Below are positions 1 through 44,072 of a stretch of 44,072 bases of DNA, in pieces. A model generated the notes under the pieces. That model had not been told where the DNA came from and did not search any database. It worked only from the letters and a program-made list of their open reading frames with translations. Positions within the stretch are counted from its first letter, which is position 1. Each line of letters begins with the position of its first letter. The position numbers were made by a program, and so were the translations under genes. The DNA is taken from the NCBI GenBank assembly GCA_013150915.1, contig JAADJE010000075.1, forward strand, positions 23,209-67,280. Direction: 5' to 3'. This DNA comes from Gammaproteobacteria bacterium. Lineage in GTDB: Bacteria > Pseudomonadota > Gammaproteobacteria > BMS3Bbin11.

Positions 1-10
1 TGACGTAATC

Positions 11-20
11 GGGGGGGGGG
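11..20 (+). repeat. G10 homopolymer tract abutting the rmlA start
   Basis: Ten consecutive G residues end one base before the ATG of rmlA. The tract occupies the place of the Shine-Dalgarno sequence, so its length sets both ribosome-binding strength and spacing. Long G tracts are known slippage-prone phase-variation sites in surface-carbohydrate genes of other bacteria. That this one varies is inference. A sequencing or assembly artefact is also possible. Confidence 0.6.
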
Positions 21-21
21 C

Positions 22-897
22 ATGAAGGGAATTATTCTTGCAGGCGGCTCTGGCACACGTCTTTACCCGGTAACGACAGTTGTTTCAAAACAGCTGTTAC
101 CGGTCTATGACAAGCCGATGATTTACTATCCGCTGTCTACCCTGATGCTGGCAGGGATACGTGAAATTCTTATTATCTCGACCCCGCAGGACACACCACG
201 TTTTGAAGAACTGCTCGGCGATGGCTGCCGCTGGGGTCTGAACCTGGACTATGCTGTTCAAGATCAGCCTGACGGTCTCGCACAGGCCTTTCTAATTGGC
301 AAGGACTTCATTGGTGATTCTTCTGTTTCACTGGTACTTGGGGACAATATTTTCTACGGTCATGATATGTCTGTTATGTTGGAGAAAGCGGCTTCGTTAG
401 AACAGGGTGCTACGGTGTTTGCCTACCCGGTACAGGATCCGGAACGTTACGGTGTGGCGGAGTTTGATAAACAGGGCAATGTCATTAGTCTGGAAGAAAA
501 ACCAGAACAGCCACGTTCTCGTTATGCGGTAACCGGGCTGTATTTTTATGACAATAAAGTCATCAGCTATGCAGAGAACATTAAACCTTCACCGCGTGGC
601 GAGCTGGAAATTACTGATATAAATAGATGTTATCTTGATGATGGAAGCCTGTCGGTAGAATTGCTGGGACGTGGCAGCGCGTGGCTGGATACCGGTACCC
701 ATGATTCTTTATTGCAGGCAACCACATTTATTGAAACCCTGGAAAAGCGTCAAGGTCTGAAAGTATCCTGCCCGGAAGAAATAGCCTTTCGCAAAGGGTA
801 TATTGATAAACAGCAGTTACTGGAACTTGCCGAGGTAATGTCGAAAAATGCCTATGGACAATATTTGAAGCTGGTAGCTGAAGAAAAGCTGTTTTAA
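22..897 (+). CDS. rmlA: Glucose-1-phosphate thymidylyltransferase RmlA (RfbA)
   Basis: This enzyme makes dTDP-glucose from glucose-1-phosphate and dTTP in the cytoplasm, the first step towards dTDP-rhamnose. The 291-aa length is the family norm. The nucleotidyltransferase signature [11 protein letters not shown] runs from residue 8 with R13 and K23 in the usual places, and LGDNIFYG at 106-113 supplies the metal-binding aspartate (D108). The start is fixed by the signature lying near the N terminus, and the RBS position is filled by the G10 tract. The gene opens the polysaccharide locus in this window. rmlB, rmlC and rmlD are not visible and may lie upstream of the window edge. The WsaF-like transferase at 7.1 kb is a plausible consumer of the dTDP-rhamnose. 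Confidence 0.97.
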
Positions 898-908
898 GCT
901 GTGTCTCT

Positions 909-1733
909 ATGGAAGGCATAAATGACAGTCTCAAACCCACAGGTATTATCAGTTCGCTGATAAAACATCAGTCGCTGATTCGCCAGCTGGCAAAACGTGA
1001 GGTTTCCAGCCGTTATCGGGGATCGGTAATGGGTTTTTTCTGGACCTTGTTGAACCCTCTGTTAATGCTGACCATCTATACTCTGATTTTCGGCTATGTC
1101 TTTAAGGCACGCTGGGGAGATATGAACCTGGGGGACGGCAGTTTTGCACTGACTTTATTCTCTGGACTAATTGTGCACGGCATGTTTGCGGAATGTATTA
1201 CGCGGGCGCCCATCCTGATCACCAGTAATGTCAATTACGTAAAAAAAGTCGTATTCCCGATAGAGATATTACCCTGGGTGACAATCTATTCCGCATTTTT
1301 TCATGCCCTGATGAGCTTTGTCGTTTTGATGGTATTTAACCTGCTGGTAAACGGCAGTGTTCCTGTCACTGTAATATGGTTCCCGGTTGTATTTGCCCCC
1401 TATATCCTTTTTCTGGTTGCTTGCCTGTGGTTGTTTTCAGCACTGGGCGTTTTTCTCTCTGATATCAAGCAGTTGATGGGAGTGTTGACGACTGCTTTAT
1501 TGTTCCTCAGTCCGGTTTTTTACCCCATCTCTGCACTACCGGAAAGTATGCAGAAACTGATTTATCTGAATCCACTGACCCTGATCATCGAGCAGAGCAG
1601 AGAGATTTTCCTGTGGGGTCATGCACCGAATTTCAAACTGCTGTTTTATTACACACTAGTCTCTTTGATTATTGCCATCGTTGGTTTTGTATGGTTCCAG
1701 AAAAGTCGCAGAGGTTTTGCAGATGTCCTCTGA
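909..1733 (+). CDS. wzm: Polysaccharide ABC exporter, permease subunit (Wzm-like)
   Basis: This is the membrane subunit of an ABC-2 type exporter that moves completed lipid-linked polysaccharide across the inner membrane. The 274-aa protein has an N-terminal amphipathic segment (LIRQLAKREVSSRYRGS, about residues 24-40) followed by six hydrophobic stretches, the layout of the ABC2_membrane/KpsM-Wzm family. It lies 11 bp after rmlA and overlaps the ATPase gene by 11 bp, indicating translational coupling. Its presence means the glycan is assembled to full length in the cytoplasm before export, not by Wzx/Wzy; no wzx or wzy gene is visible in the window. Teichoic-acid-type TagG is the other family possibility, but the context favours O-antigen. 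Confidence 0.93.
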   Translation: MEGINDSLKPTGIISSLIKHQSLIRQLAKREVSSRYRGSVMGFFWTLLNPLLMLTIYTLIFGYVFKARWGDMNLGDGSFALTLFSGLIVHGMFAECITRAPILITSNVNYVKKVVFPIEILPWVTIYSAFFHALMSFVVLMVFNLLVNGSVPVTVIWFPVVFAPYILFLVACLWLFSALGVFLSDIKQLMGVLTTALLFLSPVFYPISALPESMQKLIYLNPLTLIIEQSREIFLWGHAPNFKLLFYYTLVSLIIAIVGFVWFQKSRRGFADVL

Positions 1734-3063
1734 ACCCGTTATTCGTATCCAGCAGTTGAGTAAGGCTTATCGCGTCTACAACCGCCCCATAGATCGTGTA
1801 CTGGAATCAATTCTACATCGTTCAGGTATACGAGAATCAGGCACCCGATTTCGTGAAATTCAGGCACTGAAGCCTACAGATCTTGATATTTATGCGGGGG
1901 AAACTATCGGCATAATTGGCCAGAATGGCTCCGGCAAATCGACATTATTACAGATCATTAGCGGGACCCTGTACCCCTCTACCGGTACTGTTGAGGTCAA
2001 CGGTAGATTATCTGCATTACTGGAGCTCGGTGCAGGGTTTAATCCAAATTTCAGTGGTCGAGAAAATGCCTATCTGAACGGTTCGATTATGGGGATCAGT
2101 CGGACAGAAATGGATGGAAGATTCGAGGATATTCTTGAATTCTCAGGTATCGGCGATTTTATCGACCAGCCGGTTAAAACCTATTCCAGCGGCATGTATG
2201 TAAGGCTGGCTTTTGCTGTAGCGATACACATGGACCCCGATATCCTTGTCGTTGATGAAGCGCTGTCAGTCGGTGATGTTCGTTTTCAGAACAAATGCTT
2301 TCGTAAGCTTCGTGAATTAAAGTTACGGGGGACCACAACACTTTTCGTCACCCACTCCAGTGACTTGATCGTGCGGCATTGTGATCGTGCGGTATTGCTG
2401 GAAAAAGGGGTCGTACGCGCAATGGGTAAGCCGGCCGATGTGGTCAATGAATACCTGAATCTGCTCTTCAATAATGAAGAAGGGCAGGTGAAACCAACTT
2501 CATCAGACATTGAGCCACAGGACTATGATGAGGAAGGCCTGATTGTGGAGCGGTCTATTGACGGCTGCCGTCTGCGCCCTTTCTATAATGCCGCAGAATA
2601 TCGCTGGGGCGATCAGCGAGGTCAGATTCAGGATTATGTATTACTGATTAATGGCGAGCCCGCAAGGGAGATGTGCCGAAGTGGTGACCGTATTGACCTG
2701 TTACTGAGGATTATATTTAAAGAAGACGTGCTCAATCCTATCCTGGGGCTCACACTAAAGACCTCCGATGGCATAGCCGTGTATGGCGCAAACACAAGAG
2801 ACAGGAAGCTTGACGTTCCTGCTGGCAGAGCAGGTAGTGAGTTACGGGTTCGTTATGGTTTTGAGATCAGCCTGATCGGCGGTGATTATTTTATTTCTCT
2901 GGGACTGGCGGACGATGATGAACAGAAAGACAACCTGGCTGTGGACCGTCGTTATGACCTGATTCATATCCAGGTAAAGGCGGAGTATAGTGATTTTGGA
3001 ATAAGTGCATTAAACATGGACATGTCGATCGATGCCGGCGTTGCTGAAGAGAGAACGCTATGA
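1723..3063 (+). CDS. wzt: Polysaccharide ABC exporter, ATPase with C-terminal glycan-binding-like domain (Wzt-like)
   Basis: This 446-aa subunit powers export with Wzm. The ATG at 1723 is preferred over an in-frame codon at 1672, which would overlap the permease gene by 62 bp and add an unconserved leader. Walker A is GQNGSGKS (66-73), the signature is YSSGMYVRLAFA (from 154), and Walker B is ILVVDEAL (D178/E179). After about residue 250 there is a 190-residue extension predicted mostly beta. Such extensions in Wzt proteins form a carbohydrate-binding module that recognises the finished or terminally modified end of the O-polysaccharide. The function of this extension here is by family analogy. 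It overlaps the next gene by 4 bp (ATGA). Confidence 0.93.
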   Translation: MSSEPVIRIQQLSKAYRVYNRPIDRVLESILHRSGIRESGTRFREIQALKPTDLDIYAGETIGIIGQNGSGKSTLLQIISGTLYPSTGTVEVNGRLSALLELGAGFNPNFSGRENAYLNGSIMGISRTEMDGRFEDILEFSGIGDFIDQPVKTYSSGMYVRLAFAVAIHMDPDILVVDEALSVGDVRFQNKCFRKLRELKLRGTTTLFVTHSSDLIVRHCDRAVLLEKGVVRAMGKPADVVNEYLNLLFNNEEGQVKPTSSDIEPQDYDEEGLIVERSIDGCRLRPFYNAAEYRWGDQRGQIQDYVLLINGEPAREMCRSGDRIDLLLRIIFKEDVLNPILGLTLKTSDGIAVYGANTRDRKLDVPAGRAGSELRVRYGFEISLIGGDYFISLGLADDDEQKDNLAVDRRYDLIHIQVKAEYSDFGISALNMDMSIDAGVAEERTL

Positions 3064-5435
3064 CAGTTGAAGAGCAAACACTGTCACTCGTTCTACATCA
3101 GCAGGATAACACTGAGCAGTCGGTTATTATCTACCCGCTGGTTGAGCGGCAACGTCTCTGCTTTGACAACCTTGCAGCGGATCAGACAGCACTGACCTTA
3201 TCAATCAGACGATCTGAGGGTGTTTGGCGTGATGGCTTTATTCATCTTTATAGAATTGTCCTGAAAAAGCGGAAGGGTGAAACAGATGAGGTTCTGCTTC
3301 AGTATAAAGAACCCGATGAAATTCTTCAGGCCTGTCAATTCAATGATCTTCGATATCGTCATTCGGCGCTGGGTGAGGTGTTCGTTGTAACCGGCCCAAA
3401 TCCATCACTGCAGATATCACTTGCTGAAACAAAGTTGGCTTCGCGAAAAACCGAACAATCTTTACAGCTTTGTGTAGAAATGTCTGCCCCGTATTCTCTT
3501 GATTATGCAATTGCACTGGATGGTTTTATCCAGCAGGAGAATAACTACATCACACGGATACGTGAACTGGAATCTGAACTGCAGGCACATAAACAATATA
3601 AAGTTGAAATTGAGGATATCAAGCGATCCAAGGCCTGGCACATGATAGAGTGTGTGCGCGAGCTGATCTATGATCGTTTGCTTGGCCGACTGCCTTCATT
3701 GCGTAACAGGGCCCTTACAGTTACCCGGCCAGGAGATAGTGCGACAAGCATTGAAAACAAAGCGGGGGATGGAAATCATTATACTTACACTTTCGTCGAG
3801 GCGGAAAGTGAATGGGTAAAAAAAGAGATATCAAAGTTTGATAAAAAACCGCTGATCAGCCTGGTGATGCCCGTCTTCAATGTTTCTCCGAAGTGGCTGA
3901 AGCTTGCCATTAAGAGTGTAGAGTGCCAGCTCTATGAAAACTGGGAACTTTGTATTGTCGACGATGCCTCCAGCTCTGAAGAGACCGTAAATTATCTCAA
4001 AACGATTCGTCACCCACGCATAAGAATTCGCTATCTGGATAACAATCGAAATATCTCTGGTGCTACCAATGAGGCGATACGATTTGCCAAAGGCGAATAT
4101 CTGGCTTTCATGGATAATGATGATGAATTAACACCGGATGCGGTATTCGAAATGGTCAGTGCCGTCAATGAATTTGATGCAGATATGATCTATTCCGATG
4201 AAGATTTTATTGATCTTGACGGCAACTATTGTGACCCGCATTACAAGCCGGATTTTTCCCCGGATCTGCTGTTATCACATAACTATATTACACATTTTGT
4301 GGTGGTCAAAAAGCAACTGGCCGAGGAGGTAGGCCTGCTGGACAGCCGTTATGATGGTGCACAGGATCATGAATTTTTATTGCGTGTAACAGAAAAGTCT
4401 CTACGGATACATCATGTACAAAAAGTGTTATATCACTGGCGTAGAAGTGAAACATCGACCAGTTTTAGTCCAGACGCCAAGCCGGGTGCGTTAATCAGCG
4501 CACGCATGGCGCTACAGTCAACACTGGAAAGGCGAAAAATAGATGCGGACTTGGTAGATGAAAAAGAGCCTTTCTTTTTTCGTGTTAAGCGGCGTATAAA
4601 AGGTTCTCCACTGGTGAGTATTGTCATTCCCTTTCGTGATAAACCGGATCTTCTGAACACCTGCATTAATTCCATACTCGACTATTCGACCTGGGATAAT
4701 TATGAGATTGTCGCGGTATCCAACAACAGTCGCTCCAGCGAAACCTTTGGCCTGATTCATCAACTGGAAGAAAAGTCACCGCGCTTTCATTGCGTGGAAT
4801 TTAATGAAGAATTCAATTTCTCCCGTGTAGTCAATTATGGTGTGAGTCAGTCTAAGGGGGAGCATTTGATTATCCTGAATAATGATATAGAGATTATTAG
4901 CTGGGACTGGATAGAAGCGATGTTGGAACAATCGCAGCGTGAAGAAGTTGGCGCCGTGGGTGCGAAACTCCTCTATCCTAATAACACTATTCAGCATGCA
5001 GGGATAATTATCGGTCTGGGCGGCTACGCAGGACATTCTCACAAACATACTCGCGCCAACAGTCCGGGTTATTTTAATTTGCTGCAGTCTATTCATAATG
5101 TTTCAGCCGTGACGGGTGCCTGCATGATGATTTCACACAACAAGTTTGACGCCATCAATGGTTTCGATGAAGAAAATTTCAAAATCGCCTACAACGATGT
5201 AGATTTCTGTCTGCGTTTAAGAGAACAGGGCCTGCTGAATATTTTTACACCCTATGCTGAGCTGTATCACCATGAGTCGATATCAAGAGGCTATGAGGAT
5301 ACCGATGAAAAACAGCAACGCTTCAGTGGTGAAAAGAAGCGGCTAAGAGAAAGGCATGCCAAAATATTTGAACAGGGGGATCCCTACTACAACCCGAACC
5401 TGACCCATGACCGTGAGGACTACAGCATCCGTTAG
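3060..5435 (+). CDS. Two-domain GT2 glycosyltransferase (791 aa)
   Basis: This is a cytoplasmic glycan-building enzyme with two GT-A fold domains. The first begins at PLISLVMPVFN (264) and has DNDDE at 352-356. The second begins at PLVSIVIPFRDKP (517) and carries NNDIE at 607-611. About 230 residues precede the first GT domain. They contain a short predicted coiled coil (about 165-195) and a SKAWHMI segment of the kind often found before GT2 domains in O-antigen clusters. The protein could add two different sugars or work processively; donor and acceptor cannot be read from sequence. Its ATG overlaps the wzt stop, so the two are translated as a unit. Confidence 0.9.
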   Translation: MTVEEQTLSLVLHQQDNTEQSVIIYPLVERQRLCFDNLAADQTALTLSIRRSEGVWRDGFIHLYRIVLKKRKGETDEVLLQYKEPDEILQACQFNDLRYRHSALGEVFVVTGPNPSLQISLAETKLASRKTEQSLQLCVEMSAPYSLDYAIALDGFIQQENNYITRIRELESELQAHKQYKVEIEDIKRSKAWHMIECVRELIYDRLLGRLPSLRNRALTVTRPGDSATSIENKAGDGNHYTYTFVEAESEWVKKEISKFDKKPLISLVMPVFNVSPKWLKLAIKSVECQLYENWELCIVDDASSSEETVNYLKTIRHPRIRIRYLDNNRNISGATNEAIRFAKGEYLAFMDNDDELTPDAVFEMVSAVNEFDADMIYSDEDFIDLDGNYCDPHYKPDFSPDLLLSHNYITHFVVVKKQLAEEVGLLDSRYDGAQDHEFLLRVTEKSLRIHHVQKVLYHWRRSETSTSFSPDAKPGALISARMALQSTLERRKIDADLVDEKEPFFFRVKRRIKGSPLVSIVIPFRDKPDLLNTCINSILDYSTWDNYEIVAVSNNSRSSETFGLIHQLEEKSPRFHCVEFNEEFNFSRVVNYGVSQSKGEHLIILNNDIEIISWDWIEAMLEQSQREEVGAVGAKLLYPNNTIQHAGIIIGLGGYAGHSHKHTRANSPGYFNLLQSIHNVSAVTGACMMISHNKFDAINGFDEENFKIAYNDVDFCLRLREQGLLNIFTPYAELYHHESISRGYEDTDEKQQRFSGEKKRLRERHAKIFEQGDPYYNPNLTHDREDYSIR

Positions 5436-5455
5436 GCGGATGTGAAGGATTATCT

Positions 5456-6886
5456 GTGAGTACGCTGACCCAGACATTGCCAGATAAAATCTGGCCGGGT
5501 CGTGGTACGGCCTGTTTGATCTCCGGCTATGCCGCCAACGAGAGTTTACTCCAGGGTATCCGTGTGCAGGCAGATGGGTTATTGTCATCATCAACCCTGT
5601 TGCAGCTGGCGGCAGCACAGATTGATGACTGTTGCACTACAATTAGCCCCCGTTCATGTCTTCTCTCAGGGTTTACAACACTGGTCAAGTTTCTACCGGT
5701 CAAACAGACGAAAGAACTTAAAGTTGAAGTTCGTGCCGACTTTAAGGCAAACCAGTCTGAAATAATAGACCAAAGCACCATTAAGCTAATGTATGAAAAC
5801 CCTGTCAGTGAGGCCGGGATACCGGGCTGCAATGTTGTTATTTGTATGGCCTGTTGGGAACCTGATGAAGAGCATTTAAAGCGCCAGATAGAATCCATTA
5901 AGGCACAGACGCTCAGATCCTGGCATTGTATTATTAACGATGATGCTTCTTCTGATGAAACCTGGGGGCGCTATCGGGAAATCATTGGTGATGATTCGCG
6001 TTTCAGTCTGTTCAGAAACGAAAATAACCTCGGTTTTTACAGGAATTTTGAAGTTGCATTATCCAGAGTACCGGAGAATGTCGATTATGTCGCTATGGTC
6101 GATCAGGATGATGACTGGTATCCGGAAAAGTTGGCTACCACTGTGGCCGCATTTGATGAGGATACGATGCTGGTTTATTGCGATATGCGTATCATCGATG
6201 AAAAAGGTACGATCATATCGGAGACTTACTGGAGCGGCAGAAAGAATAATTACAGGGATGCGGATGTGTTGTTTCTGGCCAATACAGTAACCGGTGCGGC
6301 ATCGGTTTTTAGGCGAAATTTGATGGTCGATATTCTGCCATTTCCACAAGCAGTAGGAGAGGTGTTTCATGATCACTGGATAGCCTGCGTTGCCCGCTGT
6401 CGCGGTAAGCTTGGTTATGTAGATCAGGCTTTATATGATTATTATCAATACGGAAATAGCGTTATTGGACGCTGTGATTTTGAAGCCAGAGGTATGGGAC
6501 AAAGAGCAATGGATATTGCTGCAAATGTGAAGTATCTCGGTAAGGCAGGTAAATTTAAGTCATGGTTATTGCACAAACGGCTCACGGCATTAAATGTTTT
6601 TCATCATGAATATCTGCGCCTGTATCTATTTGCTGAAATACTAAAAATACGTTTGCCGAATATGCAGAAAGATACAGAACAGGGTTTGAGAATGTTTTCA
6701 GTGGGCTGGTCGGCTATCTTTCATCTGCTGCGGGCTCATGTGCGCATCATTTTCAGAAAAGAGACGACTGATGATGCCGAGATAAGGCTGGCGGCTGCCC
6801 TCTTTATGTTTAAGCTGGATCGTATTTATGGCCGTTTGTTTGCGGGGAGAATCGTAAAAAGGCATTGTCGATCACTGAAAAATTAA
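5456..6886 (+). CDS. GT2 family glycosyltransferase (476 aa)
   Basis: The start is GTG at 5456, preceded by AAGGAT at 5445-5450. The GT2 domain begins at NVVICMACWEP (126) and has the NDDASSDETW nucleotide-binding loop and the D216-Q-D-D-D motif followed by WYPEKL, as in rhamnan/RgpB-type transferases. The C-terminal 130 residues are basic and partly amphipathic. The first 120 residues have no recognised domain. The gene follows the double GT2 by 20 bp and is probably co-transcribed with it. A rhamnosyltransferase role is plausible because rmlA and a WsaF-like enzyme are nearby, but the specificity is inferred. Confidence 0.88.
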   Translation: MSTLTQTLPDKIWPGRGTACLISGYAANESLLQGIRVQADGLLSSSTLLQLAAAQIDDCCTTISPRSCLLSGFTTLVKFLPVKQTKELKVEVRADFKANQSEIIDQSTIKLMYENPVSEAGIPGCNVVICMACWEPDEEHLKRQIESIKAQTLRSWHCIINDDASSDETWGRYREIIGDDSRFSLFRNENNLGFYRNFEVALSRVPENVDYVAMVDQDDDWYPEKLATTVAAFDEDTMLVYCDMRIIDEKGTIISETYWSGRKNNYRDADVLFLANTVTGAASVFRRNLMVDILPFPQAVGEVFHDHWIACVARCRGKLGYVDQALYDYYQYGNSVIGRCDFEARGMGQRAMDIAANVKYLGKAGKFKSWLLHKRLTALNVFHHEYLRLYLFAEILKIRLPNMQKDTEQGLRMFSVGWSAIFHLLRAHVRIIFRKETTDDAEIRLAAALFMFKLDRIYGRLFAGRIVKRHCRSLKN

Positions 6887-6998
6887 TCTAAGGAAACCCA
6901 TTATTGCACCCTGTGGGCATTTCCTACAGAATGCTTACACCATTCTTTCGGTTACGAGCAACGAAGCCTGGAAATTCCCTATAATATAGTCATTCACG

Positions 6999-7036
6999 TA
7001 GAGATTGTTTCGTTACTTCACTCCTGGCAATGACGA
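6999..7036. repeat. Degenerate copy of a dispersed intergenic repeat
   Basis: The intergenic segment GAGATTGTTTCGTTACTTCACTCC followed by GGCAATGAC resembles a widespread bacterial intergenic repeat of the type GAGATTGCTTCG..CTCGCAATGACG. A partial inverted match (CGAGCAACGAAGC) lies at 6955-6967. Only this copy is visible in the window. The resemblance is from memory of the repeat family. It lies in the longest gap of the polysaccharide locus (6887-7075), which also contains a TATAAT hexamer at 6980-6985 without a clear -35 element. Confidence 0.4.
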
Positions 7037-7075
7037 ATAAATCAGGGTTTACTTAAAAATACGCGGGATATTATT

Positions 7076-8392
7076 TTGTCAAAAATGTTAACCAGTTTTC
7101 TGGCCTTCGGTGCACGCAAAGGTTTTTTGCGTCCGGTGCTTAACTATGGTCGTAAGATCATGGAAGAGTATTACACCAATGAGGCTATCCATCGGGTGGT
7201 GGCGGAGAAAATTGCCCCACTGAATCTACGCATTAGTGACACTGAACCGCAGCGTTTCAATATATTCATTCCCGAAATTGATTTTGGTAGTTTTTTTGGT
7301 GGTTATATCGCCAAGTTTAATTTCGCCCGCAAGCTGGTTGAGGAGGGTAACAGAGTTCGTATTATTACAGTGGATCGCTGTTATACAAAGCGGGAGGACT
7401 GGCCTGCTGTGGTACAGAAATATCAGGGCATAGAGAATATTTTTGACAACGTTGAAGTGGCCACGGTCTTTGGCAGGCAAGAGCAACTGCTTTTTCACCC
7501 GGAAGATGTACTGATGGCAACGACGTGGTGGACCGCCCATATTGTGAACCAGTGCCTGCCGAAGTTTAACGACAGGAAATTCCTGTATTTCATCCAGGAA
7601 TATGAGGCCTTCACTTTTCCCATGGGCAGTTATTATGCGTTGGCCCATGAGTCGTATTCTTTTCCGCATGTCGCGCTGTTCTCCTCATCGACCTTAAGGG
7701 ACTATTTTCAGGCCCGGTCGTATGGCGTTTTTGCATCGGATGATCCAGAGGTAGCGGAAAGTAGGGGACTCCCCTTCGAGAATGCAATACTCAGTTTTGA
7801 CCGAGACTTGAACGAGGACAGAAGGAAAGGGCATAAACTGCTGTTTTATGCACGCCCTGACGGACATGCCGCACGAAATATGTTCGAAATTGGTTTTATT
7901 GCGCTTGAGACAGCAATAAGAAACGGTGCTTTTCCGGATGACTGGGAGTTTTTTGGTATCGGTGCCAGTCATAATGATATGCAGCTACCGGATGGTAGGT
8001 TTCTGAAAATGATCGGCAAGCTGGGTCTAAAAGAATACCGTGAAAGGCTGCCCGATTTTGACCTTGGGCTGGCATTGATGTATACCCCTCATCCTAGTTT
8101 ATTACCGATAGAAATGGCTGCTGCAGGGCAGGTAGTAGTAACCAATACCTGTCTGAACAAGACGGTAGCGGAACTGGAAAATATTTCCAGCAATTTCTGT
8201 GTTGCTGCGCCGACCGTGCATGCTGTGGCGGCTGCACTGGAAAAGGCCACGAATCGTGTCGATGATTTAGCCGCCAGAGAATTTGGCGCACAGGTAAACT
8301 GGTCGCAGGACTGGGATCAGACATTTTCTCCTGATCTGCTAGGGCGGGTTCAACAGTGGTTCCCTGTTGTGAAACTGGAAAAACACCCGTGA
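7076..8392 (+). CDS. WsaF-like rhamnosyltransferase (GT4-type, GT-B fold)
   Basis: The 438-aa protein has features of the WsaF rhamnosyltransferase family: an N-terminal FIPEIDFGSFFGGY segment (about 62-75), MATTWWTAH (about 146-154), FIQEYEAFTFPMGSYYALA (about 163-181), and a C-terminal GT-B donor-site region ending in PHPSLLPIEMAAAGQVVVTN. WsaF uses dTDP-rhamnose, which agrees with rmlA at the head of the locus. The TTG at 7076 is the called start; the ATG at 7085 is an equally reasonable alternative three codons in. It is preceded by a 189-bp gap with a repeat, so it may have its own promoter. Confidence 0.88.
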   Translation: MSKMLTSFLAFGARKGFLRPVLNYGRKIMEEYYTNEAIHRVVAEKIAPLNLRISDTEPQRFNIFIPEIDFGSFFGGYIAKFNFARKLVEEGNRVRIITVDRCYTKREDWPAVVQKYQGIENIFDNVEVATVFGRQEQLLFHPEDVLMATTWWTAHIVNQCLPKFNDRKFLYFIQEYEAFTFPMGSYYALAHESYSFPHVALFSSSTLRDYFQARSYGVFASDDPEVAESRGLPFENAILSFDRDLNEDRRKGHKLLFYARPDGHAARNMFEIGFIALETAIRNGAFPDDWEFFGIGASHNDMQLPDGRFLKMIGKLGLKEYRERLPDFDLGLALMYTPHPSLLPIEMAAAGQVVVTNTCLNKTVAELENISSNFCVAAPTVHAVAAALEKATNRVDDLAAREFGAQVNWSQDWDQTFSPDLLGRVQQWFPVVKLEKHP

Positions 8393-8504
8393 CAGTAAAC
8401 CGCCTAATCATGGTTCGGCTTAGTAAGTGGTGATATCAGCCTATCGGATGTAAAATAATGTCGTATCCAATCCGTAAACCGCAACCCAGGCACAGGAGTC
8501 GCTC

Positions 8505-9443
8505 TTGAAAATTTCTATCATACTGCCCGTCCTCAATGAAGAGGAAAATCTTAACGATATGAATGCCGAGATTACGAGTGTCGTTGAGAATATGGATGTA
8601 GAGTATGAAATTATCTATATTGATGACGGCAGTACGGATCGAAGCTTTGAGATGCTTTCCTCAATGCGGGAGAAAAATCAGAATATCAAGATAATTCAGT
8701 TTCGGCGAAATTTTGGCCAGACAGCAGGTCTGGCGGCAGGTTTTGACCATGCCACGGGTGATGTCATTATCACCATGGACTCTGACCGACAGAATGACCC
8801 CAATGATATCCCGATGTTACTGGACAAAATCAATGAAGGCTATGATCTGGTCAGTGGCTGGCGTTTTGACCGGCAGGATGCCTGGCTATCACGAAAGTTG
8901 CCTTCAAAATTGGCAAATGGGCTGATCTCAAAAATTACCGGCGTTAAACTCCATGATTACGGCTGTAGCTTGAAGGCATTTCGAAAAGAAGTGGTGGAAA
9001 ATATTAGACTATACGGAGAGATGCACCGGTTCATTCCTGCCATTGCCAGCTGGATGGGCGTACGTATTGCCGAGGTAAAAGTTAATCATCGTGCGCGGGT
9101 TGCCGGCACAAGCAAATACGGTATTTCTCGAACTTTCCGCGTAATCCTTGATCTGGTGACGGTAAAATTTCTGCTCCAGTATTCGGCAAGACCGTTACAT
9201 TTTTTTGGTGGTATTGGTATAGCAAGCGGTGTAACAGGATTTCTGATTGCATTTGTTATGCTTATCCAGAAGTTCTTTTTCGGCATTGCTCTTGGCGACA
9301 GACCGCTATTGTTACTCGCTGTCCTGCTTATATTTATTGGTATACAGTTTGTTACCTTCGGTTTACTCGGGGAGCTGATGACCAGGACATATCATGAAGC
9401 ACAAAACAAGCCGATCTACATGATTCGGCAAGCGATGATATAG
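8505..9443 (+). CDS. Polyprenyl-phosphate glycosyltransferase, DPM1/GtrB-like
   Basis: The start is TTG at 8505, well supported by AGGAG at 8494-8498. The GT2 domain carries YIDDGSTD (D40, D41) and MDSDRQNDP (D92, D94), the typical motifs of dolichol/undecaprenyl-phosphate sugar transferases. Two membrane segments follow (about 222-246 and 262-290), then the GELMTRTYHEAQNKP tail seen in the GtrB/ArnC-like group. It probably attaches a nucleotide sugar to undecaprenyl phosphate on the inner face of the membrane. No GtrA flippase or GT-C partner is visible next to it. In an ABC-dependent locus it might supply sugar for a periplasmic side-branch addition; this is inference. Confidence 0.9.
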   Translation: MKISIILPVLNEEENLNDMNAEITSVVENMDVEYEIIYIDDGSTDRSFEMLSSMREKNQNIKIIQFRRNFGQTAGLAAGFDHATGDVIITMDSDRQNDPNDIPMLLDKINEGYDLVSGWRFDRQDAWLSRKLPSKLANGLISKITGVKLHDYGCSLKAFRKEVVENIRLYGEMHRFIPAIASWMGVRIAEVKVNHRARVAGTSKYGISRTFRVILDLVTVKFLLQYSARPLHFFGGIGIASGVTGFLIAFVMLIQKFFFGIALGDRPLLLLAVLLIFIGIQFVTFGLLGELMTRTYHEAQNKPIYMIRQAMI

Positions 9444-9463
9444 GGGCACCTATCTCCCTGGAT

Positions 9464-10477
9464 ATGTCAGAGGCTGCCCTGGTCAATAAGCGAATAAAGC
9501 CGGTATCACAAACTTCAGTCGGGGTTATTATCGTCAACTACAATGGCGGTGAAAGACTGGAGGCCTGCCTGAGTGCCCTGAAGCAACAGACACGCCAGCC
9601 GGATCGAATTATCCTTGTCGATAACAACAGCCGTGATTTTGTTGCAGATAATATCCAGAAAAATTTTCCTGATGTGGAGATTGTTGCGCTGGAAAAGAAT
9701 ATCGGTTTTGCAGCGGCCAATAATAAGGCGGTAGATTTGCTTGCATCCGTCGAGTATGTGGTATTGCTCAATCCCGATGCCTATGCAAAACCGGACTGGC
9801 TGGAGAAATATTTAGCGGGTGCCAGTGCGCATCCTGAGTGTTCATTCTTTGCCTGTCGCATGCTGTCGACGGATGGGGAGAGCCTGGATGGCACGGGTGA
9901 TGTGTACCATGTCTCTGGTGCCAGCTGGCGACGGGATTATGGAAACCCTGCTGATCGGCGAAGGCAAAGTGGTGAAATATTTTTATCATCAGGGGCTGCC
10001 GCACTCTTCAAACGCGATGTTTATCTTGAAGCGGGTGGTTTAAATGAGGATTTCTTTTGTTATATGGAGGATGTAGACCTGGGGTTTAGAATTCAGTTGC
10101 TCGGCTACCGCTGTTTTTATATTTCGGATGCCGTTGTCATACATGAAGGGTCGGCCCTGGTTGGTCAGCACAGTGATTTTCAGGTGTATCATGGCCATAG
10201 GAACCTGGTCTGGGTCTACGTCATGAATATGCCATCACCCTGGATATGGGTCTATCTGCCGCAGCATCTGTTGTACAATGTGGCCAGTATTTTACTTTAC
10301 ATTTTTCGGGCCAAAACGGCTGTCATATTGCGCGCAAAATATGATGCAATAAAAGGGCTGGCCAGAGCCTGGCGGCAACGTGGGCTTATTCAGGCCAGGC
10401 TCCGGGTTAGCACAAAAGAGTTGAGGGGGAAACTATCACATGGTCTGCTTGCGCCCTATCTGTATCGCGACGAATGA
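9464..10477 (+). CDS. GT2 glycosyltransferase, rhamnosyltransferase (RfbN/WbbL)-like
   Basis: The 337-aa protein starts with the GT2 fold VGVIIVNYNGGERL (about 19-32), has LVDNNS and LLNPDAYAKPDW motifs, and ends with a hydrophobic stretch (about 255-285) and a basic tail. Proteins of this layout commonly transfer rhamnose to O-antigen or to the lipid-linked primer. It lies 20 bp after the polyprenyl-phosphate transferase and 18 bp before the triple-domain gene, in one apparent operon. Sugar specificity is unproven. Confidence 0.88.
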   Translation: MSEAALVNKRIKPVSQTSVGVIIVNYNGGERLEACLSALKQQTRQPDRIILVDNNSRDFVADNIQKNFPDVEIVALEKNIGFAAANNKAVDLLASVEYVVLLNPDAYAKPDWLEKYLAGASAHPECSFFACRMLSTDGESLDGTGDVYHVSGASWRRDYGNPADRRRQSGEIFLSSGAAALFKRDVYLEAGGLNEDFFCYMEDVDLGFRIQLLGYRCFYISDAVVIHEGSALVGQHSDFQVYHGHRNLVWVYVMNMPSPWIWVYLPQHLLYNVASILLYIFRAKTAVILRAKYDAIKGLARAWRQRGLIQARLRVSTKELRGKLSHGLLAPYLYRDE

Positions 10478-10495
10478 TTATTCTCTATTTGTACT

Positions 10496-13426
10496 ATGAG
10501 TAAAAAAGACCTGGTTACAATCATTATTGTTAATTTTAATGGAGGCGAACTGCTTACTCGTTCCATCAGGCAGGTATTTGCTTCGAATACACCCGTCAAG
10601 CTTATCGTTTCGGATAATGCTTCGGCCGATAACTCAATAACTTTTCTAGAGCAGGAGTTTGGCGGTGACCCACGCCTGACTATTATTCGCAATAGCAGTA
10701 ATCTGGGTTTTGCGAAGGCAAATAATATTGCCCTTAATCAGATAGAAGGGGATTTCATTCTCTTTCTTAATCCTGATTGTTTGATCCAGCCCGATACGAT
10801 CAGTCAATTACTCGAGGTTTTTCGCCACAATGACCAGGCAGGGATGATCGGCTGCCGGGTACTCAACGCCGACGGTACCGAGCAAAAAGGCTGCCGGCGC
10901 AGAGTCCCCACCCCCTGGCGAACTTTTGTTCGTGTTCTTGGGTTATCTTACTTTACACGCTCTACCGAATGGTTGCAGAGCTTCGATATGTCGAAAGAGC
11001 CTTTGCCTGAGAAACCGGTACCGGTTGATGCGATCTCTGGTTCTTTGATGATGGTCAGTCGCAGAGCCATGAATGATGTCGGTCCTCTTGATGAAGGTTA
11101 TTTCCTGCATTGTGAGGATCTTGACTGGTGCATGCGTTTTAATCTCAAGGGCTACTCTGTGCTCTTTGTTCCTGATGTGGACGTGATACATTTTCAGGGG
11201 TTTAGCAGTAAGCAGCGGCCTGTGCGGGTAATGTGGCACATGCATAAGGGCATGATGCGTTTTTATAACAAATTTTTTCTGCGTCGATATCCCTGGCCTC
11301 TGGTAATTGTTGTAGCCTTTGGTGTCTGGTCGCGATTCTTTGCGCTTGTTGTCCAGCATTCTTTTCGCAGTATTATAGACTTACTGCGCAAGATATTTGC
11401 CCGGGTTAAACAGGTCTTCTCGTCAGAAAGGGAAGACAAGCTTGACCCGTCATTTTTGCAATTCAAAACGAATTCTCAGTCAGCACACCCCCACATTTTG
11501 GTTTTAGGTGCACGAAGTCAGGTCGGTCATTTTCTTATTCCACGCCTGATAAATGCAGGTTATCTGATTACTGCTACCAGCAGAAAAAAGGTACAAAGTG
11601 CCTCCATTCGTGAAATAGAATGGCGTGAGCTGGATCTTTCATCAGAAGACGAATTTATTTTACTTGAAGATATCGCAAATGTTATCTCACTGGCGCCGAT
11701 ATGGCTGCTAACCTCAAGAATTAGCGAACTTGCCGGTCAGGGCATGCGCCGCCTGATTTTTTTTAGTTCCACCAGTCGTTTTACAAAGCTTGAGTCCAGC
11801 TACGAGGGTGACAGAGACCTTGCGAAGCGGCTGGCCGAGTCGGAAGAGCGACTGATTGAGGAATGCAGAAGGCATAACATTGCGTGGACTCTGTTCAGGC
11901 CAACCATGGTCTATGGCTGCGGGATGGACAGAAATATTTTTTCTATTGCCGGTTTTATTCGTCATTTCGGGTGTTTCATCATGGCAGGTGAAGGAAAAGG
12001 TTGTCGCCAGCCGGTACATGCTGATGATCTGGCAGATGCCTGTCTCAAGGCGCTGGAGAATGAGCATACATACCACCAGGAGTATAATCTAAGCGGTGGT
12101 GAAACCTTGACTTATACGCAAATGGTCAGGCTTATATTCGGTCTTCTTGGGCGCAAACCCAGAATGTGCTTCGTTAACCGCTCGTTGATGAATACGGTAA
12201 CCAGTATAACATCATTGCTACCGGGTCTACGCCATGTTACACCGGCAATGATTGGTCGAATGGAGGAAGATTTCTGCTTTGATCATAGCCGCGCTGTTGA
12301 GGATTTTTCCTATGCACCCAGGGGTTTTCTGGAAACCTCATACTACAATCATTATTCGTACATGCCGTTAGCGGCTGAAAAGAATGAACACATCCTGTCA
12401 GAATTAAAGAAAAAAAAGATTTTGGTAACCGGTGCCGGCGGTTTTATTGGTTTTTCCCTGTGTCGCCATCTCGTTGCCAGAGGCTGTGTCGTGCACGCTG
12501 TTCTTCGTGATGCAAGGCAGTTGCACGAGTTGGGAGGCCAGGTAATACCCGTAGTGGTAAATGATCTTTGTAAGGTGTACGACTGGCAGGGGATGCTTAC
12601 TGGTATTGATGCAGTGGTGCATCTTGCAGGCTATGTTCATGAGCGGGCTGGGAATCTTTCTGAAAAAGCAAGGCTACAGTGTACGCATTTGAATGTTGAT
12701 GTTACTCGGCGGCTGGCGACTGCAGCCGCCAGTGCTGGGGTGAGGCGTTTTCTTTACGTCAGCAGTGTAAAAGTACATGGTGAGACAAGTAATCACGACG
12801 AATCTGTAACGGAATTTATGGATCTACACCCGGAAGGCAGTTATGCAAAAAGTAAACTTATAGCGGAAAATCTCTTGCGTGAGATCGAGTCCAAAACTGG
12901 GATGGAGACAGTTGTCGTACGTCCACCGCTGGTTTATGGTCCCGGTGTAAAGGCGAACTTTCTCAGGTTGATGAAGCTGGTCGAAAAAGGCATACCGTTG
13001 CCCCTTGCGGCGGTGGATAACAGACGCAGCTTCATTTATCTAGAGAATCTGGTCGATGTACTCGCGTTGTCGTTGGTTCATCCTGCAGCCGCTGGGGAAA
13101 CTTTCCTTGTCAGCGATGACGAGGGTGTATCAACGCCAGTACTCATTAACATGTTGGCTGACAGGCTGGGTGTTACGCCGAGGCTGTTCCCGATATCGGT
13201 ACAGGTGATGCAGCTGCTTGCTGCAGTGGGCGGAGAACGGTCCACAGTTGACAGGCTGGTTCAGTCACTGGTTATTAACGCCACACATATTCGCGATACG
13301 CTGGACTGGGCGCCACCTTATTCGATGGAGCAGGGGATCCGCAATACCGTTTACTGGTACCAGCAGTGTTATGATCCGGTGCAGGCACGGCCATCTCAGT
13401 TGGCCGCTTATGCCAGTAGTTGGTAA
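10496..13426 (+). CDS. Triple-domain protein: GT2 glycosyltransferase + atypical SDR + WbpV-like SDR
   Basis: A single 976-aa frame encodes three parts. Residues 1-310 are a GT2 domain ([19 protein letters not shown]). Residues about 332-620 are an atypical SDR with a degenerate Rossmann loop ([10 protein letters not shown] from about 335) and no clear YxxxK. Residues about 638-960 are an extended SDR with [20 protein letters not shown] and the catalytic Y783-AKS-K787, closest to WbpV-type reductases/4-epimerases of UDP-HexNAc. Next come WbpL-like and WbpM-like genes, the order wbpV-wbpL-wbpM known from Pseudomonas O-antigen loci, which supports a UDP-QuiNAc-type 4-reductase role for the last domain. 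ATG 12362 (residue 623) lies in frame before the second SDR, so an internal start is possible. The fusion itself is unusual. Confidence 0.88.
12410..12417 (+). repeat. A8 tract at the SDR1-SDR2 junction
   Basis: A run of eight A, preceded by AAAG and followed by G, encodes the KKKK linker just before the second SDR domain of the 976-aa protein. Such tracts are prone to polymerase slippage. A change of one base would separate the WbpV-like domain from the upstream GT2-SDR portion. The tract is seen directly; any functional role is inference. Confidence 0.5.
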
Positions 13427-14457
13427 CAGATACTGTGGGTGATGTACTGATTATTTTAACTTTCTTTTTCAGTACACTGTTGTCCTGGTGGCTTACTTCA
13501 CGCGTAAGACGATATGCCTTGAAGAAGGACTTGCTGGACATCCCGAATGCCCGGAGTTCCCACTCTGTTCCCACGCCATGCGGTGGTGGGTGGTCCATTA
13601 TTATTGTATTTCTGTTTTTTGCCGTCTTATCCCTGTTTCTTCCTGATGCCCCGGTTCAGCTGCTGGTCGGTCTTGTTTTGAGTACGCTGGCCTTTGCACT
13701 GCTTGGCTGGCAGGATGATAAGTATGATTTACCGGCATCAATTCGCTTTCTGTTCCAATTATTGATAGCCGCCATTTTTACGGCGTGGCTGGTCTGGGAT
13801 GGGATGCCCGGTTTCACGCTCTCCTTAGGTGGGGCAGTGATTATTCTGTCATCTATTTTATGGATAGTATGGATGGCAAATCTCTATAATTTCATGGACG
13901 GTATCGATGGCATCTCTGCTGTTGAAACCCTCATACTTGGCACTGTCACATCGTTCTGGTTTGCAATGTCCGGGGCCATTAGTATCGCTATAATCTGTAT
14001 CGCTGTGGCCGGTGCGGCCTTGGGTTTTTTGCACTGGAACTGGTCGCCGGCAAAGATCTTTATGGGAGATGTCGGCAGTCTCGCACTGGGTGCTTTTTTT
14101 GCTATTATTGCCGTGATCGGTAGCAGCAGTCTGAGTATTCCCCTTTCAGCTTTTCTTATTCTTTATGCCGTTTATCTCACAGACTCTGGCGTGACTCTGT
14201 TATACAGGGTGATCAAAAAAGAGAAATGGTGGCAGGCACATCGTTCCCATTTCTACCAGCGTGCTGTACAGTCTGGCTATAGTCATGCTCAGGTCAGCCT
14301 TGCCGTTATGGGGATTAATCTTCTGCTTGCCGTGCTGGCAAGTCTGGTAATTGTTGACGTACTGAATGCCAATATTGCACTGTTTGCAAGTTTGATAACA
14401 CTTGCTCCTCTGATGTATCTGATAAACTCGCGCTTTAATCGTGTTTGTCGTAAGTAA
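13420..14457 (+). CDS. Undecaprenyl-phosphate HexNAc-1-phosphate transferase, WbpL/WecA-like
   Basis: This 345-aa polytopic membrane protein (about 10-11 TM segments) starts glycan synthesis by moving a sugar-1-phosphate from a UDP-sugar to undecaprenyl phosphate. It shows the family's D40[17 protein letters not shown] block (40-57), the NFMDGIDGI motif (157-165), a GDVGSLALG loop and the HRSHFYQRA motif near the C terminus. WbpL-type members use UDP-FucNAc/QuiNAc, fitting the WbpV- and WbpM-like neighbours. The TTG at 13420 overlaps the previous gene by 7 bp. A GTG at 13435 is an alternative start that would avoid the overlap. Confidence 0.92.
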
Positions 14458-16375
14458 CAGGACTGCGGGACTTTTTCACTTGTCAAAAATCGGATTATCT
14501 CTGAGACTGCTAAAAACACGGTGGGCGGTGCTTGCACACGATATTATTATGATCCCGCTCGCCTGGATGCTGTCCTACTGGATTCGCTACAAAATTGGTG
14601 AATACCCGGATCTTTTGCTGGAAAGAGCGCTTCATTTACTTCCCTTAATGATATTAATACAGGGCAGTACTTTCGTATATTTTGGGCTTTATCGGGGGAT
14701 ATGGCGTTTTGCTTCCTTACCGGATTTAACACGCATCGTTCGTGCGGTACTGGTCTCAACTGCCATCGCTGCAGTAGTGATTTTCTTTTTCACACGCTTG
14801 CAGTACGTACCTCGATCCGTTTTTATTATTGATGCTATTTTGCTCATCCTGTTGCTCGGAGGAACGCGCCTGAGCTATCGTTTAGTAAAGGATCACCATC
14901 TCAGTAAGGAAGCTACAGAAAGGGTGCTGGTTGTCGGTGCCGGTGCGGCGGGTGAAGGTCTGGTACGTGATTTGCTGCGCATGCACCCGGCTATTTATGC
15001 TCCTGTCGCCTTCGTTGATGATGCACCGGCCAAGCGGGGGCAGGAGATTCACGGTATTCGCGTGGTTTCCAGTATAGAAAATATTTCCAGTGTAGCCGGG
15101 CAATGGGACGCAGACCTGATAATGCTTGCATTACCCAGTGCCAGTTCCAGTCAAATGCGCAGGATAGTGGAACTGTGTGAGATGTCCGGCCTGCCTTTCC
15201 GTACCTTACCAAAATTACAGTCACTGGTTAGCGGCAAGGTCAGTATTAATGAGATCAGAGAGGTGCAGATTGAGGATTTATTGGGTCGGGCACCGGTTAT
15301 GCTGGATCGCACGGAGATTGTAAACCGTTTAGCCAATAAGGTGGTACTGGTCACAGGCGGCGGTGGTTCTATTGGATCCGAGTTATGTCGACAGATAACA
15401 CTTATTGATATTCAGCGCTTAATCGTCCTGGATCGGAGTGAATATAACCTTTACGCTATTGAGAAAGAACTGCAGCAGGCAATGCCTGATCTTGTATTGA
15501 CCTGTGAGCTAGGTGATGTGTGTGATGAGGCCGGGCTGGAATATCTGTTCAGATGCTATCAGCCCGATATCGTTTTTCATGCGGCGGCATACAAGCATGT
15601 ACCACTGCTGGAGAACAAGGTAAGGGAAGCGGTAAGAAATAATATTATTGGCAGCTGGAATGTGGCCCGGCTGGCTGATAGATACGGCTGCAGTGATTTT
15701 GTAATGGTATCGACGGACAAGGCGGTTAATCCCAGCAATATCATGGGTGCAAGCAAACGGGTCTCTGAAATCATTTGTCAGACCCTGGATGAACGCTCAG
15801 TGACTCGGTTTATTACTACCCGTTTTGGTAATGTGCTTGGTTCGGCCGGAAGTGTCGTGCCACTGTTTAAGCAACAGATACAAAGCGGTGGTCCGGTAAC
15901 CGTCACCGACAGAGAGATTACGCGTTATTTCATGACTATTTCTGAAGCCTGTCGACTAATATTGCAGACGACTGTAATGGGGAAAGGTGGTGAAATATTT
16001 GTTCTTGATATGGGGGAACCTGTGAAAGTGCTGTACCTGGCAGAACAGATGATACGCTTGTCGGGTAAAGTTCCAGAAGAGGACATCAAGATTGAATTTA
16101 CCGGCTTGCGACCAGGCGAAAAGCTGCACGAGGAATTATTTCATAGCGATGAGGATTTAACGGATACCCGTCACGAAAAAGTAATGCTTGCCAAGAGCCG
16201 TAAAACTGACTGGGAAACTCTTGAAGAGACCATGGATGCTTTTCATCAGGCCATTGATGAATTTAATAGAGAAGTTCTTAAATCTCTTATACAAAGGTTG
16301 GTGCCGGAGATGACACAGAAAGATAGCACAAAAGAGGGCACAGCTATGACAGAAAGATCAGGGGGAACGATTTGA
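14441..16375 (+). CDS. UDP-HexNAc 4,6-dehydratase, WbpM/CapD-like membrane SDR
   Basis: The 644-aa protein has four N-terminal membrane segments, a first Rossmann-like region ([17 protein letters not shown], about 161-177) and a catalytic SDR domain with [13 protein letters not shown] at about 306. In the active site the usual tyrosine is methionine: M435-GAS-K439, the S-M-K triad described for WbpM/FlaA1 dehydratases. It would convert UDP-GlcNAc to the 4-keto-6-deoxy intermediate that the WbpV-like domain reduces. The called GTG at 14441 overlaps wbpL by 17 bp. A TTG at 14480 with an AGGACTGCGGGA stretch upstream is a good alternative. The stop overlaps the next gene's start. Confidence 0.94.
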
Positions 16376-17796
16376 TCGTCCCGGTCATTTTGTCTGGAGG
16401 CTCCGGCACGCGCCTGTGGCCAATGTCGCGTGAGCTTTACCCCAAACAGTTCCACCATCTGCTGGGGAATGAAACCATGCTGCAGCAAACGGTACAGCGC
16501 CTTGATGGGTTATGCCAGCCGGAACAGTTGATTGTAATAGGCAATCGTGAACACCGCTTTATGATTATTGATCAACTGGCTGAAACAGGCTGGCAGGATG
16601 CCAATGTTCTACTTGAACCCGTGGGCAGAAACACAGCACCTGCGGTAGCCATGGCGGCATTTGCCGCGCTGGAGATGTCTAAAGAGGTAACGTTGCTGGT
16701 GCTCGCCGCAGATCATGTGATCAGGGATCCAGAAGGTTTTAGAGCGGCTGTAAAGGCCATGTTACCGTTGGCTGAGGATGGCAAGTTGATTACTTTCGGC
16801 ATACCGGCGAACAGACCAGATACGGGTTTTGGGTATATCCATTGTGGAGAAAAAATTTCTGCCGGGGCCTTTCATGTTGATGCATTCGTTGAAAAACCGG
16901 ATAAGGATAGAGCCGCTGAATATGTTGCTGCTGAGGACTATTACTGGAATAGCGGGATGTTTCTGTTTCAGGCAAAAACCTATCTGACTGAGCTCGAGTT
17001 ATGGCAGCCGGAGATTCTGGATTGTTGTCAGGCTGCGTGGGTAAACAGAGAACAGCATTTCCACGGTTTCCAGGCCTTTGATGAGGAAACCTTCGGCCGC
17101 TGTCCTGCCATTTCCATCGATTGTGCGGTGATGGAGAAAACCAATAAAGCTGTTATGGCGCCTCTGGACGTAGGCTGGAACGACGTAGGCTCCTGGTCTG
17201 CATTGTATCAGGAGCTTGAACAGGATGAGCATGGTAATGCTACTAAAGGCGATGTGTTGTTAATGGATACACACGGTTGTCTGTTGTATGCGAATGATCG
17301 TTTGCTTGTCACTTCTGGCTTGAAAGATATTGTCATTGTTGAAACCTCTGATGCCTTGCTGGTAGCTGATCGTAACCAGAGCCATGAGATAGGAGTGCTG
17401 GCAAAAGAACTGCAGAACACTGGGCGCCGTGAGGCCAGTTTGCATCGTTGTGTATTTCGACCCTGGGGCAGCTATACCGTGTTAGAAAAAAGTTCAGGGC
17501 ATCAAATTAAGCGACTGACACTGAAACCGGGTGCCGTATTGTCATTACAGCGGCATAAATATCGAGCGGAACACTGGGTGGTGGTGAAAGGTCAGGCAAG
17601 CATTGTACAGGGAGAAGAAAAAATATTTCTCAATGAGAACGAATCCACCTACATTCCTGCGGGCACGATTCACCAGTTGGCCAACTATACTGAAAATATA
17701 CTGGAAGTTATCGAGGTACAAACCGGTTCCTATCTGGAAGAGGATGATATCGAGCGTCTGGATGATCCCTATCATCGTGGAGGCACGTCTGGTTAA
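16372..17796 (+). CDS. manC: Mannose-1-phosphate guanylyltransferase / mannose-6-phosphate isomerase (ManC/AlgA)
   Basis: This bifunctional enzyme makes GDP-mannose. The start is TTG at 16372, overlapping the upstream TGA, with a strong AGGGGGAA ribosome-binding site at 16360-16367. The pyrophosphorylase signature GGSGTRLWPMSRELYPKQ spans residues 9-26. FVEKPDKDRAAEY and NSGMFLF motifs follow, and the C-terminal 120 residues form the type II isomerase cupin (RPWGSYTVLE, LSLQRHKYRAEHWVVV, IPAGTIHQL). The 474-aa length is typical. It is the last gene of the polysaccharide locus. A phosphomannomutase and GDP-mannose-modifying enzymes are absent from the window, so these are either elsewhere or mannose itself is used. 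Confidence 0.96.
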   Translation: MIVPVILSGGSGTRLWPMSRELYPKQFHHLLGNETMLQQTVQRLDGLCQPEQLIVIGNREHRFMIIDQLAETGWQDANVLLEPVGRNTAPAVAMAAFAALEMSKEVTLLVLAADHVIRDPEGFRAAVKAMLPLAEDGKLITFGIPANRPDTGFGYIHCGEKISAGAFHVDAFVEKPDKDRAAEYVAAEDYYWNSGMFLFQAKTYLTELELWQPEILDCCQAAWVNREQHFHGFQAFDEETFGRCPAISIDCAVMEKTNKAVMAPLDVGWNDVGSWSALYQELEQDEHGNATKGDVLLMDTHGCLLYANDRLLVTSGLKDIVIVETSDALLVADRNQSHEIGVLAKELQNTGRREASLHRCVFRPWGSYTVLEKSSGHQIKRLTLKPGAVLSLQRHKYRAEHWVVVKGQASIVQGEEKIFLNENESTYIPAGTIHQLANYTENILEVIEVQTGSYLEEDDIERLDDPYHRGGTSG

Positions 17797-17852
17797 GGGC
17801 GCCTCTGTTTATTCAAATTTTAAAAATATATCATTTGCCATAGGTAAATATC

Positions 17853-18404
17853 ATGTCTGAGTTTCTCCGTGAGATTACCGAGGTTAGAGAGAATGCTGAC
17901 CTGATATACGATGAAGTTGCCATGACGGCCTGTTATGACCATCTGGCAGAGAAAATTACTGAGAACCTGATTGATAACAGGCCCCTGTTTTTACCTGTCA
18001 TGATGGGAGGAATATACCTCTGCGGGCAGTTGATGCAACGGCTTGATTTTCCATTAGAGGTTGATTATCTCCATGCTACACGTTATCGCGATAAACTGCA
18101 GGGCAATGATTTACACTGGTTGGTTCATCCATCAGGAAAGGTGGCAGGAAGGACAGTGTTGGTCATTGATGACATCCTCGATCAGGGGCTTACCTTGGCC
18201 GGGATTGTAGAAAATTTGCAAAAGGCCGGCGCAGCTGAGGTACAAAGTGTTGTCCTTACTGTTAAGCAATGTCCAAGAATTAAGGATGTTGATGTAACAT
18301 ACAGGGGTGTAGACGTGCCCGACAGATATGTTTTTGGCTGTGGCATGGATTACAGGGGTTATTGGCGAAATCTTCCCCAAATTTACGCTGTGGCAGATTC
18401 ATGA
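17853..18404 (+). CDS. hpt: Hypoxanthine(-guanine) phosphoribosyltransferase
   Basis: This enzyme salvages hypoxanthine (and perhaps guanine) to the nucleotide using PRPP. The 183-aa protein carries the PRPP-binding loop VLVIDDILDQGLTL at 102-115; the usual T after D is replaced by Q, a mild oddity. It has a MMGGIYLCGQL substrate-side loop at about 50-60. The gene lies next to the purine nucleoside phosphorylase-family gene mtiP. Hypoxanthine released by that enzyme would be the substrate here, so the pair forms a methylthioinosine salvage route. It starts 56 bp after manC and may share its transcript or use a promoter in the AT-rich gap. Confidence 0.93.
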   Translation: MSEFLREITEVRENADLIYDEVAMTACYDHLAEKITENLIDNRPLFLPVMMGGIYLCGQLMQRLDFPLEVDYLHATRYRDKLQGNDLHWLVHPSGKVAGRTVLVIDDILDQGLTLAGIVENLQKAGAAEVQSVVLTVKQCPRIKDVDVTYRGVDVPDRYVFGCGMDYRGYWRNLPQIYAVADS

Positions 18405-18457
18405 TATGGATCGGGTAGAGTGCTATATTATCTAACACAAGAAACCGGGAGCAGTAA

Positions 18458-19195
18458 ATGCTGACAGCAATTATTGGCGGCAGTGGCATGGCGAATCTGG
18501 ATGGGTTGATCATCACTCGCCGAGAGGTGACGCGGACCGAGTATGGCGAGCCGTCAGGGGCACTGACTTTCGGTAAGCTGAGGGCTAAGGATGTCGTATT
18601 TTTAAATCGGCATGGGCCAGGGCATACTATCCCACCCCATCGTGTGAACTACCGGGCTAACATATTCTCTCTGAAACAGGCCGGGGTGAAGCAGATTATT
18701 GCTATCAATGCAGTCGGGGGTATTCATAGTAATCTTGACCCCGTTGATCTGGTGATACCTGATCAGATAATTGACTACACTTACGCCCGCGAACATACCT
18801 ATTTTGGCAGTGAGCATGGCCCGGTCAAACACGTCGATTTCACCCATCCCTATACGGAAAAATTGCGAAAGATTATCATTGATGCGGCAAGCAGGAATAA
18901 GATTTCTGTTAAAAGCACCGGTACCTATGCGGCTATCCAGGGCCCACGATTTGAAACAGCTGCCGAAATTAACCGCATGGAACGTGATGGTGCAAGCATT
19001 GTAGGCATGACAGGCATGCCAGAAGCAGGACTGGCCAGAGAACTGGATCTGGACTATGCGATGATTGCTGTCGTTTCCAATCTGGCGGCAGGCCGCACAG
19101 AATCTGAAATCAGTGTTGAAGAAATCATGAAGAGATTACAGCAAGGCATGAATAAAACCAGGGCATTGCTTGAGTCGGTGATTCCACGACTGTAG
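18458..19195 (+). CDS. mtiP: S-methyl-5'-thioinosine phosphorylase (MTIP), MTAP family
   Basis: This enzyme cleaves methylthioinosine by phosphorolysis to hypoxanthine and methylthioribose-1-phosphate in the polyamine/AHL by-product salvage pathway. The 245-aa protein has IIGGSGMANL at residues 5-14, RHGPGHTIPPHRVNYRAN at 51-68, INAVGG (about 83-88) and GPRFETAAEINRM. The short length and overall pattern match the MTIP branch found in Pseudomonas rather than eukaryotic-like MTAP. GGAG at 18447-18450 fixes the ATG. Its neighbours hpt and csiV support the call; mtiP-csiV-mfd is the order I recall from Pseudomonas. Methylthioadenosine phosphorylase is the alternative specificity. Confidence 0.9.
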   Translation: MLTAIIGGSGMANLDGLIITRREVTRTEYGEPSGALTFGKLRAKDVVFLNRHGPGHTIPPHRVNYRANIFSLKQAGVKQIIAINAVGGIHSNLDPVDLVIPDQIIDYTYAREHTYFGSEHGPVKHVDFTHPYTEKLRKIIIDAASRNKISVKSTGTYAAIQGPRFETAAEINRMERDGASIVGMTGMPEAGLARELDLDYAMIAVVSNLAAGRTESEISVEEIMKRLQQGMNKTRALLESVIPRL

Positions 19196-19208
19196 ATCCA
19201 GGACTAAA

Positions 19209-19284
19209 GTTGAAAGAAAAGACTATTCGCCGCGAGGCGCGCCTCCCACAAATTCCTTTTAACTTTCTACTTTTAACTTTTTAC
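19209..19284. repeat. Heptamer-type repeat pair around a GC palindrome, between convergent mtiP and csiV
   Basis: An AAGTTGAAAG stretch (19208-19217) and an inverted run TTTTAACTTTCTACTTTTAA with further ACTTTTTACTT flank a perfect 12-bp palindrome GAGGCGCGCCTC (19234-19245). The AAGTTGA-type units match those before ispD (27371-27423). The palindrome and flanks could act as a bidirectional terminator for the convergent genes. Confidence 0.5.
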
Positions 19285-19989
19285 TTAGTCTTTGCTTTCT
19301 TCCTCTGTCGGCATCTCAACTGGGGTAACTCTCAATACCATTCCGATCTTCGGATGATCGTAGTAATTTAGCTCACCACTCTTTATGCGGCGTTTCTCAT
19401 AAATCCGGTAACTCACGGGGCCGGTTGCAGGTTCTTCATCAAGAATGGAAGGGCGGTAAACAGGTGTGTAGCGAATATCGGCTTCCAGTGTGTACTGTCC
19501 GGTCAGGTAAAAATTAATAAAGCCGTCGAGAACGGGCTGTGAGGTGGGTAGCTGATCGCCACTAACATCAGGCATCAGGTCTATATTATCGGTCTTCAGG
19601 TCATCTGTAAGAATTTCCCTGTTAGTGATACGGGCAATTATAGTGCTTGCAGGGTCGAGCACGGCTTGTACCCAGTGCGTTGCAAGTATTATGTTTCTTT
19701 CCGGGTTCTCTCGTATACGGTCCACATAGGAAGAAAAATTACTTTCCTTAATTTCAATGGGCACTTCTTTATATTCATCCATGATTTGGGCAGGAAGTTT
19801 TGCCCTTGACATTTTTTTCTCATTCAGTGGAGGATTGGGGGTTATCCATTTTTCATCATCACCCCTGTCCTGCATGCTGAAAACCACGAGTTCAATAAGA
19901 TAACTGCGGGCGGCCAGGGCTGGCGTAGATAGCGAAATGAAGAGTCCTGTTACAAACAGACTCAAAAGTAAACGTGTATGCGTACTCAT
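19285..19989 (-). CDS. csiV: CsiV-family periplasmic protein
   Basis: The 234-aa protein starts with a signal peptide: hydrophobic residues 7-22, then ALAA with likely cleavage after residue 26 or 27. It continues with SYLIELVVFSM, the family-typical beta strand of CsiV (peptidoglycan-binding, cell-shape integrity) proteins. The C-terminal half has the SYRIYEKRRIKSGELNYYDHPKIG-type segment of that family, ending in LRVTPVE. It is convergent with mtiP. In Pseudomonas-like genomes csiV lies directly beside mfd, but here about 3.8 kb of other genes lies between them. The exact function is not established; periplasmic cell-wall association follows from the family. Confidence 0.82.
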   Translation of the reverse strand: MSTHTRLLLSLFVTGLFISLSTPALAARSYLIELVVFSMQDRGDDEKWITPNPPLNEKKMSRAKLPAQIMDEYKEVPIEIKESNFSSYVDRIRENPERNIILATHWVQAVLDPASTIIARITNREILTDDLKTDNIDLMPDVSGDQLPTSQPVLDGFINFYLTGQYTLEADIRYTPVYRPSILDEEPATGPVSYRIYEKRRIKSGELNYYDHPKIGMVLRVTPVEMPTEEESKD

Positions 19990-20090
19990 TATTTCTTTTA
20001 CATTGTCTGACCAGTGTAATGTATCAATAATAACGGGTAGTATAACAGGTCTAAAGAACTCAGTAGATTATAGAAACGAATAAAGACATC

Positions 20091-20612
20091 ATGGCAGTGC
20101 GCGAGATTTTACAAATGGGCAACCCTCTGTTGTATCAGCGATCGGAGGAAATCACAGATTTTGACGCTGCACAGCTGCGTATTTTGATTAAAGATATGTT
20201 TGATACCATGGCAGATGCTGACGGGGCTGGGTTTGCTGCGCCTCAAATTGGTATTTTGCAGCGCCTGGTGATCTTCTCAGTAGTCGCTAACCCTCGCTAT
20301 CCCGATGCTGAAAGCGTTCCGCAAACAATATTGATTAACCCGGAAATTGAAGTACTTAATGATGAGCAGGAAGCTGGCTGGGAGGGCTGTTTAAGTATTC
20401 CGGGTATGCGTGGTGTGGTGAGTCGTCCCTCTCATATTCGTTATAGCGGTTACAATGAAAAGGGCGAAAGATTCAGCAGGGAAGTCAGTGGGTTTCATGC
20501 CAGAGTTGTACAGCATGAGTGCGACCATCTTGATGGAGTATTGTATCCAATGCGTATTCGGGATATCCGACAGTTTGGTTATGAAACAGCGTTGTTCCCT
20601 GATGATGAGTAG
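20091..20612 (+). CDS. def: Peptide deformylase
   Basis: This metalloenzyme removes the formyl group from the N-terminal methionine of new proteins. All three family motifs are present: GAGFAAPQ (45-52), EGCLS with the metal ligand C100, and QHECDHLDG with H142, E143 and H146. At 173 aa it is the usual size. It stands alone rather than in the common def-fmt operon, so it may be a second copy; the fmt-linked one is not in the window. The upstream AT-rich gap (19990-20090) probably holds divergent promoters for def and csiV. Confidence 0.95.
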   Translation: MAVREILQMGNPLLYQRSEEITDFDAAQLRILIKDMFDTMADADGAGFAAPQIGILQRLVIFSVVANPRYPDAESVPQTILINPEIEVLNDEQEAGWEGCLSIPGMRGVVSRPSHIRYSGYNEKGERFSREVSGFHARVVQHECDHLDGVLYPMRIRDIRQFGYETALFPDDE

Positions 20613-20625
20613 AATCATTCTAACA

Positions 20626-20832
20626 TCATATTCTCACGAAATATGGCAGTGCTACCAATAAAACTCCTGCAATTACAAGAACATACACATTAGATATAAA
20701 ATAGGGGAATAAAAAAAGGATCACGCCGGCAACGAATGGAACGACTGCTTTTTGTCTTCTACCATAGGTAAAGAACCCAATACCTACAGCGCCGAATAGC
20801 ATTCCCCAAATAAGCAGTGATGTCCCTTCCAT
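20626..20832 (-). CDS. Small conserved multi-pass membrane protein (68 aa)
   Basis: The start at 20832 (MEGTSLLIWGMLFG) is chosen over a longer frame beginning at 20928, because a GGTGA ribosome-binding sequence sits correctly before it and the extra 32 residues have no membrane or conserved character. Three short hydrophobic segments fill the protein (about 6-20, 27-45, 48-66), with a YGRRQK basic loop between the first two and a YFVRI end. It resembles short membrane proteins commonly annotated as hypothetical in gammaproteobacteria. Function unknown. It is convergent with def, the stops being 13 bp apart. Confidence 0.7.
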   Translation of the reverse strand: MEGTSLLIWGMLFGAVGIGFFTYGRRQKAVVPFVAGVILFLFPYFISNVYVLVIAGVLLVALPYFVRI

Positions 20833-20980
20833 TTTATAATTCACCAAGCTTGCGATTCTTGCATTCACCCGACCCCGCACCGTTGTGCTGGTACTCATAC
20901 CCATGGCGTTGTATACCACGTGCATCACGCGTAAACTGATTTACTAACAGGGTATTCAAATTGGTCTTCAATTCAATCCG

Positions 20981-21289
20981 TTATAAAATTAATGCCAGTA
21001 CCGCCAGTACTTTCTCAATTGCTGATGCCGTTTTATTGATGGCGTTTGCCGTTTTAGATAAATCAATAATAGCTTTTTTGGCTTCTTCCTGTGCCTCAGA
21101 TAAAGCTATTTTCGCCTGTACGTATTCCTCAATTTGTTCTTCCCACTCTCTCCCTTCTGCTTCTTGCAGTAAATCGTACATTTCCTGAATTTTTGTATTC
21201 AATTCAGTATTTGTTGGGTCTTTTTCTGAAAGAGCTTCCAGATCTGAAATACTTGCGGATATTTCAGAGGATAATGATTGTTTCCCCAC
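20981..21289 (-). CDS. Hypothetical helical protein (102 aa), partner of the upstream lipoprotein gene
   Basis: I do not recognise a family. The protein is acidic and highly helical: heptad-like stretches (about 5-25, 30-80) rich in E, A, K and Q, and a hydrophobic C-terminal tail (IEKVLAVLALIL). The start is GTG at 21289 with GGGAG at 21298-21302 on the complementary strand, correctly spaced. It begins 14 bp after the lipoprotein gene's stop on the same strand, so the two are surely co-transcribed and probably work together. The amphipathic helices and hydrophobic end could allow membrane association. No signal peptide is evident. Confidence 0.72.
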   Translation of the reverse strand: MGKQSLSSEISASISDLEALSEKDPTNTELNTKIQEMYDLLQEAEGREWEEQIEEYVQAKIALSEAQEEAKKAIIDLSKTANAINKTASAIEKVLAVLALIL

Positions 21290-21303
21290 GATAAAATCTC
21301 CCG

Positions 21304-22245
21304 TTATTTATCAGTTAAAATACTGACTAAAGTCTGTAGCTCTTCGACCTGCTGCGCAAAAGCCTTAATATCATCAGTTGTGTAGCCATCATCACTGATA
21401 ACTTTGTTGACTTTATTATTGGCCATTATGAGTCCTTCGACAGCTTTTGCACCTTTTGTTGACATAAGACGAATTTCTTCGACAGCCGCCAGGGCAAGCC
21501 CATAGGAATTATAAGCAAACTCTCTTTCCTGAAATGAAATCTCTTTATCTTTGTTATTAAGAACACTGGAGGAAATATTAATCAGGCTCTTTGCACTTGT
21601 GCAGTAATGATCAATTACACCTACTTTGATGGTTGTTGATAATTTTCTTTCTTGTTTTTCAATACATAAAGAGTCTTCTTTTAATGTAAGGTCATTTTTT
21701 AGAAGGGCTGCCAACTTTGATATTTCTGGAGCATATATACTGACTAGAGATTTCATGTATTTTTTCTTTTCTTGTTCTACAAACCATCCCCCTGCAATAC
21801 CAACTATCTTCAAAAATAAATCCTTTTTCTCTTTATTTAAACTGTATGCATTATCCTGTATTTTTATCGCTGCTTCATACTGTGTTAAAAACTCAGTGGC
21901 CGATTTTGTGATTGCCTCTGATTGGTCATTAGATGCCAGTTTATTCAGTACGTCGCCATAGGCGCCAAGTGCCTTTAACGTCACAATTTGTATCGCTATA
22001 CCTGACGCGCTAAGGCCACCATCCAGATCAAGGTCTTTTGCTGGTATTATATTTCTCATAATTAAGCGCCGTCTTTCTATCTCTATTACTTTCTCCCGCG
22101 TGGCTTTAAATTGCGCCTGGGTCGATGTCGATACAGATTCAGTTGCCGTTGCAAACTGTGCGATTTGTTGCTTTTGAATGGGTGTCAGGCCACAACTCGA
22201 TAGCAATGCAATAAGCGACAGTGTGGACATGGTTCTTATGATCAT
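21304..22245 (-). CDS. Hypothetical helical lipoprotein (313 aa)
   Basis: The N terminus is a lipoprotein signal with the lipobox LSSC (15-18), so C18 is the predicted lipidated residue. Residue 19 is G, not D, favouring outer-membrane sorting under the E. coli rule. The rest is almost entirely helical: a long amphipathic region (about 24-70), then alternating charged and hydrophobic helices. No known domain was recognised. A very strong AGGAG lies six bases before the ATG. It heads a two-gene unit with the 102-aa helical protein and follows carbonic anhydrase on the same strand after 98 bp. Function unknown. The lipoprotein/soluble-helix pairing could be a periplasmic complex or a pore/toxin-immunity-like pair, but nothing in the sequence decides. 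Confidence 0.75.
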   Translation of the reverse strand: MIIRTMSTLSLIALLSSCGLTPIQKQQIAQFATATESVSTSTQAQFKATREKVIEIERRRLIMRNIIPAKDLDLDGGLSASGIAIQIVTLKALGAYGDVLNKLASNDQSEAITKSATEFLTQYEAAIKIQDNAYSLNKEKKDLFLKIVGIAGGWFVEQEKKKYMKSLVSIYAPEISKLAALLKNDLTLKEDSLCIEKQERKLSTTIKVGVIDHYCTSAKSLINISSSVLNNKDKEISFQEREFAYNSYGLALAAVEEIRLMSTKGAKAVEGLIMANNKVNKVISDDGYTTDDIKAFAQQVEELQTLVSILTDK

Positions 22246-22279
22246 TGTTATCTCCTTTCAATGTTGACCCACAGTGACG

Positions 22280-22303
22280 GGAAATGGGGGGCGGGGGATT
22301 TCC
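22280..22303. promoter_or_regulatory. G-rich palindrome before the lipoprotein gene
   Basis: GGAAAT and ATTTCC form 6-bp inverted arms around a 12-base core of G with one C, with an extra G before the left arm. On the plus strand the G runs could form a two- or three-layer quadruplex. On the minus strand (the transcript of the adjacent genes) it would be a C-rich hairpin between can and the lipoprotein gene. A terminator/attenuator or a DNA structure element is possible. Confidence 0.35.
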
Positions 22304-22343
22304 TTCAAGTTGGTGCGATTGTTATACGTAAACTTATGTATGA

Positions 22344-22961
22344 CTATGTTTCTTTTCTATTCATATTACTTGATGTAACACAGGTATCCAGATCTTTTAG
22401 GATCCCATTTTCAATATTGTAAATCCATCCGTGAACGGAGAGCTCATGCCCCTGTTTCCAGGCCTTTTGCACAATAGTTGTGTTACAAATATTTGTTACC
22501 TGCTCTTTTACATTTAGCTCACAGAGTAAGTCCAACTTTTCATCATGCTTTAGCCCCTTAAACCTTTCAGCATTGAAACGGATAACATCCTTAACATGTC
22601 GTAGCCAATTATCGATAAGACCGTGTTCCTGATCTTCCATGGCGGCCTTAATACCGCCACACCCATAATGGCCACAAATTATAATATGTCTGACGTTGAG
22701 GACATCGACGGCGAACTGTATAACAGAGAGACAATTTAAATCCGTATGAACAACAACATTTGCAATATTTCGATGCACAAATACTTCACCAGGAGGCAGG
22801 TTTACTATTTCATTCGCAGGAACCCGGCTATCTGAACAGCCAATCCAGAGGTATTTGGGGGCCTGTTGTTTGGATAATCGTAAGAAAAACTCTGGGTCCT
22901 TACCCTTGATTGAGGTGGCCCACGCCAGGTTCCTGTCAAAAAGATACTTTAGTGTTTTCAA
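22344..22961 (-). CDS. can: Beta-class carbonic anhydrase
   Basis: The enzyme interconverts CO2 and bicarbonate in the cytoplasm. Zinc ligands are C42, H98 and C101 (in GCSDSR and ICGHYGCGG), with the D44-R46 dyad. The 205-aa length matches the Can/CynT family. The called start is TTG at 22961 with AAGGA upstream. It sits with the helical lipoprotein operon on its downstream side and a two-TM protein upstream, all on the minus strand. The intergenic distances (98 and 258 bp) do not force a single operon. Confidence 0.95.
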   Translation of the reverse strand: MKTLKYLFDRNLAWATSIKGKDPEFFLRLSKQQAPKYLWIGCSDSRVPANEIVNLPPGEVFVHRNIANVVVHTDLNCLSVIQFAVDVLNVRHIIICGHYGCGGIKAAMEDQEHGLIDNWLRHVKDVIRFNAERFKGLKHDEKLDLLCELNVKEQVTNICNTTIVQKAWKQGHELSVHGWIYNIENGILKDLDTCVTSSNMNRKET

Positions 22962-23155
22962 AGCTCAAATTATCCTTATACATTCTTTTTTGTATACAGC
23001 GAAGTTGCAGGGAAACTACCCTTGAAATAATCATCAAAAAATCGATCTCCCCAGTTGCTTTTTATTCAACCATTGCGGCAGGTAATGGTTTTGGTATCCC
23101 GATAACTATGGAGAACACACATCATGGGAGTTTTTCTACAGTCTCCTTAGCTTAA

Positions 23156-23187
23156 AGGGTACCTCTATGAATTAATAGAGGTACCCT
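23156..23187 (-). terminator. Perfect 12-bp inverted repeat, likely terminator of the two-TM gene
   Basis: AGGGTACCTCTA (23156-23167) and TAGAGGTACCCT (23176-23187) pair perfectly around an 8-base loop, 33 bp beyond the stop of the minus-strand gene ending at 23220. Only TTTAAG follows the stem on the minus strand, so the U-tract is short and termination may be weak. The rest of the gap to can (22962-23155) shows no gene. Confidence 0.6.
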
Positions 23188-23219
23188 AAAATTATCAACC
23201 GAATATTCCGTGTGAATAA

Positions 23220-23537
23220 TTATCCCTTTTTGGGCGATGGTGCGAGAAGACCTGCAAGCGCTCCGACTGATGCAGAACCAAGTGCAACCAGCACATCAGG
23301 TGACTCCTTGCCCAATGCCACCAGAATAATCGAACCCGTTAGGGCTATCAAAACAGCTGCGCCAAGGGACCCCACAACTATCCGGTAAACTACCTTATCA
23401 GAATCAAGTGGTCTAGCGAATGCCGCTAACGCTTTTACGGGGTCCTTTTTGAACATCTCCTGCATTTCAGGGTTACTCGCGACCATTGTATGTAGTCCCT
23501 CTATACTTCCATCACCTGTACCTGTTATTTCCTTCAT
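23220..23537 (-). CDS. Small two-TM membrane protein (105 aa), function unknown
   Basis: The start is placed at the ATG at 23537, not the one at 23546: the GGAG ribosome-binding sequence touches the earlier ATG but is eight bases from this one. About 40 hydrophilic residues come first, with NPEMQEMFKKDPVKALAAF (about 23-41), a helical stretch rich in M, K and D/P that recalls leader-like segments of some peptide-maturation families; this resemblance is weak. Two hydrophobic segments follow (about 52-75 and 80-100), then a PSPKKG tail. The upstream region has a dense repeat array (23599-23675). I do not recognise a family. Confidence 0.65.
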   Translation of the reverse strand: MKEITGTGDGSIEGLHTMVASNPEMQEMFKKDPVKALAAFARPLDSDKVVYRIVVGSLGAAVLIALTGSIILVALGKESPDVLVALGSASVGALAGLLAPSPKKG

Positions 23538-23598
23538 ATTATCCATCTCCGATTAAAGTTTAGATACCGATTTTAATAGTTATACAGTCAGGATGTCT

Positions 23599-23675
23599 GC
23601 CTATAGACATGGACATATCTATAGGCATCATCGTCGTACCCATAGACAAATTGCCACATATAGACATTAATATCT
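23599..23675 (-). promoter_or_regulatory. Repeat-rich putative operator upstream of the two-TM gene
   Basis: A perfect inverted repeat GCCTATAGA (23599-23607) and TCTATAGGC (23618-23626) is followed by copies of the core xATAGACAx at 23602-23610, 23641-23649 and 23659-23667, the last with a TAGA/TCTA mirror. Spacing suggests a multi-site binding region for one regulator. It lies 60-140 bp upstream of the minus-strand gene start at 23537, a position expected of an operator. mfd ends at 23794 on the same strand, so the array could also affect transcription leaving mfd. Confidence 0.5.
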
Positions 23676-23793
23676 ACTTGATGATTCTCCCTCAATCCCG
23701 ATTTTGGCGCATTTGTAGCATTAAGCTGTCAGCTATGTTTTTTAATACCCATGTTTGATCTCGGTTATTTCCTTTAATTGGCGTAAACGCGGG

Positions 23794-26700
23794 TCAGATT
23801 CGGGTTTTGTTTAATCCGTAGTCAGGCCCCGGACCCAATTCATCAAAAAGCCCCTTAATCGCCCGTAACCTGTTCTCTTCAGCCGGTAACTCCATTGTCA
23901 AATGTAATATCTGAGGCCCTTCCATGCGATAACGTCCCTTTGTGGACTGGAGTAGCCGTACAAGTGCCATCGGATCGATATTTGGTTTTTCAGCAAACCG
24001 TATGTGTCCGCCCGCTTCACCTATTCTTATTGCAGTGATACCCAGGGCCACGGCCTCAATTCTGAGTTCAGTAAGTTTGATCAGGGCTTTGGCTTCATCA
24101 GGCAGCAGGCCGAAGCGATCGATCATTTCTATCTGCAGTTCATAGAGTTCTTCGGTGTTTTTGGCATTGGCGATGCGTTTATATATGATTAAGCGGGTAT
24201 GAACATCCGGTAGGTAATCTTCGGGCAGACGGGCGGGAATCTGCAGGTCAATCTCAACGCTGGATGAAGCGTCGTTTTCTATATCTTCTGCAGAGAGTTC
24301 CTTGCCTGCTTTTAGTGAGCGTATAGCACGGTTTAATAGATCTGTGTACATATTGAAGCCAACTGCATCGATGACGCCACTTTGCGATTCACCCAGTAAC
24401 TCACCGGTGCCACGTATTTCCATGTCGTGCATGGCCAGGGCAAAGCCCGCGCCGAGGTCATCCAGCTGTTCCAGTGCATCCAATCGACGTGCAGCATCGG
24501 CCGTGATCAGTTTCTTTGACTGTATCATCGCGTAGCAGTAGGCCTGATGATGTGAGCGTCCTACGCGACCTCTTAGCTGGTGTAATTGTGACAGGCCGAA
24601 GTGATCAGCGCGGTTGATGAAAATAGTGTTGGCAGAGGGGATATCAATGCCGCTTTCAATGATGGTGCTGCAGAGTAAAACGTTGAATCGTTGATGGTAG
24701 AAATTCTGCATGATGTGTTCCAGTTCACGTTCGGGCATTTGGCCATGCGCTATACGGATGTCGGCTTCCGGAATTATTTTCTCCAGTTTTGCCTGCATGG
24801 CCGACATGCTTCGAACCTCATTATGGAGAAAATAGATTTGCCCGCCACGACGGATCTCGCGCAGAAAACCTTCACGAATCTGTCCTTCACTCCACTCCGT
24901 AACAAAGGTGCGGATGGTCAGTCGCTGTTGTGGTGCTGTGGCAATAATAGAGATCTCGCGCAGTCCGGATAGTGACAGATTCAATGTGCGGGGTATGGGT
25001 GTTGCTGTCAGCGTCAGGATGTCGACCTGGCTGCGTTTTTTCTTCAGTATTTCCTTGTGCCGGACACCGAAGCGCTGTTCTTCATCAAGAATCATCAGAC
25101 CCAGTCTTTTGAAAGTAATATCTTTCTGTAGCAGGCGGTGGGTACCAATGACTATGTCTACAGTCCCGTTTCTCATCCCCTCGATAACGGCGTCAGATTC
25201 TTTTTTTGTCCTGAAACGGGACAGCAGTTCCACCCTGACCGGCAGGTCGGCAAAGCGGTCACAAAAATTTTCGTAATGCTGTTGTGCCAACAAGGTGGTA
25301 GGTACCAGCAACGCAACCTGATGTTCACCGTGGACGGCGAAAAAGGACGCACGCAGTGCCACTTCTGTCTTCCCGAAACCGACATCACCACAGACCAGTC
25401 TGTCCATCGGTTTGCTGGACGTCATATCCTGGATTACATCATCAATGGCTTTGGCCTGATCGGGTGTTTCCTCAAACGGGAAAGCACCGGAAAAGTAGTC
25501 ATAATGAAAATCGGCTGCTGGAAAGGCGTGACCCTCGCGCGCGTCGCGCAAGGCCTGTACGGCAAGCAATTCCACCGCAGCGTCATAGGCCTTCTTCTGT
25601 GCCTTGCGACGGGTTTTTTCCCATTCCTTGCCGCCGAGTTTGTGCAGGGGTGCCGAATCAGGGCTGGCAGCCGTAAACCGTGACACCAGGTGCAGTGACA
25701 TCACCGGTACATAGAGCTTATCGCCGTCACGGTATTCCAACGTCAGGAATTCATATTTTGAATTATTGATGTCCAGTGTCTGCAGGCCGATATAGCGACC
25801 TACCCCCTGTGTTTCATGGATCACAGGGTCACCGATATTCAGGTCTGCCAGTGAGCGGATGATAGATTCCGGGTCACGCGCCGGTTTACTGCGGCGGCGA
25901 CGTTGAAATACCTTGTCACCATAGAGCTGTGTTTCTGACAGAATGATTAGTCCTGGTTGTTCAAGTGACAGCCCTCGATCCAGTCGTGCGGCACATAGGG
26001 TGAGCGTTTCATCACCGCTAAGAAAGGCCTGAGCATCTTCGACCACGGTAGGGAATACACCCTGCTCATTGAGTATGTTTTTAAGATTTTCGCGCCGTCC
26101 TGTGGTTTCACATGCCAGCATCACGCGTTTTTGGGTTGTTGCAAGAAAATCGAACAGGCGTTGATAGGGCTGTCCGGCATGAATATCAACGTTGAATGTA
26201 TCCGGTCGATGGGTGGCAAAGCGTTGACAGGCCTTCTCGTCGTTTTCCGGTGCTGGGCCATATTCTATCAATGGCCAGTGCGTAAGCGGCTTTCTCAGTT
26301 CGTCATATTGCAGGTACAGGGCCTCCGGCGGCAATGCGGGCCGCTCCGGATCCATGCCGACGGACTGAAAGCGTTCAATGACTTCAGCCTGAAAAGTATT
26401 TGCTGTCTGTTCACACTTATTGTCAATAATGATCAGGCAGTCGTTCGGGAGATAGTCGAGAAAGATACCGGTATCATCGAAGAACAGGGGCATGTAAAAC
26501 TCAGTACCGGGTGGGATATTACCCTTACTGACTTCACTGTAGATCAGTGACTGCTGAGGGTCGCCTGAAAATCTTTTTCTGTAGGACTGGCGAAAGCGAT
26601 TTATTCCTTCTTCGGTCATTGGGAATTCCCTTGCCGGAAGTAACTCAATCTGATCTACCGTCTCGGCCGAGCGCTGAGATTCTGTGTCAAACAGGCGGAT

Positions 26701-27303
26701 GCTATCAACTTCATCGCCAAACAGATCTATGCGGAAGGGTTGTACGCTACCCATGGGGAACAGGTCAATGATCCCTCCACGGACAGCATATTCACCGTGT
26801 TCGTAGACCTGGCTGACATGGCGGTAGGCGGCAGTTTCCAGTCTAAGCTTGAATTTGTCGGTATCAAGACTGTCGCCACAGGCCAGAGAAAAACTATGGG
26901 CAGCGATATAGGCTTGCGGTGGTGTGCGCTGCATTAAGTTGGATATCGACAGTATGACGATACCCCGTTTCAGTGTCGGCAGGTTGGCAAGCGTACGTAA
27001 GCGCTGTGAAATGATATCCTGATGTGGAGAGAAACGGTCATATACCAGGCATTCCCAATCGGGGTAACTCAGGAGTGGAACACTGTTGTGCTTCCCCATG
27101 TAGAAGCGAATTTCCTCTTCCAGCGACTGCGTGTGGCGGTTATCGGGTGTGACAACAATTATTGGGCCAACTTGCTGTCGCATGGCCGATACGATTGCTA
27201 GCCCGAAACTGCTACCATAGAGCTCAGACCAGACGAGTACCTGGCCCGATTTGCCTGGCAGTTGGGGAGTAAAAATATCCGCCGCGACTGAATGACTACT
27301 CAT
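23794..27303 (-). CDS. mfd: Transcription-repair coupling factor Mfd
   Basis: Mfd releases RNA polymerase stalled at DNA lesions and recruits UvrA. The 1169-aa protein has the usual layout: an N-terminal UvrB-like damage-recognition module (GDSLDTDKFKLRLE, YEHGEYAVRGGIIDLFP), the RNA polymerase-interacting CarD-like domain (about 480-560; IGDPVIHETQGVGRYIG), and an SF2 translocase motor with Walker A GDVGFGKTEVA and the motif DEEQRFGVRHKE. SATTIIESGIDIPSAN-like helicase motifs (here CSTIIESGIDIP) and a C-terminal TRCF domain follow. It is divergent from ispD over a gap of 120 bp. No strong ribosome-binding site is visible before the ATG. Shadow reading frames over it are not genes. Confidence 0.98.
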   Translation of the reverse strand: MSSHSVAADIFTPQLPGKSGQVLVWSELYGSSFGLAIVSAMRQQVGPIIVVTPDNRHTQSLEEEIRFYMGKHNSVPLLSYPDWECLVYDRFSPHQDIISQRLRTLANLPTLKRGIVILSISNLMQRTPPQAYIAAHSFSLACGDSLDTDKFKLRLETAAYRHVSQVYEHGEYAVRGGIIDLFPMGSVQPFRIDLFGDEVDSIRLFDTESQRSAETVDQIELLPAREFPMTEEGINRFRQSYRKRFSGDPQQSLIYSEVSKGNIPPGTEFYMPLFFDDTGIFLDYLPNDCLIIIDNKCEQTANTFQAEVIERFQSVGMDPERPALPPEALYLQYDELRKPLTHWPLIEYGPAPENDEKACQRFATHRPDTFNVDIHAGQPYQRLFDFLATTQKRVMLACETTGRRENLKNILNEQGVFPTVVEDAQAFLSGDETLTLCAARLDRGLSLEQPGLIILSETQLYGDKVFQRRRRSKPARDPESIIRSLADLNIGDPVIHETQGVGRYIGLQTLDINNSKYEFLTLEYRDGDKLYVPVMSLHLVSRFTAASPDSAPLHKLGGKEWEKTRRKAQKKAYDAAVELLAVQALRDAREGHAFPAADFHYDYFSGAFPFEETPDQAKAIDDVIQDMTSSKPMDRLVCGDVGFGKTEVALRASFFAVHGEHQVALLVPTTLLAQQHYENFCDRFADLPVRVELLSRFRTKKESDAVIEGMRNGTVDIVIGTHRLLQKDITFKRLGLMILDEEQRFGVRHKEILKKKRSQVDILTLTATPIPRTLNLSLSGLREISIIATAPQQRLTIRTFVTEWSEGQIREGFLREIRRGGQIYFLHNEVRSMSAMQAKLEKIIPEADIRIAHGQMPERELEHIMQNFYHQRFNVLLCSTIIESGIDIPSANTIFINRADHFGLSQLHQLRGRVGRSHHQAYCYAMIQSKKLITADAARRLDALEQLDDLGAGFALAMHDMEIRGTGELLGESQSGVIDAVGFNMYTDLLNRAIRSLKAGKELSAEDIENDASSSVEIDLQIPARLPEDYLPDVHTRLIIYKRIANAKNTEELYELQIEMIDRFGLLPDEAKALIKLTELRIEAVALGITAIRIGEAGGHIRFAEKPNIDPMALVRLLQSTKGRYRMEGPQILHLTMELPAEENRLRAIKGLFDELGPGPDYGLNKTRI

Positions 27304-27370
27304 GAGAAAATGTGTACGAATGCCGACCGTAAAGATGTGAGATTCTACCGCTTACAGGGGGGCTTGATCA

Positions 27371-27430
27371 AAAGTTGAAAGTTGAAAGTTGAAAGTTGAA
27401 AGATGAAAGATGAAGGATGAAGGATGAAGG
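27371..27430 (+). repeat. Heptamer tandem repeat overlapping the ispD start
   Basis: Imperfect 7-bp units (AGTTGAA, then AGATGAA, then GGATGAA) run for about 60 bp into the ispD coding start. Successive units carry ATG codons in rotating frames, and each later ATG is preceded by AAGG. An in-frame TGA at 27418 confines the start to 27424. Related units occur at 19209-19284 and around 42470-42540. Confidence 0.7.
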
Positions 27431-28128
27431 ATGAGAAATGCTGGGCGGTTGTCCCTGCTGCGGGGGTTGGGCGCCGGATGGGCGGCAATATTCCTAAACA
27501 GTATCTTGAGCTGGCTGGGGAGACCGTTTTAGTCCGCACTATGGAACGACTGGCCAGTTGTCCGGGAATATCGGGGGTGTTTTTGGGAGTATCTGCGGGG
27601 GATCCTTTTTGGCAAAAGATGTCTTTTTCTGCGCCCTGGCTGAAATCAGTCTGTGAGGGTGGTGACGAACGTGCCGATACAGTCAGTCGAATACTTGATG
27701 ATATGTCGGGCACAGTTCAGCAACATGACTGGGTGCTGGTGCATGATGCCGTGAGACCCTGTGTTGGCCACAAAGATATCCAGCGACTAATGAAACTTGC
27801 AGGCCAGGAAGATGGTGGCTTGCTGGGCAGGCCGATTACCGACACAGTCAAATTTGTCGACAGTGTGGACAGAGTTGAGAAAACAATCTCCCGGCAAGGC
27901 CTGTGGCGGGCACAAACGCCGCAGATGTTCCGTTATGGAGAATTACAGCAGGCTCTATTGAATGCAAAAAAGAAAGGCCTGATAGTGACCGATGAGGCGT
28001 CTGCGATGGAATATGTTGGTTTCCATCCTCTAATGGTGGCGGGCAGTTCCGAGAATATAAAAATTACCGTACCGGGAGATTTACAGTTGGCTGAGGTATT
28101 TTTTCAAGGTCAGGAGTCAGGGAGTTAA
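27424..28128 (+). CDS. ispD: 2-C-methyl-D-erythritol 4-phosphate cytidylyltransferase IspD
   Basis: IspD makes the CDP-methylerythritol intermediate in the MEP isoprenoid pathway. The 234-aa protein opens with the signature AVVPAAGVGRRMGGNIPKQY (8-27), whose glycine-rich loop and K26 bind CTP, and contains VHDAVRPC and QTPQMFRY motifs. The ATG at 27424 is the last in-register choice after an in-frame TGA at 27418 and has AAGG at a 7-base spacing. The start lies inside a heptamer tandem repeat, an unusual control region whose length could alter translation. ispF follows after one base. Confidence 0.96.
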   Translation: MKDEKCWAVVPAAGVGRRMGGNIPKQYLELAGETVLVRTMERLASCPGISGVFLGVSAGDPFWQKMSFSAPWLKSVCEGGDERADTVSRILDDMSGTVQQHDWVLVHDAVRPCVGHKDIQRLMKLAGQEDGGLLGRPITDTVKFVDSVDRVEKTISRQGLWRAQTPQMFRYGELQQALLNAKKKGLIVTDEASAMEYVGFHPLMVAGSSENIKITVPGDLQLAEVFFQGQESGS

Positions 28129-28129
28129 C

Positions 28130-28624
28130 ATGATAAGAATAGGACAGGGCTACGATGTACATAAACTGGTTGATAACCTGCCATTAGTACTGGGTGGGGT
28201 GCTTATCGAGCATGAAAAAGGACTGTCCGGTCATTCTGATGCAGATGTGCTCATACATAGTCTCTGCGATGCGCTGATTGGTGCCGCCGGGAAAGGAGAT
28301 ATAGGACGGCATTTCCCTGATACTGAGAGCCGCTATCAAAATATTGATAGCCGGATTTTGTTACGTGACGTGGTGTCTCTGCTGGAGAAGGATGGCTGGA
28401 AGATAGTCAATGCTGATGTGACTATTATCGCTCAGGTACCAAAAATGGCTCCGCATATCCCGAAAATGTGTAGATTGTTAGCGACTGATATGAAAATCGA
28501 TGAGAAACAGCTGAATATCAAGGCAACAACGACTGAAACTCTTGGCTTTTGTGGCAGGGGGGAAGGTATTTCTGTTCTGGCCGTGGTGTTGATTTACACA
28601 GAACAGGCGGCACAAATACTGTGA
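28130..28624 (+). CDS. ispF: 2-C-methyl-D-erythritol 2,4-cyclodiphosphate synthase IspF
   Basis: IspF cyclises the CDP-ME 2-phosphate in the MEP pathway. The 164-aa protein has the metal ligands D9 and H11 in GYDVHKL and H43 in LIHSLCDALIGA, plus GDIGRHFPDT and the KATTTETLGFCGRGEG substrate loop. A GGGAG ribosome-binding site lies inside the end of ispD, and the genes are separated by a single base, so they are translated together as in many proteobacteria. Confidence 0.97.
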   Translation: MIRIGQGYDVHKLVDNLPLVLGGVLIEHEKGLSGHSDADVLIHSLCDALIGAAGKGDIGRHFPDTESRYQNIDSRILLRDVVSLLEKDGWKIVNADVTIIAQVPKMAPHIPKMCRLLATDMKIDEKQLNIKATTTETLGFCGRGEGISVLAVVLIYTEQAAQIL

Positions 28625-28650
28625 GATGCTGTCATTTATAGGGTTTTGAT

Positions 28651-28679
28651 TTGACAATGTGTCCCATAGGTCATATCTT
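28651..28679 (+). promoter_or_regulatory. Sigma70-type promoter for the 566-aa PilZ-like gene
   Basis: TTGACA (28651-28656) matches the -35 consensus exactly and is separated by 17 bp from TATCTT (28674-28679). The start of transcription would fall near 28686, giving a leader of about 60 bases before the ATG at 28749. Confidence 0.65.
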
Positions 28680-28748
28680 TCATGGAAAAATGCAATAAAA
28701 ACAAGTAGTACGACAACATTTGAACAAGTTACTTGAAAAGGTTTCCAC

Positions 28749-30449
28749 ATGGCAAGCAGGTTAACCCTGACAGACTGCGATTCAGTACCGGGTAAGGATA
28801 AACTAAAGCCCCGCGTGGCGGCTAGTCTGATAAAAGAAATGTCGGCTAGCGAGGTTGAACTACCCGGTTTTATACCAAAGATCTCTTTGATGATCCGTGC
28901 GGTCACCTGTAGCAACACGAAAATAAAAAATCGCCTCCTACTGTTGAGACAATTACAGGAGCCGGTAACCAACATATTACAGGCGGTACATGCCAGAAGA
29001 ATCGGAATAACACTTCCGATTGCCAATGAAAATGTTAAGTTGCTGGGTGCAGTTGACGGGCTGCTGCGTGATCTTATTTGTGGTTATAACGCTATTATCG
29101 AAGAAGCTCGTGGCTCAATAGGGTTTATGCGCGCCGCCAGCAAATCTCAGTTTTCTGAGGCCTGTTATGGCTCGATTACATTCCAAACACGCCGCCTGTC
29201 CTATGAGTCATACCGGCCAGTCCGAAAAGGTATCTGGTCGCAGATTCATCTTGTGTACAGAATTGCCCGCGAATGTGAAAGCGAAACCTTTCCAGTGCAA
29301 ATTGAATCCTCTGAAAATACTTACCAGTCATCCATTGAACACATTTACAAACGTGCAATCCTGATTGGTCGTAGCGACCCTTATCATTTTTCTTTTCGCG
29401 GGGTCACACGATTGTTTGATTCTCTTGAAAAATGGCCGGAAATGGTCAGGCTCACCCATGAAACAGTTGTTCCTGGCAATAACAGCATGTTTATCATTGA
29501 TCTGAACAGTGATTTCCCGGCTGCACCTTATTTCCAGAATGCAGATGAAGTCACGGATGGCCGTTTTCTTATTCTTGATACCACGGAGTTGATGGAACGC
29601 CTGAATAAGGAATTGAAGTCAGTCATGCACAGCATAACGGGTGGTTTGAAAGGGATTAATCAGGTTCAGGGTTTCGAGCGCATGGAAATCCTGCGGCACA
29701 TTGTCGTCAGTTGGGGAATGCATCCTATACGCAAGGCTGAGCGCGAGGACCTCAGCCTGGACTGCAAGATTGTTTTTGGCCTGACAAATATTTTCAGTAT
29801 ATTACACCCCGACCTCGATGCCGATAAAGTGGACGATATTGACTTTGACTCCACGGCTGAAATACAGATAGTACTGGGTGTCTTTCAGGAAAGATTTGGG
29901 AAAAGTCTGGATAGAAATTCCTTTGTTTCCAGCTGGAAGATAGGAAATGAAAGTAGTGGTGGTTATAGCCTTAACCATACCCGCACCAGTACAAAAGAGC
30001 TACGTGTTGGGGATATCCTGGCCTTGCAGAAAAGTGGCGAACACGAATGGAATATCTGCATTGTCCGTTGGGCGATGGAAGGCGATGATGGCCAGCTGCA
30101 GGCAGGTGTTTTCAAGATAGGAACCAATGCTGAGCCTATTTCAATGAAGCCTCTGGAAACAGAGAAGGAATTTATAAGGCTGGAGTATACGGCTGCCCTG
30201 CATATTCCCGAAGCAACTTCATTTTCTAACACAGATATAATAGTTGCGCAGAAGACGGTCTATTCACCACACCGTACATTGTATATGAGAAGAAGTGACA
30301 GGGATCACCTTGTCATTGCGACTAATCTTGTTGTTTCCAGCCGCTCAGTCGATGTCTTTTCTTATCGCTATGATGTAAAAGAACATCAACGTCCTTTGTC
30401 ACACCATGATACGTTACGTTTCAATAGTGATACTGAAATCTCCATCTAA
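28749..30449 (+). CDS. Large cytoplasmic protein with PilZ-like C-terminal region (566 aa)
   Basis: The middle region has SYESYRPVRKGIWSQIHLVY (residues about 155-174), seen in a family of 500-600-aa proteins annotated as PilZ or cyclic-di-GMP-associated. The C-terminal part contains LRVGDILALQKSGEHEWNIC and VRWAMEGDDGQLQAGVFKIG, the order of elements found in such domains. A canonical RxxxR and D/NxSxxG ligand-binding pair is not obvious, so binding of cyclic-di-GMP is uncertain. No signal peptide or membrane segment is evident. It stands alone with its own promoter, convergent with smr (stops one base apart). The family assignment is from pattern memory. Confidence 0.7.
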   Translation: MASRLTLTDCDSVPGKDKLKPRVAASLIKEMSASEVELPGFIPKISLMIRAVTCSNTKIKNRLLLLRQLQEPVTNILQAVHARRIGITLPIANENVKLLGAVDGLLRDLICGYNAIIEEARGSIGFMRAASKSQFSEACYGSITFQTRRLSYESYRPVRKGIWSQIHLVYRIARECESETFPVQIESSENTYQSSIEHIYKRAILIGRSDPYHFSFRGVTRLFDSLEKWPEMVRLTHETVVPGNNSMFIIDLNSDFPAAPYFQNADEVTDGRFLILDTTELMERLNKELKSVMHSITGGLKGINQVQGFERMEILRHIVVSWGMHPIRKAEREDLSLDCKIVFGLTNIFSILHPDLDADKVDDIDFDSTAEIQIVLGVFQERFGKSLDRNSFVSSWKIGNESSGGYSLNHTRTSTKELRVGDILALQKSGEHEWNICIVRWAMEGDDGQLQAGVFKIGTNAEPISMKPLETEKEFIRLEYTAALHIPEATSFSNTDIIVAQKTVYSPHRTLYMRRSDRDHLVIATNLVVSSRSVDVFSYRYDVKEHQRPLSHHDTLRFNSDTEISI

Positions 30450-30450
30450 C

Positions 30451-30981
30451 TCAGCCATTTTTTCGCAGTAGCACATAGACAGCACCCTTGCCACCATCAC
30501 GCGGGAGTGCAGAGCAATACGCAAGCACCGCATCGTGTTGCCGCAACCAGCAATCTATATGTTGTTTCAATACAGGGATTCCCCCCGTCGAACGATACCC
30601 CTGGCCATGGATGATCAATAAGCAATATTGCTGGGCCTGCTGGCAGTGATGAATGAAACGCATGCAAGATTGATGTGCCTGTTCAACGGTTTGTCCATGC
30701 AGGTCAAGTCGCCTCTCAACGGATATTTTCCCACGTTTCAGTTCCTTCATGATTCGGTTCTGGACACCGTTTCCCTGATAACTCAGTTCATCATTGGCAG
30801 TAAGGGTAGAGTTGCCCACAATCTGGAGTGGAGGGGGTTCAAAATTATCCACTATCGGGTGGGTTTTCAAGCGAGGCTTCCTTTTGTCTGCTACGCTGTT
30901 CTCCTGCTTATTCTGTTGAAGAGGCGTGATATCGGGAAAGATCCGAGACATGAATGAAGGGGTATCTCGCTTGTCAGACAT
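30451..30981 (-). CDS. Smr-domain protein (SmrA/SmrB-like)
   Basis: The 176-aa protein has a basic, disordered N-terminal 85 residues and a C-terminal Smr domain: RLDLHGQTVEQAHQS with LDLHG at 92-96, and LLIIHGQGYRSTGG with HGQG at 125-128. These motifs form the nucleic-acid nicking surface of MutS2/Smr proteins. SmrB-type members cleave mRNA at collided ribosomes. Whether this one is SmrA or SmrB cannot be decided by eye. It starts 8 bp after trxB on the same strand and is probably co-transcribed. Confidence 0.88.
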   Translation of the reverse strand: MSDKRDTPSFMSRIFPDITPLQQNKQENSVADKRKPRLKTHPIVDNFEPPPLQIVGNSTLTANDELSYQGNGVQNRIMKELKRGKISVERRLDLHGQTVEQAHQSCMRFIHHCQQAQQYCLLIIHGQGYRSTGGIPVLKQHIDCWLRQHDAVLAYCSALPRDGGKGAVYVLLRKNG

Positions 30982-30989
30982 AACAGAAT

Positions 30990-32009
<1,020 letters not shown>

Positions 32010-32046
32010 TTACGTCATCAAAAATTGAAGGGCAAAAGCAGTTCTT

Positions 32047-33111
32047 GTGAATATTGGAATTCCTGTAGAAATCAAACCGTTTGAGTCGCGTGTTGCTTTG
32101 TTGCCAGCAGCAGTAGCCGAGTTGACAGCACTCGGCCACCCTGTATTTTTGCAGTCAGGTGCCGGCGTTGGGAGTGGTTATGATGATATGGCCTATATTG
32201 CGGCCGGTGTGAAGATTGTTGTAGACGCAGAGACCTTATACGGCGAAGCAGAACTGATCGTAAAAGTAAAAGAGCCGGTGGCTGAAGAGTATGCTTTTTT
32301 ACGTGCAGATCATATACTGTTCTCATATCTCCATCTGGCCGCTAATCCAGAGTTGGCCAGGAATTTGCGGGATATCGGGCTGACAGCGCTGGCCTTCGAA
32401 ACGGTCATGGTTGACAATACCTTACCCTTGTTGGCTCCCATGAGTGATGTGGCTGGCCGCGTTGCCGTACAGACCGGCGCCACATTACTCTATGCAACAC
32501 AGGGAGGAGAGGGCCTACTTTTGGGTGGATTACCCGCCGCAGAAAGAGGTAATGTTGTTATTATAGGCGCAGGCAATGCAGGAGCTAATGCTGCGATTGT
32601 AGCAAAAAATCTCGGTGCGACAGTGACAGTGTTTGATCGTCAAAGAAAAAAACAGGCTCAGATGCGCCAACTTGGTGAGAATGTAAGCGGTCTGTATCCT
32701 TATCCTGACGCGGTTGCTGCAGCCATAGAACATGCCGATCTGGTTATTGGCGCCGTTCTTGTTCCCGGTGCACGTGCGCCCCATGTGGTTAGTCGAGAGA
32801 TGGTTATTAGTATGAAGGCAGGCAGTGTCATTATTGATATTGCGGTCGATCAGGGGGGGTGTGTCGAGACCACAAAAGCGACAGATTATTCTGCGCCAAC
32901 CTATATAGAAGAAGGTGTGGTTCATTTTGCAGTCACCAATATCCCTGCAGCTGTCCCCCGTTCTGCTTCACAGGCCTTAAGTGCCGAACTGCTGCCATAC
33001 GTCAGACTATTGCTTGAAGAGAAGGTAAAAGGAGAAGCCATTGCAAGTGGGGTAAACGTAGAACAAGGCAGGATCGTTCATCCTGCTGTAGCAAAATCAT
33101 TGAGAATCTGA
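32047..33111 (+). CDS. ald: Alanine dehydrogenase
   Basis: The enzyme reversibly deaminates L-alanine to pyruvate with NAD+. The start is GTG at 32047. R15, K75 and H96, the substrate-binding residues of the family, are in place (ESRVALLP, KVKEP, YLHLAA). The NAD-binding loop VVIIGAGNAGANAA follows at about 170-183. At 354 aa it is about 15 residues shorter than most alanine dehydrogenases, mainly near the C terminus. The proton-translocating transhydrogenase alpha subunit is related, but the short length and absence of a membrane region argue against it. Its stop overlaps the ftsK ATG by one base (TGATG). Confidence 0.92.
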   Translation: MNIGIPVEIKPFESRVALLPAAVAELTALGHPVFLQSGAGVGSGYDDMAYIAAGVKIVVDAETLYGEAELIVKVKEPVAEEYAFLRADHILFSYLHLAANPELARNLRDIGLTALAFETVMVDNTLPLLAPMSDVAGRVAVQTGATLLYATQGGEGLLLGGLPAAERGNVVIIGAGNAGANAAIVAKNLGATVTVFDRQRKKQAQMRQLGENVSGLYPYPDAVAAAIEHADLVIGAVLVPGARAPHVVSREMVISMKAGSVIIDIAVDQGGCVETTKATDYSAPTYIEEGVVHFAVTNIPAAVPRSASQALSAELLPYVRLLLEEKVKGEAIASGVNVEQGRIVHPAVAKSLRI

Positions 33112-35396
33112 TGCCACAGGCGAAGCGAAAAAAATCAAAAAAGAAAGAGCCGGTAATTGCGCCGAAAGTAAGAGCTGGCTTACGTGAAAGCATACTGTTC
33201 CTGCTCACTGTTGTTGCCATTTTCCTGTTGATTGCCCTTGTCAGCTTTTCACCGCAAGATCCAGGCTGGTCGCACAGCACCGACACCGGGATGGTATTAA
33301 ACATGGGGGGTCGCACGGGAGCCAGCTTTGCCAACCTGTTTCTGAATCTGTTTGGTCTGATGGCCTATCTATTCCCAATTATGTTACTTTGGCTAGTCGT
33401 CCGGATTTATCGCCAAAAATCGGTCAGTCATGCCAGGGATATTCAAACCAGAGTAATCGTTTCCATTGGTTTTCTTTTTACCCTGATTGGGGGTAGCGGT
33501 CTGTCTCAGATGTATTTTAATTCGCCGCTCAATGCCAGCAACTATCTGGCAGGTGGATATCTTGGTGGTTCTCTTGCCACTGCATTGATCCCATCGCTGG
33601 GTACTGTGGGGGGGACGCTGTTGTTGCTCGCCCTTTTTCTGTCCGGTGTGACACTATTGACCGGTTTATCCTGGTTCTGGTTGATGGACATCACCGGTAA
33701 ATATACCTTGTTGGTCTATGATCGTACCCGGGCATTTTTAACTTTCTTGCAGGAGAAGAAGAGATCACACAGGATGCTGGAGCAGCGTCAGCTTAGCCTG
33801 AAGAAAGCGAGGCGTAGCCAGGAGAAGAAAAAGCCGGTTCGCATAGAACCAAAAATTGCCAAGCCCGAGCAAAGTGAGCGCAAGGAACGTGAAAAGCAAA
33901 CTGATCTGTTTTCGCGCTTGGGTAATGAGTTGCTACCGAGTTTGTCATTGCTGGATCCTGCTCCGGTACATGAAGGCAGTTATTCACGGGAAGTATTGGA
34001 AACCCTGTCGCGCATGCTGGAGCGGAAGCTGCTGGACTTCAACATTGAAGTGCAGGTTGTTGAGGTTCAGCCCGGGCCTGTCATCACACGTTTCGAGATT
34101 GATCCTGCCCCCGGTATCAAAGCCTCACAGATCGCCAACCTGGCCAATGATCTGGCGCGCTCACTTTCTGTCGTTAGTGTCAGAATAGTGGAAAATATTC
34201 CGGGTAAACCCTATATGGGCGTCGAAATTCCCAATGAAACCAGAGAAAACGTCGGTTTTATCGAAGGCCTTTCATCGAAGGCCTATGAAGATTCCGCTAC
34301 CCCACTGGCGATTCTTCTGGGTAAAGATATCAGCGGTGCACCGGTTGTTGCTGATCTAAGCAAGATGCCACATTTGCTGATTGCCGGAACCACCGGTTCG
34401 GGTAAATCGGTGTGCATTAATGCCCTGATACTGAGTATTATTTTCAAATCCACACCAAAAGATGTCCGTATGATTCTGATTGATCCGAAAATGCTGGAAC
34501 TGTCGGCGTACGAAGGTCTGCCACATCTGTTGGCACCGGTCGTCACCGATATGAAGAAGGCCGCCAATGCATTGCGCTGGGGAATATTTGAGATGGAGCG
34601 GCGTTACAGGTTGATGGCTGCAATGGGTGTTCGTAATCTAGCGGGTTACAACCGTAAAGTGGAGGAGGGCATCAAACAGAAGTCTCCATTGATGAACCCC
34701 CTGGTAGAACCTGGAAATGAACCCGAAGAATTAGCAACAATGCCGCATATCGTCATTATCATCGATGAACTTGCTGATTTAATGATGGTGGTGGGTAAAA
34801 AACTGGAGGAACTGATCGCAAGACTGGCACAGAAAGCGCGCGCCGCCGGTATACATCTCGTTTTGGCAACACAGCGCCCGTCTGTTGATGTGATTACAGG
34901 TCTGATTAAAGCAAATATTCCGTCACGAATTTCATTTCGGGTACCGTCAAAGATTGATTCCCGTACGATACTTGACCAGAGTGGTGCAGAAAGTCTGCTG
35001 GGTATGGGGGATATGTTGTTTCTGCCTCCAGGGGCGAGTAATACTGTCCGTGTGCACGGTGCATTCGTTTCCGATGATGAAGTGCATCGCGTGGTCAAGC
35101 AACTTACCGTAGCGGCCCTGCCAGAATATGATGAGACGGTACTGGAAGAACCGGAAACAGATAGAAATTTGCTCACAGAAGGTGATAACGGTGAACAGGA
35201 TCCACTCTACGATGAGGCCGTTCGATGTGTCACAGAAAGTCGGCGCGCATCCATATCCTCAGTACAAAGAAAACTGCGTGTAGGATACAATCGTGCAGCA
35301 CGTATGATCGAGACCATGGAAATAGCGGGTGTCATTACGGCAGCAGATAATTCCGGCAAACGGGAAGTACTGGCACCGGGGCCTGTTAAGGATTGA
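33111..35396 (+). CDS. ftsK: DNA translocase FtsK
   Basis: FtsK anchors at the division septum and pumps the terminus region to the Xer sites. The 761-aa protein has four to five N-terminal membrane segments (within about 22-195), a short basic linker (about 210-260), the motor with Walker A GTTGSGKS (426-433) and Walker B IVIIIDE (D552, E553), and a C-terminal gamma winged helix (about 700-755; SISSVQRKLRVGYNRAAR) that reads KOPS sites. The linker is much shorter than in E. coli, typical of the SpoIIIE-sized forms. It is translationally coupled to ald, an unusual partner; lrp or trxB are the more common neighbours. Confidence 0.97.
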   Translation: MPQAKRKKSKKKEPVIAPKVRAGLRESILFLLTVVAIFLLIALVSFSPQDPGWSHSTDTGMVLNMGGRTGASFANLFLNLFGLMAYLFPIMLLWLVVRIYRQKSVSHARDIQTRVIVSIGFLFTLIGGSGLSQMYFNSPLNASNYLAGGYLGGSLATALIPSLGTVGGTLLLLALFLSGVTLLTGLSWFWLMDITGKYTLLVYDRTRAFLTFLQEKKRSHRMLEQRQLSLKKARRSQEKKKPVRIEPKIAKPEQSERKEREKQTDLFSRLGNELLPSLSLLDPAPVHEGSYSREVLETLSRMLERKLLDFNIEVQVVEVQPGPVITRFEIDPAPGIKASQIANLANDLARSLSVVSVRIVENIPGKPYMGVEIPNETRENVGFIEGLSSKAYEDSATPLAILLGKDISGAPVVADLSKMPHLLIAGTTGSGKSVCINALILSIIFKSTPKDVRMILIDPKMLELSAYEGLPHLLAPVVTDMKKAANALRWGIFEMERRYRLMAAMGVRNLAGYNRKVEEGIKQKSPLMNPLVEPGNEPEELATMPHIVIIIDELADLMMVVGKKLEELIARLAQKARAAGIHLVLATQRPSVDVITGLIKANIPSRISFRVPSKIDSRTILDQSGAESLLGMGDMLFLPPGASNTVRVHGAFVSDDEVHRVVKQLTVAALPEYDETVLEEPETDRNLLTEGDNGEQDPLYDEAVRCVTESRRASISSVQRKLRVGYNRAARMIETMEIAGVITAADNSGKREVLAPGPVKD

Positions 35397-35420
35397 ACTT
35401 GATACCTCAAAAGTTTTTGC

Positions 35421-35495
35421 ACCATGGATACGGAGGTCACAGAAAACAAATTTATTTTCACCTCTGTGTCCTGTGACCCCTGTGGTGAAATATTG
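35421..35495. repeat. CACAGAGG-type dispersed repeat, inverted structure between ftsK and lolA
   Basis: GGTCACAG (35435-35442) and CTGTGACC (35471-35478) are inverted around a 28-base spacer containing ACCTCTGTGTC. The same vocabulary (CAGAGGTCACAGAG) occurs at 40745-40768 and, inverted, at 41018-41040. Read in frame it produces a false N-terminal extension of lolA. Confidence 0.6.
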
Positions 35496-35504
35496 ACACT
35501 ATTT

Positions 35505-36131
35505 ATGAAAATACTCTCTACTACCACACTGATCTTTCTACTGCTGCTATCTACGCTTGCCTCTGCTTCCGGTCTAGAAGATCTGCAGCGGTTTTATCGT
35601 GAAATAAAAAGCTATTCCGCCCGTTTCGAACAGACAGTAGTGGACGAAAAGATGACCCTCTTGGAGAGATCCAGCGGTGAGTTTTCGATACAGCGTCCGG
35701 GCAAGTTTCGCTGGCATTATGCCACACCATCCGAGCAGCTGATTGTCGGTGATGGTAAGCAGGTATGGATATACGATGTTGAGCTGGAGCAGATTATCCA
35801 TCGACAGTCCGCCGAGTCCGCTATCACACAAACACCTGCCATGCTGCTGTCAGGAGAAGGTGACCTGGCTGAATATTTCATTCTGGAGGATGCCGGCCAG
35901 CGTGATGGCCTTGACTGGGTACGTATGATCCCAAAGAACCGGGATTCGGGATTTATCGATATCCATATAGGGTTTTCCGGTGGCACTCTGCGATGGCTTG
36001 AGATGAAAGATAGCTTTGGTCAAACAACACAAATGCGCTTTACTGACGTAAAAGAAAATAGTGATATTCCTGAACAAACCTTTACTTTTTCTCCACCTCC
36101 AGGTGTGGATGTCATCGAAGAGGTTGGCTAG
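35505..36131 (+). CDS. lolA: Outer-membrane lipoprotein carrier protein LolA
   Basis: LolA ferries lipoproteins across the periplasm from LolCDE to LolB. The true start is ATG 35505: it gives a clear signal peptide (MKILSTTTLIFLLLLSTLASA, cleavage near residue 21). The longer frame from 35424 only adds a translated dispersed repeat. The 208-aa protein has the family's SYSARFEQTVVDE (about 34-46), FSIQRPGKFRWHY (about 60-72) and IYDVELEQ segments. The stop overlaps the GTG of rarA by one base; ftsK-lolA-rarA is a common gammaproteobacterial order. Confidence 0.95.
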   Translation: MKILSTTTLIFLLLLSTLASASGLEDLQRFYREIKSYSARFEQTVVDEKMTLLERSSGEFSIQRPGKFRWHYATPSEQLIVGDGKQVWIYDVELEQIIHRQSAESAITQTPAMLLSGEGDLAEYFILEDAGQRDGLDWVRMIPKNRDSGFIDIHIGFSGGTLRWLEMKDSFGQTTQMRFTDVKENSDIPEQTFTFSPPPGVDVIEEVG

Positions 36132-37450
36132 TGTATTCTATTTCTTCACATGCCCCACTGGCCGATCGCATGCGACCACAGGAAATTTCTGAGTGTGCTG
36201 GTCAGCAGCACTTGCTGAAAGAGGGCAAGCCTATCCACCATATGGTGGAATCACAACATGCGCATTCGATGATCCTGTGGGGTCCACCGGGTACCGGCAA
36301 GACTACATTGGCAAGATTGATTGCACATCACTCAAGTGCACGTTTATTAACAATGTCGGCAGTGCATGCCGGTGTTAAGGATATCCGTGCAGTCGTCAAG
36401 CAGGCCCGGCAAAATCAGGAATCCGGCGAAAAGACACTGCTGTTTGTTGATGAGGTGCATCGCTTTAATAAAGCCCAGCAGGATGGTTTCCTGCCTCCTA
36501 TAGAAGACGGGACCTTCGACTTCATTGGGGCCACTACCGAGAATCCGTCATTTGAGTTGAATAATGCACTGTTATCGCGACTGCGTGTCTATGTGCTGAA
36601 GCCACTGACTGAAGATGACATCATTGAAGTTCTTCGGCGTGCGATTGCAGACAGGCAGCGAGGGCTGGGTGATCTGTCTATTGGTGTGACAGATAAGGCC
36701 TTGGGACTGCTCGCCGGGCTTGCTGATGGAGATGCCAGACGCTCCCTGAATATGCTTGAACTTGCGGTTGATTTTGCCCGGACTGTCGATAACAAACAGC
36801 TGATTGATGAAGAGACTATCAAACAGGTGGCTGGGGATAATCTACGGCAATTTGACAAGGGTGGAGAGGCCTTTTACGATCAGATATCCGCTTTACATAA
36901 ATCAGTTCGGGGCTCGTCGCCCGATGCAGCTTTGTATTGGCTTGCGCGCATGCTTGATGGGGGTGCTGATCCTTTTTATGTCGCCAGGCGTGTCGTGCGT
37001 ATGGCCAGTGAGGACATTGGCAATGCTGATCCTCGTGGCATACAACTGGCCCTTAATGCCTGGGAAGCGCTGGAGCGCCTGGGCAGTCCTGAAGGTGAAC
37101 TGGCACTCGCGCAGGCCGTCAGTTATCTAGCCAGTGTCCCGAAAAGTAATGCCGTTTATCTGGCCTGGGAGAATGTACTCTCTGATGTACGTAAACAGGG
37201 TTCGCAGCCAGTGCCCATGCATTTACGAAATGCACCGACAAAGCTTATGAAGGCGCTCGGTGCCAGCCAGAATTACCGTTATGCACATGATGAGGAAGAG
37301 GGTTATGCCGCGGGGGAGAACTACTTTCCCGAGGGCATGAAACCGGTTAGTTACTATAAGCCGCTGGATCGTGGACTGGAAAAAAAGATTGCAGAACGTC
37401 TAAGATATCTAGGAGAATTAGATCAGGCGTACAGACAGCAGAAAAAATGA
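36131..37450 (+). CDS. rarA: Replication-associated recombination protein RarA (MgsA)
   Basis: This AAA+ ATPase acts at stalled forks and interacts with SSB. The start is GTG at 36131, overlapping the lolA stop. Walker A is GPPGTGKT (51-58), Walker B VDEVHRFNKAQQD, sensor ATTENPSFELNNALLSR, and the C-terminal tetramerisation region with GEALYLA-like LYWLARMLDGGADP and YFPEGM motifs is complete. The 439-aa length is standard. Confidence 0.97.
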   Translation: MYSISSHAPLADRMRPQEISECAGQQHLLKEGKPIHHMVESQHAHSMILWGPPGTGKTTLARLIAHHSSARLLTMSAVHAGVKDIRAVVKQARQNQESGEKTLLFVDEVHRFNKAQQDGFLPPIEDGTFDFIGATTENPSFELNNALLSRLRVYVLKPLTEDDIIEVLRRAIADRQRGLGDLSIGVTDKALGLLAGLADGDARRSLNMLELAVDFARTVDNKQLIDEETIKQVAGDNLRQFDKGGEAFYDQISALHKSVRGSSPDAALYWLARMLDGGADPFYVARRVVRMASEDIGNADPRGIQLALNAWEALERLGSPEGELALAQAVSYLASVPKSNAVYLAWENVLSDVRKQGSQPVPMHLRNAPTKLMKALGASQNYRYAHDEEEGYAAGENYFPEGMKPVSYYKPLDRGLEKKIAERLRYLGELDQAYRQQKK

Positions 37451-37496
37451 TACAAATAAACCAGGACAGGCTGACGCCATTAATAGAGGTGTCCAG

Positions 37497-37871
37497 ATGA
37501 ATCAGCTTATCGTCATTGCGGCAGGTGGGGCCGTGGGTGCTGTGATGCGATACGGGATGTCGAATGCGGTATACGCTATACTGGGCAGATCATTTCCCTA
37601 CGGTACATTGGCCGTTAACGTATTAGGTTCTCTGCTGATGGGTTTTCTGTTTGTACTGTTGATCGAAAGATCAACATTCGATGTACTTTGGCGTAGTGCG
37701 ATATTGATAGGGGGGCTGGGTGCGTTTACTACTTTTTCCACTTTTTCCATAGAAACATTAAATTTGATTGAAGATGGTGCAGTGACTCTGGCACTACTGA
37801 ACATTCTGTTGAGTGTTGTACTCTGTATCATAGCAGTTTGGCTGGGTGTGGTTGTGGCCAGACAAATGTAG
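37497..37871 (+). CDS. crcB: Fluoride exporter CrcB (Fluc)
   Basis: This dual-topology fluoride channel has four membrane segments in 124 residues. The fluoride-selective motif GGLGAFTTFSTFSIE (about 75-89) and the GRSFPYGTLAVNVLGS segment (about 30-45) are the family signatures. It is 46 bp after rarA and 22 bp before a DUF190 gene, a recurring pair. The gap upstream is too short for a fluoride riboswitch and shows none. Confidence 0.93.
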   Translation: MNQLIVIAAGGAVGAVMRYGMSNAVYAILGRSFPYGTLAVNVLGSLLMGFLFVLLIERSTFDVLWRSAILIGGLGAFTTFSTFSIETLNLIEDGAVTLALLNILLSVVLCIIAVWLGVVVARQM

Positions 37872-37893
37872 CGCGGATCGAGGTTCCCTTTGA

Positions 37894-38199
37894 ATGAAAA
37901 CAATGAATGTAACAGTTGTTCGGATTTACTGCACTGAAGGAAAAGGTCGCCTTAAAGACTTATTATCCAGATTGCATGATGATTACCAGGTGAGAGGTGT
38001 CACTGTTTTCCGTGGTATCGCCGGTTTTGGTGTTTCAGGTCAGCTTCATTCCTCAAGCCTGCTGGATCTTTCACTCGATTTGCCGCAGGTGATAGAGTTT
38101 TTTGATACGCCGGAGAAAATTACAGAGATCCTCTCTGAACTGGCAGATATGTTTGAGCCCGGCCATGTGCTGAGTTGGAATGCTAAGGTAAACGATTGA
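37894..38199 (+). CDS. DUF190 (PII-like) protein
   Basis: The 101-aa soluble protein belongs to the DUF190/UPF0166 group, which has a PII-like ferredoxin fold. Signature segments are VRIYCTEGKGR (about 6-16), YQVRGVTVFRGIAGFG (about 30-46) and SSLLDLSLDLPQVIEFFD (about 52-69). It commonly neighbours crcB, so a role in regulating fluoride or related ion transport is inferred from association. A second in-frame ATG occurs 9 bp into the gene and is an equal start candidate. Confidence 0.88.
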   Translation: MKTMNVTVVRIYCTEGKGRLKDLLSRLHDDYQVRGVTVFRGIAGFGVSGQLHSSSLLDLSLDLPQVIEFFDTPEKITEILSELADMFEPGHVLSWNAKVND

Positions 38200-38226
38200 C
38201 ATTTTTGTACAAAAGATAACCGCTGA

Positions 38227-39540
<1,314 letters not shown>

Positions 39541-39551
39541 AAAAACTGCTT

Positions 39552-40673
39552 TTATAGATTTCTTTTGCGCAAATCGAGTTTTGACTCCAACGTCTCCAAT
39601 AACACATCAAATGGCTTAATGAATTTTTCCAGACCTTCGTCTTCCAGTTGCTGGGCGACGGTCCCCATATCGATGCCCAGTTCCGCGAGTTTCTCCAGTA
39701 CAGCCTCTGATTGTTCAAGGTCATCTTCAATGCGAATAGCCGGTACGCCGTGATCCTGATAGGCCTTCAACGTTTTGAGCGGCAAGGTGTTAACAGTATT
39801 TTCACCTATCAATGCCTCGACATACATGACATCTGAATAAGAGGGATCCTTGGTGCTGGTACTTGCCCAGAGTAATCGCTGGGGCTGCGCGCCTTCGCCG
39901 GCCAGGGCCTGCCAGCCGTTACTGCTGAACAGTGTTTTGTAATCCTGATACGCCATGCGTGAGGCCGCAATGGCAGTTTTACCGCGAAGATTCGTTGTAT
40001 CTTCCAGCGCTGAGAGCTTTTTATCGACCAGCACGTCTATGCGGCTAAGGAAAAAACTTGCGACTGATGCAACCTTTTTTACTGGTAGACCGGCATTTGC
40101 TCTGTTCTGAATGCCGGCAATATAGGCCGCCGCAATCTCTCGATAACGTGAGACAGAAAAGAGCAGGGTGGCATTAACATTAATGCCCTCGGCAATCAGT
40201 GTACTGATAGCGGGGAGACCCTCTTTTGTGGCAGGTACTTTAATCAAAACATTGGGTCTGGCCAGCATTTTCCAAAGACGGCGACCAGCCTGAATGGTTT
40301 TCTCTGTATCGTGAGCGTAGTGTGGAGAGACCTCCATGCTGACAAAACCGTCCTGACCTTTGCTGTCGTCATATATCGGTCGGAGCATATCTGCCGCCTG
40401 CCGTAAATCTGCGATGACCAGTTGTTCATAAGCACTGCGGGCCTCTGTATTTTCAGAGGCCAGTTGTTCAATAGCCGTATCATAATCATCATGGTCCAGG
40501 ATCGCTTTTTTTAAAATGGCAGGATTGGACGTTACACCGGTAATGCCGTCATTATCTATGTAGGACTGGAAATCACCGTTATTGAGCATGCCGCGGTGGA
40601 TATCGTCTAGCCAAATGCTCTGACCAAGCGCCTGTAATGCCTTGAGTGGGTTTATATTTGTCATGTTATTCAC
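39552..40673 (-). CDS. tal: Transaldolase
   Basis: Transaldolase moves a dihydroxyacetone unit between sugar phosphates in the non-oxidative pentose phosphate pathway. The Schiff-base lysine is K145 in VLIKVPATKEG, and the GVTSNPAILKKAI segment (46-58) and SFFLSRID motif are present. At 373 aa it belongs to the longer transaldolase subfamily also found in actinobacteria and cyanobacteria, rather than to the roughly 316-aa TalB type. Confidence 0.94.
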   Translation of the reverse strand: MNNMTNINPLKALQALGQSIWLDDIHRGMLNNGDFQSYIDNDGITGVTSNPAILKKAILDHDDYDTAIEQLASENTEARSAYEQLVIADLRQAADMLRPIYDDSKGQDGFVSMEVSPHYAHDTEKTIQAGRRLWKMLARPNVLIKVPATKEGLPAISTLIAEGINVNATLLFSVSRYREIAAAYIAGIQNRANAGLPVKKVASVASFFLSRIDVLVDKKLSALEDTTNLRGKTAIAASRMAYQDYKTLFSSNGWQALAGEGAQPQRLLWASTSTKDPSYSDVMYVEALIGENTVNTLPLKTLKAYQDHGVPAIRIEDDLEQSEAVLEKLAELGIDMGTVAQQLEDEGLEKFIKPFDVLLETLESKLDLRKRNL

Positions 40674-40737
40674 TTTATATTTGTTGTCAGCCGAATGGGC
40701 TTTTTAAATGTTCGAAACGAGATTAACATATTTTCCT

Positions 40738-40770
40738 TTTACTACAGAGTACACAGAGGTCACAGAGAAA
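40738..40770 (+). repeat. CACAGAGG-type repeat, left arm flanking DUF2007
   Basis: TACAGAGTACACAGAGGTCA followed by CAGAGAAAAAA forms the left copy. Its inverted counterpart lies at 41018-41047, on the other side of the DUF2007 gene. It is translated in the longer frame of that gene as a TEYTEVTEK-like stretch. Confidence 0.6.
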
Positions 40771-40779
40771 AAACTCAGC

Positions 40780-40998
40780 ATGATGATTCAAGTATATTCA
40801 GCACAGAATTCAGTTGATGCCCATATCGTTAAGGGGTGGCTTGCGCTGCACGGCGTGACAGCGTGGGTAAATGGTGAGTATTTACAGGGTGGAATAGGAG
40901 AGTTACCGCCAATGGGGCTAATAACAGTCAGTGTTGCAGAAGAAGACTATGACAATGCCTTAAGTCTCGTAAGTGAATATGAAACTAAAGAACTTTAG
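40780..40998 (+). CDS. DUF2007 small protein (putative signal-transducing)
   Basis: The protein (72 aa) starts MMIQVYSAQNSVDAHIVKGW and contains a ferredoxin-like DUF2007 region, with YLQGGIGELPPMG (about 36-48) and VAEEDYDNALSLVSEYE (about 54-70). The family is called putative signal transducing and has no proven activity. The start is at 40780 or 40783. A longer frame from 40708 adds only repeat-encoded sequence and is rejected. The gene is bracketed by inverted copies of a dispersed repeat, so it might have moved as a cassette. Confidence 0.8.
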   Translation: MMIQVYSAQNSVDAHIVKGWLALHGVTAWVNGEYLQGGIGELPPMGLITVSVAEEDYDNALSLVSEYETKEL

Positions 40999-41017
40999 TG
41001 TGCGTTTTTATTTTTTT

Positions 41018-41047
41018 CTGTGACCACTGTGTCTGTGTGAGATTTTT
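41018..41047 (-). repeat. CACAGAGG-type repeat, right inverted arm flanking DUF2007
   Basis: TTTCTGTGACCACTGTGTC followed by TGTGTGAG, on the plus strand, is the reverse complement of the left arm at 40738-40770 with a few mismatches. The arms are about 280 bp apart and enclose the whole DUF2007 gene. Confidence 0.6.
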
Positions 41048-41048
41048 C

Positions 41049-41237
41049 TTAATTACGGACTGACACAATCATCAATGCAACAAAACCCACAATTGCAGCA
41101 ATAATCAGGACGAACGACATCCAGTCACCGCGACTGCCTTTTGGCCCGTTCTCCATCCAGTGTTTGGTGGCAGGCCACATGCGCCACAGTAACACAACTA
41201 ACACAACAGCAAGTGTGATTTTCAGAAACAGTCCCAT
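41049..41237 (-). CDS. Small membrane protein (62 aa), unknown
   Basis: Two hydrophobic segments (about 4-20 and 40-58) flank a polar loop with MWPATKHWMENGPKGSRGDW. The N terminus begins MGLFLKITLAVVLVVLLW. AGGAG lies at the correct distance before the ATG, so translation is likely. No family is recognised. It follows a structured leader (41277-41352) and lies downstream of the BI-1 gene on the same strand, behind a strong terminator, so it probably has its own promoter. Confidence 0.65.
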   Translation of the reverse strand: MGLFLKITLAVVLVVLLWRMWPATKHWMENGPKGSRGDWMSFVLIIAAIVGFVALMIVSVRN

Positions 41238-41276
41238 CTTAGGGCTCCTCTTTCAATTCATGAATATTCACATTGA

Positions 41277-41352
41277 CCCCGGGACCCTGTAGTCTGCCAG
41301 GGCAGCGTTCGAATCACAGCCCACCCTGCTCGGGGGAATGAACCTGCCCCGG
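41277..41352 (-). ncRNA. Structured leader or small RNA with alternative stems
   Basis: The segment CCCTG (41285-41289), CAGGG (41298-41302), CCCTG (41324-41328) allows two mutually exclusive 5-bp stems. A similar choice exists for CGGGG (41331-41335), which can pair with CCCCG at 41277-41281 or at 41347-41351. This alternation is what an attenuator or riboswitch-like leader would show, and it lies 40-115 bases upstream of the minus-strand small membrane protein gene. No known RNA family was recognised. Confidence 0.35.
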
Positions 41353-41365
41353 ATTTTTCTCATAA

Positions 41366-41391
41366 AAAACCCCGGCTTGGGCCGGGGTTTT
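41366..41391 (-). terminator. Strong bidirectional terminator downstream of the BI-1 gene
   Basis: AAAACCCCGGC (41366-41376) and GCCGGGGTTTT (41381-41391) form a perfect 11-bp stem with a TTGG loop. On the minus strand the A run becomes the U-tract, ending BI-1 transcription. On the plus strand a T tract is also present, so it can work in both directions. Confidence 0.85.
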
Positions 41392-41407
41392 GTCATGGTG
41401 AATCGAT

Positions 41408-42076
41408 TTAATCGCTACTCATAATTCCAAGGATATTCAATAGACTGATGAAGATATTGAACAGGCTTAGGAATATGCTGAAGGTGGCCAGAATGTAGTT
41501 GGTTTCTCCACCGTTGATGATGCGACTGGTATCAAACAGAATCAGGCCTGACATCAGCATAATAATGGCAGCCGAAATAGTCAGTGATAAAGCGGGTATC
41601 TGGATAAACAGGCTGGCAATTATTGCCAGTACGACCACCATCATGCCAGCAAACAGGAACCCACCAAGGAAACTGAAGTCTTTCTTAGTGGTTAGCGCGT
41701 AACCCGAGAGACCCAGGAAGATGATGCCGGTACCACCGAGGGCGGTCGCAATTATCTGTGGGCCATTGGCCATGGCCATATAAACAGTAAGGATAGAGCC
41801 AAGACCAAATCCCAGCAGGCCCGTGATCAGGAAAAGAACACCGATACCAGTAGAAGAATTAGCTGTTTTTGGCAGGACAAATATGCCCAGAACCATCGCA
41901 ACGATAACTGAAATCAAATAGGCCATAGGCGGCATATTGATATACATTGATACCATAGCCATAACGGCACTAAAGGCCAGTGTGGCTGACAGTAGCATGT
42001 AGGTGTTCTTCAGTACTTTATTGGCTTCCAGTGCGTTCAGGCGCGGACGGGAAACGGCAGCGTAATTCGGGTTCAT
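41408..42076 (-). CDS. Bax inhibitor-1 (YccA/YbhL) family membrane protein
   Basis: The 222-aa protein has seven hydrophobic segments and begins MNPNYAAVSRPRLNALEANKVLKNTYML, typical of the YccA branch of the BI-1 family (TMBIM). YccA modulates FtsH proteolysis in E. coli; that role here is by analogy. The family's C-terminal ATFSIFLSLFNIFISLLNIL block is present. GGAG lies before the ATG (TCTCCG on the plus strand near 42081-42086). Confidence 0.92.
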   Translation of the reverse strand: MNPNYAAVSRPRLNALEANKVLKNTYMLLSATLAFSAVMAMVSMYINMPPMAYLISVIVAMVLGIFVLPKTANSSTGIGVLFLITGLLGFGLGSILTVYMAMANGPQIIATALGGTGIIFLGLSGYALTTKKDFSFLGGFLFAGMMVVVLAIIASLFIQIPALSLTISAAIIMLMSGLILFDTSRIINGGETNYILATFSIFLSLFNIFISLLNILGIMSSD

Positions 42077-42238
42077 ATTAATTCTCCGTAGTGTTTACAG
42101 TGATGCCCTCCAGGAAGACATCCCATCAGATTAGTATCTGGGGGTAGAGTTCCATTATATCAAGAAATTCCAGGGAAAAAGAAAGGGGTAATATCACCAC
42201 TATTGCCATAAATTAGCCACGCTAATCTTGTTTCCTGA

Positions 42239-42258
42239 AGCGAGTTGAGGCAAACTCG
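42239..42258. promoter_or_regulatory. Hairpin just upstream of tRNA-Ser
   Basis: GCGAGTT and AACTCGC form a 7-bp stem around GAGGCA, ending about 10 bases before the mature tRNA 5' end. It may be a leader structure or processing signal in the precursor. No promoter hexamers in good register were seen. Confidence 0.35.
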
Positions 42259-42268
42259 CGCGCAATAC

Positions 42269-42359
42269 GGAGAGGTGGCAGAGCGGTTGAATGCACCGGT
42301 CTTGAAAACCGGCATGGGTTTGTAGCCCATCCAGGGTTCGAATCCCTGCCTCTCCGCCA
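42269..42359 (+). tRNA. tRNA-Ser(UGA)
   Basis: A 91-base tRNA: acceptor arm GGAGAGG/CCTCTCC with discriminator G and encoded CCA, anticodon stem CCGGT/ACCGG with loop CTTGAAA giving anticodon TGA at 42303-42305, a long variable arm (CATGGGTTTGTAGCCCAT) as in type II serine tRNAs, and the TTCGAATC T-loop. It reads UCA and other UCN codons. Its synthetase serS is 3 kb away. Confidence 0.96.
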
Positions 42360-42698
42360 TATAGCCTGGTATCAGTAGGCCGTCTACACGGTCTACTGAG
42401 AACCTTCAAATTAGCCCACTCTAGTCCGATTTTCCCCTGACCCCGTGACATCCGCGATTTTGATCTTCCTTTAACCTTTCCACTTTACACTTTAAACCGC
42501 AGTTCGCTCCTTTCTCCCTTTCCTCCTTCATCTTTAATCTGTTTTTCCCTCATTGCCTCTGAAACCAGGACTTGGGAGAATGATCAATAAACCAGTAAGT
42601 TGAATAAATCGTGGTTTGAAACTGATTTTCCAGGGGTTGCATCATTTTTAATCAACAAGCTCAGGTGCGAAATAGAAAGTACGAACATTGGAAAGACC
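42360..42698. other. Gene-free spacer between tRNA-Ser and the TA module
   Basis: No convincing coding frame is present. The segment holds the post-tRNA hairpin, a pyrimidine-rich stretch with CTTTAACCTTTCC..CTTTAAACC and CCTTCATCTTTAAT (about 42470-42540) that reads as the reverse complement of the heptamer-type repeats, and then AT-rich unstructured sequence. Confidence 0.5.
42373..42398 (+). terminator. Hairpin after tRNA-Ser
   Basis: CAGTAGGCCGT and ACGGTCTACTG form an 11-bp stem with one G-U pair and a CTAC loop, 13 bases beyond the CCA end. There is no clear T tract after it, so it may be a processing or weak termination signal. Confidence 0.45.
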
Positions 42699-42742
42699 TT
42701 TTACACAGTAAAATAGGCTTACCCCCTTATCTTACATAGTAA
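42699..42742 (+). repeat. Palindromic dispersed repeat, upstream copies
   Basis: TTTTAC-ACA-GTAAAA (42699-42713) followed by TAGGCTTACCCCCTTAT is a near copy of 43881-43912. A shorter TTAC-ATA-GTAA lies at 42732-42742. The stems are conserved while the loop bases differ, as expected of a hairpin or protein-binding element. Confidence 0.65.
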
Positions 42743-42747
42743 AAAAA

Positions 42748-42761
42748 GCTACAATCGTAGC
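42748..42761 (+). promoter_or_regulatory. Operator-like palindrome overlapping the -10 of the TA promoter
   Basis: GCTAC-AATC-GTAGC is a perfect inverted repeat 27 bases before the antitoxin start. It contains TACAAT (42750-42755), a good -10 hexamer; the matching -35 (TTATCT, 42727-42732, 17-bp spacing) is weak. Binding of the antitoxin's winged helix here would block the promoter. Confidence 0.5.
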
Positions 42762-42787
42762 AAATAAAGCAACATTAGAGGCCAATC

Positions 42788-43378
42788 GTGTCATCCAAGC
42801 TGGAAAAGTTACTTTTTAAGGGTTATCGCAGACGTGTACTGGGGCTGTTGTTGCTCCATCCTGATGAGCGGTATCACGTGCGGGAAATTGCTCGAATGAC
42901 AGGGACGGTTGCTGGCACCCTGCATAAGGAATTGGCCAGATTGGCTGAAGCTGGCGTGTTGCTGAAGGAGACTGTGGGTAATCAGGTGCAGTACCGGGCG
43001 AATGTAGAGTGCCCGATTTATGAAGAATTGCGCCTTATTCTACAAAAGCTCACTGACCAGGTCATGGAGGAGAGCAAAGGCATCCAAACAAAGATGAGCG
43101 ATATTGTTGAGCAATATCGGAGCCAGATTTTATCCCTTGCAAAAGAAAATGGTGTGCGAAATGTGCGAGTGTTTGGATCTATGGCTCGGAATGAAGCCAG
43201 GCAGGATAGTGATCTGGATTTACTGGTTGACATCGAGAAGGGTAAATCGGGTTTGGCTTTAGGCGGGTTCCTGGCAGATGTAACAGAATTGACACATCGC
43301 AAGGTTGATGTCGTGACGGAAAAATCATTACACCCCAGAATTAGAGAAAAGGTGCTGCATGAAGCGAGACCGTTATGA
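42788..43378 (+). CDS. MntA-type antitoxin: winged helix + nucleotidyltransferase
   Basis: The 196-aa protein starts at GTG 42788 with AGAGG six bases upstream. Residues about 12-75 form a winged helix (HVREIARMTGTVAGTLHKELARL). Residues 125-196 form a minimal nucleotidyltransferase with GSMARNEARQDSDLD (130-144), so G130, S131, D142 and D144 are intact. In the MntA-HepT system the nucleotidyltransferase adds AMP to the HEPN toxin and neutralises it. Many MntA proteins lack the DNA-binding part, so this version could also regulate its own promoter. Its stop overlaps the toxin ATG by 4 bp. Confidence 0.88.
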   Translation: MSSKLEKLLFKGYRRRVLGLLLLHPDERYHVREIARMTGTVAGTLHKELARLAEAGVLLKETVGNQVQYRANVECPIYEELRLILQKLTDQVMEESKGIQTKMSDIVEQYRSQILSLAKENGVRNVRVFGSMARNEARQDSDLDLLVDIEKGKSGLALGGFLADVTELTHRKVDVVTEKSLHPRIREKVLHEARPL

Positions 43379-43704
43379 GCGCAAAAGATGATTCTGTCTA
43401 TATTGATCACATGTTGAATAGTATCCTCCGCATTAATGAATATATTGAAAGCAAGGAGCAGTTTTACGCATCGCGACTTGTACAGGATGCCGTTATAAGA
43501 AACCTTCAAATTATGGCTGAATCAAGCCAACGAATAGCCGACGACATGAAGAAAGCCTATCCAGATATTCCCTGGAAACAAATTTCTGGTTTTCGAAACA
43601 TTCTTGTTCATGATTATCTGGGGGTCGATTTAGATATGATATGGAGTGTTGTAGAACAAGAATTGCCCATGCTGGAACGGGCCCTAACCCAACAACAGAA
43701 ATAA
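43375..43704 (+). CDS. HepT-type HEPN toxin (DUF86)
   Basis: The 109-aa helical protein has the HEPN ribonuclease motif R74-NILV-H79-D-Y81, the Rx4HxY pattern of HepT toxins, within SGFRNILVHDYLGVD. Y81 is the residue that MntA modifies with AMP in the characterised systems. The toxin follows the antitoxin with a 4-bp overlap, the usual order and coupling. An RNA target cannot be inferred from sequence. Confidence 0.9.
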   Translation: MSAKDDSVYIDHMLNSILRINEYIESKEQFYASRLVQDAVIRNLQIMAESSQRIADDMKKAYPDIPWKQISGFRNILVHDYLGVDLDMIWSVVEQELPMLERALTQQQK

Positions 43705-43740
43705 AACAGGAGATTAAAGGGGTAAAAGCAGTTTTTGCGT

Positions 43741-43893
43741 ATGCCTGATTTGAGACCAGTCAGAAAAAAATCACTAAGCAGCTTAGATATCTCTGAAGCA
43801 GACATCAAGGAACTGGATGGAACCGCTACTTTCGGTCAATTACGGAAGTTGAATACAGAAATAGAATCACTTTGGCGGTTTTTTACATTGTAA
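43741..43893 (+). CDS. Small ORF (50 aa) after the TA module, unknown
   Basis: An open frame from ATG 43741 to TAA 43891 encodes a charged, helix-prone protein (MPDLRPVRKKSLSSLDISEA at the start, QLRKLNTEIESLWRFFTL at the end). A purine-rich AGGAG is 27 bases upstream and GGGG 18 bases upstream, neither well placed. The stop lies inside the downstream palindromic repeat, so the frame may have been cut by that repeat, or this may be a remnant. No family was recognised. Confidence 0.35.
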   Translation: MPDLRPVRKKSLSSLDISEADIKELDGTATFGQLRKLNTEIESLWRFFTL

Positions 43894-43939
43894 AATAGGC
43901 TTGACCCCTTTATAGTGCCATTCCACTCCGACCCCTTTA
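43881..43939 (+). repeat. Palindromic dispersed repeat, downstream copy
   Basis: TTTTAC-ATT-GTAAAA (43881-43895) and TAGGCTTGACCCCTTTAT repeat the sequence found at 42699-42730. A further GACCCCTTTA unit occurs at 43930-43939 (first at 43903-43912). The direct copies are 1182 bp apart and bracket the TA genes. Confidence 0.65.
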
Positions 43940-43968
43940 GTCCCGGTTTATTTCTGGCGCGATGTTGA

Positions 43969-43985
43969 TATACTCGTACTCGAGT
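43969..43985 (+). promoter_or_regulatory. Candidate promoter/operator of the truncated last gene
   Basis: TGATATACT gives an extended -10 (TATACT at 43969-43974), followed by the perfect palindrome ACTCGAGT (43978-43985). No strong -35 is visible. Confidence 0.35.
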
Positions 43986-44041
43986 TGAAGAACGGTAATT
44001 TCTTCGTATGATTTTGGATGAGATCGTCTGGAGGATATTTC

Positions 44042-44072
44042 ATGGATAAACGGCATAAGGTTATTCTTGTTC
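44042..44072 (+). CDS. Start of a truncated CDS at the window edge
   Basis: ATG at 44042 has a strong GGAGG (44030-44034) seven bases upstream and encodes MDKRHKVILV before the window ends. The beginning resembles a beta strand such as opens response-regulator or Rossmann proteins, but ten residues cannot identify it. Confidence 0.55.
   Translation, partial: MDKRHKVILV

Follow-up and report, generated by a model that had tools for sequence, protein, structure and literature searches.

A fusion of a family 2 glycosyltransferase with two SDR domains, encoded beside WbpL- and WbpM-type genes in a gammaproteobacterial order

Enzymes of the WbpV type are described as UDP-sugar reductases (PMC3682973), and reductases of the WreQ type also yield UDP-QuiNAc in vitro (PMC4514872). 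Francisella without WbtC carries a 4-keto sugar in its O-chains instead of most of the QuiNAc (PMC4141488), and wreQ mutants of R. etli likewise carry the 4-keto sugar (PMC4514872). According to the title of a study by Li and Noel from 2017 (cited in PMC11320575), R. etli finishes the synthesis of QuiNAc once the 4-keto precursor has been linked to a carrier lipid. An SDR that acts on a UndPP-linked sugar is known in Gnu (PMC3682973), and the SDR SimC7 is an active ketoreductase without the catalytic Tyr (PMC5039031). The truncated O-antigen of B. cenocepacia J2315 has a Rha-QuiNAc disaccharide as a component, and B. cenocepacia clusters contain rml and wbiG/H/I genes (PMC5462993). It is still debated, mainly on evidence from a few organisms, whether the 4-keto group of QuiNAc-type primers is reduced on the UDP-sugar or after attachment to the lipid carrier. 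With a naturally occurring fusion of a reductase to a glycosyltransferase, of which other forms recur with the pieces in other orders, that question can be tested on one purified protein. A survey of the open-licence literature returned nothing relevant on a fusion of this kind.

The window (the whole stretch of DNA analysed, 44,072 nucleotides) contains a single uninterrupted ATG-to-stop ORF that the first-pass annotation had read as a three-part chain of 976 residues. ORF calling and separate Pfam scans of the pieces confirmed this reading. Residues 1-300 matched GT2 (PF00535, 2.5e-22), whereas both the middle and the last piece matched Epimerase (PF01370), with E-values of 1.7e-14 and 4.5e-35 respectively. 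The protein thus consists, in this order, of a GT2, an atypical SDR (SDR1) and a classical extended SDR (SDR2):
10496-13426, + strand: triple-fusion gene GT2-SDR1-SDR2, ORF of 976 residues with full-length homologues in six further genomes
10496-11281, + strand: GT2 domain, residues 1-262 (PF00535/PF13641; NPD at 92-94, ED at 207-208)
11294-11419, + strand: long C-terminal helix of the GT2, residues 267-308 (AlphaFold2 secondary structure; hydropathy)
11420-11488, + strand: linker 1, residues 309-331, variable and of low model confidence
11489-12331, + strand: SDR1, residues 332-612 (PF01370, 54 bits; alignment of 37; pLDDT 92.5)
12332-12409, + strand: linker 2, residues 613-638, variable, with no conserved start codon
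12410-13366, + strand: SDR2, residues 639-957 (PF01370, 122 bits; alignments)

In an alignment of the seven known triple fusions, no start codon was conserved before SDR1 or SDR2, which argues against separate internal products. The AlphaFold2 model of the full-length protein (pTM 0.43) does not fix the relative arrangement of the domains, and its SDR2 part was modelled poorly and from close relatives only, because unfused SDR2 proteins were misplaced in the full-length alignment.

The two outer domains carry intact motifs. The GT2 scored well above the cut-offs of the family 2 profiles (80 bits against 23.3 for PF00535, and 69.5 against 27 for PF13641), and its DxD-like N92-P93-D94 and E207-D208 are invariant in all seven fusions. 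The 42-residue helix that follows includes the protein's hydropathy maximum (19-residue window starting at residue 268) and is a possible membrane contact. As for the donor, the GT2 reached 46.2 bits with the rhamnosyltransferase model TIGR01556, far below the cut-off of 200.55, so that the donor is a guess; dTDP-rhamnose genes are present in the genome, and from this context the donor is plausibly L-rhamnose. SDR2 has the GxxGxxG loop, the catalytic Ser and the YxxxK of an extended SDR: GAGGFIG, S757, Y783 and K787 are kept in 7/7 fusions, and the catalytic residues are also invariant in the aligned unfused homologues. The next two genes are of the WbpL and WbpM types. Judged by its motifs and gene context, SDR2 is likely a 4-ketoreductase of the WbpV/WbtC/WreQ/WbiG type, so that the WbpV-like role suggested at first pass for the C-terminal domain held up.

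The middle domain departs from the canonical pattern, as had also been noticed at first pass. Leucines (L442 and L446) occupy the YxxxK positions, so that the Ser-Tyr-Lys triad is incomplete, and the Rossmann loop reads GARSQVG, with Ser for the middle Gly of GxxGxxG. We aligned 37 SDR1 relatives, fused or stand-alone. None had Tyr or Lys at the YxxxK positions, where [LIVTFM] and [LFI] stand instead, and the same Ser replaced the middle Gly in 32 of them. Since the loss is common to all relatives, fused or alone, it is a trait of the family and not decay after fusion. R363, S425, S427, K431, S434 and E450 are invariant in this alignment, and T426 is nearly so. The predicted fold is confident (pLDDT 92.5, pTM 0.90), and its nearest solved structures are NDUFA9 subunits of complex I, UDP-glucose 4-epimerases and SimC7 (TM 0.69-0.74); SimC7 also ranks first in the PDB by sequence, and its I/LxxxH is absent from SDR1. 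Two other accounts of this domain were considered. A decaying copy is rejected by a family-wide loss of YxxxK and a dN/dS of about 0.11, and a recent tandem duplication of SDR1 and SDR2 is unsupported, since each finds its own unfused family (32-43% identity for SDR1, mostly 31-47% for SDR2). SDR1 represents a wide family of SDRs that lack the Tyr and have yet to be characterised; its most frequent partner is this GT2.

The fusion gene lies in a run of + strand genes that comprises RmlA, an export-ABC permease and ATPase, several glycosyltransferases, the fusion itself, a WbpL/WecA-type transferase, a WbpM-type dehydratase and ManC. The genes that bear on the argument are:
22-3063, + strand: RmlA (above the NCBIfam cut-off), Wzm-type permease and Wzt-type ATPase (export-ABC matches below cut-off)
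9464-10477, + strand: separate GT2 gene directly upstream of the fusion (PF00535), conserved with it in synteny
13420-14457, + strand: WbpL/WecA-type polyprenyl-phosphate sugar-1-phosphate transferase, GT4 (PF00953, 127 bits), overlapping the end of the fusion gene
14441-16375, + strand: WbpM-type UDP-HexNAc 4,6-dehydratase (PF02719 and PF13727; sequence IMGASK)

The WbpL- and WbpM-like genes reported at first pass directly downstream were thus found again by profile. The WbpM-type protein scored 391.4 bits with Polysacc_synt_2 and has an N-terminal CoA_binding_3 region (72.7 bits); the Met of its IMGASK replaces the usual Tyr of YxxxK. An RmlB-like gene, named by sequence and position, lies just upstream of the window. 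RmlC and RmlD each occur in two copies above cut-off (L138-L142; contigs C4 and C40 of the same genome, G000), not on the contig that carries RmlA and RmlB. A polyprenyl-phosphate glycosyltransferase-like gene at 8505-9443 keeps the same position in relatives; it reaches 252 bits with the ArnC model, whose cut-off is 529.

We then compared the fusion across the genomes of the window's order, a small one of uncultured gammaproteobacteria. The full-length gene was present in 7/8, namely the window's own genome, five congeners and one member of another genus; identity is 61-89% and no stops interrupt the gene. Loci L057, L058 and L059 are among the carriers. The eighth genome is 60% complete, and its match to the upstream GT2 gene extends to base 4465 of a contig of 4728 bases that ends shortly afterwards, about where the fusion would begin, so that it is uninformative either way. 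The neighbouring genes are conserved alongside the fusion. Codon comparison with the nearest relative gave dN/dS values of 0.08 for the GT2, 0.11 for SDR1 and 0.07 for SDR2, and the values rose to 0.49 in the GT2 C-terminus and to 0.23 in the linker before SDR2; all three domains are under purifying selection. In the comparison with genome G006, the SDR2 region (12398-13423 against L039:6234-7259) was 90% identical with a dS of 0.67, whereas GT2 and SDR1 were 76-77% identical with dS values of 2.28 and 1.15. This contrast points to recombination within the fusion gene.

Outside the order the parts are usually separate genes, in agreement with the first-pass statement that such enzymes are normally encoded apart. 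A search with the SDR1 alignment, one genome per species, returned at least 500 relatives, from which the best 80 were kept. A close GT2 homologue lay directly upstream of SDR1 in 36/80 of these loci, a figure that is not an unbiased rate since the 80 are the top of the ranking, and the two genes often overlapped by 4-8 bases. They were fused in 6/80, three of these being triple-fusion carriers. Elsewhere among these loci, SDR1 adjoins a WbpL-like gene in Thiotrichaceae, and in some, for example in Caulobacter, its neighbours have no evident link to sugar metabolism. Lone SDR1 members in Caulobacter-type loci (L086, L122, L125 and others) lie among genes with no evident polysaccharide link, so that the family has another setting besides polysaccharide loci. 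We took a second sample around WbpL in genomes of the class and obtained 47 loci in which WbpL and WbpM both occur. An SDR2 homologue occurred in 29 of them, GT2-SDR1 in its place in 2, and both together in 0. Outside the order, GT2 and SDR1 thus often form a gene pair, and SDR2, WbpL and WbpM very often a module; since the two never met in the 47 loci, they look like two modules that the triple fusion joins at their border. In L102, from Desulfobacteraceae, unfused GT2, SDR1 and SDR2 genes stand in the order of the fusion.

Partial or permuted fusions of related domains were found in several other lineages:
L061, L081 and L130: GT2-SDR1 fusions, from an acidobacterial MAG, Sterolibacterium and another proteobacterial MAG
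L136: SDR2-GT2 fusion in reverse order, with SDR1 as the next gene
L066:8855-11323: SDR2-GT2 fusion of 822 residues in a Nitrospirae MAG, convergent with an SDR1 gene
L043 and L165: GT2-SDR2-like fusions with a more distant SDR2-like part, with WbpL plus WbpM, or WbpM, as the next genes
L164:3033-5360: GT2-SDR1 fusion with an apparently decayed SDR2 tail, followed by WbpL and WbpM
L110:6106-7974, L112:6027-7976 and L118:5985-7973: a GT2 of another kind (53-59 bits) joined to a homologue of SDR2 (223-227 bits), from Polaromonas and a related MAG

L130 has a more distant GT2 than the other GT2-SDR1 fusions. The L066 protein has a hydrophobic stretch between SDR2 and GT2. The tail of L164 matches the C-terminal half of SDR2 only, weakly (19 bits) and without the YxxxK region. 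In L110, L112 and L118 the next gene is SDR1. No second intact triple fusion was detected among 369 genomes of the class, with up to two best candidates scored per genome. In the SDR1 tree the triple fusions formed one fully supported clade, with L061, L081 and L130 elsewhere. An AU test rejected a single clade of the triple fusions with L061 and L081 (p = 0.0128), and with it one shared origin for the triple fusion and these two GT2-SDR1 fusions; the group was picked by architecture, though with the tree already seen. Of all the results, the most informative is that fusions recur with the pieces in several orders, since this suggests that the transferase and the SDRs act on one intermediate, and that the steps they carry out on a surface sugar chain are coupled.

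The published mutants, the carrier-lipid title, Gnu and the Rha-QuiNAc disaccharide together led to our proposal that SDR2 completes a lipid-linked primer to which the GT2 adds the second sugar. In this proposal, whose chances we regard as about even, the fusion would link the enzymes that finish and extend the primer in a cluster for an O-antigen-like polysaccharide exported by an ABC transporter. SDR2 would reduce C-4, at least in part while the sugar is bound to the lipid, and so form a 6-deoxy-HexNAc (QuiNAc or FucNAc). The next sugar, plausibly L-rhamnose, would then be added by the GT2, which its C-terminal helix probably keeps at the membrane. SDR1, a frequent companion of the GT2, would be its NAD(P)-binding partner and, to judge from its residues, probably contributes to this step as an oxidoreductase of unorthodox type that lacks the Tyr. 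We count against this explanation that WbpL, the step between WbpM and the lipid-linked substrate, lies outside the fusion, that WreQ-type reductases yield UDP-QuiNAc in vitro as well (PMC4514872), that the model leaves the domain arrangement unfixed, and that the GT2 falls far short of the rhamnosyltransferase cut-off. What the data establish are the architecture and its conservation, the intact motifs of GT2 and SDR2, the gene context and the recurrent pairings and fusions; the substrates, the timing on the lipid, the activity of SDR1, the membrane contact and any channelling are inferred.

Several other explanations have to be set against this one. A joining of three genes by assembly or sequencing might be suspected in a draft genome of 122 contigs whose relatives outside the order mostly have separate genes, but the same full-length ORF occurs in seven independent assemblies from two genera, free of stops and under purifying selection. 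The architecture is thus neither chance nor error; the frameshift or sequence error named as a refutation in the first-pass annotation does not apply, and an artefact is rejected as having next to no likelihood. A different question is whether SDR1 lacks catalytic activity and instead binds NADPH and serves the GT2 as scaffold or regulator, comparable to NDUFA9 in complex I. The first-pass annotation had suggested a structural or regulatory role because of the degenerate motifs, an argument weakened by the family-wide nature of the trait, by the dN/dS and by the SimC7 precedent (PMC5039031), while NDUFA9 as another top fold match keeps some support for a structural role. YxxxK in none of 37 relatives and the constant company of the GT2 also speak for a scaffold. 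However, S425, S427, K431 and S434 are invariant polar residues of the active-site region and favour an enzyme, and stand-alone SDR1 genes occur without this GT2 nearby; we therefore hold a scaffold to be doubtful.

The remaining explanations concern what the fusion couples. At first pass, it was suggested that a UDP-6-deoxy-HexNAc might be channelled from the reductase to the fused transferase, an idea that needs change because the expected user of this UDP-sugar is the WbpL-type phosphosugar transferase, a separate protein encoded next door and conserved. SDR2 and GT2 are indeed fused, and WbpV-type enzymes are described as acting on UDP-sugars (PMC3682973), yet the commonest partner of the GT2 is SDR1, often in clusters without SDR2, and direct hand-over of the UDP-sugar as donor seems to us very unlikely. 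The fusion could also merely provide equal amounts and co-location, with no hand-over and each domain working on its own soluble or membrane substrate. The linkers are variable, and the pieces adjoin elsewhere as neighbouring, often overlapping genes, which would make fusion through stop loss easy; but the same pieces are fused in different orders (GT2-SDR2 and SDR2-GT2), a variety that cannot come from simple read-through of a single gene order, and we consider co-location alone rather unlikely. We give a similarly low chance to a primer-finishing machine working on the undecaprenyl-linked sugar, in which SDR2 would reduce the 4-keto group, SDR1 would act on the same intermediate as a new Tyr-less sugar oxidoreductase or epimerase (invariant STS...K..S), and the GT2 would take the product unreleased. 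Compared with the channelling suggested at first pass, coupling on the lipid-linked primer, with reduction followed by addition of the second sugar, would be the better fit.

The architecture is new and is built from known enzyme types. SDR2 resembles WbpV, WbtC, WreQ and WbiG in its position beside WbpL/WbpM-type genes and in its extended-SDR motifs; those enzymes are described as separate proteins, whereas SDR2 is the C-terminal third of a fusion. Gnu, the UndPP-GlcNAc 4-epimerase, provides an SDR precedent on a lipid-linked sugar in O-antigen synthesis (PMC3682973), but it is an epimerase encoded by a separate gene, unlike the SDRs fused here. SimC7 (PDB 5l3z) is an extended-SDR relative of SDR1 with 24% identity in the fold match (PMC5039031). 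Both keep the Ser and lack the Tyr; SimC7, however, has IxxxH, a polyketide substrate and no fusion partner, whereas SDR1 has [LIV]xxxL and is fused. The other GT2/SDR fusions consist of homologous domains, often beside WbpL and/or WbpM, but are two-part, rearranged or partly decayed. The wbiF-wbiG-wbiH-wbiI region of the Burkholderia O-antigen also pairs glycosyltransferase, SDR, WecA-type and WbpM-type genes and shares rml, wzm and wzt genes with the cluster described here (PMC5462993). In Burkholderia these are separate genes and no SDR1 is reported among them (PMC5462993), whereas here the transferase and the SDRs are parts of one chain.
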